Part shown: positions 1-64,000 of the stretch, one piece after another
Position numbering within the stretch: position 1 is the first letter of the stretch
Layout of the letters: every line of letters starts with the position of its first letter
Assembly: GCA_001724025.1 (NCBI GenBank)
Contig: MEDJ01000023.1
Coordinates: forward strand, 124,001 to 188,000
Source of the DNA: Acidobacteria bacterium SCN 69-37
GTDB lineage: Bacteria > Acidobacteriota > Vicinamibacteria > Vicinamibacterales > SCN-69-37
DNA: 64,000 nucleotides
Direction of reading: 5' to 3'
The notes under the pieces: generated by a model
What the model saw: only the letters and a program-made list of their open reading frames with translations
Told to the model about the DNA's origin: nothing
Database searches by the model: none
Program-made: the position numbers and the translations under genes

Positions 1-634
1 TCAGCTGTATGAGCAGGCCGAGCTTGCCGGTGATCCCATCGGCCGAATAGACGACAGGGGTGGCGAACATCCAGGCGGTGATCGCAATCTCGAACAGGTA
101 TTTGACGTCCCTGTAGAAGAGGTTCGCCATGGCGAGCAGCAGCGACACCGCCATCGTGAGGACCAGGTGCACGATCACGACGAGCGGCAGCCACGCGAGA
201 TGAGCGCCGACGCCGACCCCGAAGTAGAGCATGAAGGCGATGAGGACGAGGCTGCCGATCAGGAAGTCGACGAAACAGACAGCCACGGCGGAAAACGGGA
301 AGATCTCCCGGGGAAAATAGATCTTCGACACGAGGCTCGAGTTGCTCGTCAGCGAGTTCACCGCGAACCGGAGCGAGGAGGCGAAGAAGTTCCAGACCCA
401 GAGGCCGCAGTACGCGAACAACGGATAGGCCACCGGCGTCTCGAGCGGGGCGACCCGCATGAAGATGACCGAGAAGACCACGGTGTTCACGAGCGGCATG
501 AACACCGCCCAGGCAAACCCCATGGCCGTCTGCTTGTAGCGCAACAGCAGATCGCGCCAGGTCATCTGGAACAGCAGTTCCCGATATTCGATCTGCTCCG
601 CGATTACTTCCCGACAGTCGTCAATCACTCGCAT
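1..634 (-). CDS. ABC-2 type polysaccharide/polyol export permease (Wzm-like), truncated at left window edge
   Basis: Reading the minus strand from ATG at 632-634 gives MRVIDDCREVIAEQIEYRELLFQMTWRDLLLRYKQTAMGFAWAVFMPLVNTVVFSVIFMRVAPLETPVAYPLFAYCGLWVWNFF...; typical ABC-2 export permease N-terminus with TM segments. Open to the window edge, so absent from the ORF track. Confidence 0.9.
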   Translation of the reverse strand, partial: MRVIDDCREVIAEQIEYRELLFQMTWRDLLLRYKQTAMGFAWAVFMPLVNTVVFSVIFMRVAPLETPVAYPLFAYCGLWVWNFFASSLRFAVNSLTSNSSLVSKIYFPREIFPFSAVAVCFVDFLIGSLVLIAFMLYFGVGVGAHLAWLPLVVIVHLVLTMAVSLLLAMANLFYRDVKYLFEIAITAWMFATPVVYSADGITGKLGLLIQL

Positions 635-670
635 GGTTCTCCATTCGTCGTGCGTCGTGCAGTGGTGTCG

Positions 671-3600
671 TCAGTCGATCACTGACAGTACTCGCCGGGC
701 CAGATCCGGGACGATGGGCGGATCCAGCATCTCGAGGTGGTCGCCGGGCAGATCGAAGACCTCCAGCGGGCCGGCGGCAATGCCGCGCCAGCCCATCATC
801 TCGACCTGATCGGAGGATATCGTGGTGTTCGTATCGTAGGTGGCCGACCGGAACAGGGCCACCCGCCCATGGTACGGCCTCGGGTGATAGGACGTCATGA
901 CCCGGACGCTCGCCTCGATGAACTGCTGTTCGAGGACCTCCTGGGGCAGCGGTTCGCCCGACCGGTGCACGGACGTCGTGATCGCCGAGTTGCGGGCCGC
1001 GCGGAATCGTCGCTTGAGACGATGCTGGAACTGGAGCGCGCCGTGCACGACGGTGGCGATCAGCCCGTTGGCCAGGTAGCGGACGCTCTCGATCGGCGAG
1101 GTCGTAACCAGCCGCCTGGCGTGACGTCGGAGACGGGCGCCAAAGTCCGGTCCCGTGTTCGACAGCCAGCTGTCGAACACGAGGAGCGCTTCGACGGTTT
1201 CCCCTGCCGCCGTCAAGCGCTGCGCCATCTCGAGCGCAATCGGCCCGCCCGCGCACGAGCCAATCAGCACGTACGGGCCGGATGGCCGGACCTGGCGCAT
1301 TTCTTCGAGGTACGCCCCGGCCAGATCCTCGGCCGTGCGTGGCCCGCCGTACGGGAGTTCGCGACCGTCGAGCCCGGCCGGTGCCTGCAGTCCGTAGAAC
1401 GGGCGGTCCTCGCCGAGCAGCGGCACCAGGTGCCTGTAGAACAGCACCTGGCCGGCGCCGGCGTGGACGGCGAAGATCGGCGTGCGGTGGCCCGCCGGTC
1501 GGATCGGCACGAGGCTGCGGACGCCGGTCAGGGGCGACGCTGCTGCCGGGGGCGCCGGATCGCCAGCCTCGTCATCCGTGGCCGTCGGCGCGGCCGGACG
1601 CCGCTCGTCGATATAGGCCGCCAGTTGCCTGACGGTTCCCGAGGAGAAGAAGAGCGTCAGCGGCAGGCGGACGCCTAGGCGTCGCTCCATCTGGGTCGCC
1701 AGGCGGACAGCGAGCAGCGAGTGTCCCCCCAGCGCGAAGAAGTCGTCGTCGATCCCGACGTTGTCAGCGCCGAGCATGTCGGTGAGTGCCTCGACCAGGG
1801 CGCGTTCCGAGGCTGTACGTGGCGCCGTCGAGGGCCCACTGCCGGTGCGGTCGTGCGCGCGCGCGGCCGGTGCAGAGAGGCGCGCGGCTGCCGCCGTCAG
1901 GTCCGCGAGGGTCTTCGGTCCGACAGCCACCTGGGCGATCGGCAGGGACCGGAGCACGGCCAGGAACGCCTCGGCACCTTCCTCCGGGCGGATGGCTTCG
2001 GTCAGATCGATGGCCGTCCTTCGCGCGGGCGTCGACGCGGTCGCGCCGAGACTGACAGCCGCGTTGGCGTCCAGCCGCCTGGCCGCGAAGCCGGTGATCT
2101 CGACGAGCGGCTGACCCGTGGTCGTGCAGATCGTCACGTCCACCACCACCAGATCACGCGACGCCTCGCCGGGTCGGCTGAGCCGCGTGTGACAGGTGAG
2201 CCGCGTCTGCCGCAGCGGGGCGTGGATACGCACGCTGTCGTACGACAGCGGTACGTAGAAATCGCGCGCGACGTCATAGCCGTCGACGAGCAGCGGACCC
2301 ATGGCCGTCGCGACGTCGAGCACCGCCGGGTGCAGGTCGAATGACGGCAGGTCGCTGGCGGCGGCGACCGCGATCTCGAGATCGGCGAGGACTTCGTGCG
2401 TGCCCACGTGCGCATCGACACGTGTCGTCCAGCGCGGACCGGTCTGGAGGTGGCGCAGGTTCGGGGTGGGATCGGTTGCCGGCACCGGGCACCGCGCGCG
2501 AATGGCGGCGAGATCGAGGGCGGCCGGACCGGGTGCCGCGTCGGTCGTCACCAGGCCGCGCACGTGCTCGGTCGACCCCGCGCTGTCGTCTGACGACATC
2601 ACGAACGCGCCGCCCGCCGCGATGGTCACGTGCAGCACCCTCGAATCGCCCGTCACGACGAACGGCGAGAGGAAGACGACGTCGCGCAGCGTCGTGGTGC
2701 CGGTGGTGCGGCCGATGACGTGCGCCGCCTCGGCGGCCATCGCCAGGTACGACGTCCCGGGCAGCAGGGCGGTGCCATTCGACAGCCGGTGCTCGGCGAG
2801 CACCCAGTCCGCGTCAGGCGCGAAGGCCGTGGCGAAATGGTGCTCCTGCCCCGAGGCTCTGTGGTAGCGGAGCAGTGCTCCCGCCGTCTGCTGATAGCTG
2901 CTGTCGATGATGGCCGGTGACGCGGGCTCGCGCAGCATGCCTACGTCGCGCCAGGCCTGCCAGTCGATCGAGACGGTGGGGCCACGGTCCGGCAGACCCG
3001 ATCGCGCGTGCGCGAACGCGTCGAGAAACGCGTTGGCCGCGGCGTAGTCGAACTGGCCAGGCAGACCGAGCATCGCGCTGACCGACGAGCAGTTCACCCA
3101 GAAGTCGAGCGACAGGTGATCGAGCGCCCGGGCCAGGTTCAGCGTGCCGGCGACCTTCGGCGCCAGCACGCGACGCGCATCGTCCGCGGACTTGAGTGCC
3201 AGCAGGCTGTCGGCCATCACGCCGGCCGCGTGGACCACGCCATGGATCGGGCCCATGCGCGTCGTGACGTCCTGCACGAGACGGTCGACGTCCGCAGCAA
3301 CGGCGACGTCGGCGGTCATCAGTACGACCTCGGATCCGCGCGCTTCGATCGCACGGATCCGCTGGATGCGTTCGGCCTGCAGATCCCCGGCCGGCGCTGC
3401 CTGGGTGATCGCGTCCCAGGAGTTTCTGGGCGGCAGGGGCCGCCGGCTGACGAGGACGATCCGCACACGTGCCTGGCGCGATAGCGCGTCCGCGATCGTC
3501 AGCGCGATCCCGCCAAGGCCGCCCGTGATGAGGTACGTGCCGTGCTCCCGGATCGCCGCCGGGGCCTGCGTGACCGGAAGCCTGGCGAAGTCGGGGAGCC

Positions 3601-6600
3601 ATCGTTCGCCGCGCCGCAGCGCCACGCGCGCATCGCGGCCCGACAGGATCTCGGACACGATCGGCGCCGCGACGTCCGACGCGTTCGACTCGTCGTCGCT
3701 GTCGCTGCCGGCGCTGATGTCGATGACGGTCGTCGAGAGCGGTGCCAGTTCCGCCGCGACGACGGCGAGCGCGCCGGCGGCGAGGGCCTGCCCGGGATCG
3801 CGCGCGCGTTCGTCGTGGACCGAGAAGAGTTGGCGCGTCAACAGCACGAGCCGCTGCCGCCCAGCCGATCCGGAGTCGCCGAGCGCACGCGCGAGCGCCA
3901 TCAGCGCGAAGAAGTCCCGCGTGGGATCCGCATCCGAGGCCAGGCGCCAGGCGATCAGGATGTGCGTCGGCGCGCGGTCGATGGCCGAGAGATCCGCGAG
4001 CAACCGGGCGACGTCGTCCTGCGACTCAGGGACGATGACGGCCGTACCGTGTACGGGATCGGGGGCGACGTAGTAGTCGCCGGGCATGGCCACGGTGACG
4101 GTGGCGCCGCGCGATAGCGCCTGGGTCGCGATGTCGGCGACATCCGCCTCGTTCGGCGCGCAGATCAGCCAGTGCGTACTCGCGGCCGTGGCGTCAGCCA
4201 CGCGGGGCGCCCGATTCCAGACGGGAATCCTGAGCCAGTCGCCCACGTGTCGCGTGCCGTCGGTTGCCTGACGGACCGGCGACGGCGCGCTGGTCGAGGG
4301 CGCGTCGATCCAGTAGCGCACGTGCTCGAACGGGTAGGTGGGCAGCGGCACGCGGCGCCGTGCGGTGCCGTGGAATGCCGCCCAATCCACAGGCTGACCG
4401 GCGATCCAGGCGCGGCCGAGTGCGCCGTACAGGACGGTGAGATCCGAGACGGCATCCTGCGGATGGCGCATCGACGCCAGCACGGGCACCTGCGCGTCAG
4501 CCGGCAGGTGCTGGCGGGCCAGCGTGCCGAGCGTTACGCCGGGGCCGACCTCGATCAGCACGCGGTCTGGCTGCTGCAGGATCGTCGACAGCCCGTCGGA
4601 GAAGCGCACGGTCTGCCGCAGGTGGGACACCCAGTAGTCGTGACGCGTGACGTCGGCCGGATCCGCCCACTGCCCGGACAGGTTCGAGATGAACGGGATC
4701 GTCGGCGGCGACAGCGTGATGCGCGCGACGCACGCCCGGAACGCCGGCAGGTGCGGCTCGAGCATCGCCGAATGCGCCGCGACCGCGATCCGGAGGCGGC
4801 GACTCTCGATCCCCTCGGCGGCAAGGGCCGCTTCCAGTCGATCGATCTGATCGACAGGACCCGACACGACGGAGAGCGTCGGCGCGTTGGCCGCTGCCAG
4901 GCCCAGGTCTCCCGTCAGCCGCGGGCGCAGGTCCGCCGCGCTCATGGGCACGCTGAGCATGGCGCCGGCAGGCAGCTGCTCGAAAATGTCGCCGCGCGCC
5001 TTGACGATCGTCAGGGCATCCTCGAACGAGAAGACGCCGGCCAGGCACGCGGCGGTGTATTCGCCGAGCGAGTGTCCGGTCATGGCCGCCGGCTCGACGC
5101 CCCACGACATCCACAGGCGGCCGAGGGCGTACTCGATGATGAAGATCGACAGGATCGAGTGCGTCGATTGCTCGAGCGTCCGCGCCGCGTCCTCGAATCG
5201 CGTCGGTTCGGGGAACAGTGCGGGACGCAGGTCGATGCCGTGAGTCGCGCGCAGATACTCGAGGCCGCGATTGACCTCGTCCCGGAACACCGGCTCGCGC
5301 TCGTAGATCTCGCGGCCCATGTCCGGGTACTGCGCACCACCGCCGGGGAACAGGAAGACGACCGACGGCGTGCCCGCGATCCGCTGCCCGTCGATGACGC
5401 GTCGTCCCTCGTCACCGTGCAACCGTCCGATCGCCTCCGGCAGATCGTCGCAGACGACGACCCGCCGGTGATCGAATGCGCGTCGTCCGGCCTGGAGTGT
5501 CCAGGCCACGTCGGCGGGATCGAGCGACGGGTGTGCGGCGAGGTGCGCAGCGAGTCGGCTCGAGGCGGCATCGAGCGCCGCCGCACTCCGCGCCGAGAGC
5601 ACGAGGATTGTCGGCGTCTTGCCGGGCTCGACGGCTGGTCGTGCCGGGGCCTGCTCCAGCACGACGTGCGCGTTCGTGCCGCCAACTCCGAGCGAGGTGA
5701 CGCCGGCGCGTCGCGGGCCGTCCGGCTGCCAGGGCTGCAGGCGCGTGTTGACGAAGAACGGCGTCTCGTCGAACGGGATCGCCGGGTTCGGCTCTTGGTA
5801 GTGCAGGCTCGGTGGCAACTCCGCGTGTTCGACGGCCGAGGCGGCCTTGATGAGTGACGCCACGCCCGCGGCCGTGTCGAGGTGCCCGATGTTCGTCTTC
5901 AGCGAACCGATGGCGCAGAAGCGCGTGCGCGACGTCTCGCGGCGGAACGCTTCGGTCAGCCCGGCGACTTCGATGGGATCGCCGACGGGCGTGCCCGTCC
6001 CGTGCGTCTCGATGTACGTCATCGTGTCCGCGCGCACGTCGGCCAGCGCGAGCGCTTCGGCCACGACGGCGGCCTGGCCGTCGACCGAGGGCGCCAGGTA
6101 ACCCACCTTGCCGGCGCCGTCGTTGTTGACGGCCGATCCGAGGATGACCGCGTGGACGTGATCGCCGTCGGCCAGCGCGTCAGTCAGGCGACGCAGGACG
6201 ACGAGCCCCGCGCCGCTGCCGAAGACCGTGCCCTTCGAGGCCGCATCGAACGCGCGGCAATGTCCATCGGGCGAAAGAATCTCGCCGTCTTCGTAGAAGT
6301 AGCCCTGCCGGTGCGGCAGTTCGATCGTGACGCCGCCGGCCAGGGCCATGTCGCACTCGCCGCCGAGCAGGCTCTGGCACGCGAGGTGGACTGCGACGAG
6401 CGACGTGGAGCACGCCGTCTGCACGCCGACGCTGGGGCCGCGCAGGTTCAACTGGTACGACACGCGCGTCGTCAGGAAGTCCTTGTCGTTGCCGGTGTGG
6501 CGCACGAGGAACGTGCCGACCGACGCCATCAGCGCGTGGTTGGGGAGGAGGTGGCGTGCGAAATACGCCTGCATCCCGCAGCCGCCGAAGATCCCGATCG

Positions 6601-6961
6601 GGCCGTCGAACGATTCGGGCACGTGGCCTGCGGCCTCGAGGGCTTCCCATGCGCACTCCAGGAAGTGCCGGTGCTGGGGATCCATGATGGCCGCATCGCG
6701 CGGGCTGAAGCCGAAGAAGCCCGCGTCGAACGACTCCATGTCGTCGAGAATCGCCGCCGCCTTGACGTAGTTCGGCGCCGCCAGGTCGCTGGCCGGCACC
6801 CCGGCCGCGCGCAGATCTGCATCGGAAAGCGGCTGGATCGCCTCCCGGCCGTCGCGGATCAACTGCCATAGTTCGGCGGCCGAACGGGCGCCGGGAAAGC
6901 GGCCCGCCATCCCGACGATCGCGATGGCGTTCTGGGGAAGGGTGCCGGTGGGCTGGCTCAT
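671..6961 (-). CDS. Type I modular polyketide synthase, KS-AT-KR-DH-ACP-TE
   Basis: KS motifs QTACSTSLVAVH, ETHGTGTPVGDPIE, KTNIGHLD; AT GHSLGEYTAA; KR TGGLGGIAL; DH HRLSNGTALLPG; ACP GGHSLLAVRL; C-terminal alpha/beta-hydrolase thioesterase LIGSCAGGPIALEMA. Confidence 0.95.
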   Translation of the reverse strand: MSQPTGTLPQNAIAIVGMAGRFPGARSAAELWQLIRDGREAIQPLSDADLRAAGVPASDLAAPNYVKAAAILDDMESFDAGFFGFSPRDAAIMDPQHRHFLECAWEALEAAGHVPESFDGPIGIFGGCGMQAYFARHLLPNHALMASVGTFLVRHTGNDKDFLTTRVSYQLNLRGPSVGVQTACSTSLVAVHLACQSLLGGECDMALAGGVTIELPHRQGYFYEDGEILSPDGHCRAFDAASKGTVFGSGAGLVVLRRLTDALADGDHVHAVILGSAVNNDGAGKVGYLAPSVDGQAAVVAEALALADVRADTMTYIETHGTGTPVGDPIEVAGLTEAFRRETSRTRFCAIGSLKTNIGHLDTAAGVASLIKAASAVEHAELPPSLHYQEPNPAIPFDETPFFVNTRLQPWQPDGPRRAGVTSLGVGGTNAHVVLEQAPARPAVEPGKTPTILVLSARSAAALDAASSRLAAHLAAHPSLDPADVAWTLQAGRRAFDHRRVVVCDDLPEAIGRLHGDEGRRVIDGQRIAGTPSVVFLFPGGGAQYPDMGREIYEREPVFRDEVNRGLEYLRATHGIDLRPALFPEPTRFEDAARTLEQSTHSILSIFIIEYALGRLWMSWGVEPAAMTGHSLGEYTAACLAGVFSFEDALTIVKARGDIFEQLPAGAMLSVPMSAADLRPRLTGDLGLAAANAPTLSVVSGPVDQIDRLEAALAAEGIESRRLRIAVAAHSAMLEPHLPAFRACVARITLSPPTIPFISNLSGQWADPADVTRHDYWVSHLRQTVRFSDGLSTILQQPDRVLIEVGPGVTLGTLARQHLPADAQVPVLASMRHPQDAVSDLTVLYGALGRAWIAGQPVDWAAFHGTARRRVPLPTYPFEHVRYWIDAPSTSAPSPVRQATDGTRHVGDWLRIPVWNRAPRVADATAASTHWLICAPNEADVADIATQALSRGATVTVAMPGDYYVAPDPVHGTAVIVPESQDDVARLLADLSAIDRAPTHILIAWRLASDADPTRDFFALMALARALGDSGSAGRQRLVLLTRQLFSVHDERARDPGQALAAGALAVVAAELAPLSTTVIDISAGSDSDDESNASDVAAPIVSEILSGRDARVALRRGERWLPDFARLPVTQAPAAIREHGTYLITGGLGGIALTIADALSRQARVRIVLVSRRPLPPRNSWDAITQAAPAGDLQAERIQRIRAIEARGSEVVLMTADVAVAADVDRLVQDVTTRMGPIHGVVHAAGVMADSLLALKSADDARRVLAPKVAGTLNLARALDHLSLDFWVNCSSVSAMLGLPGQFDYAAANAFLDAFAHARSGLPDRGPTVSIDWQAWRDVGMLREPASPAIIDSSYQQTAGALLRYHRASGQEHHFATAFAPDADWVLAEHRLSNGTALLPGTSYLAMAAEAAHVIGRTTGTTTLRDVVFLSPFVVTGDSRVLHVTIAAGGAFVMSSDDSAGSTEHVRGLVTTDAAPGPAALDLAAIRARCPVPATDPTPNLRHLQTGPRWTTRVDAHVGTHEVLADLEIAVAAASDLPSFDLHPAVLDVATAMGPLLVDGYDVARDFYVPLSYDSVRIHAPLRQTRLTCHTRLSRPGEASRDLVVVDVTICTTTGQPLVEITGFAARRLDANAAVSLGATASTPARRTAIDLTEAIRPEEGAEAFLAVLRSLPIAQVAVGPKTLADLTAAAARLSAPAARAHDRTGSGPSTAPRTASERALVEALTDMLGADNVGIDDDFFALGGHSLLAVRLATQMERRLGVRLPLTLFFSSGTVRQLAAYIDERRPAAPTATDDEAGDPAPPAAASPLTGVRSLVPIRPAGHRTPIFAVHAGAGQVLFYRHLVPLLGEDRPFYGLQAPAGLDGRELPYGGPRTAEDLAGAYLEEMRQVRPSGPYVLIGSCAGGPIALEMAQRLTAAGETVEALLVFDSWLSNTGPDFGARLRRHARRLVTTSPIESVRYLANGLIATVVHGALQFQHRLKRRFRAARNSAITTSVHRSGEPLPQEVLEQQFIEASVRVMTSYHPRPYHGRVALFRSATYDTNTTISSDQVEMMGWRGIAAGPLEVFDLPGDHLEMLDPPIVPDLARRVLSVID

Positions 6962-7109
6962 GACCTGTAGCGGGCGAACGATCGCGACATGCTGATTTTA
7001 TGGAGTTCCGACGGCACCCCTTGCGCGCTTTGGCGCGTGTCCGCACAGTTTGCACGGCAACACGGCCCGCACGCACGGTGTCGGGACCTGGACGACGGGA
7101 CGGCAGGTG

Positions 7110-7367
7110 TCAATGCGCGTCGGTGACGACCTCGTCGCACCCGCGACCGCGGGTCGTACGAGGGACGAGGGGCCGTGCGAGCGCCGGGGAGGACTTCAAC
7201 GCACGACTCACGCTCATCAGCAGGAGCCCCGTGATGATCGCACGGGAGGCCTCTTCGTGCAGACCCGTGGCGGCGGTCACCGCCAGGGCCATCAGCAGGA
7301 GCACACCGGCGGTCACGGCACTTCGGCCCGTACGTGTCGGCGACTCGGTGAGCGGCTGGGCGTCCAT
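7110..7367 (-). CDS. Possible small membrane protein (hypothetical)
   Basis: In-frame MDAQPLTESPTRTGRSAVTAGVLLLMALAVTAATGLHEEASRAIITGLLLMSVSRALK...; two hydrophobic stretches; weak RBS; lies between two convincing genes. Confidence 0.3.
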   Translation of the reverse strand: MDAQPLTESPTRTGRSAVTAGVLLLMALAVTAATGLHEEASRAIITGLLLMSVSRALKSSPALARPLVPRTTRGRGCDEVVTDAH

Positions 7368-7533
7368 GTCCTGTACGGGGAGCAGGACTCGTACCGTCCA
7401 CCGCGACGGGCCACGCTCCGCGATCGCCTCGAAAAACCGGCCGCCGAGGCACCCCGGACCGGGGTGGTGCGATCGAAGACATCCCGGGAGCAGACTGTTG
7501 TCGTCAGCGCTGCGCGTTCCGAACATAAAAGCA

Positions 7534-7570
7534 CGGGCGGTGTGCTTCGATGGTCGAAGCACACCGCCCG
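7534..7570 (-). terminator. Perfect 17-bp-stem hairpin downstream of the PEP-CTERM gene
   Basis: CGGGCGGTGTGCTTCGA-TGG-TCGAAGCACACCGCCCG; on the minus strand it is followed shortly by TGCTTTTAT; 23 bp beyond the stop of the minus-strand PEP-CTERM gene. Confidence 0.8.
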
Positions 7571-7593
7571 GAGGGAAGACCTGTGCGTGCGAG

Positions 7594-8409
7594 CTAGACG
7601 GACGCGGCTGCGTCCTTGCGCCGCCGCCGGCGGGCGGCAATTCCGGCGCCCACCAGCCCTGTCCCGAACAGCACCATCGTCGTCGGCTCGGGAATCGGCT
7701 GCTGCGTCACCTGGGCCCAGAGCAAGGTCGACGTCGTGCCGAACTCGGGCGACGTGAAGTTGTTCTGGAACGGTCCGCCCGCGGCCGTCGAGAACCCCAG
7801 GACCTCGAAGAGGTACCGGTCGTTACCGACGTCGATGAACGAGGCCAGCGACGGCAACGCCACCTGGACGTTGTCGTCCGAGCAGCCCGCACCCGTGCAG
7901 TTGTTGTCCGTCTCCTCGTGGAGGAAGTCGAGCTGCAGGTTGATCGGCGTTCCGCTGCCGTTGTGGTTGAGCGTGAGGTCGTACGTGACAGAACCGACCG
8001 CCTCGGAAATCGGGTAGTTGAGGTGATCGAATTCGCCCAGCACGAATGGCGTCGAGCCTTCGCTGAACGTCAGCGTGCCGTCGAACGCATCGAAGTTGTA
8101 GCCGCTCGTGTAGAGGAGGTCGAACCCTCCCTCTTCGAGCGGACGCATGCAGGCATCGCCCCCGACGGTGAACGAACCCCCATCGAACGCGAGCTGCTCG
8201 GGCGTCAGGTCAGAGGTGAGCACGCCACCGGCCCAGCGCACGCTGTCGACGGCGGTACCGGGCGCGTTGTCGTAGTCGACGCACGGCGCGTATCCCGGCG
8301 CAGCGACCGCCCCCTGCCAGGCACCAGTGCCAACCGACAGCTGGAGCGGACCGGCGGTCAACGGCGCGGCCACCAACATCAAACCCAGGGACATCAATAA
8401 TCGTTTCAT
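7594..8409 (-). CDS. PEP-CTERM sorting-domain secreted protein
   Basis: Signal peptide MKRLLMSLGLMLVAAPLTAG; C-terminus PIPEPTTMVLFGTGLVGAGIAARRRRRKDAAASV (PEP motif, TM helix, Arg-rich tail). Start chosen at MKRLL rather than the longer ORF. Confidence 0.92.
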   Translation of the reverse strand: MKRLLMSLGLMLVAAPLTAGPLQLSVGTGAWQGAVAAPGYAPCVDYDNAPGTAVDSVRWAGGVLTSDLTPEQLAFDGGSFTVGGDACMRPLEEGGFDLLYTSGYNFDAFDGTLTFSEGSTPFVLGEFDHLNYPISEAVGSVTYDLTLNHNGSGTPINLQLDFLHEETDNNCTGAGCSDDNVQVALPSLASFIDVGNDRYLFEVLGFSTAAGGPFQNNFTSPEFGTTSTLLWAQVTQQPIPEPTTMVLFGTGLVGAGIAARRRRRKDAAASV

Positions 8410-8459
8410 GAGAGGTTCGAGAATCCTTCCAAGGTGCGTCATCGCACGGCGCGTATAAA

Positions 8460-8477
8460 AGCACGATCCATGCCTGA
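8460..8477 (-). promoter_or_regulatory. Putative sigma54 (RpoN) -24/-12 promoter
   Basis: Minus-strand CAGGCATGGATCGTGCTTTTA: GG-N10-GC spacing with matches to TGGCACG-N4-TTGCW, about 50 nt upstream of the PEP-CTERM start codon. Confidence 0.65.
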
Positions 8478-8653
8478 CGATATCATTCTTGAAATCAGCA
8501 ATCGGCAATCTGTAAAGCATTGCGAACAGTGGTGTTGCCAACTCGCCACGCTGGCGGTCTGCCGTGTGATGTCAGTCGGTGCCGCCCTGAGTGGAGACAG
8601 AAGTCTGCTTTGAGGATGACTGTGTCGGCTGAGCGACAGTCGAGCCTGCCCCC

Positions 8654-10942
8654 TTACGGCTCGAGGGAGGCCAGCAGGCGGCGGGCATCAGTGAGCCAGG
8701 GCTGGTTCGCGCCGCGGTCGATCGCCTGCTGCAGCGTGGCGCGCGCGTCGTCGTGACGGCTCGCGGCGACCTGGGCCGCACCGAGGTGATAGCGATAAGT
8801 GGCGTTCTGCGGCTGGGCGGTCACGGCGTCCTCGAGCGGCGGGAGGGCCAGGGAACTGAGGCCCTTCCGATGGTAGATCCAGCCGAGCGTGTCGTTGACT
8901 TCCGGCCGATCCGGCATGCGCGACTTGGCTGTCTGGGCCAGCTTCAACGCCACGTCGAGGTTGTCGTTCTGTTCGGTCAGCAGCCACGCCAGGTTATTGG
9001 CGGCCGTGGCGGCCTGCGGGTCCAGTTCGAGCGCCCGCTCGTAGCGGGCACGCGCCTTGTCGATCTGGCCCTGGGATTCGAACAGCATGCCGAGCACCGT
9101 CTGCGCGGCGATCGAACGGCTGTCCTTCCCGGCAATCTGTTCGAACTGCGCGATGGCCTCGTCGACGCGTCCGTGCTGGTAGTAGAGCCGCCCCAGCGAG
9201 GCGTACGCATCGATTTGATCGGCGTTCGCGTCGATCGCGGCGCGCAGGCGCTGTTCGGCGACGTCCGTCCTGCCGGCCGCCATCGCCGCATTGCCGGCCA
9301 GCGTCAGCAGGGCCGCGTCCCCGGGATCGGCGGCCAGCGCCGCGTCGACGCGCGCCAGCGCATCGGCCGGACGACCGGCGCGCAGATCGATTTGGGTGAG
9401 GTTCGCGAGCGCCACCAGACGCGTCGGATCGGCCGCGAGCGCACGCGTGAAGGCTGCCCTGGCGCCCGTGATGTCGTTGCGGCCGAGCGCCAGCAGGCCG
9501 AGCTCCGTCTGGACCGCCGGTGAATCGGGGAACTCGCGCGCGACGGCCTGTAGCGCCGTGGCGGCCTTGGCGCTGTCGCCCTGCAGCACGCTGATGCGCG
9601 CCAGCAGCAGGCGCGCCTCGCCCGATCGGGGCGATTTGTCGACGGCGCTCTGCGCCATCTGGCTCGCTTCGTTGAGCCGTCCGGCCGCGAGCAGGGCCTT
9701 GCCGAGCTCGAGATCGGCGGCCACCAGCCGGGGATTGCTCTGGCGGGCCTGGGTGAACGCGGCGATGGCTTCGTTCCAGGCGCGCTGCGACGCCAGCACG
9801 CGCCCGAGGATGAACTGCGCGGCCGCGGCCGACGGGCCCGCGGCCGCCACCGCCTGGCGCGCCACGGGCAGCGCGTCGGCGCGACGCCCGGCGGCCAGCA
9901 GGACTTCGGCCTTCGCCGTGAGCGCTTCCGGGGCAGACGGTGTATCGGCGAGCACGCGATCGACGCGGCTCAGCGCCGCGTCCGCGTGTCCCTGGACGAC
10001 ATCGAGGCCCGCGAGCCGCAGCTGGATGGTGCCGGCCGCACCGATGTTGCGCGCAAGCGCCTCGTCGAGTACGCGGCGGGCGTCGTCGGTCCTGTCGGTC
10101 CTGACGTAGTAGTCGGCCAGGGCGAGCGCGCCCGACGCGTCGGTCGACGAGGCCGCGGCGGTCTTCAGATACGGTTCGGCCTCGGCCACGCGGCCCGTGG
10201 CCAGATTCAGGAACGCCAGCGCCTGGTTGACCGAGCCGTCCGTCGGGTGGGCCGTCAGCGTGGCCTCGAGTTCGCGTCGCGCCTCGTCCGGCCGTTGCGT
10301 GGCGAGGTAGAAGTTGGCGAGCGCGACGTGCGGACGCGGCAACCCGGGGGCAAGGGCGACCGCCTGCTGGAAGGCTGCTTCGGCGCGGGCGCGATCGCCG
10401 CGGACCAGCTCGATCGATCCCATGTTCGCGTAGCTCGTGCTGCGGTCGGGATCGAGCCGGATGGCTTCCTCGATGCTCGCGATGGCCTGATCGAACCGGT
10501 TGAGGCCCGCGTACGCGTTGGCGATGAGGATCTGGGCGTCGACGTTGGTCGGATCGAGCGCCAGCGCGCGCTCGCCGCGCGCACGGGCGTCCTCGAACTG
10601 GCGCGCGAGCAGCAGCGCCGTGCCGGCCTTGAGCTGGACGTCGGCGCGGTCGGGCATCAGGTCGGCCGCCCGCACGTATTCGCCGAACGCCTGCGGCACG
10701 TCGTTCTCGTGCGCGTACGCTTCCGCCAGCTTCAGGCGGGCGTCACCGGAACGCGGATCGCGCTGCACGGCGTTGCGATATTCGATGATGGCTTCGGCAT
10801 ACCGGTTCTCGGCCACGTACGCGTCGCCACGATTCAGGTGCTGCTGCCTGGCCGCCTCCGGATCCGTGGAGCAGGCCGCGACGATGCTGCCGAGCGTGAC
10901 CGCCAGCAGCAGGCGGGCGAAGGGCGGTGACGGATGGTGCAT
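8654..10942 (-). CDS. prsT: TPR-repeat lipoprotein, PEP-CTERM/exosortase system PrsT-like
   Basis: Lipobox IVAACS after the signal peptide, then many TPR units (e.g. GDAYVAENRYAEAIIEYRNAVQRDPRSGDA); adjacent to epsI/exosortase. Confidence 0.85.
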   Translation of the reverse strand: MHHPSPPFARLLLAVTLGSIVAACSTDPEAARQQHLNRGDAYVAENRYAEAIIEYRNAVQRDPRSGDARLKLAEAYAHENDVPQAFGEYVRAADLMPDRADVQLKAGTALLLARQFEDARARGERALALDPTNVDAQILIANAYAGLNRFDQAIASIEEAIRLDPDRSTSYANMGSIELVRGDRARAEAAFQQAVALAPGLPRPHVALANFYLATQRPDEARRELEATLTAHPTDGSVNQALAFLNLATGRVAEAEPYLKTAAASSTDASGALALADYYVRTDRTDDARRVLDEALARNIGAAGTIQLRLAGLDVVQGHADAALSRVDRVLADTPSAPEALTAKAEVLLAAGRRADALPVARQAVAAAGPSAAAAQFILGRVLASQRAWNEAIAAFTQARQSNPRLVAADLELGKALLAAGRLNEASQMAQSAVDKSPRSGEARLLLARISVLQGDSAKAATALQAVAREFPDSPAVQTELGLLALGRNDITGARAAFTRALAADPTRLVALANLTQIDLRAGRPADALARVDAALAADPGDAALLTLAGNAAMAAGRTDVAEQRLRAAIDANADQIDAYASLGRLYYQHGRVDEAIAQFEQIAGKDSRSIAAQTVLGMLFESQGQIDKARARYERALELDPQAATAANNLAWLLTEQNDNLDVALKLAQTAKSRMPDRPEVNDTLGWIYHRKGLSSLALPPLEDAVTAQPQNATYRYHLGAAQVAASRHDDARATLQQAIDRGANQPWLTDARRLLASLEP

Positions 10943-10958
10943 GGGCAGACTCTCGATG

Positions 10959-11600
10959 TCAGGACGGCAGGTGTGGCGTCAGGGCCGGCAGGAGCGCCTG
11001 GGCAAAGGCGACCGCGCGTGATTCGGCAATCGCCTCGTCTTCACCCGGTGCGATCGGGCTGATGATCCGGACCAGCGCCGCCTCCGATCGATTCAGCCGT
11101 ACCGCGTCATAGAGCAGGTACGCCTTGCTCGCGTATTCGCTGGCCACGAGGCGGCCGTGACTCTGATACCAGTAGAGCACGACCTGTCGATCGAGACCTT
11201 TCTGGATGAGATAGCGATTGACGTCCACAGGCGTCGCGCGGCCCTCGACCGCGAAGCGCAGGCGCTGGTGCGTGACCGGCTGCCAGCCCGCCCCGGGCAG
11301 GCAGTTGGCCGGCGAATGGATCGCGTCACCCTGCCGCTGGGACTGGTAATAGCCCACGTACAGACCGACCGGCACGCCCGACGCCGGCGTGTAGACCCGG
11401 TTCAGGTACGCATCGACGCCGAGGACGTCGAGCACATCGCGGCTGAACGGCGGCGCGTCCTGCCCGCGGAAATCGCCGAGCTGGAACGTGAGATCGCCGA
11501 GTGCGCGACGGAGCGGCACCTGTTCCGGCTCCATGACGTGCCGCGTGTACGCTGCCGAGGCGAGGAAGATGACGGTGAGCAGCAGGAGCCGGCGGGTCAT
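10959..11600 (-). CDS. epsI: EpsI / exosortase-associated DUF3485 protein
   Basis: MTRRLLLLTVIFLASAAYTRHVMEPEQVPLRRALGDLTFQLGDFRGQD... YVGYYQSQRQGDAIHSPANCLPGAGWQP; the conserved HSPxxCLPGxGW motif of EpsI. Start corrected from the longer ORF. Confidence 0.92.
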   Translation of the reverse strand: MTRRLLLLTVIFLASAAYTRHVMEPEQVPLRRALGDLTFQLGDFRGQDAPPFSRDVLDVLGVDAYLNRVYTPASGVPVGLYVGYYQSQRQGDAIHSPANCLPGAGWQPVTHQRLRFAVEGRATPVDVNRYLIQKGLDRQVVLYWYQSHGRLVASEYASKAYLLYDAVRLNRSEAALVRIISPIAPGEDEAIAESRAVAFAQALLPALTPHLPS

Positions 11601-11608
11601 CGTCTCCC

Positions 11609-12478
11609 TCAAATCGCGGCGGGCAGCGTGCCGGGCCCGGGCCGCGGGGCCGGCGCCAGGCCGACGAGCAATCGGGCGATCCCCAGCACGAGCACGAACG
11701 CAACCCCGAAGACCAGCCAGCCCGAGAACGTGTGGAAGAACCCCTGCGCCGCATCGGGGCCGTAGAAGTGCGCGGCCAGGCCCGTCCCGGCCACGCGCCC
11801 GGCATTCGCGACGATCGCCACGGGGATGGTCGACGCCGCAATGGCCGTCCTGATCCAGGTGCGCGTGTCGGTGAAGTAGCCGAAGACGATTCCGAGCGTC
11901 AGCAGTGTGATCAGTGACCGGATACCACTGCACGCCTCGGCCACTTCCAGGGTCGTGTGCGCGAGGATGATGAGGTTCCCCTCGCGCAGGACGGGCACGC
12001 CGGCGGCCGACAGGACGACCTCGCCCGCACGCGACGCGAGCAGCTGCAGCGGAAACGCCATCTCGTTGAAGACGATGGCCGGCAGCGGAATCATCAGCAG
12101 CAGGAAGACCACGGGAAACGCGGCGATCCGGAGCGTGGGCCAGCCCTTCACGAACACGATGGCGCCCACGAGCAGCACGATCATGGCGATGCGCGACAGG
12201 AACCGCTCGGCCCCGAGCAATCCGGCCAGCAGCAGGCCGATTCCCCCGATCACGAGGATGAGCCCCGAGAGGCGCGGGGCCGGCGGCAGATTCGCGAGCC
12301 TGTCGCGTCGTTCCCACAGGAAGTACAGGGCCAGCGGCACGATGAAGAAGCCGTGCGAGTAGTTGTCGTCGGTCGACCAGTCGCGGACCAGGCCGACGAT
12401 CGCCGGCCAGCAGAGCCAGGTGAAGCTGGCGGCGGCACTGGCCAGGACGGTGAAACGACGGATTCCGGCTGACGTCAT
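11609..12478 (-). CDS. xrtA: Exosortase (XrtA-like transmembrane transpeptidase)
   Basis: Polytopic protein with Cys/Arg/His triad motifs AEACSGIRSL, NAGRVAGTG and GFFHTFSGW; adjacent to epsI. Confidence 0.93.
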   Translation of the reverse strand: MTSAGIRRFTVLASAAASFTWLCWPAIVGLVRDWSTDDNYSHGFFIVPLALYFLWERRDRLANLPPAPRLSGLILVIGGIGLLLAGLLGAERFLSRIAMIVLLVGAIVFVKGWPTLRIAAFPVVFLLLMIPLPAIVFNEMAFPLQLLASRAGEVVLSAAGVPVLREGNLIILAHTTLEVAEACSGIRSLITLLTLGIVFGYFTDTRTWIRTAIAASTIPVAIVANAGRVAGTGLAAHFYGPDAAQGFFHTFSGWLVFGVAFVLVLGIARLLVGLAPAPRPGPGTLPAAI

Positions 12479-12544
12479 GAAAGGCTGGGGAACGTACTGG
12501 TCCTTAGTTGTAACAGAAGCCGACGCCGACGATCGACTGCCGCC

Positions 12545-13777
12545 CTACTCGAGCGCCACGCGCGCGACGATGTGCTCGGCGATGGCCAGCGACGAGGTGG
12601 CGCCCGGCGAGGGGGCGTTGCGGACGGCGGTGACGGGCCCGAGGTGATCGATGCGGAAGTCGTCGACCAGCGCACCGTCGCGCGCCACGGCCTGCGCGCG
12701 TACGCCCGCCGGACCCGGCTGCACGTCATCGTCTGCCAGATCGGGCACGAACTGGCGCGCCAGGGCGACGAACGCCCGGCGCCGCAGCGATCCGGAAAAC
12801 TCCCGGATCCCCATCCGCCAGTGCTGCCGCGCCATGCGGCGGAATCCCGGCCAGGCGATCGTGCCCGCCAGATCGCGCACGTCGATCGTGCCCCAGTCAT
12901 ATCCTTCGCGCGCGAGCGCCAGCACCGCGTTGGGACCGACGAGAACCTCGCCGTCGTGCCGCTTCGTGAGGTGGACGCCGAGAAACGGGTAGCGCGGATC
13001 GGGCACCGGGTAGATCAGGCCGTGCACGAGGAAGCGTCGTTCGGGCCGCAGGACGTAGTACTCGCCGCGGAACGGCACGATGCGTGGATCGGGACTGCCA
13101 CCGGCGAGCCGCGCCACCGCGTCGCTGTGCAGGCCCGCACAGATGACCAGCCGATCGAACGTGTGCGATCCCGTCGTCGTGGCGACCGTGACGCGCGAAC
13201 CGTCGGGCGTGATGGCGGTGACGCGTGTGCTGGTGAGGACGCGCGCGCCCGCCGCCGCGATCTCGGCGGCGATGGCGCGGGTGACGGCGGCAAAGTTCAC
13301 GATGGCCGTTTCCGGCGAGTGCAGGGCCTGTACGCCCGCCGCGTGCGGTTCGATGTCCCGCGCGGCCTCCGGTCCCACCAGGCGCACGCCCGGGACGCCA
13401 TTGGCGGTGGCGCGCTCGAAGAGCGTCCGGAGTCTGGGGCGCTCGTCATCGGTGAGCGCCACGATCAGCTTGCCGCACGCCTCGTACGGAATCGCGTGCG
13501 TGGCGCAGAACTCGCGGAGCAGGCCCACGCCCCGCCGGCACAGCGTGGCCTTGAGCGATCCGGGCGCGTAGTAGATCCCGGCGTGAACGACGCCGCTGTT
13601 GCGACCGGTCTGGTGCCGCGCGAGATCCCGCTCTTTCTCGAGGACGGTCACGCGCGCGTCGGGGCGGACCTGCAGCACGCGCCTGGCAACGGCCAGGCCG
13701 AGGATGCCGCCGCCGATGACGCCGACGTCGAACCGCGGGCGGATCGTCGCGGGCGCGGGCGAGGGAGGGATGGACAT
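12545..13777 (-). CDS. lhgO: L-2-hydroxyglutarate oxidase (FAD-dependent, DAO superfamily)
   Basis: FAD motif DVGVIGGGILGLAVARRVL; HQTGRNSGVVHAGIYYAPGSLKATLCRRG; VPFRGEYY. Confidence 0.92.
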   Translation of the reverse strand: MSIPPSPAPATIRPRFDVGVIGGGILGLAVARRVLQVRPDARVTVLEKERDLARHQTGRNSGVVHAGIYYAPGSLKATLCRRGVGLLREFCATHAIPYEACGKLIVALTDDERPRLRTLFERATANGVPGVRLVGPEAARDIEPHAAGVQALHSPETAIVNFAAVTRAIAAEIAAAGARVLTSTRVTAITPDGSRVTVATTTGSHTFDRLVICAGLHSDAVARLAGGSPDPRIVPFRGEYYVLRPERRFLVHGLIYPVPDPRYPFLGVHLTKRHDGEVLVGPNAVLALAREGYDWGTIDVRDLAGTIAWPGFRRMARQHWRMGIREFSGSLRRRAFVALARQFVPDLADDDVQPGPAGVRAQAVARDGALVDDFRIDHLGPVTAVRNAPSPGATSSLAIAEHIVARVALE

Positions 13778-13792
13778 GGCGTTGCGCTGCCT

Positions 13793-15684
<1,892 letters not shown>

Positions 15685-15685
<1 letters not shown>

Positions 15686-16794
15686 CAGGCGTACTCCTCG
15701 TAGATATCCCGGTACTGCGCAATCATGCGGTCGAGCGAGAAGTGGGTCTCGACGCGCGCACGGGCCGCGGTTCCGAACTGCGTGCGTCGCGCGGGATCGC
15801 CCGCGAGTGCGTCGATGGCGTGGACGATGGCGCCCATGTCGCGCGCGGGAACCAGCAGGCCGGTGTCTGTCGTGACGACCTCGGGCGTGCCGCCGACGCG
15901 CGTGGCCACCACCGGCAGCCCCGCGGCCATGGCCTCGAGGATGGTCAGCGAGACGCCCTCGCTGATCGAGCAGTTCACGTACGCATCGCACCCGGCCAAC
16001 CAGTCCCGCGCATCGTCGCGATGGCCGAGCCAGGTGATCACGGATGTCGTACCCGCTGCGGCGGCCCGCTGCTCGAGCGTCGCGCGTTCGGGGCCGTCGC
16101 CCACGACCACGAGCCGCACGGACCTGACCTGCGAGAGGCGGCCGACCGCATCGACGAGCGTACCCAGATCTTTGACCGGATCGAGCCGCGCGACCGTGCC
16201 GATGACGAGCGTCTCGCTGTCGGCGCCCAGCCGCTGGCGGATCGTCTCGCGTGCCGCCGGCGTCACCGGCGGCCGGAGGCTGATGCCGTTGTAGATGACC
16301 TCCACCTGTTCGCGTCCGAACCCTTCGGCCACGATGTACTGGCGCAGATCGTCGGAGACGGCAAACACACGCGATGGCAGCGTCGCGAGCACGCGGTTGG
16401 CCAGGCGCCGTTTGGCCGAGGGCGGCGCGTCGGATACGCGACCGTGTTCCGTGAACACCACGCGCGTGCCCGGCGTCCGCAGCTTCGCCATCGCGCTGTA
16501 GACAAACGGTGAATAGTGATGCGCGTGGATGGCCGTGGCCCGGTGGCGACGGGCGATCCCCGCGATGGCCAGGCCGAGCGCCGGACGGAATCCTGGCTGA
16601 CGCCCGAGGCTCGTCACGCTCGCGCCGACGGCCCGCACCTGCTCGGCCCACGCCCCATCCGTATCGAGACAGCAGACGGCCATCGGAATCTCGGCCTGCA
16701 GCCGTGTGACCAGATCGACGACGAGCCGTTCGGTGCCGCCGGGATTCAGGCTCAGCACCACCTGCAGGATGCGCGGGGCGCGGCGGCGCGTCAC
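15685..16794 (-). CDS. Glycosyltransferase family 4/group 1
   Basis: RILQVVLSLNPGGTERLVVDLV; VEVIYNGISLRPP; SEGVSLTILEAMAAGLPVVATRVGGTPEVV; GTG start overlapping the upstream stop. Confidence 0.9.
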
Positions 16795-17534
16795 TGTCGC
16801 TCCTGCTGCCAGGCGGTGTAGCGCAGTGCTGCGTGCTCGTAGATCGCATCGCGACTGGCCCGCAGGGCCGCCAGCGAGGGGACGAACGCCGCCGGACCCG
16901 TGGTCGCGGGCTCGACATCGAGCGGCGAGGGGATGAGGACGACGTCTGGAGCGGACGGGGTGAACAACGCGACGATTCGAGGCATCTGGACGCGGGAGGC
17001 GATGAGGGCCGTGGTCAGCGGTGGCCAGCGGTCGACGAGCTGGCGCACGCGATCGACCTGTGCGGCAGTATTCCACGTCGAGCCGTCCTCGTGCAGCGTC
17101 GTCGTCGCGGGATCGACGAGCGCGCGCAGGTCCTCGAGCAGGTAGGGATCGCCGAGCAGGTACAGGTCGGAAGGGGTGATTGCGCGCAGTACCTCGCGCG
17201 TCTGGCGCAACCTGCCCGCCCGGTTGTCGCCGTCGAAGACGATCAGCACCCGGACGCGGCCGAGAGCGTCCGGTCCGGGACTCGCGGTTGCGGGCAGTCC
17301 CCCGGCCAGTGCGCTGGCGACGACAGGCAGGGCCAGCACGAGATACGCCAGCACGAGTCCACTCAAACCGACCCGGGCGGGACGACGTCCGCGCGGATGG
17401 CGACCCATCAGCAGGAGCAGGCCCGCGACGAGGACGAAGAAGCCGGCCGAGCCGGGGCCGCCGATGGTCTTGATGAGGGTCAGGATGACGGACACGCGCG
17501 CTCCAGGAGCAATCGGCTCGACCGCGGTGTGCAT
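16791..17534 (-). CDS. DUF218/YdcF-like membrane-anchored protein
   Basis: N-terminal TM segments, then LGRVRVLIVFDGDNRAGRLRQTREVL...STWNTAAQVDRVRQLV; overlaps the downstream GT gene by 4 bp. Confidence 0.55.
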   Translation of the reverse strand: MHTAVEPIAPGARVSVILTLIKTIGGPGSAGFFVLVAGLLLLMGRHPRGRRPARVGLSGLVLAYLVLALPVVASALAGGLPATASPGPDALGRVRVLIVFDGDNRAGRLRQTREVLRAITPSDLYLLGDPYLLEDLRALVDPATTTLHEDGSTWNTAAQVDRVRQLVDRWPPLTTALIASRVQMPRIVALFTPSAPDVVLIPSPLDVEPATTGPAAFVPSLAALRASRDAIYEHAALRYTAWQQERQ

Positions 17535-17610
17535 CAGCGCGAATCGTGAAGTCGTTTATGAGGCAGACTTCAGTCTGCTATGCCGGCTCCTCGGATCGTC
17601 CCCGCGGGTG

Positions 17611-18039
17611 CTAGGCCACATCGATCACTTCACCCGAAGCCGTCGGGTGGGTCAGCCACGTGAGCACGGCCGGGATGAGGTGGCGAACGGGCGTGGCCGG
17701 CGTCAGCCGCAGCGTCAGCATGTAGTCGGTGAGACCGGCGAGCGAGAGCTGGATATAGCGGCGACCCGCCAGCTCCACGACGCTGAAGACCTCCACGTGC
17801 CAGCGTCGACCGAGGACCACGAGGTCGCGGCCATCGAGGGCCCAGAACAGTGTCTCGCAACTGTCTGGCTGGGGGGCAACCGCTGGCTGGCAGGCGGACC
17901 GCGCGGACTCGGCGGTACCGGTTCCCAGACCGGGCCGCACGACGACGTAGAGAGCCATGCGGGCGGCAGACTGCAAGTTGTCGGCCACTTCGATGGCGAC
18001 GGACGAAGTGTCGTACTGGCCCAGCGACAGGCACAACAC
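17611..18039 (-). CDS. Hypothetical protein
   Basis: Plausible composition (YIQLSLAGLTDYMLTLRLTPATPVRHLIPAVLTWLTH); no family recognised; start uncertain. Confidence 0.5.
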   Translation of the reverse strand: MLCLSLGQYDTSSVAIEVADNLQSAARMALYVVVRPGLGTGTAESARSACQPAVAPQPDSCETLFWALDGRDLVVLGRRWHVEVFSVVELAGRRYIQLSLAGLTDYMLTLRLTPATPVRHLIPAVLTWLTHPTASGEVIDVA

Positions 18040-18199
18040 CGCCGTCGACGCGAACTTCTGTCTCGTTCACGGGTAGGAACGCCCCGCGATGCGGTGTCCG
18101 GATTAGACTCTGGGGAACCGGCGGGACCAGGGAATGTCGCGGGCCGCCTGGCGGTGCGAAGCGCGCCGCCTGCCAATCGTGAGCGGAAGTGGGGGCGTG

Positions 18200-19732
18200 A
18201 TGCGACGCTGGTGTGTCGGGTGTGGCGTGGTCGTGGTGGGGACGATGATGGCCCTGGCTGGGGCGCCGTCGGCGGGGGTGCGGGCCCAGGCCGGGCCGAT
18301 TGTCCAGCAGCCCGCGCCGGCGCCTACGCCCGCCCCCGCGTTTGCCGTCAGTTACGAACAGGTTCAGGCGTATGCCGAGGCGGCGCGTCTCGGGCTGGAC
18401 TATCTGCCTGGCGAAGTGGCGATCAAGTTCCGGTCGGATGTCGGCACCAGTGGGCAATTGCGCGCGCTGTTCGGGCTGCGTAGCCGACCGACGCTGTCCG
18501 GACTGCGCTGGGTGGGCCAGGTCGCCGTGCTCCGCGACTACGCCGAACTCGACCCGGCGATTCTCGTCCGTCAGCTCCGGCTCCAGCCCGAGGTCGAGTG
18601 GGCCGAGCCGGTCTACCTGCGCAAGCCGTCCGCCGCGCCGAACGATCCGTCCTATGCCGCGCAGCAGTGGCACTTCAGGTCGATCGGGATGGACAACGCG
18701 TGGACCATCCAGCCCGACCCGGGCCATGGCGTGACGGTGGCCATCATCGACACGGGCGTGACGACGGTCGACGAGACGTATCTCTTCCCGACCTGGAACG
18801 GCCAGGCGGTTCAGATGGTGCCGATGCCGTTTGCCGTCAGTCCCGAGTTGCGGACACCGCGGCTGCTGCCGGGCTACGACTTCGCGTTCTTCGCGAGCGG
18901 CAGCCCGGTGCTCGACCTCGACGGGCACGGCACGCACGTGGCGTCGACCGTCGGGCAGGAGACGAACAACGGGCAGTACGGCGCCGGCTTGGCGTACGGG
19001 GCGCGCCTGATGCCGCTCAAGGCGTGCATCGGCTACTGGGAGCTGCAGATCGTCCGGTCGTCGCTCGACATCCCGGGATACCAGCCGCTCGACAGCGGGG
19101 GGTGTCCGACGACGGCCATCGCCGATGCGATTCGGTACGCGGCAGACAACGGGGCAAAGGTCATCAACCTCAGCCTGGGCGGCGGGATTGCGTCGGCGTT
19201 CGAACGGGACGCGATCGAGTACGCCGTCGCGCGCGGCGTCGTGGTCGTGACGGCGGCCGGCAACAGCTATGAGGAGGGGAACCCGGTCGACTACCCGGCC
19301 GGCTTCGCCCCCGACATCCGCGGGTTGATCTCCGTGGGTGCCGTCGGGCGCACCCTGCGTCGGGCCTACTATTCGGCCACGGGGCCGCAGGTCGAGGTGG
19401 TGGCGCCGGGAGGCGACATGCGCCAGGGGGGCGAGGAGGCCGGCATCTGGCAGACCACACTGCGGTTCGGCGACGTCAATCCGGCGTCGGTCATCTTCCC
19501 GCGCTTCGATCGCTACATCGACGATGCCTATCAGGGAACATCGATGGCGTCTCCACAGGTCGCGGGTCTGGCGGCGATGCTGATGGCGCAGGGCATCACG
19601 CGGCCCGAGGACATCGAGACGATCATCACGCGCACGGCGCGCGACCTCGGCGCCAGCGGGCGCGACGACGAATACGGCTTCGGGCTGATCCAGCCGCGCA
19701 CGGCGCTGTTCGGCCTCGGCATCCGGCGATAG
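18200..19732 (+). CDS. S8 family serine peptidase (subtilase), secreted
   Basis: Catalytic motifs VAIIDTGVT (Asp), DGHGTHVAST (His), GTSMASPQVAGLAA (Ser); signal peptide from MRRWCVGCGVV. Confidence 0.95.
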   Translation: MRRWCVGCGVVVVGTMMALAGAPSAGVRAQAGPIVQQPAPAPTPAPAFAVSYEQVQAYAEAARLGLDYLPGEVAIKFRSDVGTSGQLRALFGLRSRPTLSGLRWVGQVAVLRDYAELDPAILVRQLRLQPEVEWAEPVYLRKPSAAPNDPSYAAQQWHFRSIGMDNAWTIQPDPGHGVTVAIIDTGVTTVDETYLFPTWNGQAVQMVPMPFAVSPELRTPRLLPGYDFAFFASGSPVLDLDGHGTHVASTVGQETNNGQYGAGLAYGARLMPLKACIGYWELQIVRSSLDIPGYQPLDSGGCPTTAIADAIRYAADNGAKVINLSLGGGIASAFERDAIEYAVARGVVVVTAAGNSYEEGNPVDYPAGFAPDIRGLISVGAVGRTLRRAYYSATGPQVEVVAPGGDMRQGGEEAGIWQTTLRFGDVNPASVIFPRFDRYIDDAYQGTSMASPQVAGLAAMLMAQGITRPEDIETIITRTARDLGASGRDDEYGFGLIQPRTALFGLGIRR

Positions 19733-19748
19733 GGAAGGAGTCGACGAC

Positions 19749-20447
19749 ATGCGTAGGTGCATCGTGACCCTGTGGGCGGCAGTGCTGATGGTCCCGGGGC
19801 TGGTCCAGGCCCAGCCTGTCGCGTCGATGGCTCCGGAGGCGCCCGCGGCCGCGCAGGTCGACGCGGCCGGCTCCCAGGCGCGCGGCCCGTACCTGCGGGC
19901 GTATTTCCACGTGGATGCGGCCTCGCTCGCGGCGGCCGACACGTTCGACGCCGTCATCGGCTCGTCACGCGTGACGATGCGCGGCGGTGGCGGCGAGGCA
20001 CTGAACCTGTGGAAGGGGCTCTTCGCGCGCGTGGCGTTTTCCACGGCGCGGGCTACGGGCTCGCGCGTGGTCGTGCCTGGCGATGAGGTGATTCAGCTCG
20101 GGATTCCGCTGACGGTCCGGCTGACGCCGCTGGAGATTGGCGGCGGCTGGCGCTTCCGGCCCGTGGCTGGCGGTCGTCTCGTGCCGTATGCCGGCGCCGG
20201 CCTGCTGCGCATGGGCTACAAGGAGACGTCGGACTTCGCGCTCGAGGGCGAGGATACGGCCACCACGTTCACCGGCGGCGTCGTGTTCGGCGGCGTCGAG
20301 GTGTCGGTGTTCAGTTGGATCATCGCCGGCGTCGAGGCGCAGTACCGGACGGTGCCCGGCGCGCTCGACGGCGGCGTGTCTGACTTCTTCGGCGAGGACA
20401 ACCTGGGCGGGACCGCCGTACGCGTCCTGATCGGCATCCGGCGGTAG
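19749..20447 (+). CDS. Outer membrane beta-barrel protein
   Basis: Signal peptide MRRCIVTLWAAVLMVPGLVQAQ; alternating strand pattern; terminates ...NLGGTAVRVLIGIRR. Confidence 0.7.
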   Translation: MRRCIVTLWAAVLMVPGLVQAQPVASMAPEAPAAAQVDAAGSQARGPYLRAYFHVDAASLAAADTFDAVIGSSRVTMRGGGGEALNLWKGLFARVAFSTARATGSRVVVPGDEVIQLGIPLTVRLTPLEIGGGWRFRPVAGGRLVPYAGAGLLRMGYKETSDFALEGEDTATTFTGGVVFGGVEVSVFSWIIAGVEAQYRTVPGALDGGVSDFFGEDNLGGTAVRVLIGIRR

Positions 20448-22501
<2,054 letters not shown>

Positions 22502-22505
22502 GGGG

Positions 22506-22690
22506 TTTCAGGTACGACAGGTACGACGGGCGAGTGGTGGGCCCGGTGTGGCTTGGGGCCGATGGTTTTCGGGTGCGACAGGGACGACAGGCGACAGGTG
22601 GGGCCGGCGCGGCTTTGAGGCCGATGGCTTTCAGGTACGACGGGGACGCCAGGCGACGGGTGGAATCGGCCGCGTGTGTGGGCGCCGGCC
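22506..22690 (+). repeat. Three imperfect tandem ~61-62 bp repeats
   Basis: Unit anchors TTTCAGGTACGACAGG (22506), TTTCGGGTGCGACAGGG (22567), TTTCAGGTACGACGGGG (22629); units 1 and 2 end ...GGGGCCGATGG / ...GAGGCCGATGG. Confidence 0.75.
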
Positions 22691-22765
22691 GTGTCGGGAT
22701 CTGTGGCTGGTCGGTACGGGCGGCATCTGGTAGACTTCGGGGCTGCTGCCACCCCGGGCGGCTGC

Positions 22766-22856
22766 GGAGAGGTACCGAAGTGGTCGTAACGGGATCGCCT
22801 CGAAAGCGATTTGTCGGGTAACCGGCACGTGGGTTCGAATCCCACCCTCTCCGCCA
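22766..22856 (+). tRNA. tRNA-Ser (anticodon CGA), CCA encoded
   Basis: Acceptor GGAGAGG/CCTCTCC; anticodon stem-loop ATCGC-CTCGAAA-GCGAT; long variable arm; T-loop GGGTTCGAATCCC; CCA end. Confidence 0.95.
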
Positions 22857-23282
22857 ATCATAAGTCTCTCAAAATAAAGGCGATGGCTCGAAGCTGCTGA
22901 ATACACGTACGTGTTTTGTACGTGACGTCCAAGACGAGGGCTAAGCCTTGAGACGGACACAGGTCGCGGCTACAGGGCCCGGTAGTTCTTCAGCGACGGA
23001 TTCAGGGTGCTTTACCAGGCCAATCGGCTTCCAGGCTGAAGCGATACCCGTCGGCTCCCGTCGCGAACGGTGTGGGTACCTTCACTCCCCTTGGCGGGTG
23101 GCGCCATCCTCTTTGCTTCCTGAGCGGCAGCTCTCACGTCTTCCTGCCGCCGTGCTTGGCCAAGTGCCGAACGAAAGTTGACAGGAGTCGGAGCGGCCCC
23201 TAGGCTCATTCCGCATGGATCTGCCCCAGAACAGACCCGACTCCAGAATCAGACTAAGCGTTCGTCGCCGGAGTCGGAGCGC

Positions 23283-26252
23283 GTGAGCGCCCATGATGCC
23301 AGGGGTTCCCTCTGGCACCGATGGGACCCCCACCTGCACGCGCCGGGTACGCTTCTCAACGACCAGTTCGGCGGGGACTGGGAGGCGTATCTGGGAAGGA
23401 TTGAGCAGTCCGATCCCAGGATCGAGGCGCTCGGCGTTACTGACTACTTCTGCATCGAGACCTACAAGGAGGTTCGCAGACGCCAGGCCGCGGGACGTTT
23501 GACGGACGTGCGTTTCCTGTTTCCCAACGTCGAACTCCGCATAGACACCAAGACCGCCGCCGATCGTGCCATCAACATTCATCTCCTGTTCTCTCCAACC
23601 GACGGGAACCACGAAGCCGAGATCGAGCGGAACTTGGGCAAGTTGAAGTTCGAGTTTGGAGAGCGCGAATACGCCTGCACGCGCGCCGATTTGATCGCTC
23701 TCGGTCGGGCCCACGACCCGCAGCAGACGGACGAGCGCGGCGCACTGAAGGCGGGAGCCAACCAGTTCAAAACCTCCCTCCGCGACCTCAAGGGCCTGTT
23801 CAAGGCGGAACGGTGGATGCGGGAGAACTGCCTTGCCGCCATTGCCACCAAGACGGGTGACGGGACTGCCGGCCTTCAGAACGACGACGCCTTCGCCGCT
23901 ACTCGCAAAGAATTGGAGAGTTTCGCCGACATCATGTTCTCGGGCAGACAGGGCGATCGTGATTTCTGGCTCGGCGAAAGGCCGGGCGCCGACCGCGCGT
24001 ACATCGAGAGGTACTACCGCGTGCTCAAGCCCTGTCTCCACGGTTCCGACGCACACTCGGGCGAGCACACCGGCAGCCCCGACGAAGGGCGGCTGTGCTG
24101 GCTGAAGGGCGATCTCACGTTCGAGGCCCTGCGCCAGGCTGTCGTTGAGCCGCGCGAGCGCGTCTGGATCGGCGCGCAGCCCCCAACGTACGCGATTCCG
24201 GCTCTCACAATCCAGAAGAGCACGTTCACTGCCGCGCCGTGGATGAAGAAGAGTGCCGTGGAGTTTAACGCCGGCCTCGTCGCTATTGTCGGCGCGCGAG
24301 GATCGGGCAAGACCGCTCTGGCCGATATCGTCGCCCTGGGCGCCCACGCGCAGAGCGCCGGCAAGGGGGAGGCCTCGTTCCTCAGGCGAGCGTCCTCGCC
24401 CGTCGATCATCTCGGAGCGGCGGCCGTCATCGTCCACTGGCAGGACGGCTCGACAACCGGCCGGCGGATGCTGCCAGGGTTCCCGTCGGATCAACCCGAA
24501 TCGGTGCGCTACCTCTCGCAGCACTTTGTCGAGAAGCTGTGCTCGTCGGCCGGACTGGCGACCGAACTGCGCGAGGCTATCGAGCGTGTCGTGTTCGAGA
24601 GCACGGACCCGCTCGAACGCCTCGAAGCCGACACATTCGACGAACTTGCAGAGCGCCTGTTGGAACCAATCCGGAGCACACACGCCGACCTTCAGGCGCA
24701 GATCGATACGATCGGCGACTCCATCGTCCAGCAAGAGATACTCCGCGACGGCCTTGCTAAGACGACCGCCGACCGAGGCGCGCTGGCCAAGAAGATCGAC
24801 AGCGCCAAGAAGGAGCAGCAGAAGCTGATCCCGAAAGGCAACGAGGCGCGGGCCAAGCTCCTGGGCGAACTCGAAACGTCCTGCACGAACGCTCAAGGAA
24901 CCGTCGAGGGCCTTCGGCGCAGACTGAAGACCATCGAAGATCTCAGTGCCGCCGCCGCTCACCTCGTTGACGCTGCCGAGACGACGCGCCTTGCCGCCAT
25001 GCAGACGACCTATGCCGGCGCTGGGCTGACGGCCGACGAGTGGAAGGCGTTCCGGCTGCGCTTTTCAGGTGACACGAACACAGCTCTTGCCTCTGCCAGG
25101 ACGCGCACGAACACGGCCCTGTCTCTGGCTCTCGATGGCAACCCGAACGCGCCCATCGACACGGCTGCGGTGCCTCACTCGAAATGGCCGCTGAACGTCG
25201 TGAAGGCTAAGCGGGACGAACTAAAAGCCGCAGTGGGCATCGACGCAGCGCAAAGGAGAAAATACGACGACGCGCAACGCCAGATCGGACTCGACGAGCT
25301 GACGCTAAAGAGGCTGGACGACCAGATCGCGCAAGCACAGGGAGCCGACACGCGCCGCACCCAGCACATCGCGCACCGGCGCAATCTCTACATTCAGATC
25401 TTTGAGCAGCTTGTCCGCGAGGAGCAAGTTCTTGCGGACCTCTACGCGCCGCTGAAACAGCGGCTTGTCGAGGCGAAGGGCGCGCTACAGAAGCTCGCCT
25501 TCGTCACGGAGCGCACCATCGACCTTGACCGGTGGTGCGACGAGGGCGAGAACCAGTTCGATCTGCGCTCCGGCAACCGCGTGCGCGGGCGCGGCGGCAT
25601 CAGGAAACTGGCCGAGGAACACCTTGTACCCGCGTGGCGGACGGGCGACGCCCAGAATGTCGCGGACGCGATGGACAAGTTCCGTGATCAGATTCAGAGC
25701 GAGATGAAGAACATGCCGCCATGGGTGAGCGCGGACCAGCGGCGCGCATGGTACAAAGCCGTTTCGGCGTGGCTGTACGGCACAGATCATATCCACCTTC
25801 GCTACGGCATCGAGTATGACGGTGTAGCCATCGAGCATCTATCGCCTGGAACGCGCGGCGTCGTGTTGCTGCTGCTATACCTCGCGATCGATCTTCACGA
25901 CCAGCGTCCGCTCATCATCGACCAGCCGGAAGAGAACCTCGACCCGAATTCCGTCTTTGAGGAGTTGGTACCGCACTTCCGCGAAGCCCGGAAGCGCCGC
26001 CAGGTCATCGTCGTCACCCACAACGCGAATCTCGTCGTCAACACCGACGCCGACCAGGTGATCGTCGCCACGTCCGCGCGGCTGGCGGGTGGCTCCGGGC
26101 TACCGCAGATCGACTACCAGGCTGGCTCACTCGAGAATCCGACCATCCGCGGGCTCGTCTGCCAGATTCTTGAGGGTGGGGAACGCGCCTTCCTCGAGCG
26201 CGAGCGACGCTATCGGCTGCGTTGGGGTCAAAACTTGCTGGAAGAGCCCTGA
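23283..26252 (+). CDS. trlF: TrlF-like PHP-domain/RecF-SMC-type ATPase
   Basis: N-terminal PHP-like WDPHLHAPGTLL and GSDAHSGEH; Walker A IVGARGSGKTALAD; coiled coil; LSPGTRGVVLLLLYLAID; Walker B PLIIDQPEENLDP; VTHNANLVVNTDADQVIVA. Start uncertain (GTG 23283 or upstream ATG 23178). Confidence 0.8.
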   Translation: MSAHDARGSLWHRWDPHLHAPGTLLNDQFGGDWEAYLGRIEQSDPRIEALGVTDYFCIETYKEVRRRQAAGRLTDVRFLFPNVELRIDTKTAADRAINIHLLFSPTDGNHEAEIERNLGKLKFEFGEREYACTRADLIALGRAHDPQQTDERGALKAGANQFKTSLRDLKGLFKAERWMRENCLAAIATKTGDGTAGLQNDDAFAATRKELESFADIMFSGRQGDRDFWLGERPGADRAYIERYYRVLKPCLHGSDAHSGEHTGSPDEGRLCWLKGDLTFEALRQAVVEPRERVWIGAQPPTYAIPALTIQKSTFTAAPWMKKSAVEFNAGLVAIVGARGSGKTALADIVALGAHAQSAGKGEASFLRRASSPVDHLGAAAVIVHWQDGSTTGRRMLPGFPSDQPESVRYLSQHFVEKLCSSAGLATELREAIERVVFESTDPLERLEADTFDELAERLLEPIRSTHADLQAQIDTIGDSIVQQEILRDGLAKTTADRGALAKKIDSAKKEQQKLIPKGNEARAKLLGELETSCTNAQGTVEGLRRRLKTIEDLSAAAAHLVDAAETTRLAAMQTTYAGAGLTADEWKAFRLRFSGDTNTALASARTRTNTALSLALDGNPNAPIDTAAVPHSKWPLNVVKAKRDELKAAVGIDAAQRRKYDDAQRQIGLDELTLKRLDDQIAQAQGADTRRTQHIAHRRNLYIQIFEQLVREEQVLADLYAPLKQRLVEAKGALQKLAFVTERTIDLDRWCDEGENQFDLRSGNRVRGRGGIRKLAEEHLVPAWRTGDAQNVADAMDKFRDQIQSEMKNMPPWVSADQRRAWYKAVSAWLYGTDHIHLRYGIEYDGVAIEHLSPGTRGVVLLLLYLAIDLHDQRPLIIDQPEENLDPNSVFEELVPHFREARKRRQVIVVTHNANLVVNTDADQVIVATSARLAGGSGLPQIDYQAGSLENPTIRGLVCQILEGGERAFLERERRYRLRWGQNLLEEP

Positions 26253-26313
26253 ATCTATTCGACGACGTACGAGGACTGGACGTCGCGTTTCCCCGCGGCG
26301 GCGATGGCCTGCC

Positions 26314-27195
26314 TCACACGAGCAGCTCGAAGCCTGGCGCATAGTCGCGCTTGGACCGCGGAGGCTCCGAAGGCAACTTCAGGTACGGAGCCAGCACAAC
26401 GATCTCACGGCCGCGAGTCTTCTCACGAGCCGAGTACGTCACTTCGCTCTCGTACACGCGCAGACGACGGTAGAGCTTTCGAATCTCGGGACAGTCATCG
26501 TACGTCAGCAGCCACGGCAACCGAAATCCTGCAAGTCGGTCCGCGATGGCGGCGTGGTCGGCAGGCGTGTAGAAATTCGTGTACAGGTCCTGGCCTTTAC
26601 GAAAGTACGGCGGATCGAGATATACGAGCGTTCGACGGGAGCGCCTTTCAGAGGCGATCCCTTGAAGAAAGTCGAGAGCGTCGAGGCGGGACACAGAAAT
26701 GTTGCGCCGGAACGCGGCCAATGCCCGCACGCGTCGCGCGAGGTCTTCACGAGTGAACCGCGCATCTATGCCCCATTCGCTTGTCTGCTTCCGGCCCCCA
26801 ATGATTCCGGCGTTCATGATGCCGGACCGGTTCGTTCGATTCAGGTAGAAGAACGCGAATCCCAGATTGAAGCCTTGGCGCTCAGTCGCGTACGCGTCCT
26901 TCTGGCGATCCCACTCCGCAACGGTTAGCGGCACCTTCTCGATGAGCGACGCGAACCGCTCGTTGTGGTTCAGGACGGCACGCCAGAAGGACACGACGCC
27001 GCGATCGATGTCGTTCAGTAGGAACCGTGTGGCGTACCCCCGAAAAACGAGGAACAGCCCGGCGCCAGCTCCGCCAGCGTAAGGCTCAGCATAGAGGCCA
27101 TCAATCAGCTTGTTCGCCGTGAACACCTGTGCCAGGAACGGACCAAGTTTCGATTTGCCACCAGGGTAGCGCAGCGGTGTGTAGGTCGTTGGCAT
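26314..27195 (-). CDS. Dam-like DNA adenine methyltransferase (D12 class)
   Basis: LRYPGGKSKLGPFL; AEPYAGGAGAGLFL; LVYLDPPYFRKGQDLYTNFY. Confidence 0.92.
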   Translation of the reverse strand: MPTTYTPLRYPGGKSKLGPFLAQVFTANKLIDGLYAEPYAGGAGAGLFLVFRGYATRFLLNDIDRGVVSFWRAVLNHNERFASLIEKVPLTVAEWDRQKDAYATERQGFNLGFAFFYLNRTNRSGIMNAGIIGGRKQTSEWGIDARFTREDLARRVRALAAFRRNISVSRLDALDFLQGIASERRSRRTLVYLDPPYFRKGQDLYTNFYTPADHAAIADRLAGFRLPWLLTYDDCPEIRKLYRRLRVYESEVTYSAREKTRGREIVVLAPYLKLPSEPPRSKRDYAPGFELLV

Positions 27196-28667
27196 CAGTC
27201 TTTGAGCATTCCGTTGAACACGGGGCGAACGATCTCAAGTATGTGATTGACTCGCGGAATCGAGGGCGCAACGTCCAAGCGATGCACGGCATCATTGAGC
27301 ATCGGCAGGACCTCGCGCTCCTTCAGCTCGCGCTTCTTCGCGCCAGCCTCTTTGCCGCTCAAGGTGCCCCTCGTGACGAGGTCGTCGATGGCGGTCGTCA
27401 GTTTCTCGGTCAGAGTCATGGGTCGTGACTTCGCCCGCTTCAGGGCGTCGCGGATCTCCTTGGGGACAGAGAAAGACGCGCGGCCTGCTTGCTCAAGGAA
27501 GGACGACACCGCGGCGTCGATCGTTGGATCCACGTCGCCGGCGAACGACAGCTTCTGCTTGGCGGCGTATGCGTCGATAGTGAGTTCGAGCAGGACCCTG
27601 GTGAGCACTATTGCGGCATTCGGAAGCTCGCGCTTTCGAGCCTTTGCCAGTTCGTCGAAGATTCTGTGAAGTCGCCTCTCCGTCGGAACCGTCATTGCCC
27701 TCATGACATCCTTGACCGGAGTCGTCCTCTTCCCTCCGGCCTCGGTGCTAGATGCCTTCGCGCTTCCCGAACCGGCCTCGGCGGTGCCGCCGAGGACGAG
27801 GGCCGTCCCTTTCAGCCCGGCAGGAATCTTCTCCTTTGAGCGGTCCAAGTAGTCGACAATCTGCCGTGTCGTGTGAATAGTGCGAGACGTCAACTTGTCG
27901 CGGCCGGTCTTCCTCAGATCGCGCAGGATCTGTTCAATCAGGTGCAATGTTCGTTGCCCATTGCGCAGCGTAATGCGGCCGCCAGAGAGGTCGAGACCGA
28001 GCGCCTCTCGACCGTCCTCGGACTCGAGGATGCGCGCGAACGTGGTAAATGTCCGCTTTGGTGGTTCCAGGTCGACGAACCGGTCGGGGTCGTGCGCCTT
28101 GAGTGCGTCGAGCAGGTGAATCGCAGCGTCGCGTTCCCCGGTGCGCCCCTGATCCCGTCGTCGCTTCGCCTCAGCGTCCCATGGTACGAGACCCTTGCCG
28201 CCCTGCGGTCCGAGGTGCCGTCGATCAACCCACTGTTCATGGTTGTCACCGATGACGCACATGATCTGCGTCGGCAGATCCTTGTTGGTCGCCGCCTTCG
28301 ACAACGTCGCCCATCGCTTAACTTCTGCGTCTGGACGGTGGCCCCGAAGCTGCTCAGGGTTTCTGAAGATCTTGCGAACAGCGAGGCGGCGATTTCCCTC
28401 GCGCACCACGAAGTGGTCACCGTCGCGCGTGACGTTCGTCAATTCCGCAGGGTTCGTTCCGCCTTGCTCAACGATGTCCGCGGCCAGCGCCAGCATGCCG
28501 TCTGGGTCCTCATTGAGCAGTTGCAGCATGCTCTCGAGCGCGGAGTCCTGTGCCGGGATCCGAGGGTTGCGAAAGTCGAACACCAACGCGTCCAGGTGGA
28601 CTAATGCGTACTCGTATCCACGGGAGTCAGCGTACAGCCTCTTGACCACCACGTTGTCGCGTGCCAT
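27195..28667 (-). CDS. ParB/Srx N-terminal-domain protein
   Basis: Y...VHLDALVFDFRNPRIP...LAADIVEQGGTNPAELTNVTRDGDHFVVREGNRRLAVRKIF (ParB-like nuclease fold, EGNRR); stop overlaps the dam-like start. Confidence 0.8.
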   Translation of the reverse strand: MARDNVVVKRLYADSRGYEYALVHLDALVFDFRNPRIPAQDSALESMLQLLNEDPDGMLALAADIVEQGGTNPAELTNVTRDGDHFVVREGNRRLAVRKIFRNPEQLRGHRPDAEVKRWATLSKAATNKDLPTQIMCVIGDNHEQWVDRRHLGPQGGKGLVPWDAEAKRRRDQGRTGERDAAIHLLDALKAHDPDRFVDLEPPKRTFTTFARILESEDGREALGLDLSGGRITLRNGQRTLHLIEQILRDLRKTGRDKLTSRTIHTTRQIVDYLDRSKEKIPAGLKGTALVLGGTAEAGSGSAKASSTEAGGKRTTPVKDVMRAMTVPTERRLHRIFDELAKARKRELPNAAIVLTRVLLELTIDAYAAKQKLSFAGDVDPTIDAAVSSFLEQAGRASFSVPKEIRDALKRAKSRPMTLTEKLTTAIDDLVTRGTLSGKEAGAKKRELKEREVLPMLNDAVHRLDVAPSIPRVNHILEIVRPVFNGMLKD

Positions 28668-28749
28668 TGACTCTCCTCAACACCGCCAGTGCCGTTGCGC
28701 GGGGGCAGCCCGGCATGCCTCGACGCAGCCCGGCTGTTTGTCCCCGATC

Positions 28750-31700
28750 TCAGTCCTTCTCGAATCCGTGACTGCTGAACTTTAGCGTCCGCCCATTCTC
28801 GGTCACGGTCCGAACCACCTGCTCTGACGCCCCGTCGGGCATCTGCGCCTCGATCTCCAGCGTCACCTTGACCTTCGCGCCGACCAAGCCCGAGAGGTGC
28901 GAGATCACCTCGTCGGCCACGCGGCTGGCGTCGCGACCGACGCGAGTTGAATCGAGGACGACCGTGCCGTAGTAGCGCTTGGGTCTGGCAGCCACGGCCG
29001 GACCTGGTGGCTCCGTGCCGCCCGGTCCTGGCGCCGTGTCGACCGTGTCGCCGCCGGGCGAGATGCCGCCGTCGCCTCCAGGGACGGGGGCTGCGTCCTC
29101 TTCCTGCTGCTTGACCGCACGATCCGGCCGGACCAGCAGGCCCGTCATGTTGTCTTTCGTGACGTTGACCAACTGGCCGCAGCGCAAGCCCCGATAGCGG
29201 CCCGCCGCTTCGTCGAAGCTGTCGGCATAGGCGAAGGAGTCCTTCGTCCACACGAGCAGGCCGAGGCCGTCGCGCACCGCGCCGAGGAGCACTGCCGAAT
29301 CGCGCAGGCGCGGCAGGTAGAGGTAGCGAGCGAAGTCGTCAACGAGCTGCCTGACCTCGACGTGGTCGCCACGCCACAAGGGGATGCGGTCCAGTTCCAT
29401 CCTGAGCCGCGAGGGCGCGAAGCCGGTGACCAGCAATTCGTCGCCACGGAGCTTCTTGCTGGCGCGGGCGGCGAGGGCGTCCTGACCAGAGAGGCGCACG
29501 GCCTGCCATTCGACAGGCGCTTGCGGCGAGTTCTGGACCGGAACCAGGAGCCACTGGTACGTCTCGGGAATGCGAGCTGTCACCGCACCGTCCGCGGCGT
29601 CACGCTGGTTCTCCGCCTGTTTGACCTGCTGGAGCGTGAGGTTCAGCGCCTCGCGCTCGGCGAGGATCGATTCCCACGCGAGAAAGCGCCGAACCGCGTC
29701 GAGCAAGTCCTGAAGCCTCGACTTGTCCGCCCCGAGGAACGTCAGGGTGTTCCGGTAAAGGCGGGGCGCCGTCCCCCGGTTCTCGAAAATGGCTTTGGCC
29801 GCCACTTCCGCCGGTGTGCCTGGCTCCTTCGCGTACGGGTGGTCGATCCCGAGCACGACAAGCCGGGAGTCCGTATCGTCCGGGACGTCCTGGCCAGACT
29901 GCGGCAGCGGATGTACGCGGCTGAAATCGCCAACCTTCCGCAGATCGAGGCGCAGGCGCTTGTCGATCTCCTGAACGACCGAGTCGGGGATTGGGTCCCG
30001 CTTCAGTTGTTCGGCGCGGTCGTCCGCCATTTTCGTGACGGTCGGTTGCGTCGAGTACCAGTAGCGCGCCGAGTCCTGGTACAGGTACGTCGCCGCCGCA
30101 CTCAGGCGCCGGAGTGCATCGCCGAAGATGCTGGGCGACTCGCCCGGCATCACGCACCCGAGCTTGATCTGGCGATCCTCGAGCCCGCGGTTGGCGGCCG
30201 TGGCCGTTGGCGCGGATCCCAGGTAGATCGTGCGAGCAACGCGCCGACACGCCGCGAACTTGCCGAGGTTCGGTACCTCGCCGTCCAGCCGCAGCGGGAG
30301 GGCGGCGGGGCCGTCCACGTCCTTCTCGATCACGGGCACCCAGTTGTCCGACAGGTAGCGCGTCAGCTCGAACTGGACCCTGGGATCATCAATCGGGATG
30401 TTCGCCGGCAGGATCAGCGGGTTGCGGTCGCCCTTCTCCCACAGGCTGTGAATTACCGCTGCCATCAGTCGCAGCACGCCCCGGGTGCGCTGGAACTTCA
30501 CCAGCGTCGACCAGTCGGTGTAGAGCCGGTCGAAGACCTCCGGATGAATCGGATACGCGGCTTTGATGCGCGTCTCGTACTCCGGATCGCGGGCCTCTGG
30601 CGGGAACTCCTGATGCTGCGTCCGGTACAGGTCGTAGAACGCTCGGGCCACCGTGTCTCGCGCAACGAACTGCGCCTTCTCGACGATGGGCTCGAACAGG
30701 CGCCGACGGACGATCTCGAAGCCTTCCTCGGCGCTCGCCGGACGCCACGACGCCTCGACGCGGCCGACGGCGTTTCGCAGGCGGTCAAGCGCGGCACGGC
30801 CTCGCTCTCCGCCGACCTCGACGTCGTTCGCCTGCGCGTGCGGCGACCCGCTTGTATCGGACGCCGGCAGGCTGATCACCAGGAGGCAGCGGTCAGCGAG
30901 CTTCGCCGACTCCGTCAGAGCCTGTGCGAACGTGAAGTGAGTCTCGAAGCTGCCAGCCGGCAGGTCGCTGGAGTCGTGGAGCTGGCGCGCGTACGCCACC
31001 CACTCGTCAATCAGCACCAGACAGGGCCCGTACTCGTTGAACAGCTCCCGCAGCTTGTCGCCGGGGCTCGTCGCGCGCTCGTCATCGGCCTGGATCGTCG
31101 CGAACGCCTTCTTACCGCCAAGCTGCCATGCCAGTTCGCCCCAGAGCGTTCTAACCACGGTGCCGTCCGGCTTCGTGACGGGATTGCCAGGCGAAATCTT
31201 GTTGCCGACGAGGACGACCCTCTTGGCCGTCGGCAGCTTGTCGACGCCCGCACTCGCGAGCAGGGCATCGACTCCGAGGAGATCGCCTGGAGCGACGCCG
31301 GAGAAGAGATGGTAGAGCGCCAGCATCGAGTGCGTCTTGCCGCCACCGAAGTTTGTCTGGAGCTGCACGACCGGATCGCCCTGCTGGCCGGCCAACCGCT
31401 GGACAGCGCCAACAAGGAGCTGCTGAAGACTCTGCGTGAGGAACGTCCGGCGGAAAAACTCGGCTGGCTTCTTGTACTCGTCCGAACCTTCGCCGATGTG
31501 CACCTGCCAGAGGTCGGCCGCGAACTCCGCCTGCTGGTAGCGACCGGTCGCGACGTCCTTGTGCGGCGTTGCGACTTCGCGCCACGGCTTGAGCGTCCCC
31601 GTCGCCTGGCTCTCGATCGCGGTCCCAGCGCTCTTCCGCTTCTCGGTCCTCATCTGCTCGTCGAAGCGAACGCGGAGCAGCTCCATCTTCATCTTCTCGA

Positions 31701-32094
31701 CTTCGTCTGCTTGGGGTGCCGAAACCGCCGTGAGGAGTCGGCTCGCCGAGTCGAGTGCCCGATACGCGTCGTCGCTGGAGAACGGGTTCTGATGCGCCCA
31801 CCGGTTGCGCACGTCGCGCAGCTCGCTGACCAACGTCCGTTCCGCTTGCCCCAACGTCTTCCGGAAGACGACATTCCACTGGTTCCACACCACCGCCAAG
31901 AGAGAGGCAGCGTCCCAGCGCAGCGTCTTCTCAGAAGCAAAGAGATGAGCCTGCGCTGGCGCCACAGCTGCCTTCGCCTCTTCGAGCCACAGCTGGTTGT
32001 GCTGCGACTTCAACTCGCGCTCGACAAACGGGGTCAGCCCGTCCTTGACCAAGTCCAGTGCTTTGCCGACCCGCTCGTGGTTGCTGATGGCCAT
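28750..32094 (-). CDS. DUF499 AAA+ ATPase with N-terminal Swt1-like HEPN domain
   Basis: Walker A LQTNFGGGKTHSMLALYHLFSG; CLVLIDEWVAYARQL; N-terminal VRNRWAHQNPFSSDDAYRALDSASRLL (Rx4H HEPN motif). Start set to MAISNHERVGKALDL. Confidence 0.88.
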   Translation of the reverse strand: MAISNHERVGKALDLVKDGLTPFVERELKSQHNQLWLEEAKAAVAPAQAHLFASEKTLRWDAASLLAVVWNQWNVVFRKTLGQAERTLVSELRDVRNRWAHQNPFSSDDAYRALDSASRLLTAVSAPQADEVEKMKMELLRVRFDEQMRTEKRKSAGTAIESQATGTLKPWREVATPHKDVATGRYQQAEFAADLWQVHIGEGSDEYKKPAEFFRRTFLTQSLQQLLVGAVQRLAGQQGDPVVQLQTNFGGGKTHSMLALYHLFSGVAPGDLLGVDALLASAGVDKLPTAKRVVLVGNKISPGNPVTKPDGTVVRTLWGELAWQLGGKKAFATIQADDERATSPGDKLRELFNEYGPCLVLIDEWVAYARQLHDSSDLPAGSFETHFTFAQALTESAKLADRCLLVISLPASDTSGSPHAQANDVEVGGERGRAALDRLRNAVGRVEASWRPASAEEGFEIVRRRLFEPIVEKAQFVARDTVARAFYDLYRTQHQEFPPEARDPEYETRIKAAYPIHPEVFDRLYTDWSTLVKFQRTRGVLRLMAAVIHSLWEKGDRNPLILPANIPIDDPRVQFELTRYLSDNWVPVIEKDVDGPAALPLRLDGEVPNLGKFAACRRVARTIYLGSAPTATAANRGLEDRQIKLGCVMPGESPSIFGDALRRLSAAATYLYQDSARYWYSTQPTVTKMADDRAEQLKRDPIPDSVVQEIDKRLRLDLRKVGDFSRVHPLPQSGQDVPDDTDSRLVVLGIDHPYAKEPGTPAEVAAKAIFENRGTAPRLYRNTLTFLGADKSRLQDLLDAVRRFLAWESILAEREALNLTLQQVKQAENQRDAADGAVTARIPETYQWLLVPVQNSPQAPVEWQAVRLSGQDALAARASKKLRGDELLVTGFAPSRLRMELDRIPLWRGDHVEVRQLVDDFARYLYLPRLRDSAVLLGAVRDGLGLLVWTKDSFAYADSFDEAAGRYRGLRCGQLVNVTKDNMTGLLVRPDRAVKQQEEDAAPVPGGDGGISPGGDTVDTAPGPGGTEPPGPAVAARPKRYYGTVVLDSTRVGRDASRVADEVISHLSGLVGAKVKVTLEIEAQMPDGASEQVVRTVTENGRTLKFSSHGFEKD

Positions 32095-32101
32095 GCTATT
32101 C

Positions 32102-35100
32102 CTAATCGAACAGGGCCGCCTGTTGCTGCGGCACCGCCAATGAACCGTCCTTAGCGAGACGAGCGATCTCGGGCCAACTCTGGACGAGGGCGTTGTACGA
32201 CCCGGCCTCCTTAGCGCGCTTCTTCCGCTCACACGCCGTGTATAGACGATAGGCGAGCTCCCTCACCACATCGGATTTCGCTCCATACTTGGCGAGGAGT
32301 TGAGCGGCCTTGGCTTCCCCGGCGAGCTCGAAGACACGGATCAAGTGGTGAAGCATCTCCCAGATATTGATGCGACGATCCTCGTCGGGATCCCACGCAA
32401 CCGGCAGTTCGTCCGGACGAAGTAGCCGCACCTTGCCAGCCTTGGACAGGAGAATGCCAGCCTCAGCGAGGCCGCTGACGCTGGTATTCTTTGCCGTCGC
32501 GAGCGTCTCCGCCCGACCGTACTCGCCCTCACCGAACGCGAACTCATCGAACCATCCCAGGGCCCAACGGCTGTCGACGTCGAAGTCACCCTCTTGCTCG
32601 GCAAGCACCTCATCGAGCGTCTGGTTAATTAATGCGAGCGCCTGGCGCACCGACAATGGCTGTCCCTCGGCATCAAGTACCTTCGAGTAGCGTGTGTAGA
32701 CAGCCATTCCCGGTCCGATGGCCGCTTGCGCCAAATCGACGGGCGCGATGTTGCCAGCCTGCAGATGGCGAAGCGCGACAGGCAGTTCGGCCTTAAGCGC
32801 GGCTAGGAGTTCGCGACGAGTAGCCGTTGCGGCGGCAGCGGACCTTGGGCGACAGACAAGGACGATGCTCGACGCAAGGGCGTTGGAATCCATCCCACGC
32901 ATCCGATTGCCAAGCTCCGTTCGCATTGGCCATGTACCGCTAGTGGCGAAACCAGCTCGAATGACTGCGTCCAGAAAGGTTTCCCAACCGGTACTCGCGG
33001 TGCCGGCGGCTGTGTCACTTTCCGACTGCTTGAAGGCGTAGTAGATTGTGACCGGAAACGACGGATGTGTTTGTTCGGCCAGGCGATGCATCGCCTGTGT
33101 CATTCCGTTGAGAAAAAACGCCTCTGCCCGCTCGCTGCCGCCATGGCGAGCGGGGGTCGCCACCAGTTCCTCAGCTTTGGGAACAGTGACCGTGGAGAAA
33201 ATGTCCGGGAACACCGATCGCAGTGACTGACGCAGCCAGACGTAGAAGAAATCCGACAGGTCTGCATATCCGATGTTGTCGTAGTAGGGTGGGTCGGTCG
33301 ATACAACCTTGTCTGTGCTGATGGTTTGCGTCTGAGCATCTCCTTGCAGCGCGAACGCACCACCGGCGGCGGGAAGCATCTGTAGGGCCTTCCGCGCCCA
33401 CTCGATGCCGCTCGAGACGTTGCCGGTCGAATCCGAAAATACGCTCGTCTCCACGTAATCCCAGGTAATGGGTATTGCTTGTCGGCCAAACGTATTGCGA
33501 ATCAGCTCTTTGCTTGAATGCCACGTACACACGGTCGACCAGTAGTCGGCCGCCTTATCAACGGAGATAGCCAAGTAGACGGCGATGGCGTCCGCGTACG
33601 CCAATGGCCCCTGGCCACCGTCCTTCAATGACTTGCCATCGTCGGTCATCCCGGCGGAGATTGCGTCGCGCAGAGCCTGCTCACGCGTGTCACTGGTCAA
33701 GCCTGCGAACGTCGTCAAGGCGACAAGCTGACGATTCGTGAAGAGGTCGCTCCACTTCGTCATGCCGTAGTTCGCCACGCGAAACCCGAGCGCCTGCGCA
33801 AAGAACTCAACCTCAGGTTTCCACTCTGGTTTGGCGTCGCGTGCGATGGCCTCGTGATCGTCGGTTGGAGCGAGATACACACGGCCACGGTCGCCTTCGG
33901 CCACAATTGCAAGAAGCCTGGCCCCCATCCGCCCGGCCCGGCCCTCGGCCTTGATGTAGTCCCCGCTGATGGGAACGCCGGACATCACGCAGAGAAAATC
34001 AGCACCACGACCGCTTGCTTTCGTTCCGTTCGTCGCGGCGGCTGGAGGCGTGCCCGTTTTCACCGTGAACCTGTAGTGCCCTTTCTCGATCACAGGCTCG
34101 ACGTATGCCTCCTTGCCAGCCCTCGTTGACAGTGCAAAGGTCGAAACCAGTGGAACATCTACAGTCGCAAACGCTGGGTTGGGACTCTTGACCGTTCGGG
34201 CCCAGAGCCAAGCAATTGTGGTGAGCCTCTGACCCGCGTACGGCTTGAGATCCGGCCGGTCCCTGACCATTGCGGCAGTGATTTCCACCTTTGGGTAGAG
34301 GTGGCCGATGCGTCTTTCTGCCTCGTCGCGCATCAACTTCCCGTAGAACCGGACATCCTCAGCAAGCCCTTGTGCGCCTCGCCACTTCTCTGTGAGCAGC
34401 GATGGATCGTTTCGGGACTCAGGGTTGACTGGCGGACGACCGGCGAACTTCGGCGGGATCTCGATCATCGCCTTGTTGATCAAGACCGCTACGGGATTGA
34501 GGTCGCTAGCGTAGCTCTCCAGGCCTAGCCGCTGTGCTTCGAGCGGCAACGCACCGCCTCCAGCGAACGGATCGTGGAATGCAGGAAGCCTGTGCCGATC
34601 GAACAGCTCCTTCGCGCGCGGATGGCCGGCGTTGTCGGCGCACGTGCGTCGCCAGCTTTGCCAGATCTCTGCCCGTGCCCGATCGAGGACCTCTTCATTC
34701 GTGGTGTTCTCCCAAAGCACGAGATCCCGGATGATCCCGAAGAGGCGCTCGCGCTCGAGCTCAGCGGCCACTTCTTCGATGGTCGGCTCCGGACCTGGAG
34801 CCGGAGCTGAGAGGTGCGCGCCTGCTGCTTTCTCAGCGGTTGCGACGGCCTCCTCCCACACCTTGAGACGGGCGCGGAGAACGCTTTCCGCCTTCCGCCG
34901 AAGCTTCGAATCCGCCAGCAGCACGTCGACGTATGTGGACGGGTCGTCCACCATTTGGGCAAAGATCACCGCCCGCGCCGCCGCCAGCGGGCGCCGCGCC
35001 CACCAGAGGTGCAGCGTGCTTGGATGCCCGTGACGGATGGACTTCTCCCGGGCGGACGCGGCATTGATGGCGTCCAGCGGCAGGGCGACTTCGATGAGTT

Positions 35101-35119
35101 TCTTCCGGTACATCGTCAT
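32102..35119 (-). CDS. DUF1156-domain adenine-specific DNA methylase
   Basis: [56 protein letters not shown] (DUF1156); [54 protein letters not shown]. Confidence 0.93.
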
Positions 35120-35238
35120 GGATGAGACAGTAGACCGCTATGAGGATAACGCCCCATGGAAGTCATTGAGAAATAATGCGTTGCGGGCATATGGGGATTC
35201 CGATATCGGGATTTCGACGTTTCAGACCCCATAGAACC

Positions 35239-36852
35239 TCAGGCCGGGTGCCAACGGGCCCATCGGCGCTGGCCGCTCAGCCGGACACGCCCCTCCTGTC
35301 GAAGCTCTTCCATGAGCGCCTTGATCTGGTCCCGAGACAGGGCCGGGACGACCTGCTGAAGTTCCGACATCGGGCTGCCCTGATCGCCACCGTCACGAAC
35401 GTGGCGAAGCAGCAGCTCCTTGTTCTGCGCTCGATCCAGCCCGCGCCGACGCGTGTAGGCCGCGCGCTCGCCTATGGCGGTCGCGAACCGGCGGCTAAGC
35501 AGATACTGCGTCCCGCGCCCGCGCCCCACGGATTCCACAACCCCAAGCTGGACGAGGCGCGGAAGTCGCTCCGACAGCTCGTTCGGCACGACCTCACCTC
35601 GCTGCAGCCGATCGAGGACCAGGAGATCGCGGGTGTCGAAGCTCGCCAGCGTCTCCTCGCCGACCCGCTCGAGGAAAGCCAGAAACGACGGGTTCGTGAC
35701 CTGACCGCGCAATGTCAGGCGGACCGTGTGCGGAGCCGTGCCAGAGAGATCCGGCAGCGCCTTGCTCTGACGAATGGCCCGCTCGAACATCAGGTTCATC
35801 CCCTGCCCTGAACGTTCGATCAACCCGCATCGTCCGAGCGCTTCCGCCAGCCGGCGATTGCGTGGATTCTGTTCGTCGATGATGTTCTCCGGTGTGATCC
35901 CCGGCGGCAGGCCACCCGGACTCGTCACCTCCAGCCGGCGCGAAAACTGCCGAACGAAGGTGGACCCTTCGCGTCGGTAGTCGCGGTGGCAGAACGCGTT
36001 CAGCACCGCTTCGCGAATCGTCACCTCATCGAACGTCGGAATTTCGACTCGGAACAGGCCGTCCTGGAAGCTCTGTCTGTCGTTTCTCTGATTAATGCGT
36101 TCCCAGAGCCGATCCTGGTAGAGGAAGAATCCTTCGCGAAACTCCGCACGATCCTGGGCCGGCCCGGCTGCTTCGGCCGATCGATACTCGAAGATCATCT
36201 CCGCGCGAGGGACGTGACGCGTCAGCGCATCGCGGGTGCCGAAGAGCAGCAGGGCCGCGTACGTGAGACGGCCGTCCCTGGTCAGTTCCGCGTTGCGGAG
36301 CACTTCGTCGTCTGACCACAAGTCGACCCGCGCGTTTCCTTCACGCCGGCTCCACCGCCGTCTGAACTCCGCGATGGCTTCTGGGGCGAGGTCCTGGAGT
36401 GAAGCGTCCGCACAGATCTCACCAGAGAAGTCTGGAGCGACCTCAGTGTGGATGACTCGGAGTCGCTCGTCTGTCATCGGGAGCAGCGACTCGCCAGCCC
36501 GCATCCAATAGGCTCCGCGATCGTTCCATGCCGTTCCGGCGAATCGGGCCGGCACACTGATGATCAGCACCCGGTGCCCATCGTGGTGGAATTCCTCGAC
36601 CGACACGTGATGGCCGACGCGCTGGAAGATCGATGACTCCGTCTGTCCGGGTTCCGGAAACGCGGCTGTCCCGACGACGCGCCGAGGCCTCGCGTCCGTG
36701 ACGCCGAGCACAATACGACCGCCACCCTCGTTGGCGATTGCCACGCAGTACCGAACGAGTTCGTCGAAGTCGTAGCGATTCGCAGCCTCCTTGAACTCAA
36801 GACGTGTCCCTTCTGGGGCCGCAAGGATGCTGCGAAACTCCTCCGCGGTCAT
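35239..36852 (-). CDS. AlbA_2 (Schlafen-like) putative DNA-binding / ATP-binding protein
   Basis: EGTRLEFKEAANRYDFDELVRYCVAIANEGGGRIVLGVTD (AlbA_2); C-terminal RecG-like ATPase-fold/wHTH region, REAVLNAFCHRDYRREG. Confidence 0.85.
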   Translation of the reverse strand: MTAEEFRSILAAPEGTRLEFKEAANRYDFDELVRYCVAIANEGGGRIVLGVTDARPRRVVGTAAFPEPGQTESSIFQRVGHHVSVEEFHHDGHRVLIISVPARFAGTAWNDRGAYWMRAGESLLPMTDERLRVIHTEVAPDFSGEICADASLQDLAPEAIAEFRRRWSRREGNARVDLWSDDEVLRNAELTRDGRLTYAALLLFGTRDALTRHVPRAEMIFEYRSAEAAGPAQDRAEFREGFFLYQDRLWERINQRNDRQSFQDGLFRVEIPTFDEVTIREAVLNAFCHRDYRREGSTFVRQFSRRLEVTSPGGLPPGITPENIIDEQNPRNRRLAEALGRCGLIERSGQGMNLMFERAIRQSKALPDLSGTAPHTVRLTLRGQVTNPSFLAFLERVGEETLASFDTRDLLVLDRLQRGEVVPNELSERLPRLVQLGVVESVGRGRGTQYLLSRRFATAIGERAAYTRRRGLDRAQNKELLLRHVRDGGDQGSPMSELQQVVPALSRDQIKALMEELRQEGRVRLSGQRRWARWHPA

Positions 36853-39800
36853 CGCGGTGTCTCCGCCCTGGCCAGCAACTCGGCGAAGTCGTAATTGACG
36901 CTCGTCACGCCAAAGTCAGGTTCCCGCTGGAACGGCCGTCTGACGTAGTGCACGGTGTGCCGTTCGTCATCGTGGAACTCCACGATGCCGAGGATGAAGT
37001 CGTCCGGTTTATTGAGCGAGTAAAGGATTTCGTTACGCGTGACCGTGATGGTGGCGCCGCCGGCCAAACGTCCCTTGACCTCGATGAAGCGCAGCTTTCC
37101 GGTTCCGGGCACGCGGCTCTCGATGTCGTACCCGAGCTTGTCGGTCTCCCGATCAATCGGATCGAATCCGAGGTTACGCTCGACCTCCATGATCGCCGCT
37201 CTGGCGCGTGCGGCAGACGCCTGCGTGTCTGGCGCCACGGCCATTGTCGGCTGTCCACCCATCGCTGCGAGCAGTCCCGCCGGGACTACCAGCAATCCAC
37301 CGAGGACGACCGGCGGGAGCGGCGACAATTGACGCTCCAAGCGCAGTTCCTCGATGCGCTTCTCCAGGCGACTCTGGAGGGCGTCCGCACGCTTTCGTGC
37401 CTCCTCGGAGTTCAGCCGCGCCGGCGCACGCCCAGCCCTTTCCTGAAGGCGCAGTTCCTCCGCGCGGTGGTCCCAGTAGTTGATCTCCTTGGTCAGGCGG
37501 TCTTTGACCGCCGCTTCCGTCTTGTCGATGCGCTCGATTGTTCGGCCGCGCACGTCGGCGATGTGAGCGGGGACGATGGTGGCGATGGCGTGGGCCTGAG
37601 CCTTGGTCTCCAGTTCGCGCGCAATCCAGGCGGCCTCGGGCCTCGCCAGAATCGTCGCCACGTCGGGCTCGGACGACTCCAACGGCCGAAGATCGAGGTA
37701 GGGCGCATACTGCAGGTGCCGAGATTCACCGGCGGCGTTGAGCTCGACGTAGAGCATCCGCTTCGAGACGACGCGGCGATCGCCGGCCCGCGTCGATACG
37801 GCGTCCTGAATCGAGTGCTCAAGGTAGAAGAGCACGCGCGGCGATGTGCCCGAATCACGTTCGTCCACGAGGACTGTTCCGCGCCTGAGCAGATCGCGAT
37901 GGCGCTCCAACGTCAGGTCGATCGTGGCGTCGAGCAGCGGATGCCCAGGGAACACGTACGCAGCAGGCGGTTGCCCCTGCGGCGCGACCAACGCCTTCTC
38001 GAATGCGATGCGCTCGTAGCGAGGCATCACCGGCTCACCTACGCCGATCAACCGGTCGCGGTTCCTGACCGGCGGCGGCACGTGCGTGACTTCGTAGCGG
38101 CGTGATTCGCGCTGCTTGGCCGTGCCGCCCAGCCGCTGGAACGCTTCGAGGAAGAACGACTCAATGTAGTGCGGCTGCAGGCGCCGAGCGTCGGCGCGCT
38201 CCATGTCCTCACGAATGCGATGGACGCGGCTCGCGTCCATCGCGTCGTGCGCGAGGGCACGTTCCTCCAGGAGGTCCTGAATCTGCGACCGGTTGAAGGC
38301 GTTCTCGACAACCTTCGTCAGCCGGCCCCGGACCTCCGGCTCCTCGCCGTAGCGGATCGCCTCGATGAGCAGCTCGCGCAGAGGGCGTCCCTCGAATTGC
38401 AGCTTCCCGAGTACGTCGAACACTTGGCCGCCCAGAGCCTTCCGCGCTTCGTCCAGCTTCTCGAGCAGCGTGCGGTAGACCTCACCTTCGCGCGTGCCTT
38501 CGGCGATGAGGTTCCAGAGGTGGCACACCTCCGTCTGCCCGATGCGGTGGATGCGACCGAAACGCTGCTCAAGGCGATTCGGGTTCCACGGCAGGTCGTA
38601 GTTGACCATCAGGTGTGCGCGCTGCAGATTGATGCCCTCGCCGGCCGCGTCGGTGGCCACGAGCACCTGCACTGTCGGGTCGTGTCTGAAGGCTTCCTGC
38701 GCCTTCATCCGATCCTCTCGACCCATGCCACCATGGATCATGACGACGGCATCCTTGCGCCCGAGGAGCGTCGTGATGCGCTGTTCGAGGTAGTTCAGGG
38801 TGTCGCGCTGCTCGGTGAAGATGACGAGCTTCTGGGACGGTGATGCCGCGACACTCTCCGGCACTGGTCCAGCGGGATCAGGTTCGGCGGGCTGCGTCGT
38901 ACGGGCGTTAGAGAAGATCTCCGTGAGCAGTCCGGCCAGCTCGCGCCATTTTCGGTCCTCTCCGCTGCGCCGCACGCTGAGCGCGAGGGCTTCAAGCCCC
39001 GTGAGCGTGAGGATCTCGGCCTGCAGTTCCGCGATGGTCCGTGCGGCCGTGGCCTGGTCCACGACCTCTTCGACCGCCGCCTCCTGCTCATCATCTGGCG
39101 AGTCTTCGATGTCCTCGATGTCCTCCTCGGTCATCGCCGGCAGACTGGCCGCTGTGTCGAACACCGCCTGAGCACCGCGCTGGAGTTGTTCCTCTTCGCG
39201 CAGGCGCTTTTCGAGACGCTCGCGGCGACGACGGAGCGACTGGTAGATCGCTTCCGGAGACGATGCGAGGCGGCGCTGCAGGATGGTCAGCGCGAATCCC
39301 ACCGTACCGGCGCGCTTGTCGTTCTGCAGGGCTTCAGCGCGATTGAACTCGCCGCGCACATAGTCGGTGACGGCGGTGTAAAGCCGGGCCTCGGGATCCG
39401 AGAGCAGGTAGGGAATCGTGTGAGCGATGCGCTCGGGAAACAGCGGTGTCGCGTCGAACTTGAGCAGGTTCTCCTTGACCATGCGCCGCATCAGGTCCGA
39501 GACGTCAGTGACGTGGACTCCGTCACGGAACCGGCCCTCGAAGCGGTCGCCATCGAGCAGCGCCATGAACAGTTGGAAGTCCTCTTCCTTTCCGTTGTGC
39601 GGCGTGGCCGTCATCAGAAGGAAGTGCCGCGTGATCTGGGACAGGAGCTGGCCGAGCTTGTAGCGCTTCGTGTACTTGACCTCGCCACTGAAGAACGTGG
39701 CCGACATCTTGTGGGCCTCGTCGCAGACGACCAGGTCCCATTGAATCTCCGGCGCCGCAAGCTTTGCCTGCACGTCCTCGTTCCGCGACAGCTTGTCGAG

Positions 39801-40415
39801 ACGGGCGATAACGAGGTTCGTCTCGAAGAACCAGTTGCCCGTCCGCGCAGCCTCCAGCTTATCGTTGGTGAGGATCTCGAACGGCAGGTTGAATCGACGG
39901 TACAGCTCGTCCTGCCATTGCTCGGCGAGGCTGCCGGGGCACACGACGAGGCAGCGCTGGAGGTCACCACGTGCGATCAGCTCCTTGATCAGGAGCCCGG
40001 CCATGATGGTCTTCCCGGCGCCGGGGTCGTCGGCCAGCAGAAAGCGCAGCGGCTGGCGGGGCAACATCGACTCGTACACTGCCGTGATCTGATGGGGAAG
40101 CGGGTCGACGAGCGAGGCATGGACGGCCAGGAGCGGGTCGAAGAGGTGCGCCAGCCGGATGCGATGAGCTTCCGAAACCAGGCGGAAAAGCGCGCCGTCG
40201 CCGTCGAAGCTCCACGGGCGGCCGGCCTCAACGACTTCGAAGCGAGCCTCGTCGTGCCGATACAGCAACTCGTTGGCGACCTTGCCAGCGGCCGTCTTGT
40301 ACGTCAGTTCGAGCGCCTCGGAGCCGAACCACTGCGTGGTCACCACAGTGACCATCGCATCGGGAAGGATGCCTTTGACGGCGGCGTTGGGGCGAAGGTC
40401 TTCGAGTCGGCTCAT
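36849..40415 (-). CDS. SNF2-family helicase with C-terminal DUF3883-like domain
   Basis: FLLADDPGAGKTIMAGLLIKEL; VVCDEAHK; LLMTATPHNGKEEDF; QRFGRIHRIGQTEVCHLWNLI; C-terminus LGYDIESRVPGTGKLRFIEVKGR. ATGA overlap with the AlbA_2 gene. Confidence 0.92.
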   Translation of the reverse strand: MSRLEDLRPNAAVKGILPDAMVTVVTTQWFGSEALELTYKTAAGKVANELLYRHDEARFEVVEAGRPWSFDGDGALFRLVSEAHRIRLAHLFDPLLAVHASLVDPLPHQITAVYESMLPRQPLRFLLADDPGAGKTIMAGLLIKELIARGDLQRCLVVCPGSLAEQWQDELYRRFNLPFEILTNDKLEAARTGNWFFETNLVIARLDKLSRNEDVQAKLAAPEIQWDLVVCDEAHKMSATFFSGEVKYTKRYKLGQLLSQITRHFLLMTATPHNGKEEDFQLFMALLDGDRFEGRFRDGVHVTDVSDLMRRMVKENLLKFDATPLFPERIAHTIPYLLSDPEARLYTAVTDYVRGEFNRAEALQNDKRAGTVGFALTILQRRLASSPEAIYQSLRRRRERLEKRLREEEQLQRGAQAVFDTAASLPAMTEEDIEDIEDSPDDEQEAAVEEVVDQATAARTIAELQAEILTLTGLEALALSVRRSGEDRKWRELAGLLTEIFSNARTTQPAEPDPAGPVPESVAASPSQKLVIFTEQRDTLNYLEQRITTLLGRKDAVVMIHGGMGREDRMKAQEAFRHDPTVQVLVATDAAGEGINLQRAHLMVNYDLPWNPNRLEQRFGRIHRIGQTEVCHLWNLIAEGTREGEVYRTLLEKLDEARKALGGQVFDVLGKLQFEGRPLRELLIEAIRYGEEPEVRGRLTKVVENAFNRSQIQDLLEERALAHDAMDASRVHRIREDMERADARRLQPHYIESFFLEAFQRLGGTAKQRESRRYEVTHVPPPVRNRDRLIGVGEPVMPRYERIAFEKALVAPQGQPPAAYVFPGHPLLDATIDLTLERHRDLLRRGTVLVDERDSGTSPRVLFYLEHSIQDAVSTRAGDRRVVSKRMLYVELNAAGESRHLQYAPYLDLRPLESSEPDVATILARPEAAWIARELETKAQAHAIATIVPAHIADVRGRTIERIDKTEAAVKDRLTKEINYWDHRAEELRLQERAGRAPARLNSEEARKRADALQSRLEKRIEELRLERQLSPLPPVVLGGLLVVPAGLLAAMGGQPTMAVAPDTQASAARARAAIMEVERNLGFDPIDRETDKLGYDIESRVPGTGKLRFIEVKGRLAGGATITVTRNEILYSLNKPDDFILGIVEFHDDERHTVHYVRRPFQREPDFGVTSVNYDFAELLARAETPR

Positions 40416-40727
40416 GTCGCATGCACACAGGCGATCGCCGCAGCCCTGGACGCCAAGACTCGCCCCACGACCGCACCAGCGAGTCGGGAACGGAGTAGAT
40501 TTCGGCTTCGCCAGCCCGACAACACAGAATATCGGAAGCTGTGACAGATTAGGTCACAGTCCCCCAGAAGATCGATTTCCAGAAGATGGAACGCGCTGAG
40601 GTCGGCGACTCTGACAGTTGCCTGCGAGCCGACCAGCGCCCCGGACTCGCCGCCCCTTGAGCTTGCCCGGCAGTCATCCCGCTATGCTACGGTGGACCTC
40701 GCTCTCCCCAGGGTGTAAGGAGGTCCC

Positions 40728-43352
40728 ATGGGTGCGCTCTTGGCGGCCGCATTACTCGTTCTCGTCGGAAGTGCGCCCCAGGCCGCGTCCGACCCGGACC
40801 AGCTCCTTCGCGAAGCCGATCGCCTCGCCTGGCTTCGAGCATGGGCGGCAGCAGAACCGAAGTTCATTGAAGCCCAGAAACTCTTCGCCGCTCGCGGCGA
40901 CGAGCGCAACGCCCTCTATGCCGAAGTGAGCGCCTTCCGCGGCGCGCTGCCTCGAATGGCAGTGCCAGCGGCGTCGGCCCGCTTGGCCGACTACCTGGAG
41001 CATCCCCTCGTCCAGACTGACGACCGCCTTCGCCTCCGAGTGCTCGTCATCAAGGGCGAGACCGACCAGGATCTGGACCCGACGCTGGCAGCAGACTCAT
41101 GGCGCGCCGCGCAAGCTCTTGCCGAGACGTTGGGCGACGCCGCGTGGGTAAACCGGGCGCGTGGTGAACTGGGTCTTGTCGCGTTCCTGCAGGGCGACGT
41201 CGGCGGCGCAGTCGTCGGCCTCGGGCAGGCGCTCAAGACCGCCCAGTCCAACGGCGACGTTTCCTCCCTGGTTCGCTGGCTGACGCTCTTCGGCCACGGC
41301 TACGTGCAACTCGGTCGCCCCGCCGAGGCTCTCGATTTCTATGACCGAGCGCTGGCCGCCGCATCCGCGGTGCCCGAGATCCAGTTCCCGGTCATGACGC
41401 ACGTCGGGCGGTCCAATGCGCTGATTGAACTGGGTCGCCTCGATGAGGCCGACGCGATTCTGACGCGAGCGACAGATGTCGCGGTGAAGTCACGGGCCCG
41501 CGGTTACCAGGCGCAGCTCGTCGCGCAGCGCGCACAGATCGCGAACGCGCGGAAACAACCAAGCGAAGCGCTGAGGCTCCTTGTCGAGGCTCGTGATCTG
41601 GCGAAGGCCGCTGGCGCGAATCGCCTGATCGCCGAGGTCGCGCTTGACGCCGCCCGTATCCAGCGCCAGCAGGGCGACCGCACCGACGCGGAGCAGACGT
41701 TGCGCGAGGGAATCGCGGCGGCGCGGGTGATGGAGGAGCGCTTCCTGTTGCCGCGCCTTCTGGCCGCGATGTCCGAACTTCGTTCAAGCCAGCGTCGGTT
41801 CGGCGAAGCGTCGACTCTGCTCGACGAAGCCGCCGACATGCTCAGCGGACTGTTCACGTCCGCGAGCAGTCCATGGGTCCAGAGCCGCCTGGTAAGCGGG
41901 ATGGACGAGGTATTCGTCGCTCGGATTCGGCTCGAGGGTGCGCGCGGCTCCGATCCTCGGCGGATGTTCTCGGCCATCGAAGATGCACGCGGTCGGGCCC
42001 TGCTCCAGTTGCTCGTGAACCGACCCTTGGCCCTGCAAGCGCGATCTCGCGAGCTGCTGCAAGGGGAACGACGCATCTCTGACCTTCAGCGGCGTCTGCT
42101 GCAAACCAGCGACCGCGCCGCGCGAGAGCGGCTCCTGGCAGAGATCTTCGCAGCCGAGGAGCGACTCGCTCCGGCCTCGACCGCCTTCTTCAATCGAGCC
42201 ACCCGAGCGGGCACGCGAGCGGTCCCGCAACTGTCGGCACTTCAGGCAGCGCTGCGGCCGGACGAGGTCTTCGTCGAGTACGCCCTCGCCGAGCCCGCAT
42301 CGTACGCATTGATCGTGACCCGAACCGGGGCACGCGTGCGATCCCTGCCATCGCGACAGTCGGTTGAGGCGCAGGCCAACGCCGTCACCAAGGGGATCCA
42401 GAGCGGCGATTCCGTCACGGCTCCGGCCGCCGCATTGGCATCGACCGTTCTTGCACCGGTGACTGAGCTGCGAACGCACCGGCGGCTCATCGTCGGGCCG
42501 GACGGCGTTCTCCATGGTGTTCCGTTCGAGCTGCTTCCTTGGGCGGCGGGCGAGCGGTTGCTCGAGTCTCATGTCGTGTCGTACGTACCGTCCGGAGCCG
42601 TCCTGACCGTCCTGCGCAGCACAACACGCCCAGCGCCAGGCCGACGCGCATTGGCCGTCAGCGCATCGCCACCGGGCGCCAGCGTTGTTCCGAGTGCGAA
42701 GGCCATCACTCGAGATGTGTACGACCTCGATCCGCGTCAGCTCCGTGCGCTGCCGTCCGCGAGTGACGAAGCACGTTCCGTGGGCGACATCCTTGGCGAA
42801 AGCGCGTCCACTGTGCTGCTCGACGAGGCCGCCACCGAGGATGCCGTGAAGCGCCAGGCGCTCGCCGACTATCAGGTGCTCCACTTCGCTGTGCACGGGC
42901 TGCCGAGTGCGAAGTTCCCGGCGCGTGCTGCGCTGCTGCTCCATCCGGGGGCCAACGACGATGGTGTGCTTCAAGCCCGCGAGATCCTTCTGCTGCGACT
43001 CAATGCCATGCTCGTGACCCTGTCTGCCTGCGATACGGGCTCTGGGAGTGGCCACGGGCAGGATGGTCCGGCAAGCCTCGTGAGGCCGTTTCTTGCCTCG
43101 GGAGCGCGCTCGGTTGTCGCGAATCTCTGGGCGGCGGACGACACCTTCAGCCTGACCCTGATGCGCGAGTTCTATCGGAGACTCGCGGCTGGCAGCGACG
43201 TTGCCGAGAGCCTTCGTGATGCGAAGGTGCACATGGTGAGAACGTTCGGCCCGCAGGCCCTGCCACGCTTGTGGAGCGGAGTGCTGGTCTATGGTGATGG
43301 CCGCGGCGTCATCAGCGGAGCGGCCGGCGCGACGGCGTCGCGGGGGCAGTGA
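40728..43352 (+). CDS. TPR-CHAT domain protein (caspase-like protease)
   Basis: N-terminal TPR-type helices; CHAT His/Cys motifs VLHFAVHGLPS and LSACDTGSGSGHGQDG; SVVANLWAADDTFSLTLMREFY. Confidence 0.92.
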   Translation: MGALLAAALLVLVGSAPQAASDPDQLLREADRLAWLRAWAAAEPKFIEAQKLFAARGDERNALYAEVSAFRGALPRMAVPAASARLADYLEHPLVQTDDRLRLRVLVIKGETDQDLDPTLAADSWRAAQALAETLGDAAWVNRARGELGLVAFLQGDVGGAVVGLGQALKTAQSNGDVSSLVRWLTLFGHGYVQLGRPAEALDFYDRALAAASAVPEIQFPVMTHVGRSNALIELGRLDEADAILTRATDVAVKSRARGYQAQLVAQRAQIANARKQPSEALRLLVEARDLAKAAGANRLIAEVALDAARIQRQQGDRTDAEQTLREGIAAARVMEERFLLPRLLAAMSELRSSQRRFGEASTLLDEAADMLSGLFTSASSPWVQSRLVSGMDEVFVARIRLEGARGSDPRRMFSAIEDARGRALLQLLVNRPLALQARSRELLQGERRISDLQRRLLQTSDRAARERLLAEIFAAEERLAPASTAFFNRATRAGTRAVPQLSALQAALRPDEVFVEYALAEPASYALIVTRTGARVRSLPSRQSVEAQANAVTKGIQSGDSVTAPAAALASTVLAPVTELRTHRRLIVGPDGVLHGVPFELLPWAAGERLLESHVVSYVPSGAVLTVLRSTTRPAPGRRALAVSASPPGASVVPSAKAITRDVYDLDPRQLRALPSASDEARSVGDILGESASTVLLDEAATEDAVKRQALADYQVLHFAVHGLPSAKFPARAALLLHPGANDDGVLQAREILLLRLNAMLVTLSACDTGSGSGHGQDGPASLVRPFLASGARSVVANLWAADDTFSLTLMREFYRRLAAGSDVAESLRDAKVHMVRTFGPQALPRLWSGVLVYGDGRGVISGAAGATASRGQ

Positions 43353-44581
43353 TGGCCAGCCTCAATCTCACGGCCGAGCAGCGACGCACCGTGCTCGACG
43401 CGGTGCTTCGGCACGTCGCGACCAAGTTCATGGGGCCGGACCCAGACACCGCGTCGCTGCGAAATCGCCATGAAGCCGCCATCTGCGCAGCCGATTCTTC
43501 CGAGGCGTTCGAGGCGGCCATGAACGGCATGCTCAAGGACCTCGGTGTGAGCCACACGGGGTTCTTCCACGAATCAACTCCGCGAACCGCCGGCCGTGTG
43601 GCGATCGCGGCAACCTTCGCCAAGGCGCAGACCGCTGACGGGGAGCGGTGGATGTTCCAGGATGTGCACCCCGGCGGTGCCGCCGCCGCGGCGGGCATTC
43701 GACCCGGCGACGTTCTGCTCGCCATTGGCGGCCGTGAGCTGACACCTCCCACGGCGACGCCGTTCACGCTCGGCGAACGCTACGAGGTCGTCCTCAGGCG
43801 TCCGGACGGATCGACCATATCGCCAACCCTGGATGTGCCGCGCCCCAAGGACAAGCGGCAGCCGGTCGTCGTACCCAACCAGGTCGTGAGCGCATCTCGG
43901 CTCGAGCACGGGATTGGTCTGCTCCGCGTCAGCATGTTCCCCGGAGTCCTCGGTATGGATGTCGCTCGGGACATGACGCGCGCCGTTTCCGAGCTGGCCT
44001 GCGACCGCCTGATCGTCGACCTGCGGGGGAACACCGGCGGGGGGATTGGTTGCTTGCGCCTCATGAGCCTGCTCTGCGACGACCGGCGTGGCGTCGGCTA
44101 CAGCCTTGGCCGGGACGCCCTGAAGGCCGGCAGAACGAAGGAACAGCTCCCCGCATTCGACCGTATCCCGTCTTCGAAGTGGGGCGTGCTGCCTCTGGCG
44201 ATCAGGTTCGCCCGCGCGGGTCGCTCGGTCGCGGTCTACACGGAGCGCCTTGGCAAGGCGCGTCATCATGGGCGAGTGGCTCTGCTCATCAACGAGCATG
44301 CGGCCAGTGCCGCCGAGATGGTTGCCGCATTCGCCTCGGAGTACGGACTGGCGACGCTCGTTGGTGCGAAGACGCCGGGACGCCTGGTGGCGACCAGTGC
44401 ATTCAAGGTTGGCCACGGGTACCGCGTGGCCCTGCCGGTCGCGGCGTACTACACGTGGAAGGGGACAAATCTCGAGGGGCACGGTGTCGTACCAGACGTC
44501 GAGGCGCCTCTGGATGCCGAGGCTCTCTGGGGCGGTGTCGACAACCAGCTTCAGCGTGCCAGGTCCTTGATCATGAACTGA
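43349..44581 (+). CDS. S41 family (C-terminal-processing-like) peptidase with PDZ domain
   Basis: PDZ VHPGGAAAAAGIRPGDVLLAIGGREL; LIVDLRGNTGGGIG; NEHAASAAEMVAAF (Ser); GAKTPGR. Start overlaps the CHAT stop. Confidence 0.9.
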   Translation: MMASLNLTAEQRRTVLDAVLRHVATKFMGPDPDTASLRNRHEAAICAADSSEAFEAAMNGMLKDLGVSHTGFFHESTPRTAGRVAIAATFAKAQTADGERWMFQDVHPGGAAAAAGIRPGDVLLAIGGRELTPPTATPFTLGERYEVVLRRPDGSTISPTLDVPRPKDKRQPVVVPNQVVSASRLEHGIGLLRVSMFPGVLGMDVARDMTRAVSELACDRLIVDLRGNTGGGIGCLRLMSLLCDDRRGVGYSLGRDALKAGRTKEQLPAFDRIPSSKWGVLPLAIRFARAGRSVAVYTERLGKARHHGRVALLINEHAASAAEMVAAFASEYGLATLVGAKTPGRLVATSAFKVGHGYRVALPVAAYYTWKGTNLEGHGVVPDVEAPLDAEALWGGVDNQLQRARSLIMN

Positions 44582-44604
44582 CCCGCCTCCCGCGCCTCCG
44601 CCAC

Positions 44605-45312
44605 TCAGTTCACAACCGCCGGAAACATCCGCCAGCTGTCGCCCTCGCGTCTCACGGCGAGCTGGTAGCGACCGGCCGCCAGCTGCCCCAGGTCTATTCG
44701 GACTCGCAGGGTCGTGACGAAGTCCTCGATGGCCGCTGTCCCTTTCGCGTCCGCCCGAGAACGCAGGTCGCCATCGAGCAGCTGCACGTCGTAGGGCCCT
44801 GGCTCGGACCCTGTTGGCAGCAGAATGACGAGGTCGGCTGAGCCGCGGGGAAGCGACACGGGTTCGGCCTCGCCCTGGGTTTGTTCACTCCGAAGGACCG
44901 CGAAACGGCGTAGGTCCACCTCCGCTCGCAGCTGAACACTTGGTGCGACGGACGTGGTCTGAGACTCCGATACTGACGCTTGTCTCCCGATCAGCCACCA
45001 GCCAGCGGCGAGGGCCAGAGCGATGCCTGCTGCCACACCTGCTAGCAACCACCGGCGACCTTCGACCCGAGCCGGGACGTGAGCAAGCCCCGCCTGAAGC
45101 GCCCTGAACTCCCGGAAGCACGGCGAGCACTTCGCAAGATGCTCATAGGCGGGATCAGCGATGGGCTGCTGGCGTTGGGCCAGTCTGGCTAGCGTCTCTC
45201 GGGGCGGGCACCCAACGCGATCGGGGTTCGGATTCGCGCGGCTGAAGACCTCGTCAATGTCGCGCTGGAACTGATCGTCATTGCCCTTCGCCGACTGAGG
45301 AGTCTTTGGCAT
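44605..45312 (-). CDS. Anti-sigma-factor-like membrane protein with zinc-binding motif
   Basis: HLAKCSPCFREF (Hx3Cx2C), single TM segment LLAGVAAGIALALAAGWWLI; overlaps the 3' end of the sigma gene. Confidence 0.75.
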   Translation of the reverse strand: MPKTPQSAKGNDDQFQRDIDEVFSRANPNPDRVGCPPRETLARLAQRQQPIADPAYEHLAKCSPCFREFRALQAGLAHVPARVEGRRWLLAGVAAGIALALAAGWWLIGRQASVSESQTTSVAPSVQLRAEVDLRRFAVLRSEQTQGEAEPVSLPRGSADLVILLPTGSEPGPYDVQLLDGDLRSRADAKGTAAIEDFVTTLRVRIDLGQLAAGRYQLAVRREGDSWRMFPAVVN

Positions 45313-45949
45313 CGAGGGTCTCAGTCTGGTCCTCGTCAAGGCGCACTGGTCGGTGGATCTGGCCGTTCACCGGCTTTGGCTCGGTCGGACCTGTGCTGTT
45401 AGCGGGAGTGTATCCGAATGCGTGACGCAGCTTGGCCTTGGCGCGTGAGAACAACGTGTCGACGGCGGCAACGGAGCGTCCTTGGCGCTCCGCGATCTCC
45501 TGGGCCGAGTATCCGGCCGTCTTCCAGATGCACACCATGCGCTCGTCGTCCGAGAGCGCATCCATCGCTTCCCGTATCAGGACCTGCCGTTCGACATCCT
45601 GGGGAGACCCGTACGACGCCTCGACAGAGGCGATGTGGATTTCTCCCGCCGTGGAGCCGACCGTGTCCCGGATCAGCCGATTTGCTGGCTTTCGTAGATG
45701 CGAGGTCGCCACGCTTCGCAGCGTGACCCACGCGTAAGCATGGAGTTGCTCTATCGGGCCGCCGCGTTCCTCGCGGCTGGCGATACGGCGTCCGGCCTCT
45801 TCGATGATTTCGGTGAGGGCAAGGTCGTCCCGAAGCGATGGGAACTGGCGTCGAACCTTGGGCAGCAGTTTAGCCAACGCTCGCTGGATCCGTTCGGCGA
45901 GCGGTTTCCCATTGCTGTCCAGCAGCCCGAGCGTGCGCATGCGATCCAT
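45278..45949 (-). CDS. ECF-type sigma-70 family RNA polymerase sigma factor
   Basis: Region 4 ALSDDERMVCIWKTAGYSAQEIAERQGRSVAAVDTLFSRAKAKLRHAF; region 2-like AYAWVTLRSVATSHLRK. Confidence 0.85.
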   Translation of the reverse strand: MDRMRTLGLLDSNGKPLAERIQRALAKLLPKVRRQFPSLRDDLALTEIIEEAGRRIASREERGGPIEQLHAYAWVTLRSVATSHLRKPANRLIRDTVGSTAGEIHIASVEASYGSPQDVERQVLIREAMDALSDDERMVCIWKTAGYSAQEIAERQGRSVAAVDTLFSRAKAKLRHAFGYTPANSTGPTEPKPVNGQIHRPVRLDEDQTETLDAKDSSVGEGQ

Positions 45950-46126
45950 GACACGTCCCGTCCGGCGCTTGAGGGAGGAAGCGCCGCGTCTTCGAGGCCA
46001 GTGACGACAGTATAGACCTCGCTCGTGAACATTCGAGGCCCTTGTAAGGTTTCAGTGGCTCGCTGCGTTCAACCTATTACGGGACGGACTTGCTGGAAGG
46101 GCGTCCCCAAAACCGAGGTGAACGAG

Positions 46127-46513
46127 ATGCGCGAGAGTCTTCGGCGTTTGCGTGGGCCTTGGCGACTCAACGACCCGAGGTTTGAGCGTAGCACAAGACG
46201 CAAGCGCCGAGGGGCTTCCGCTTGCGGAACTCGAAAGACCCCTCCGAAGGTCAGCCGTATCGCCATCGCGGTGGTCGCCGTGCTCCTGCTCCCGACCATT
46301 GCGTTCGCGCAGTCGCCATGGGAACGCGCTGCGAGCAACCTCGAACTGACATTCACGGGACCATTGGCGCGGTCTCTTGCCCTGGTAGCCATCGTCATAG
46401 GCGGCCTGATGTTCATGTTCGGCGAAGGGGGCGCCAAGCGTCAGATCAGCGGCATAGTCTTCGGCGGCGGGCTGGCGTTGTTCGCGGCCCAGTTCCTGAC
46501 CTGGCTGTTCTGA
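46127..46513 (+). CDS. TrbC/VirB2 family conjugal pilin-like protein
   Basis: TM-rich C-terminus PWERAASNLELTFTGPLARSLALVAIVIGGLMFMFGEGGAKRQISGIVFGGGLALFAAQFLTWLF. Confidence 0.85.
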   Translation: MRESLRRLRGPWRLNDPRFERSTRRKRRGASACGTRKTPPKVSRIAIAVVAVLLLPTIAFAQSPWERAASNLELTFTGPLARSLALVAIVIGGLMFMFGEGGAKRQISGIVFGGGLALFAAQFLTWLF

Positions 46514-46523
46514 CGGTGCCGTG

Positions 46524-46823
46524 ATGCCCTCAACGCAGCCGCCGACGTTCCGTCCTGTCTATAAGGCGCTCCACCGACGGCTGACGGTGTGGGGCGTCGA
46601 GCGACGCCTGTTCTTCCTCGCGCTGCTAATGGGCGCCGCCACGTTCAACCTCTTCTACTCCTTCCTCGCCGGCTTGCTGATGTTCGGCGGACTGTATGGC
46701 TTCGCCGCCTGGGCCACCGCGCGTGACCCGGACATGCTGCAGATCCTCCTGTCGTCATCGCGCCTGCACCGCCGGTTCGACCCGGCGAAGCACGAGCGCC
46801 AGGATGTCGAGGTGACGCCATGA
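46524..46823 (+). CDS. VirB3/TrbD-like protein
   Basis: RPVYKALHRRLTVWGVERRLFFLALLMGAATFNLFYS...; immediately upstream of virB4. Confidence 0.85.
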   Translation: MPSTQPPTFRPVYKALHRRLTVWGVERRLFFLALLMGAATFNLFYSFLAGLLMFGGLYGFAAWATARDPDMLQILLSSSRLHRRFDPAKHERQDVEVTP

Positions 46824-49246
46824 TGCGGCTGGCGCGCATCCTCCGCGACTACGAAGAAGCGGGAGCCCTGAACGCCCAGATCGCACTCTGGGGCTTCGTT
46901 GACGACCACACGTTCCTCACCAAAGCCGGCCACGTCGGCGTGGTCTACCGCCTCCACGGGCGCGATGCAGAGGGACTGACCCACGACGAGCGCCGTGTGC
47001 TCGTTCACCAGATGGAGGCGGCCCTCCGTCTGCTCGACGAGACGTGTCGCGTGTATCAGTACGTGTTGAAGGCCGAAGCGCCCGCCTTCGTCGCGCCGCC
47101 GTGCAGCCGTCCTGTCGGGCAGGAGGCGCTGACGCGTCGAGCCGAGTTCCTGAACGGTCGCCGCGCGGGCCTCTTCACCGTGGATCACTACCTGGTCCTC
47201 ATCCACGAACCCCTGACGACTTCATCAACGCGAGCGACCGAACACGCGCTCAGGGCGCCGCGCGAGGCACTCCGCAATTGGCTGTCGCACGGGCGCCGGT
47301 GCCGGCTGGTGGAAGCCGAACTCGACCGGGCGATCGACACGCTCCACTACAAGGCCAAGGGTGTGGAGGCGCATCTGTCGGATCTTGGTGTTGAACGCCT
47401 CGGGAAGCGCGACGCTTTCCTGTTCTTTCGTCGACTGCTGAACTACGACTCGGTCCGGGCAACTGCAGCCGCGCTGACCTACGACACGCATCTCGACTAC
47501 TTCGTCGCAGATGCCCCAATCGAATGCCACCGTGACCACCTGCGCGTCGGTCGTCACGCCGTCAAGGTTCTGACGATGAAGGAGCCACCCGCGCAGACGT
47601 TCGCCCACATCCTGTCGGACCTGGTGGCTGTCACGGGCTCGCTCATCGCCTGCCTGGAGTGGCAGCGCCTGCCGGCCGATCGCGTACGCCGTGACATCCA
47701 GTCGCGTCGTCGTCACTTCTTCAACAAGCGCGTCTCGCTCATCAACTACGTGTCGTCCGAGACCCGCCCCGAAGAGATGCTTGTCGACGACTCCGCCAGC
47801 GCCATGGTGCGGCAGCTGGGCGACGCCCTGACGGAGACCGAAGTCCACGGCCACTTCTTCGGCCTGGCGTCGCTGTCGATCGTGCTGATCGGCACTGAGG
47901 GGCGGAGTCTTGACGCCGCGGCAGCCGACGCCATGAAGGTGCTCGCGGCTCACGACGGTGCGGCCTTCGAGGAAACCTACAACCTGCTGAACGCATGGCT
48001 GGCCGTCATTCCAGGCAATGGCGCCTGCAATCTCCGTCGCTTGGCCTTGCTGGAGACGAATCTCGCGGACCTGAGCTTCCTGTTCACGCACGACGGTGGG
48101 GAGCCCACGAGTCGCCACCTGCAGAGGCCCGCGCTGCTGGCCTTCGAGACGCCGGCGGACATCCCGTACTGGTTCAACCTCCATGTCGACGATGTAGGCC
48201 ACACGCTGGTGCTCGGGGCGACGGGGAGCGGCAAGAGCTTCCTGCTGAACGTGCTGGTCACCCATCTCCAGCAGTACGATCCGGTGACGGTCGTGCTGGA
48301 TCTCGGGCACAGCTATCGCAAGCTGGCGGGCCTGCTGGAGGGCGGCTACCTCGAACTCGGTCTCGGGCAGCAGGGCGTCACGATCAATCCCTTCGACCTG
48401 TCGTCTCCGACGCCGGAGGACCTGCACTTCCTGCACGCCCTCACGCGAGTGCTGCTGGAGGGCGAAGACGGTTATCGGCTCACTGACGCAGAGGATCGAG
48501 AAACGTACGAGGCCGTCGAGAACCTCTTTGTGCTCGAACGGCCCCAGCGGCGTCTCTTCACCCTTGCCAACCTGCTGCCGCGGGCCCTGGGAGCGCGGTT
48601 GCAGAAGTGGGTCGAGGGCGGACGCTACGGTGCGCTCTTCGACAATCCCTACGACACTCTGCCGCTCAACCGCCTACAGGTGTTCGATTTCGAGTCGATG
48701 CGCGAGTACCCGTCGCTGCTCGAACCGTTGCTGTTCTACGTACTGCATCGAGTCAATCGGCGCGTGCACGACCCGGCTGAGGCTGGCGTCCTGAAGGTCT
48801 GTGTGATGGACGAGGCGTGGCGGCTCATCCAGCACCCGTCACTGCGCGCCTACGTCCAGGAGGCGCTCAAGACTTGGCGCAAGCGGAACGCTGCGGTGCT
48901 TCTGGCCACCCAGACCATCGACGATTTCGCGTCGGCTGACTTGCTCCGCACAGTCGTCGAAAGTTGTCCGACCCGGCTGCTGCTGGCGAACCCAGCGCTG
49001 GACCGGCGCCAGTACGCCGAGTTGTTCCAGATGAACGAGATGGAGTTGGAACTTGTGGCCGGCCTCAGGCCGCGCCAGCAGGTCCTGTTGAAGCGGCCCC
49101 ATCTGACGAAGGTCCTAACACTTCGCGTGGATCCAAAGAGCTACTGGATCTACACGAACACGCCCGTCGACAACGAGCGCGTCGCCGCGGTGCTGCGCGA
49201 GCACGGGCTTGCTGCGGGCATCGACCGACTGGCCGCATCTGCCTGA
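46820..49246 (+). CDS. VirB4/TrbE conjugal transfer ATPase
   Basis: Walker A VLGATGSGKSFLLNVLV; VCVMDEAWRLIQHPSLRAYVQEALKTWRKRNAAVLLATQTIDDF. Confidence 0.93.
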   Translation: MMRLARILRDYEEAGALNAQIALWGFVDDHTFLTKAGHVGVVYRLHGRDAEGLTHDERRVLVHQMEAALRLLDETCRVYQYVLKAEAPAFVAPPCSRPVGQEALTRRAEFLNGRRAGLFTVDHYLVLIHEPLTTSSTRATEHALRAPREALRNWLSHGRRCRLVEAELDRAIDTLHYKAKGVEAHLSDLGVERLGKRDAFLFFRRLLNYDSVRATAAALTYDTHLDYFVADAPIECHRDHLRVGRHAVKVLTMKEPPAQTFAHILSDLVAVTGSLIACLEWQRLPADRVRRDIQSRRRHFFNKRVSLINYVSSETRPEEMLVDDSASAMVRQLGDALTETEVHGHFFGLASLSIVLIGTEGRSLDAAAADAMKVLAAHDGAAFEETYNLLNAWLAVIPGNGACNLRRLALLETNLADLSFLFTHDGGEPTSRHLQRPALLAFETPADIPYWFNLHVDDVGHTLVLGATGSGKSFLLNVLVTHLQQYDPVTVVLDLGHSYRKLAGLLEGGYLELGLGQQGVTINPFDLSSPTPEDLHFLHALTRVLLEGEDGYRLTDAEDRETYEAVENLFVLERPQRRLFTLANLLPRALGARLQKWVEGGRYGALFDNPYDTLPLNRLQVFDFESMREYPSLLEPLLFYVLHRVNRRVHDPAEAGVLKVCVMDEAWRLIQHPSLRAYVQEALKTWRKRNAAVLLATQTIDDFASADLLRTVVESCPTRLLLANPALDRRQYAELFQMNEMELELVAGLRPRQQVLLKRPHLTKVLTLRVDPKSYWIYTNTPVDNERVAAVLREHGLAAGIDRLAASA

Positions 49247-49261
49247 AGGAGAGGTGCTCAG

Positions 49262-50053
49262 ATGCCTGTTCGCTCATCGTTGCTGACCGCGCTCGTTGCC
49301 ACACTTGTGGTCGTGGCTGTGCCAGCCCAGGCACAGGAACCGGGAATTCGCGATGTCACGGCATCGGATCGGAGCGTGATTCCCCTCAACACGCGACTCC
49401 GCTACACGACGATGATCGTCCTGCCGGATGGCGAGGAGATCCTCGACGTGATCTGCGGTGACCGGGACTTCTGGGTCATCAGCGCCGTGCAGAACGTGGC
49501 ACATGTCAAACCGGCCAAGGCGAGTGCCGAGACGAATCTCAATCTGGTCACCGCCCGCGGGACCATCTATTCCTTCTTGCTCAGTGAGAAGAGCGGGGCA
49601 CCCGCAGCGCAGGCGGCTCCCGATTTGAAGGTCTACGTCACAGCGGATCCGGGCATGCCGGCCGGGCGGCAGAAGTACTTCAGCGCGGCAGAGGTCGACC
49701 GGCTGCAAGCGGAGTTGACCGAAGCGCGCGAGGCCACCACACAGGCCGAAGTCCGTGCGCGGGAGCTGATCGCGGCAGCGAAGCAGGAGGTGCCGACGCT
49801 GATGCAGTTTCCGTACGCGCCGGTGAAGTATGAACGGCCCTTCTTAGTTCGGGCCATGTGGCACGATGGGCAGTTCACCTACTTGCAGACGGACGCGCGT
49901 GAACTGCCAGCGCTGTACGAGGAGAAGGACGGCAAGCCGTCCCTCGTCAACTTCCAGGTGCAACGCGGCACGTACGTGGTGCCCAAGGTGCTGGAGCGCG
50001 GCTATCTGGCGCTGGGCAACGCCAAGCTCACGTTCGACCTGCGGGAGCGGTAG
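49262..50053 (+). CDS. VirB9/TrbG family protein
   Basis: Signal peptide; ILDVICGDRDFWVISAVQNVAHVKPAKASAETNLNLVTARGTIYSFLL. Confidence 0.88.
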   Translation: MPVRSSLLTALVATLVVVAVPAQAQEPGIRDVTASDRSVIPLNTRLRYTTMIVLPDGEEILDVICGDRDFWVISAVQNVAHVKPAKASAETNLNLVTARGTIYSFLLSEKSGAPAAQAAPDLKVYVTADPGMPAGRQKYFSAAEVDRLQAELTEAREATTQAEVRARELIAAAKQEVPTLMQFPYAPVKYERPFLVRAMWHDGQFTYLQTDARELPALYEEKDGKPSLVNFQVQRGTYVVPKVLERGYLALGNAKLTFDLRER

Positions 50054-50055
50054 TC

Positions 50056-51306
50056 ATGGCCGATCAGGTCGATACCCCAGGCACCGCGCCAGTCGTCGAT
50101 CGGCGTCCCGTGCCGCGTGGCGTCCTGCCGAAGGGCGTGCAGACGTGGCTGATGGTGGCTCTCGCCATCGGCATGTTGGGGGTCATTTTTCTTACGGGCC
50201 AGCCGAATGGTCCGGCCACGCCTCGACCAGCAAGCCAGCCGGCCGCCGCACCATCGGCAGACCGCGTGCGCGACTACCAGGAACGGCTGCGCCTGCTCGA
50301 CGAGCAAGCGGCGCGCGAACTGCGCCAGGCCGCATTGGACGCGCAGGCCCTCCCTGCGCCCACGGCGCCTGATGACGTTGCGCCAGCCGCAGTCGATCCA
50401 TTGGTCGCCGAGCGTCAGCGTCGTGACTACGAGAGCCTGTTCGCCAGCAACGTCGTGCTGAGCCGACGACCCGACGGGCAGCAGCCGGACCAGGGCCAGC
50501 TCGGGGTGCCGTCAAACACGGACCCCCGGCTCGCGACCGGTGAGCCGTCCATCGATGAGATTGCCGACGCCGTCGTGCGAGCGACGGAGCGGACGGCTGG
50601 CGCCGTGGCACCGACGACTGCCGGATCCCCGGTTGCCGCGGGATCGACCACGACCGTGGCCACGCGAGGCGACCAGCCGACTCCCCGGATCAGCGCAGTA
50701 GGCCCCTTGCACCGCGTGCTGGAAGGAACGGTGATCGACGCGGTGCTCACGAACCGCCTCGATGGCGCCACGGCTGCGCCGGTGAACTGTCTCGTCACGA
50801 ACCCGGTGTTCTCGCACAGCGGACAGCACGTGCTGATACCCGCTGGCGCACGGGTGCTTGGCGAGACGCGGCCAGTGCAGACGCTCGGCCAGACTCGGCT
50901 AGCTGTCGCATTCCACCGTCTGCTGATGCCCGACGGAAGCACGGTGCCGCTCGACCAGTTCAAGGGCCTGAACCAGATCGGCGACTCCGGCCTCAGGGAT
51001 CGTGTCAACCATCACTTTCTGTCCACGTTCGGCGCGGCCGCCGCCATCGGGCTCGTGAGCGGCCTCTCGCAGTGGCTGGGCAACGCGGCGTTCGGCATCG
51101 GCGACGGCGATCGGACAGTGGTGATCGCCGGGAGCGCGGCCGAAGCGACTGCCCAAGCCAGTGCGCAGGTCATGAGTCGATTCCTGAACCGCCTGCCGAC
51201 CATCACGATTCGCGAAGGGCACCGGGTGAAGGTCTACATCACGAGCGACCTCGACCTGCCGGAGTGGACCCCAGGGTCGCAGGTCGGTCGACTGGAGCGG
51301 AGGTGA
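50056..51306 (+). CDS. VirB10/TrbI family protein
   Basis: N-terminal TM; LEGTVIDAVLTNRLDG...HVLIPAGARVLGETRPVQTLGQTRLAVAFHRLLMPDGSTVPLD. Confidence 0.92.
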   Translation: MADQVDTPGTAPVVDRRPVPRGVLPKGVQTWLMVALAIGMLGVIFLTGQPNGPATPRPASQPAAAPSADRVRDYQERLRLLDEQAARELRQAALDAQALPAPTAPDDVAPAAVDPLVAERQRRDYESLFASNVVLSRRPDGQQPDQGQLGVPSNTDPRLATGEPSIDEIADAVVRATERTAGAVAPTTAGSPVAAGSTTTVATRGDQPTPRISAVGPLHRVLEGTVIDAVLTNRLDGATAAPVNCLVTNPVFSHSGQHVLIPAGARVLGETRPVQTLGQTRLAVAFHRLLMPDGSTVPLDQFKGLNQIGDSGLRDRVNHHFLSTFGAAAAIGLVSGLSQWLGNAAFGIGDGDRTVVIAGSAAEATAQASAQVMSRFLNRLPTITIREGHRVKVYITSDLDLPEWTPGSQVGRLERR

Positions 51307-51310
51307 GTCA

Positions 51311-52087
51311 ATGGTCAGACATGCCGTCATCGTCGCAGTAGTTCTGTCCGTCGCCGTGGCACCCGCGCACGCGCAGTGGACGGTGTTCGATCCGTCCAAC
51401 TTCGCTCAGACGGTCCTCATCGCTCAGCGCACCCAGCGACAGTACGAGGAGCTGATGGCGCAGTACCGCACCATCCTCCGGATGGCAGAGGGGTTGGGCA
51501 GTCTGGACTCCTATCGCATTCCGCCCATTGAGGTGACTCGGCACGATGCCGGGCGGTGGGCCTACGGGCGGGCGTGGCTGCAGGGACTGAACAGTGGTGA
51601 CCCCACCGGTGCCGCCTACTGGGCGACCACACTGCCCCTGGAACGGCCATCCTCACTGCCGAGCCGGCTGACCGCTGCGGCCCGCCGAACCCTCGAGCGG
51701 CAGTACGCCACCATCGAACTCACCGACTCCGTCGCCATGATGGGCGGTCATCAAGTGGGGGCCCTCCGGGGCTACCACGGCCAGTTGCAGCGCGCCGTCC
51801 AGGACCTGGAGAGCGACGTCATGAATGGGCTGGAGCGCTACCACGAAATGACGGCGATCCTCGACAAGGTCGCGGCGGCTGAGCTCCTGGGCCGAAGACA
51901 GGACATGGCCGCGAACCAGCTGTTGTCGCATGCCTTGGAACAGATGCTCGCGCGGAGCAAGCGCCTTCGGGACACCGAGGCCGCCACGATGAACATGCAG
52001 CTGGTCTCGTGGCGTGACAGCCGCGCCGCCAACGATGCGCTCGTGCGGGGGACTGGCGATGCCTTGCGCACCTGGCGCCAGCCGTAG
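51311..52087 (+). CDS. VirB5/TrbJ-like protein, copy 1
   Basis: Signal peptide then AQWTVFDPSNFAQTVLIAQRTQRQYEELMAQYRTI; C-terminus RDTEAATMNMQLVSWRDSRAANDALVRGTGDALRTWRQP. Confidence 0.75.
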   Translation: MVRHAVIVAVVLSVAVAPAHAQWTVFDPSNFAQTVLIAQRTQRQYEELMAQYRTILRMAEGLGSLDSYRIPPIEVTRHDAGRWAYGRAWLQGLNSGDPTGAAYWATTLPLERPSSLPSRLTAAARRTLERQYATIELTDSVAMMGGHQVGALRGYHGQLQRAVQDLESDVMNGLERYHEMTAILDKVAAAELLGRRQDMAANQLLSHALEQMLARSKRLRDTEAATMNMQLVSWRDSRAANDALVRGTGDALRTWRQP

Positions 52088-52096
52088 GAGGACACC

Positions 52097-52885
52097 GTGC
52101 GAAAGACTCTGCTGACATTGGGTGTGTTGTTCGGAATCGCGGCGCCAAGTCACGCGCAGTGGGTCGTCTACGATCCGGCCGTCACCTACCGGAACAGCGT
52201 GACGGCTGTGCTGAAGGAAGTGCTCGTCCGTCTGCAACAGCAGCAGCACAGTGAGCTGAGGCGGATGGCACATCGGCTCAGCATGTTCACCTCGCTCGCG
52301 AAGTACCGTGTGCCGGACCCACCGCGTTGGCGGACTCACGACTTCGAGGGCCCGGCGTTCCTGTTCGCGCGGGACTACCACGCCGCCCTGAACTACGGAG
52401 ACCGGTCGGGCCGGTCCTACCTCGGGATCAGCCATCCGCTCATCGACCCGACGTCGGGCATTGGCCGGCTGCCTGCGGTCGCCCGGCGCGCCCTGTCGAG
52501 CCATCTTGCGACTATCGACCTGACCGATGCAGCCGTCATCGCGGCCACGCACGATACGGGCCAGTTGCGATACAACGGACGCAGGGAACTGGCCGCCATC
52601 GAGGGGCTCGAGCGGGACGTGACGAACGACTCTCTGGAGCAGAGCACGACCGCCGTGCTCGACAAGATCAGTGGCGCTGGTCTCATCGGGGCGCGGCAGC
52701 GGCAGGCCCGGATTCAGCTGCTGGACGGAGTGGTCGAGCAGCTCCTGGTCGAGAACAAGCGGGCACGGGACACCGAGGCCGCCGCCATGAATATGCAGCT
52801 CACGGCGTGGCGCGACCGGGCGGCCGCGAACCAGGCGTTCGTCGCGGGAACCGGCGACGCCCTCCGGACCTGGCGCCAGCCGTAA
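52097..52885 (+). CDS. VirB5/TrbJ-like protein, copy 2 (tandem paralog)
   Basis: AQWVVYDPAVTYRNSVTAVLKEV...; C-terminus RDTEAAAMNMQLTAWRDRAAANQAFVAGTGDALRTWRQP, nearly identical to copy 1. Confidence 0.75.
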   Translation: MRKTLLTLGVLFGIAAPSHAQWVVYDPAVTYRNSVTAVLKEVLVRLQQQQHSELRRMAHRLSMFTSLAKYRVPDPPRWRTHDFEGPAFLFARDYHAALNYGDRSGRSYLGISHPLIDPTSGIGRLPAVARRALSSHLATIDLTDAAVIAATHDTGQLRYNGRRELAAIEGLERDVTNDSLEQSTTAVLDKISGAGLIGARQRQARIQLLDGVVEQLLVENKRARDTEAAAMNMQLTAWRDRAAANQAFVAGTGDALRTWRQP

Positions 52886-52903
52886 GACAGACAGGAGCGG
52901 GCC

Positions 52904-53758
52904 ATGCCAACGCAGCCGTCGCTCAATCTGATTCCGACGATTCAGCAGGCGATCATGAGCCTGTTGCTGACGTATGAACCGGTGTTCATCCAGTTCGGCT
53001 TCAGGCTGTTCATTGCCTTCGCGACGATTCTGATCGCATGGCACGGCATCCGGATGATGTTCAGCCACGATGGGCTGGGCGACCACATGTTCGACTTCGC
53101 CAAGCTCCTGCTGTTCATCTCATTTGGCTACGCGCTGATCGCGTTCTACGAGAGTCCGCTGCCGGGCATCGGGGTGTCGTTCAGCAATCTGATCACGGAC
53201 CAGGCAGGCTACTTCCAGTCGGTACTCGAAGCCCGTGCGTTCGACAACATCTACCGGCACTTCGACGAACTGTCTGAGCACTTCATGCAGCCCGACCCGT
53301 GGTCCATCCTGGCGAACCTCATCTACTGGACGGTGCTGCTCCTGATCGCCTTTGCCAAGGCCGTCTCTCTGGCCGTGATTGCTTTCGGGCTCATCGCCAC
53401 GGCGGTCTGCGGGCTGCTGGGGCCAATCTTCGTGCCGTTCTTCATCGTGCCGAAGCTGGATTGGCTGTTCTGGGGCTGGCTGCGCTCCTTCATCCAATAC
53501 TCGTTCGTGCCAGTCGTCGCGGTCGCGTTCCTGATGATCTTCGAGCAGTTCGTCTTCCGCTACGTGACGACCCTGCCGCCGATCATCACGCAGGCCGAGT
53601 ACGGCGTCTACGCGCTGCAGGCGTTCGCTGTCGTCGCGAGCTTCTGTCTCGGCATCCTGCAGGTGCCGTCGCTCACGCAGTCGATTTTCTCAGGCTCGAG
53701 CGGCGAGAGCGTGGTCACCAACCGTCTCAACGTCGGACGGCTCTTCACCCGCCGATAG
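52904..53758 (+). CDS. VirB6/TrbL-like polytopic protein
   Basis: Multiple TM helices; position in the T4SS operon; LGPIFVPFFIVPKLDWLFWGWLRSFIQYSFVPVVAVAFLMIFEQFV. Confidence 0.85.
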   Translation: MPTQPSLNLIPTIQQAIMSLLLTYEPVFIQFGFRLFIAFATILIAWHGIRMMFSHDGLGDHMFDFAKLLLFISFGYALIAFYESPLPGIGVSFSNLITDQAGYFQSVLEARAFDNIYRHFDELSEHFMQPDPWSILANLIYWTVLLLIAFAKAVSLAVIAFGLIATAVCGLLGPIFVPFFIVPKLDWLFWGWLRSFIQYSFVPVVAVAFLMIFEQFVFRYVTTLPPIITQAEYGVYALQAFAVVASFCLGILQVPSLTQSIFSGSSGESVVTNRLNVGRLFTRR

Positions 53759-53767
53759 GAGGTTTCA

Positions 53768-53935
53768 ATGGGCAACAGATTCACGACCGTCCGTCGCCAT
53801 GACGGTGACCCTGCGCCCGGCGTCGACCTCTCCCGCGTCATCGTCGTCGGCTTCCTGATCGCCGCTGCGCTCGGGCTCATGAGCGGCATCGGGTGGATGG
53901 GCTGTCAGTTCGTGCGGTCGCAGTTTGGGGGATAG
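53768..53935 (+). CDS. 55-aa single-TM protein in the T4SS operon (not in the ORF track)
   Basis: MGNRFTTVRRHDGDPAPGVDLSRVIVVGFLIAAALGLMSGIGWMGCQFVRSQFGG; RBS-like GGAGG upstream; between VirB6 and VirB8 genes. Confidence 0.7.
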   Translation: MGNRFTTVRRHDGDPAPGVDLSRVIVVGFLIAAALGLMSGIGWMGCQFVRSQFGG

Positions 53936-53951
53936 CCACGAGGGTAGGGGC

Positions 53952-54653
53952 ATGCCTGCAACGGTCGGAGACGTCAACCCGAAGACGCTGGAAAACGCCA
54001 AGCGTCAGTTCGTCGAGGTGTACGGCTCGGCGCTCGTGCTGAACACCTACCTGAAGATCGCGCTGGTCCTGGTGTCACTTGTCGCGCTCGGGCTGATCGG
54101 GTTGAACGTCTACACGGCGGCGCGCTACTCGGACGTGAGACCACTTGTTGTCCGGATCGACGAGGTGGGCCGCGCCGAAGCGGTGGCCTACGACGCGTCC
54201 CGTTACCAACCGCAGCCGCCAGAGCTCCGCTACTTCCTGACGCAGTTCATCGTCAAGCACTTCGGCCGCATTCGCGCGACCGTGCAGCGGGAATACCCGG
54301 ACTCGCTGCTGTTCCTGGAGCCGAGTCTGGCTGACGGAGTCATCGCCCAGAACGATCGGAGCCGCGCCATCGAGACCTTCGTCACGAACCCGTCGGCTGA
54401 CGAGGTCGAGATCATCGTCCAGAACGTCAGTTTGAGCGAGCTCACGACGACCCCCTTCAAGGCGGCGGTCAACTTCCAGAAGGTCTTCTACAGCCCAGGT
54501 ACGCGGCACGAACGCTCGCGGGAGACCTTCGTCGCCCATGTGGACTTCTCGCTCCGAGATCGTGTGCCGAACGCCTTCGTGCGGGTGAATCCGCTGGGCC
54601 TGCAGGTGTCGTACTTCCGCGTCGACCAAGCGTTCGAGGAGCCCACACGATGA
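53952..54653 (+). CDS. VirB8/TrbF family protein
   Basis: One N-terminal TM, then RPLVVRIDEVGRAEAVAYDASRYQPQPPELRYFLTQFIVKHFGRIRATVQREY. Confidence 0.88.
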   Translation: MPATVGDVNPKTLENAKRQFVEVYGSALVLNTYLKIALVLVSLVALGLIGLNVYTAARYSDVRPLVVRIDEVGRAEAVAYDASRYQPQPPELRYFLTQFIVKHFGRIRATVQREYPDSLLFLEPSLADGVIAQNDRSRAIETFVTNPSADEVEIIVQNVSLSELTTTPFKAAVNFQKVFYSPGTRHERSRETFVAHVDFSLRDRVPNAFVRVNPLGLQVSYFRVDQAFEEPTR

Positions 54654-54940
54654 TCGCGAACGCGGCCTTCCTCGCGGGCGTCACGGTCTTCCTTCTCCTC
54701 GCCTGGCTGGCTGGCGAACTCGTCTTTCTGTCGCCGTACAAGTCCACGCTGTTCAGCCGCCACGGCTGGTTCCTGGGCGGTGTGGCGCTCGTCGTGTTCT
54801 TCAACCTGTGCGCCCTCTACTACAGCGTGGCGCGGTGGCTGTTCCTTCGAGACTCCGGACGCAAACTCCTTCACCTCGACCGGCAACTGGGTACGTCAGA
54901 CGCCGCCCTCGACGACCTCGGGCCTCATCTGGATGGGTGA
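54650..54940 (+). CDS. Small two-TM membrane protein, T4SS operon
   Basis: MIANAAFLAGVTVFLLLAWLAGELVFLSPYKSTLFSRHGWFLGGVALVVFFNLCALYYSVARWLF; start overlaps the VirB8 stop. Confidence 0.75.
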   Translation: MIANAAFLAGVTVFLLLAWLAGELVFLSPYKSTLFSRHGWFLGGVALVVFFNLCALYYSVARWLFLRDSGRKLLHLDRQLGTSDAALDDLGPHLDG

Positions 54941-54952
54941 AGGAGTGGTCGT

Positions 54953-55888
54953 ATGCATCGAGACATGGATCCCCGCGAGATCGAACGGGATCGGCCGGAG
55001 ATGCCCCGCGGTGGCCGGGGTGGGTCGGATCCCGAGCGCGCTGTCGAGCGTACCGAGTCGAGAGATCCGCTGACGCGAGAGCTGAGCTTGCCACGAGGGC
55101 GTGCGCGCGAGCACGTGCGGTCTCGCGACTGGGAAGGCGAACTGCGCGGCTCCGAAGTGCGCATCCTCGCCACGGCCGGCGCCTTCCGCGTCGTGCCCAT
55201 GGACGAACTGCGTCGTCCGCAGGACCGACCGCACGTGCATCGCAAGGACGTCGAGAGGCTCCGTGCTGAGGGCCTCGTGCGCACCACGCCGTACTTCGTA
55301 GGGCGTCGCCAGACCACGCTTGTGTCCCTCACAGAGCGTGGCCGGAGTGTGCTCGATGGTGCGCGGCGAGACCGCGGGGGCGAGTCCCGGCAGTCCTTCT
55401 ACGCAGGCCTGAGCAAACCGCGCGAACTGGCGCATGACACCCGCCTGCACGCCGCCTACAGAGACGCATCCCGGAAGCTGGAAGGTCGGGGGCTCCGGGT
55501 CGAGCGTGTCGTGCTGGAAGAAGAGCTCAAGCGCGAGTACCAGCGGTTTCTACAGGAACCCAATCGGGGGCGGCGCGAGAGCTCCGGGAGACCGGGCCGG
55601 ACGGCCGAGGAGATTGCCCGGTGGGCTCACAACCACGAGCTGCCGGTGATCGACGATCACGTGCAGTTCCCCGACCTGCGCATCGAGTGTGAACGGGACG
55701 ACGGAGGCCGCGAGATCGAGGACGTCGAGGTCGTTACGCCGCACTATCGAGGTGCGCATGCCGCTGCCAAAGTGAGCGCCGGGTTCACTCGCTATGGAGC
55801 CGTTGGGGCCCGGTTCGGCGGTTCATCGGGCCGCGGTCGTGGTGGCCGAGGGCGTGACGTGCGCCTGGCCGAGGAGATGCTGTCGTGA
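54953..55888 (+). CDS. wHTH protein, replication-relaxation-like (function unknown)
   Basis: wHTH-like DRPHVHRKDVERLRAEGLVRTTPYFVGRRQTTLVSLTERGRSVLD; C-terminal PDLRIECERDDGGREIEDVEVVTPHYRG. Confidence 0.6.
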   Translation: MHRDMDPREIERDRPEMPRGGRGGSDPERAVERTESRDPLTRELSLPRGRAREHVRSRDWEGELRGSEVRILATAGAFRVVPMDELRRPQDRPHVHRKDVERLRAEGLVRTTPYFVGRRQTTLVSLTERGRSVLDGARRDRGGESRQSFYAGLSKPRELAHDTRLHAAYRDASRKLEGRGLRVERVVLEEELKREYQRFLQEPNRGRRESSGRPGRTAEEIARWAHNHELPVIDDHVQFPDLRIECERDDGGREIEDVEVVTPHYRGAHAAAKVSAGFTRYGAVGARFGGSSGRGRGGRGRDVRLAEEMLS

Positions 55889-56889
55889 CCGCCGCCGAGC
55901 GGGTTCAGGCGGTCGCTGCAAAGCACTTCACAGAGCGTCAGGCACGCTTTCTGGTCACCGTGATGCTCCATTCTGGGGTCTGCATGCGCCGTCACTACTG
56001 CGCCTTCGCCGGTATTCGCCACGGGCAGGTGGACATCAACTTCTTCGACCGTCTCACGACCGACAAGTTCGCGACGGCCTTCGACTGCAAGCACAATCGC
56101 GCCCGGATCTACCACGTCCACCACCGCTCCCTGTACGAGGCGATTGGTGAGCCGCACTCGCGGTTGAGAAAGCCCCTCGCGCTCGCGCGCGCAGTCGAGA
56201 ACATCATGCTACTCGACGCGGTGATCGCCCGCCGGGACATCACCTGGCTGGCCACCGAACGCGAGAAGGTCGAACACTTCTCGATGCGCGTCGGTCACCT
56301 CCTGCATCGCGACGAGTTCCCTCATCTGGACTTCGGGGAATCAGGGGACATAACGACCCGGTATTTTCCCGACCGGCTCCCGATCGGTGTGGATCCAGAC
56401 CGCCACGGACACCTGTTCCTTTACCTCGTCACCCGCCGCGACCCTGTCGACTTCCGCCCCTTCCTGCTGCGGCACGCGGATCTGCTCAGGGTTCTGCCGA
56501 AGTGGACGCTGCAGCTGCTGGTGCCAGCCCACTTCGCCGAGTCGACCGAGGCTTACGTGGCCGCCGCACGACAGGAACTGGCGGCGCCGCTGAGGGCCTC
56601 CGTCGTCGACGAACTGCGCTGGTACTTCGCAGAGCGCCAGCGTCTGGCAGCCGCGGCCGACAGCTCTCGGAGCACCGACCCGGCCCGCTACCAGCGCGTC
56701 AGGCGAGCCTTCGGTGCACCCCGGTACCGCGTGCTGTACCGGACGTGGACGCGCGTCGGCGACCGAGCGGTCAACGGTCTCCAGTCCCGCGTGCTGGCCG
56801 ATGCGCTGGAGCGTCGATCGGGGCGAATCGAGTGGCAGTCGCTGCCTCGCCCTTACCTTCATCTCTCTCCCCTGGTAGGCACGGCATGA
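55885..56889 (+). CDS. Unknown protein coupled to the wHTH gene in the conjugation cluster
   Basis: MTAAERVQAVAAKHFTERQARFLVTVMLHSGVCMRRHYCAFAGIRHG...; overlaps the previous stop; no family confidently recognised. Confidence 0.7.
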   Translation: MTAAERVQAVAAKHFTERQARFLVTVMLHSGVCMRRHYCAFAGIRHGQVDINFFDRLTTDKFATAFDCKHNRARIYHVHHRSLYEAIGEPHSRLRKPLALARAVENIMLLDAVIARRDITWLATEREKVEHFSMRVGHLLHRDEFPHLDFGESGDITTRYFPDRLPIGVDPDRHGHLFLYLVTRRDPVDFRPFLLRHADLLRVLPKWTLQLLVPAHFAESTEAYVAAARQELAAPLRASVVDELRWYFAERQRLAAAADSSRSTDPARYQRVRRAFGAPRYRVLYRTWTRVGDRAVNGLQSRVLADALERRSGRIEWQSLPRPYLHLSPLVGTA

Positions 56890-56900
56890 GGGGCTTGGCT

Positions 56901-56943
56901 CTAGACAATAGGGTAGACAACGGGCCGGGAGGCACTTGTCTAG
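56901..56943. repeat. Three TAGACAA boxes (two direct, one inverted)
   Basis: CTAGACAA 56901-56908, TAGACAA 56914-56920, TTGTCTAG 56936-56943. Confidence 0.75.
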
Positions 56944-57112
56944 GCCGCCAGAGAGGGGCCGCACCCGAACGGTCGCCCGCGGAGCCGGCGCCAGTGCCTG
57001 TCGTCAGGGGCGCCATGTGCTTGTGCGGCAGGGAGATAAGTGCGCCTGCAGCCGATGCAACGGGCGGCGTTCTGTGCCGCCCGCCGAGGGCATCGAAGCC
57101 GCACTACATGAC

Positions 57113-57195
57113 GAATCGGGGCGTGAGCGACCCCCCGACTTCGGCCGCTGGCCCCTTCGGCGCGCGGCCCCGGAGGGTCGCTCACGCCCCGATTC
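57113..57195. repeat. 21-bp perfect inverted repeat with 41-bp spacer; candidate oriT/regulatory structure
   Basis: GAATCGGGGCGTGAGCGACCC (57113-57133) and GGGTCGCTCACGCCCCGATTC (57175-57195); nested GGCCGC/GCGGCC in the spacer; noncoding region before the small basic protein and T4CP genes. Confidence 0.75.
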
Positions 57196-57343
57196 CCGGC
57201 CCAGCTCGGGCGGCAACTCCTGGCCCAGCTCGCGTCCGACTCAGTGTCCATCGCGGCTGCCCACTTGGCGCGTCCCCGCATGTTGGCGCAATCCCCACAT
57301 GCCTGGCCGTGACACGACTCCAACCCTTCAGAAGGAATGAGCC

Positions 57344-57619
57344 ATGGCGCTGATCAAACCCCGTACACGCGGCAAGCAGCTCGTGAGGCACCGCACCCGC
57401 CTCGATCACGAGACGAACGAAACTCTTTACGCCTACGCGCACTTCATCGGCGAGCCAACCGAGTACGTGCTCAACCAGGTGATCGACAACGTGCTGGCCA
57501 AGGACAAGGACTTCCAGCAGTGGCGGGCCACGCACCCCGACTCTTTTGTCCCGCGGAACGGCGGGCGTCGGCGTTCCGGCAGCACACGGGCCAAGGGTGC
57601 CTCACCGGCGATCGCGTGA
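57344..57619 (+). CDS. Small basic protein, possible relaxosome accessory/RHH-like
   Basis: MALIKPRTRGKQLVRHRTRLDHETNETLYAYAHFIGEPTEYVLNQVIDNVLAKDKDFQQW...; directly upstream of T4CP. Confidence 0.7.
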   Translation: MALIKPRTRGKQLVRHRTRLDHETNETLYAYAHFIGEPTEYVLNQVIDNVLAKDKDFQQWRATHPDSFVPRNGGRRRSGSTRAKGASPAIA

Positions 57620-57648
57620 GGCAACCCCCGAGTAGTGAGAGTAGGAGC

Positions 57649-59634
57649 ATGCTCCGCGCGATCATCGACGCCCGGGCCTTGCTGGCGACGCTGGCCGCAG
57701 CCGCCGTCGGCGTGTACGGCCTGCAGGCGTTCCCTATTCAGCGGGACAACCCGTTCCTCGTCATCATCGAAGCGAGGCGTCCGGAGATCGCACACGGACT
57801 CGCGTACACCTACGGCCTCCTGTGGTTCTCCACGCCGTTCTGGCTGGCGTCCATCGTGATGTCCCTGGCCGCGATCGTAGCGTCCGGACTCAAGCCCTCC
57901 TGGGCCTACCGTCCCCTGCCGCGGTATCCGGAGCCCGAACAACGGGCCGAACTCTCGCTGGTCCTGGGCGAGACGCACTTCCCGGACCGAGGGGGGCGAG
58001 CGCCAGAACCCCGCTGGCTCCAGATTCCTGAACGCGGGCTCTACACGGGCATCATGGTCCTTGGCGCCGTGGGAACGGGGAAGACGTCCGCATGCATGTA
58101 CCCGTACGTGGACCAGCTCCTGCGCTGGCGGGCAGACGATGCCGACCGCAAGCTGGGTGCGCTGGTGATGGAGGTCAAGGGTGACTTCTGCCATCAGGTG
58201 CGAGACATCCTTCGCCGCACAGGTCGCGCCGACGACTACATCGAGGTGGGCCTCGATACGAACGTCAGCTACAACCCGCTGCACAACGACCTGGATCCGT
58301 ACGCCGTGGCCTACGCCATCGCGACGCTGCTGAACAACCTGTTCGGGAAGTCGAAGGAACCCTTCTGGCAGCAGGCGTACACGGACGTGCTCAAGTTCGT
58401 GATCCTGCTCCGGCGAATCACCGAGGGCTACACCACCTTCGCGGACGTCTACCAGTACATCCTCGATGACAGCCGCATCGCGCACGACATCAAGCGCCTC
58501 AAGGACTCACTCGACGATCCGCAGGATGTCATCCGGATCCGAACCGAGGAGTACGCGCTGCTCGACGTGCATCGGTGGAGCCAGTGGTTTCCCGTCGACG
58601 ACGGCTTCATGGCGCACCCCTACAACGCCGAACTCGACGGATACCTGAACAAGAAAGGGGTGTCCCAGGGCGTGTCGAAGCCCAACGGCGCAGGATGGGC
58701 CGAGCGCAAGCACCAGATCGAGGCCCTCGATCGCTGGTACTCCCAGGGCTGGAGCCGACTCGACGCGAGACTGCGGTCGAACATCACCGAGGGCATCGTG
58801 GTGTTCCTGTCGTTGTTCGACGACAACCCCTCGGTTCACCGCGCGTTCTGTCCCCCGCGGCGGTCCTACATGGACATGCGTCTGCCGGGCGACCTCGAAC
58901 CGCTCCAGCCGCTCGATACGCTGCTCGACACGGGGAAGGTGCTGGCGCTGAACTTCCCGGTCGCCATGAACCCTGGCCTGGCGCGAATCATCGGCGTCAT
59001 GCTGAAGCTCGACTTCCAGCGCGCAGTGCTTCGCCGCATCCCGAAGTTGAGCGCCGATAGCTCGCGAGTCTGGCGCGACCTGCTGTTCGTGTGTGATGAG
59101 TACCACGCCTTCGCTACGGTGGGTGAAACGGACCCGACTGGTGACGAGCGCACCTTCGCGCTGTCACGTCAGGCGCGATTGATTCCGATCGTGGCCACGC
59201 AGAGCATCAGTTCCCTGCGGTCGGTGCTCCCGGGAGACGAGAGCTGGCGCACGCTCCTTCAGTGCTTCCGAAACAAGGTGTTCCTCGCGACCAGTGACGA
59301 GTTCACCGCTCGCAACGCCGCAGACCTGTGCGGCCGGAAGGACCGGATCAAGGCGCGCTACTCCATCGCGGAGTCTGGCAGCGATACGCACGTGTCGTTC
59401 CTGACGGGACGCACCGCGGCCGCACGTCAGGCAATCACCGCGACCAAGAGCTACGGGCCGGTGCACGAGCACATTTTTGCGCCGCGCGTGTTCACTGAGT
59501 TGCAGAACGCCCAGGCCATCGTTCTGCCTTACGACGGTGTCAACCCTCTGCCGCCGCAGTACTGCTACCTGAAGCCGCACTACCTCGACGTGCAGACAAG
59601 CTACTTCGACCACGTCGCGTCGGGGGCACTATGA
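57649..59634 (+). CDS. VirD4/TraG-like type IV coupling protein
   Basis: N-terminal TMs; Walker A VLGAVGTGKTSACMYPYVDQL; LLFVCDEYHAFATVGE; IVATQSISSLRSVL. Start corrected from the longer ORF. Confidence 0.92.
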   Translation: MLRAIIDARALLATLAAAAVGVYGLQAFPIQRDNPFLVIIEARRPEIAHGLAYTYGLLWFSTPFWLASIVMSLAAIVASGLKPSWAYRPLPRYPEPEQRAELSLVLGETHFPDRGGRAPEPRWLQIPERGLYTGIMVLGAVGTGKTSACMYPYVDQLLRWRADDADRKLGALVMEVKGDFCHQVRDILRRTGRADDYIEVGLDTNVSYNPLHNDLDPYAVAYAIATLLNNLFGKSKEPFWQQAYTDVLKFVILLRRITEGYTTFADVYQYILDDSRIAHDIKRLKDSLDDPQDVIRIRTEEYALLDVHRWSQWFPVDDGFMAHPYNAELDGYLNKKGVSQGVSKPNGAGWAERKHQIEALDRWYSQGWSRLDARLRSNITEGIVVFLSLFDDNPSVHRAFCPPRRSYMDMRLPGDLEPLQPLDTLLDTGKVLALNFPVAMNPGLARIIGVMLKLDFQRAVLRRIPKLSADSSRVWRDLLFVCDEYHAFATVGETDPTGDERTFALSRQARLIPIVATQSISSLRSVLPGDESWRTLLQCFRNKVFLATSDEFTARNAADLCGRKDRIKARYSIAESGSDTHVSFLTGRTAAARQAITATKSYGPVHEHIFAPRVFTELQNAQAIVLPYDGVNPLPPQYCYLKPHYLDVQTSYFDHVASGAL

Positions 59635-60635
59635 GCAGTCTGGAGCGCATCCTGCCGTTCTTGCGGCCCATCGAGGATCTCCTGCAGGACCCGACCGTGA
59701 CCGAAGTCATGGTGAACTGTGGCGGACGCAAGGTGTTCGTGGAACGGCACGGAGCCATCGAGCCGGTGCCGGAGCGGACCCTCGAGGTGCGGAATCTCAC
59801 CGTTGCGATCAAGAACATCGCCCGGGCCTGTGGCGACGAGATCTCGGAGGCACAGCCTGCGCTTGACGCCAGACTGGAGGACGGATCGCGTGTGGCCGCG
59901 ATGTTTCCTCCGTGCTCGGTCGACGGCCCGACGCTCACCGTCCGAAAGTTCACCCACCGCTACACGCTGCAGGAACTGGTCGAGTGCGGCACGCTGTCGG
60001 TGCCACTGGCGACCCATCTGACAGATGCCGTACGGCGCCGCAGAAACGTCCTGATTTCAGGAGGCACCGGTACGGGCAAGACGACGCTCCTGAACGCGCT
60101 GGCAGCGACGATTCCCCTGGACGACCGAATCGTCCTAATCGAGGAGACCTCCGAGATTGTCATCGACAAGCCGAACCTCGTCCGGTTCGAGGCCCGCCGA
60201 GCGCAGGCGCCCATCGGTCATGAGGCTCCGCTTCCGCCCGTCACGATCGCGGATCTCCTCAGAGCCACGCTACGGCACCGGCCGGACCGAATCCTGGTGG
60301 GAGAAGTGAGGGGCGCCGAAGCGTTCGATCTCTTGCAGGCTCTGAATACCGGCCATCAGGGCGCGCTGAGCACCATTCACGCAAACTCGGCCGAGCAGGC
60401 GCTGGCTCGCCTGGCGCATTGCGTGCTCACCGCAAACACCGGGCTGCCGCACCGCGGCACGCGCGAGGCCATCGCCCTGGCGATCCATCTCGTCGTGCAC
60501 ATCGAGCGCGTGGCTCGGACACGCCAGGTCACCGGCGTAGTAGCGGTTTCTGGATACGACGCGGCCACGGATCGCATTCGTCTCGAACCTGTCAATATCG
60601 TGGATGCCCCCGCCCAGGAAGGAGCATTCGCATGA
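59631..60635 (+). CDS. VirB11/TrbB-type ATPase
   Basis: ISGGTGTGKTTLLNALAA; IVLIEETSEI; LRHRPDRILVGEVRGAEAFDLLQALNTGHQGALSTIHANS. Confidence 0.95.
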   Translation: MSSLERILPFLRPIEDLLQDPTVTEVMVNCGGRKVFVERHGAIEPVPERTLEVRNLTVAIKNIARACGDEISEAQPALDARLEDGSRVAAMFPPCSVDGPTLTVRKFTHRYTLQELVECGTLSVPLATHLTDAVRRRRNVLISGGTGTGKTTLLNALAATIPLDDRIVLIEETSEIVIDKPNLVRFEARRAQAPIGHEAPLPPVTIADLLRATLRHRPDRILVGEVRGAEAFDLLQALNTGHQGALSTIHANSAEQALARLAHCVLTANTGLPHRGTREAIALAIHLVVHIERVARTRQVTGVVAVSGYDAATDRIRLEPVNIVDAPAQEGAFA

Positions 60636-61114
60636 GGACGGTACCGACGTGGGCACGGCCTGTGCCCCTGCTCGTCGTCTTGTGGGGCTGCGGCGGATCA
60701 TCCCCGAGCCCGACGTCACCGACGCCGCCGACCTCGTTCCTGGCCGGCACGTGGACCGGCACGGTCACGATTCAGGTCAACCCTGGCGACCCCGCGCCGC
60801 CGCCACCGAGCAGCGGCCCGATGCAGTGGACGTTCGAGGTGGTGCCCCAGACCAACCTCCAGTCCTTCCGGACGACCGTGCGCTCCGACCACCCGTGGTT
60901 GACCGTGACAACGACGGCAACCACGGCCTTGACGCCGGGCAGTACGCCGCCCGCACAGATCAGCACGCAAGGGGAGTTCACGTCGCCCAGGGGCTGCCGC
61001 GGCACCTTCGGCAGTGTTGGGACAGCGCAGGTAACCCGCATTGAGGCGGACTTCACCGGAACGGACTGCCAGCAAGCGACCTTCGTGGGCCAGCTCGTAT
61101 TGACCAAGAACTGA
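60632..61114 (+). CDS. Lipoprotein of unknown function, translationally coupled to virB11
   Basis: Lipobox-like LLVVLWGCGGSSPSPTSPTPP; ATGA overlap with the virB11 stop. Confidence 0.75.
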   Translation: MRTVPTWARPVPLLVVLWGCGGSSPSPTSPTPPTSFLAGTWTGTVTIQVNPGDPAPPPPSSGPMQWTFEVVPQTNLQSFRTTVRSDHPWLTVTTTATTALTPGSTPPAQISTQGEFTSPRGCRGTFGSVGTAQVTRIEADFTGTDCQQATFVGQLVLTKN

Positions 61115-61126
61115 GGGAGGATCCCG

Positions 61127-62056
61127 ATGGCGATCGATCTCGAGGCGCCGCTCCGGTTCCTGCACACGGCGTTCCGGTCAGACGACTGGATCGCAATCCT
61201 CTTGAAGTCGCACGACACCGGCGGCAGCGCCCAGCGTGTTGGGCCGATGTCGCTGATCGCCAGCCCGAGGTTTCAGGCGTGGCTCAGAGCCGAGAACGCG
61301 AGGCGATTCAGCGTGTTTGTCAGCGTGAACGCCATCCGGCCGCAGCGGAAGGCCAGAACACGCGACGCGATCGGGGACATCCGCCACGTCTTCCTCGATG
61401 CCGATCGCGATGGCCCGTTGCTGCTGGCGACTATCCAGGCGCGCCGCGACCTTCCGCCACCGTCATTCGTGATCCATTCGTCACCGAACCGTCTGCACGT
61501 CCTGTGGCGCGTGGCCGGATTCACGAAGGAAGAGGTCGAGGCACTTCAGAAGCGGCTGGCCGCCGAACTCGGCACCGACAAGACGGCGACCTCCTGCGCT
61601 CAGGTCACCCGAATGCCAGGATTCTTCAACCACAAGTACCGGCCTGGGCCGATGGTCGGCGTGGGGTACGCGCCCGGCCGGAGCGTGTTCAGCCCGCGGG
61701 ACTTCCCGTTGCAGCAGACGGCGAGCGCGCTTCCGCCGCCCGACTCGACGAATCATCGATCGAGCCATTCGTCCGACGTTTTGGACCGGGCACGAAGGTA
61801 CATCGCGACGATCCCTCCTGCCGTCGCGGGCAATCACGGTGACACGGCGACCTTCCGCGTCTGCTGCCGGCTCGTGCGAGGATTCGCCCTTGGTGATGAC
61901 GAAGCGCTGGATGTGTTGGCCAGCTGGAACAGCGCCTGTCTGCCGCCGTGGTCCGAGGAGGAACTCCGGGCGAAGCTCGCCGGGGCTCGCCGATACGGTC
62001 GGGAGCCTCTGGGTGGCCTGCTTGGTGGACCGGCGCCTCACCCCTCAGCGGGCTGA
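61127..62056 (+). CDS. RepB-like DNA primase domain protein
   Basis: FVSVNAIRPQRKARTRDAIGDIRHVFLDADRDGPLLLATIQ...PSFVIHSSPNRLHVLWRV...TRMPGFFNHKY; archaeo-eukaryotic primase-like pattern. Confidence 0.82.
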   Translation: MAIDLEAPLRFLHTAFRSDDWIAILLKSHDTGGSAQRVGPMSLIASPRFQAWLRAENARRFSVFVSVNAIRPQRKARTRDAIGDIRHVFLDADRDGPLLLATIQARRDLPPPSFVIHSSPNRLHVLWRVAGFTKEEVEALQKRLAAELGTDKTATSCAQVTRMPGFFNHKYRPGPMVGVGYAPGRSVFSPRDFPLQQTASALPPPDSTNHRSSHSSDVLDRARRYIATIPPAVAGNHGDTATFRVCCRLVRGFALGDDEALDVLASWNSACLPPWSEEELRAKLAGARRYGREPLGGLLGGPAPHPSAG

Positions 62057-62128
62057 AGTCTTCTCAAAGTCCTCATACCCACGTCCGGTCTGTCTCTCCG
62101 TTGCAGCAGCTCCGTGACGTGCTACGGG

Positions 62129-62362
62129 TCAGAGTGGAAGCAAAGGCTTGAGAGCGCCGCCGCTACAGCAGTGTTCATCCTGCATAGGTGGGCATTTCGT
62201 ATCGCCGTAGGAACAAAACACACAGCACGAGCCGGGTTTTGGCCTTAGAAGCGTGCGGCAGCCTTGACACTCATAGAAGGCCACGCAGGCGTTGGCAGGC
62301 ATCTGCTCGACCGTCACAAGGCTGCACAGCGGGCACGTCAGCGCGGATGTGAGCGTCGCCAT
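62129..62362 (-). CDS. Cys-rich GDCCVxC-domain-like small protein
   Basis: CPLCS, CQGC, PGSCCVFCSYGDTKCPPMQDEHCC; resembles the conserved GDCCVFCSYG(x)KCPP family. Confidence 0.8.
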   Translation of the reverse strand: MATLTSALTCPLCSLVTVEQMPANACVAFYECQGCRTLLRPKPGSCCVFCSYGDTKCPPMQDEHCCSGGALKPLLPL

Positions 62363-62442
62363 TGGACCTTCATCGTACTGCGTTGCTGCCTACGGGCGGA
62401 GTCACTCTGCTCAGGACGCCCGAAACCGCGCCGCAGACACGC

Positions 62443-64000
62443 CTACTCGGCGTACGCCAGCAGGCGAAGCGAGTTGGCCACGACCACCATCGTGCTGCCC
62501 TCATGGAGCAAGACGGCCGTGCCGATGCCAGCCCACCCGAGCAGGGTGGCGGCGACCAGGAGCGCGATCACGGCCATCGAGATCGACAGATTCTGCCTGA
62601 TGATGCGCGCGGCCTGCCGCGACAGCCCCACCGCGAACGGCAACGTACGGAGATCGTCACCCATCAGCGCGACGTCGGCGGTTTCGAGGGCCACCCCGGT
62701 TCCCGCCCCACCCATGGCGATGCCCACGGTGGCTTGGGCCAGGGCGGGCGCGTCGTTCACGCCGTCCCCAATCATGGCAAGCGGCCCGTGCTTCTGCATC
62801 AGCGCCTGGATGGCGGACACCTTGTCCTCCGGCAGGAGATCGGCCTTGATCTCATCGACGCCCAGGGTCTTTCCGATGGCGTCGGCCACGCCCCTGTTGT
62901 CACCCGTCAACATGACCAACGGGCGCAGTCCGATCTCCCGCAGGCGCACCAGCACGTCGCGCGCCTCCAGACGTGGCTGGTCAGCCAGGCCGAGCACGCC
63001 AAGCCATTGCGAGCCGTGACGCACGATCATCACGCTGCGCCCGGCCTCCTGCTGTTCCTTGACCGCGACGTCGACGAGGACCGGTACTTCGATCTGGCGA
63101 TCCGTCCAGAGCTTCGCACTGCCAATCTCGACCGACTGCCCTTCGACATCGGCCCGAACACCCCGCGCGGTGATGCTGTCGAGCGGACCGGCCTCGGGCA
63201 ACGCCAGTTGTCGTGCCGCAGCCGCTCGAACGACCGCCTGTGCAAGTGGATGCTGCGATTGTCGTTCAACCGCGGCAGCGATGCGCAGCAGTGAATCGGC
63301 CGACTCGGCGTCGATGGTTGTGACGCCGGTCACCTCCGGCTGGCCCACCGTCAACGTGCCGGTCTTGTCGAAGGTCATCGTGCGTAGCGTGCCGAGGTTC
63401 TCCAGATGCACGCCACCCTTGATGAGCACGCCACGACGGGCGGCCTGCGCGATGCCCGCGAGTACCGCTGACGGCGTGCCGAGGGCCAGCGCACACGGCG
63501 AGGCTGCCACCAGCAAGGTCAGGGCTCGATACACCGCTGTCGACCACGTCGCCCATCCCACGAGCGGCGGCACGATCATGACCAATCCGGCCGAGACCAG
63601 GACGAGCGGCACGAAGACGCGCTCGAAGCGTTCGGTGAACTGCTGTGTCGGCGCTTTGCTGGTTTGCGCATCTTCGACCAGACGGATCACGCGGTCCAAG
63701 GTTCGGTCGCCCACGGCTCGTGTCGTGCGCACCTCCAGCGCCCCCTCGCCATTCACGGTCCCGGCGAACACGTCATCGCCGGCGGCCTTGTCCACTGGCA
63801 CCGACTCGCCGGTGACAGGGGCCTGATTGACCGCGGACTGGCCGCCCGCGACGATGCCGTCGACGGGAATGCGGTCACCCGGTCGGACGACCACCACCTC
63901 GTCGACCTTCACGGTCTCGACCGGGACCTCGACGTCCTGCCCATCGCGGCGCACGAGGGCGACTGGCGGCGCCATGTCTGCGAGCGCACGAATCGCGCCC
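62443..64000 (-). CDS. Heavy-metal P1B-type ATPase, truncated at right window edge
   Basis: PVTGESVPVDK; ASPCALALGTPSAVLAGI; TFDKTGTLTVG; MIGDGVNDAPALAQATVGIAMG; HEGSTMVVVANSLRLL. Frame is open to position 64000. Confidence 0.93.
   Translation of the reverse strand, partial: GAIRALADMAPPVALVRRDGQDVEVPVETVKVDEVVVVRPGDRIPVDGIVAGGQSAVNQAPVTGESVPVDKAAGDDVFAGTVNGEGALEVRTTRAVGDRTLDRVIRLVEDAQTSKAPTQQFTERFERVFVPLVLVSAGLVMIVPPLVGWATWSTAVYRALTLLVAASPCALALGTPSAVLAGIAQAARRGVLIKGGVHLENLGTLRTMTFDKTGTLTVGQPEVTGVTTIDAESADSLLRIAAAVERQSQHPLAQAVVRAAAARQLALPEAGPLDSITARGVRADVEGQSVEIGSAKLWTDRQIEVPVLVDVAVKEQQEAGRSVMIVRHGSQWLGVLGLADQPRLEARDVLVRLREIGLRPLVMLTGDNRGVADAIGKTLGVDEIKADLLPEDKVSAIQALMQKHGPLAMIGDGVNDAPALAQATVGIAMGGAGTGVALETADVALMGDDLRTLPFAVGLSRQAARIIRQNLSISMAVIALLVAATLLGWAGIGTAVLLHEGSTMVVVANSLRLLAYAE

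Follow-up and report, generated by a model that had tools for sequence, protein, structure and literature searches.

A two-gene module and a conserved inverted repeat as a candidate relaxosome core and transfer origin of integrative elements in Acidobacteria

The window analysed here is a stretch of 64,000 nucleotides (contig C23:124001–188000) from the 4.43 Mb genome of Acidobacteria bacterium SCN 69-37; the locus finds its closest named relatives in Acidobacteria MAGs. It contains two forward-strand genes, P1 (54953–55888) and P2 (55885–56889), whose reading frames are both open over these coordinates and in which the stop of P1 and the start of P2 overlap by four bases (GTGA). The original prediction, made from the letters of the window, had placed two coupled genes in the mobilization slot of a conjugative element; its coordinates are right, and the gene order is VirB8–P1–P2–small gene–VirD4–VirB11. 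Since 31 homologues of P1 and 32 of P2 can be aligned, with an identity of roughly 33–60%, the two frames are real genes rather than chance ORFs.

VirB8-like and small membrane genes precede the pair, and a small gene, VirD4 and VirB11 follow it, all on the forward strand. The mating-channel operon directly upstream of P1 (46820–54940) contains VirB4-, VirB9-, VirB10-, VirB5- and TrbL-like genes, VirB8 and a gene for a small membrane-type protein, in which all names except VirB8 are based on position, the original prediction and conservation across loci. Downstream, a gap of 454 bp after P2 (56890–57343) is followed by a small conserved protein (57344–57619), a VirD4/TraG-type coupling ATPase (57649–59634; TrwB_AAD_bind, TraG-D_C) and a VirB11/TrbB-type ATPase (59631–60635). 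The small protein gives weak RelB/Arc-like hints, and its assignment to the RHH proteins found no confirmation; by its position between the conserved DNA site and VirD4, it is an analogue of relaxosome accessory proteins. A RepB_primase-domain protein (61127–62056) is encoded after VirB11, here and in several related ICEs, and a further homologue lies near C23:225 kb.

P1 comprises a low-confidence N-terminal arm, a MarR-like wHTH and a putative PD-(D/E)xK-like core with the motifs H161 D162, P240 D241 and D257-x-E259-x-x-T-x-x-Y265. The MarR-like wHTH had been proposed from the outset and agrees with a Foldseek search of the P1 model, which led to MarR-type regulators, and with weak MarR matches in a profile search of solved structures. 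A single-domain MarR regulator is ruled out by the further conserved domain C-terminal to the wHTH. Among 48 P1 sequences, the kept residues are R79, Q147, H161, D162, P240, D241, E259, Y265 and G277, with E259 and Y265 present in 98%. The C-terminal PDLRIECERDDGGREIEDVEVVTPHY segment, to which the original prediction had drawn attention, is among the most conserved parts of the protein, and its P240, D241, E259 and Y265 are kept in essentially all 48 sequences. Position 257 is mostly D or N, the alignment gives either D257-x-E259 or a lone E259, and P1 has no clean E-x-K/E-x-D.

The family in question is Replic_Relax (PF13814), which has been listed and scored as a MobC relaxase family (PMC5357655). 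At a permissive threshold, four of the 31 P1 members match it, three of them more weakly than the best (E=2.8e-5, 24.7 bits), whose match is limited to the wHTH and the following helix and falls short of the curated Pfam cut-off of 25.3 bits; the P1 and P2 of the window itself match neither PF13814 nor any other relaxase family. Comparison by hhalign of order-level alignments with nine Acidobacterial Replic_Relax sequences returned nothing convincing, and a signal appeared only after distant members and shuffled controls had been added: the alignment of all P1 sequences then scored 30.6 and that of the distant ones 33.3, against maxima of about 20 for 40 block-shuffled or reversed controls. 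AlphaFold models built with three sequences (pLDDT 54 and 45) were too poor for fold comparison in P2 and in the nuclease part of P1. On the family matches and profile scores, P1 is called Replic_Relax-like here, short of membership; it is a divergent Replic_Relax/MOBC-like protein and the candidate nicking subunit. True Replic_Relax genes also occur in the phylum, several of them near FtsK/VirD4-type ATPases and integrases; those at L112, L119 and L120, in other Acidobacteria, lie near such ATPases and tyrosine integrases.

P2 combines a wHTH-like N-terminus with a region that is weakly Replic_Relax-nuclease-like by profile and in which the acidic motif is degenerate. Its N-terminus is compatible with the wHTH originally proposed, but the model of this part is of low confidence. 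The distant P2 set scored 24.2 against Replic_Relax over nearly the full length and the set of family f23 27.7 within the nuclease region, in each case higher than any of the 40 controls, whereas f55 P2 alone did not exceed its shuffled controls; remote homology above controls thus extends to P1 and most P2 sets. As read from the alignments, the position of the catalytic Glu is occupied by an aromatic residue, and f55 has lost the aspartate of the PD motif. The H-x-H of P2 (H77, H79) is not conserved among its distant members, and neither P1 nor P2 matches a family profile of the HUH relaxases (MOBP/F/Q/V). P2 is therefore described here as a probable degenerate relative of Replic_Relax and a candidate site-specificity subunit. 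The earlier suggestion that proteins of the replication-relaxation kind might stand in for the relaxase gains support for P1 from its sequence (2.8e-5 in one homologue, and the profile scores) and for the P1–P2 module from its context; P2 itself has no Pfam relaxase match.

The absence of a canonical relaxase, also part of the original prediction, is upheld in that neither the element nor its flanks yielded a MOBP, MOBF, MOBQ or MOBV relaxase, and the accompanying idea of a relaxase beyond the 64 kb draws no support from the families searched. These were MOBP, MOBF, MOBQ, MOBV (run without a positive control) and MOBH. In the genome of the window (G000), the MOBF, MOBQ and MOBV models gave no match, and the MOBH model gave two weak partial matches on contig C4; similar ones turned up in unrelated control genomes. 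A single MOBP match (C9:525654–526025) lies on another contig, in an unrelated element (L238:14175–16094) that also carries a small RHH/MobC-like gene and a gene for a 1037-aa protein. Four other genomes (G305, G019, G033 and G188) contain the P1–P2 T4SS region and no MOBP/F/Q/V match.

A conserved DNA site lies 3' of P2 in most loci. The gap that contains it measures about 440–460 bp in most related ICEs with a resolved start of the small gene and 350–550 bp in others, and is shorter in f23. It holds three features, the first of which is a triple repeat composed of two direct copies of TAGACAA (56902–56908 and 56914–56920) and an inverted TTGTCTA (56936–56942). The repeat is element-specific: most related ICEs of the order, and some small elements, have the same direct spacing (mostly 12 nt) but different sequences. 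Triple repeats of this type are present in 16 of 64 loci, compared with 1.7 expected from shuffles. The second feature is a GC hairpin, CGGGCGGC-GTTCTGT-GCCGCCCG (57061–57083), which precedes the third in many loci; within the order, the spacing is alike in ICEs, in small elements and in some of the elements that have the site only. The third is a long inverted repeat (57113–57195) with the core GTGARCGACC, a left arm GAATCGGGGCGTGAGCGACCCCCCG (57113–57137) and a right arm CGGAGGGTCGCTCACGCCCCGATTC (57171–57195), which is the candidate oriT core. The region at 56.89–57.34 kb, earlier proposed for a nicking assay, hence holds a strongly conserved and structured site.

With a required outer-arm complementarity of 6/10, the site was found within 2.5 kb downstream in 42 of 58 P2 loci; the C6 site, cut by a fetch boundary and recovered by genome scan, is one beyond the 42. 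A regular expression that specifies the 8-nt core only and leaves ten flanking positions free on each side found the site in 17 of 24 genomes and in neither of the two genomes without P2 (G002 and G014), while the reversed pattern occurred mostly 0 or 1 times per genome, with 5 in G030. In the outer arms, 86% of cells pair, compared with 66% after shuffling; all ten pairs have changed on both sides, with 109 double-change cells compared with 34 in shuffles, and the single-stranded DNA fold is stable (z about −4 to −8). This complementarity could also arise via palindrome conversion at the DNA level instead of selection on the fold. The core type (GAGCGACC or GAACGACC) tracks P2 clades with 2 changes on the tree, GAACGACC being restricted to two of them. 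Rfam gave chance-level matches only on the repeat, and no sigma-70 promoter or terminator pattern was seen in the intergenic region. A REP-like dispersed palindrome is ruled out by the 0–5 copies per genome, and a recombinase-specific att site by the same repeat standing beside tyrosine and serine recombinases. In f55 (L195, L198, L199, L202, L214 and L216), a second palindrome, whose arms vary while its loop (CAGCACCCCC) is similar, is located right after P2.

Five P1/P2 loci are present in the genome of the window (on C23, C6, C19, C17 and C9), and among 60 relatives P1 and P2 each occur in 22 genomes. In the phylum-wide sample, both are also present in other classes, far outside the order of the window; no relatives were found in plasmids or IMG/VR. 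Many genomes of the order keep the ICE-type arrangement VirB4–B9–B10–B5–TrbL–B8–small–P1–P2–small–VirD4–VirB11, as do families f16 and f23, where additional genes are inserted. In f34 and f55, P2 immediately precedes VirD4, and P1 occupies another place in the T4SS region, mostly upstream of VirB4. About half of the loci are devoid of any T4SS in the stretch read, and there P1–P2 or P2 alone is found near a tyrosine integrase and an excisionase-like gene, or near a serine recombinase. As P2-only elements exist, P1 is dispensable in cis. On the P2 tree, the label of ICE or no T4SS requires seven changes, at least five of which are forced by well-supported branches; thus, the module has moved repeatedly between the two contexts.

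Beyond what had been foreseen, the pair and the site together recur in small elements lacking a T4SS, and there are also copies of the site that have no pair with them. Several copies of the site have no nearby P1/P2, and many of these stand beside a recombinase. A copy on C7 of the same genome (L270:7100–9470) is accompanied by a tyrosine integrase, an excisionase-like gene and a tmRNA adjoining the integrase; it is nearly identical to the site of the window over the cores of both arms and a portion of the spacer, and this recombinase and site without P1/P2 possibly represent a hitchhiking element. The copies in G019 and G037 lie with a serine recombinase at tRNA-Ala, and further recombinase-linked copies occur in G030 and on two IMG/VR contigs. 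Element ends were looked for and not found around the site-only copies, for which the term element rests on the recombinase and target gene. A chromosomal match in a carB-like gene of G160 and two matches in phage coding sequence, none of them with complementary outer arms, were set aside as chance.

An origin of transfer is expected to be common to helpers and hitchhikers, to lie near mobilization genes and often to be structured. The observed hierarchy of ICEs, P1–P2 elements and site-only elements is as an oriT predicts, and the site, common in cis to helper and mobilizable elements, stands beside mobilization genes and has a hairpin and inverted repeats. The hairpin/inverted repeat is thus a strong oriT candidate, one that may serve elements throughout the phylum, and 56890–57343 is best read as the candidate oriT of the P1–P2 module. 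We propose, with a probability of about 0.68, that P1–P2 is a two-subunit relaxosome core derived from the Replic_Relax (MOBC) relaxases of restriction-endonuclease fold that acts at a composite site at 56902–57195. P2 would bind the site, as residue conservation and the P2-only elements suggest, and P1, with its invariant H-D, P-D, E and Y, would nick one strand through a metal-dependent PD-(D/E)xK-like centre. The small protein (57344–57619) and VirD4 may then deliver the nicked strand to the T4SS, and ICEs that carry P1–P2 could mobilize in trans those elements that have P2 plus the site or the site only. Points against this reading are that the P1 and P2 of the window match no relaxase family, that P1 has no clean E-x-K/E-x-D and P2 no Pfam relaxase match, that f55 P2 scored within its controls, that P2-only elements do without P1 in cis, and that the site would also suit a replication origin or an operator.

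Alternatively, P1–P2 and the site may be a replication or maintenance module, in which the excised circle begins to replicate at the inverted repeat through the action of P2 (with P1), and another relaxase performs the transfer. The Pfam name (Replication-relaxation), the RepB_primase-domain gene nearby, the origin-like long hairpin and the ability of relaxases to double as replication initiators (PMC5357655) all point this way, and a replication origin is harder to exclude as the function of the site than an operator or att site. This explanation is nevertheless unlikely, given that the position adjacent to VirD4 is kept across the phylum, the site-only copies beside recombinases encode no initiator and several genomes contain no other relaxase among the families searched. 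It is quite improbable that P1 and P2 are wHTH regulators of transfer and excision genes, with the inverted repeat as their operator. The MarR-like wHTH of P1, the intergenic position of the site before the VirD4 operon, and the proximity, in small elements, of recombinase and excisionase-like genes to the site are in keeping with such a role; however, P1 has, in addition, a conserved domain that carries PD and E motifs, the outer arms covary rather than hold one sequence, which an operator does not need, and the same site occurs with tyrosine and serine recombinases and in copies without P1/P2. Least of all do we expect an unlinked or other-type relaxase (C9 MOBP, MOBT or tyrosine-recombinase type) to nick the ICE with P1–P2 as accessory relaxosome proteins. 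The one MOBP gene of the genome with its small MobC/RHH-like partner speaks for this, as do the MOBT, MOBB and TcpM types beyond the families searched; against it, the MOBP gene sits in an unrelated element, and the same T4SS region occurs in other genomes without MOBP/F/Q/V matches.

The proposed relaxosome core resembles the MOBC relaxases (TraX of pAD1 and MobC of CloDF13; PF13814) in its N-terminal wHTH, the PD...E motif order, a conserved H in the preceding helix, an adjacent VirD4-type ATPase and its use by integrated elements. MOBC relaxases have an endonuclease fold, and TraX has an N-terminal wHTH (PMC12857230). Unlike them, P1 and P2 are two proteins rather than one, P1 has an invariant Tyr and no clear E-x-D, P2 has lost acidic residues, and the pair scores below the family cut-off and is found here in Acidobacteria only. 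As in the TraX/pAD1 oriT with its distal relaxase-binding repeats (PMC12857230), direct repeats lie well away from the structured region, in the present case about 120–170 bp from the hairpin and inverted repeat, but here they consist of two direct copies and one inverted copy. The published scheme of ICE, iMOB and iOriT (PMC11389934) likewise has a cis site common to self-transmissible, mobilization-gene-only and site-only elements; unlike those cases, the present one is known from sequence alone, and its type of relaxase and oriT is absent from the papers found. In the open-access literature searched, no account of a module of this kind in Acidobacteria turned up. That P1–P2 forms a new relaxase class, namely an endonuclease-fold-derived pair that acts on a large hairpin oriT and serves a three-tier network (ICEs, P1–P2 or P2-only elements, and site-only elements) across Acidobacteria, with P1 as a subunit whose active site is remodelled and contains an invariant tyrosine, and P2 as a non-catalytic specificity subunit, is as a whole a tentative and rather doubtful proposition.

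Such conjugative elements would be typed as relaxase-less and, together with the smaller elements that may accompany them, be missed by relaxase-based typing. A recognisable protein pair and cis site would make transferable and hitchhiking elements findable by sequence in a large soil phylum. A split, partly non-catalytic relaxase architecture would also be brought within reach of a direct nicking test. In the elements without a T4SS, AbiEi/AbiEii-like genes are repeatedly located near P1–P2 (L071, L073, L075 and L077).
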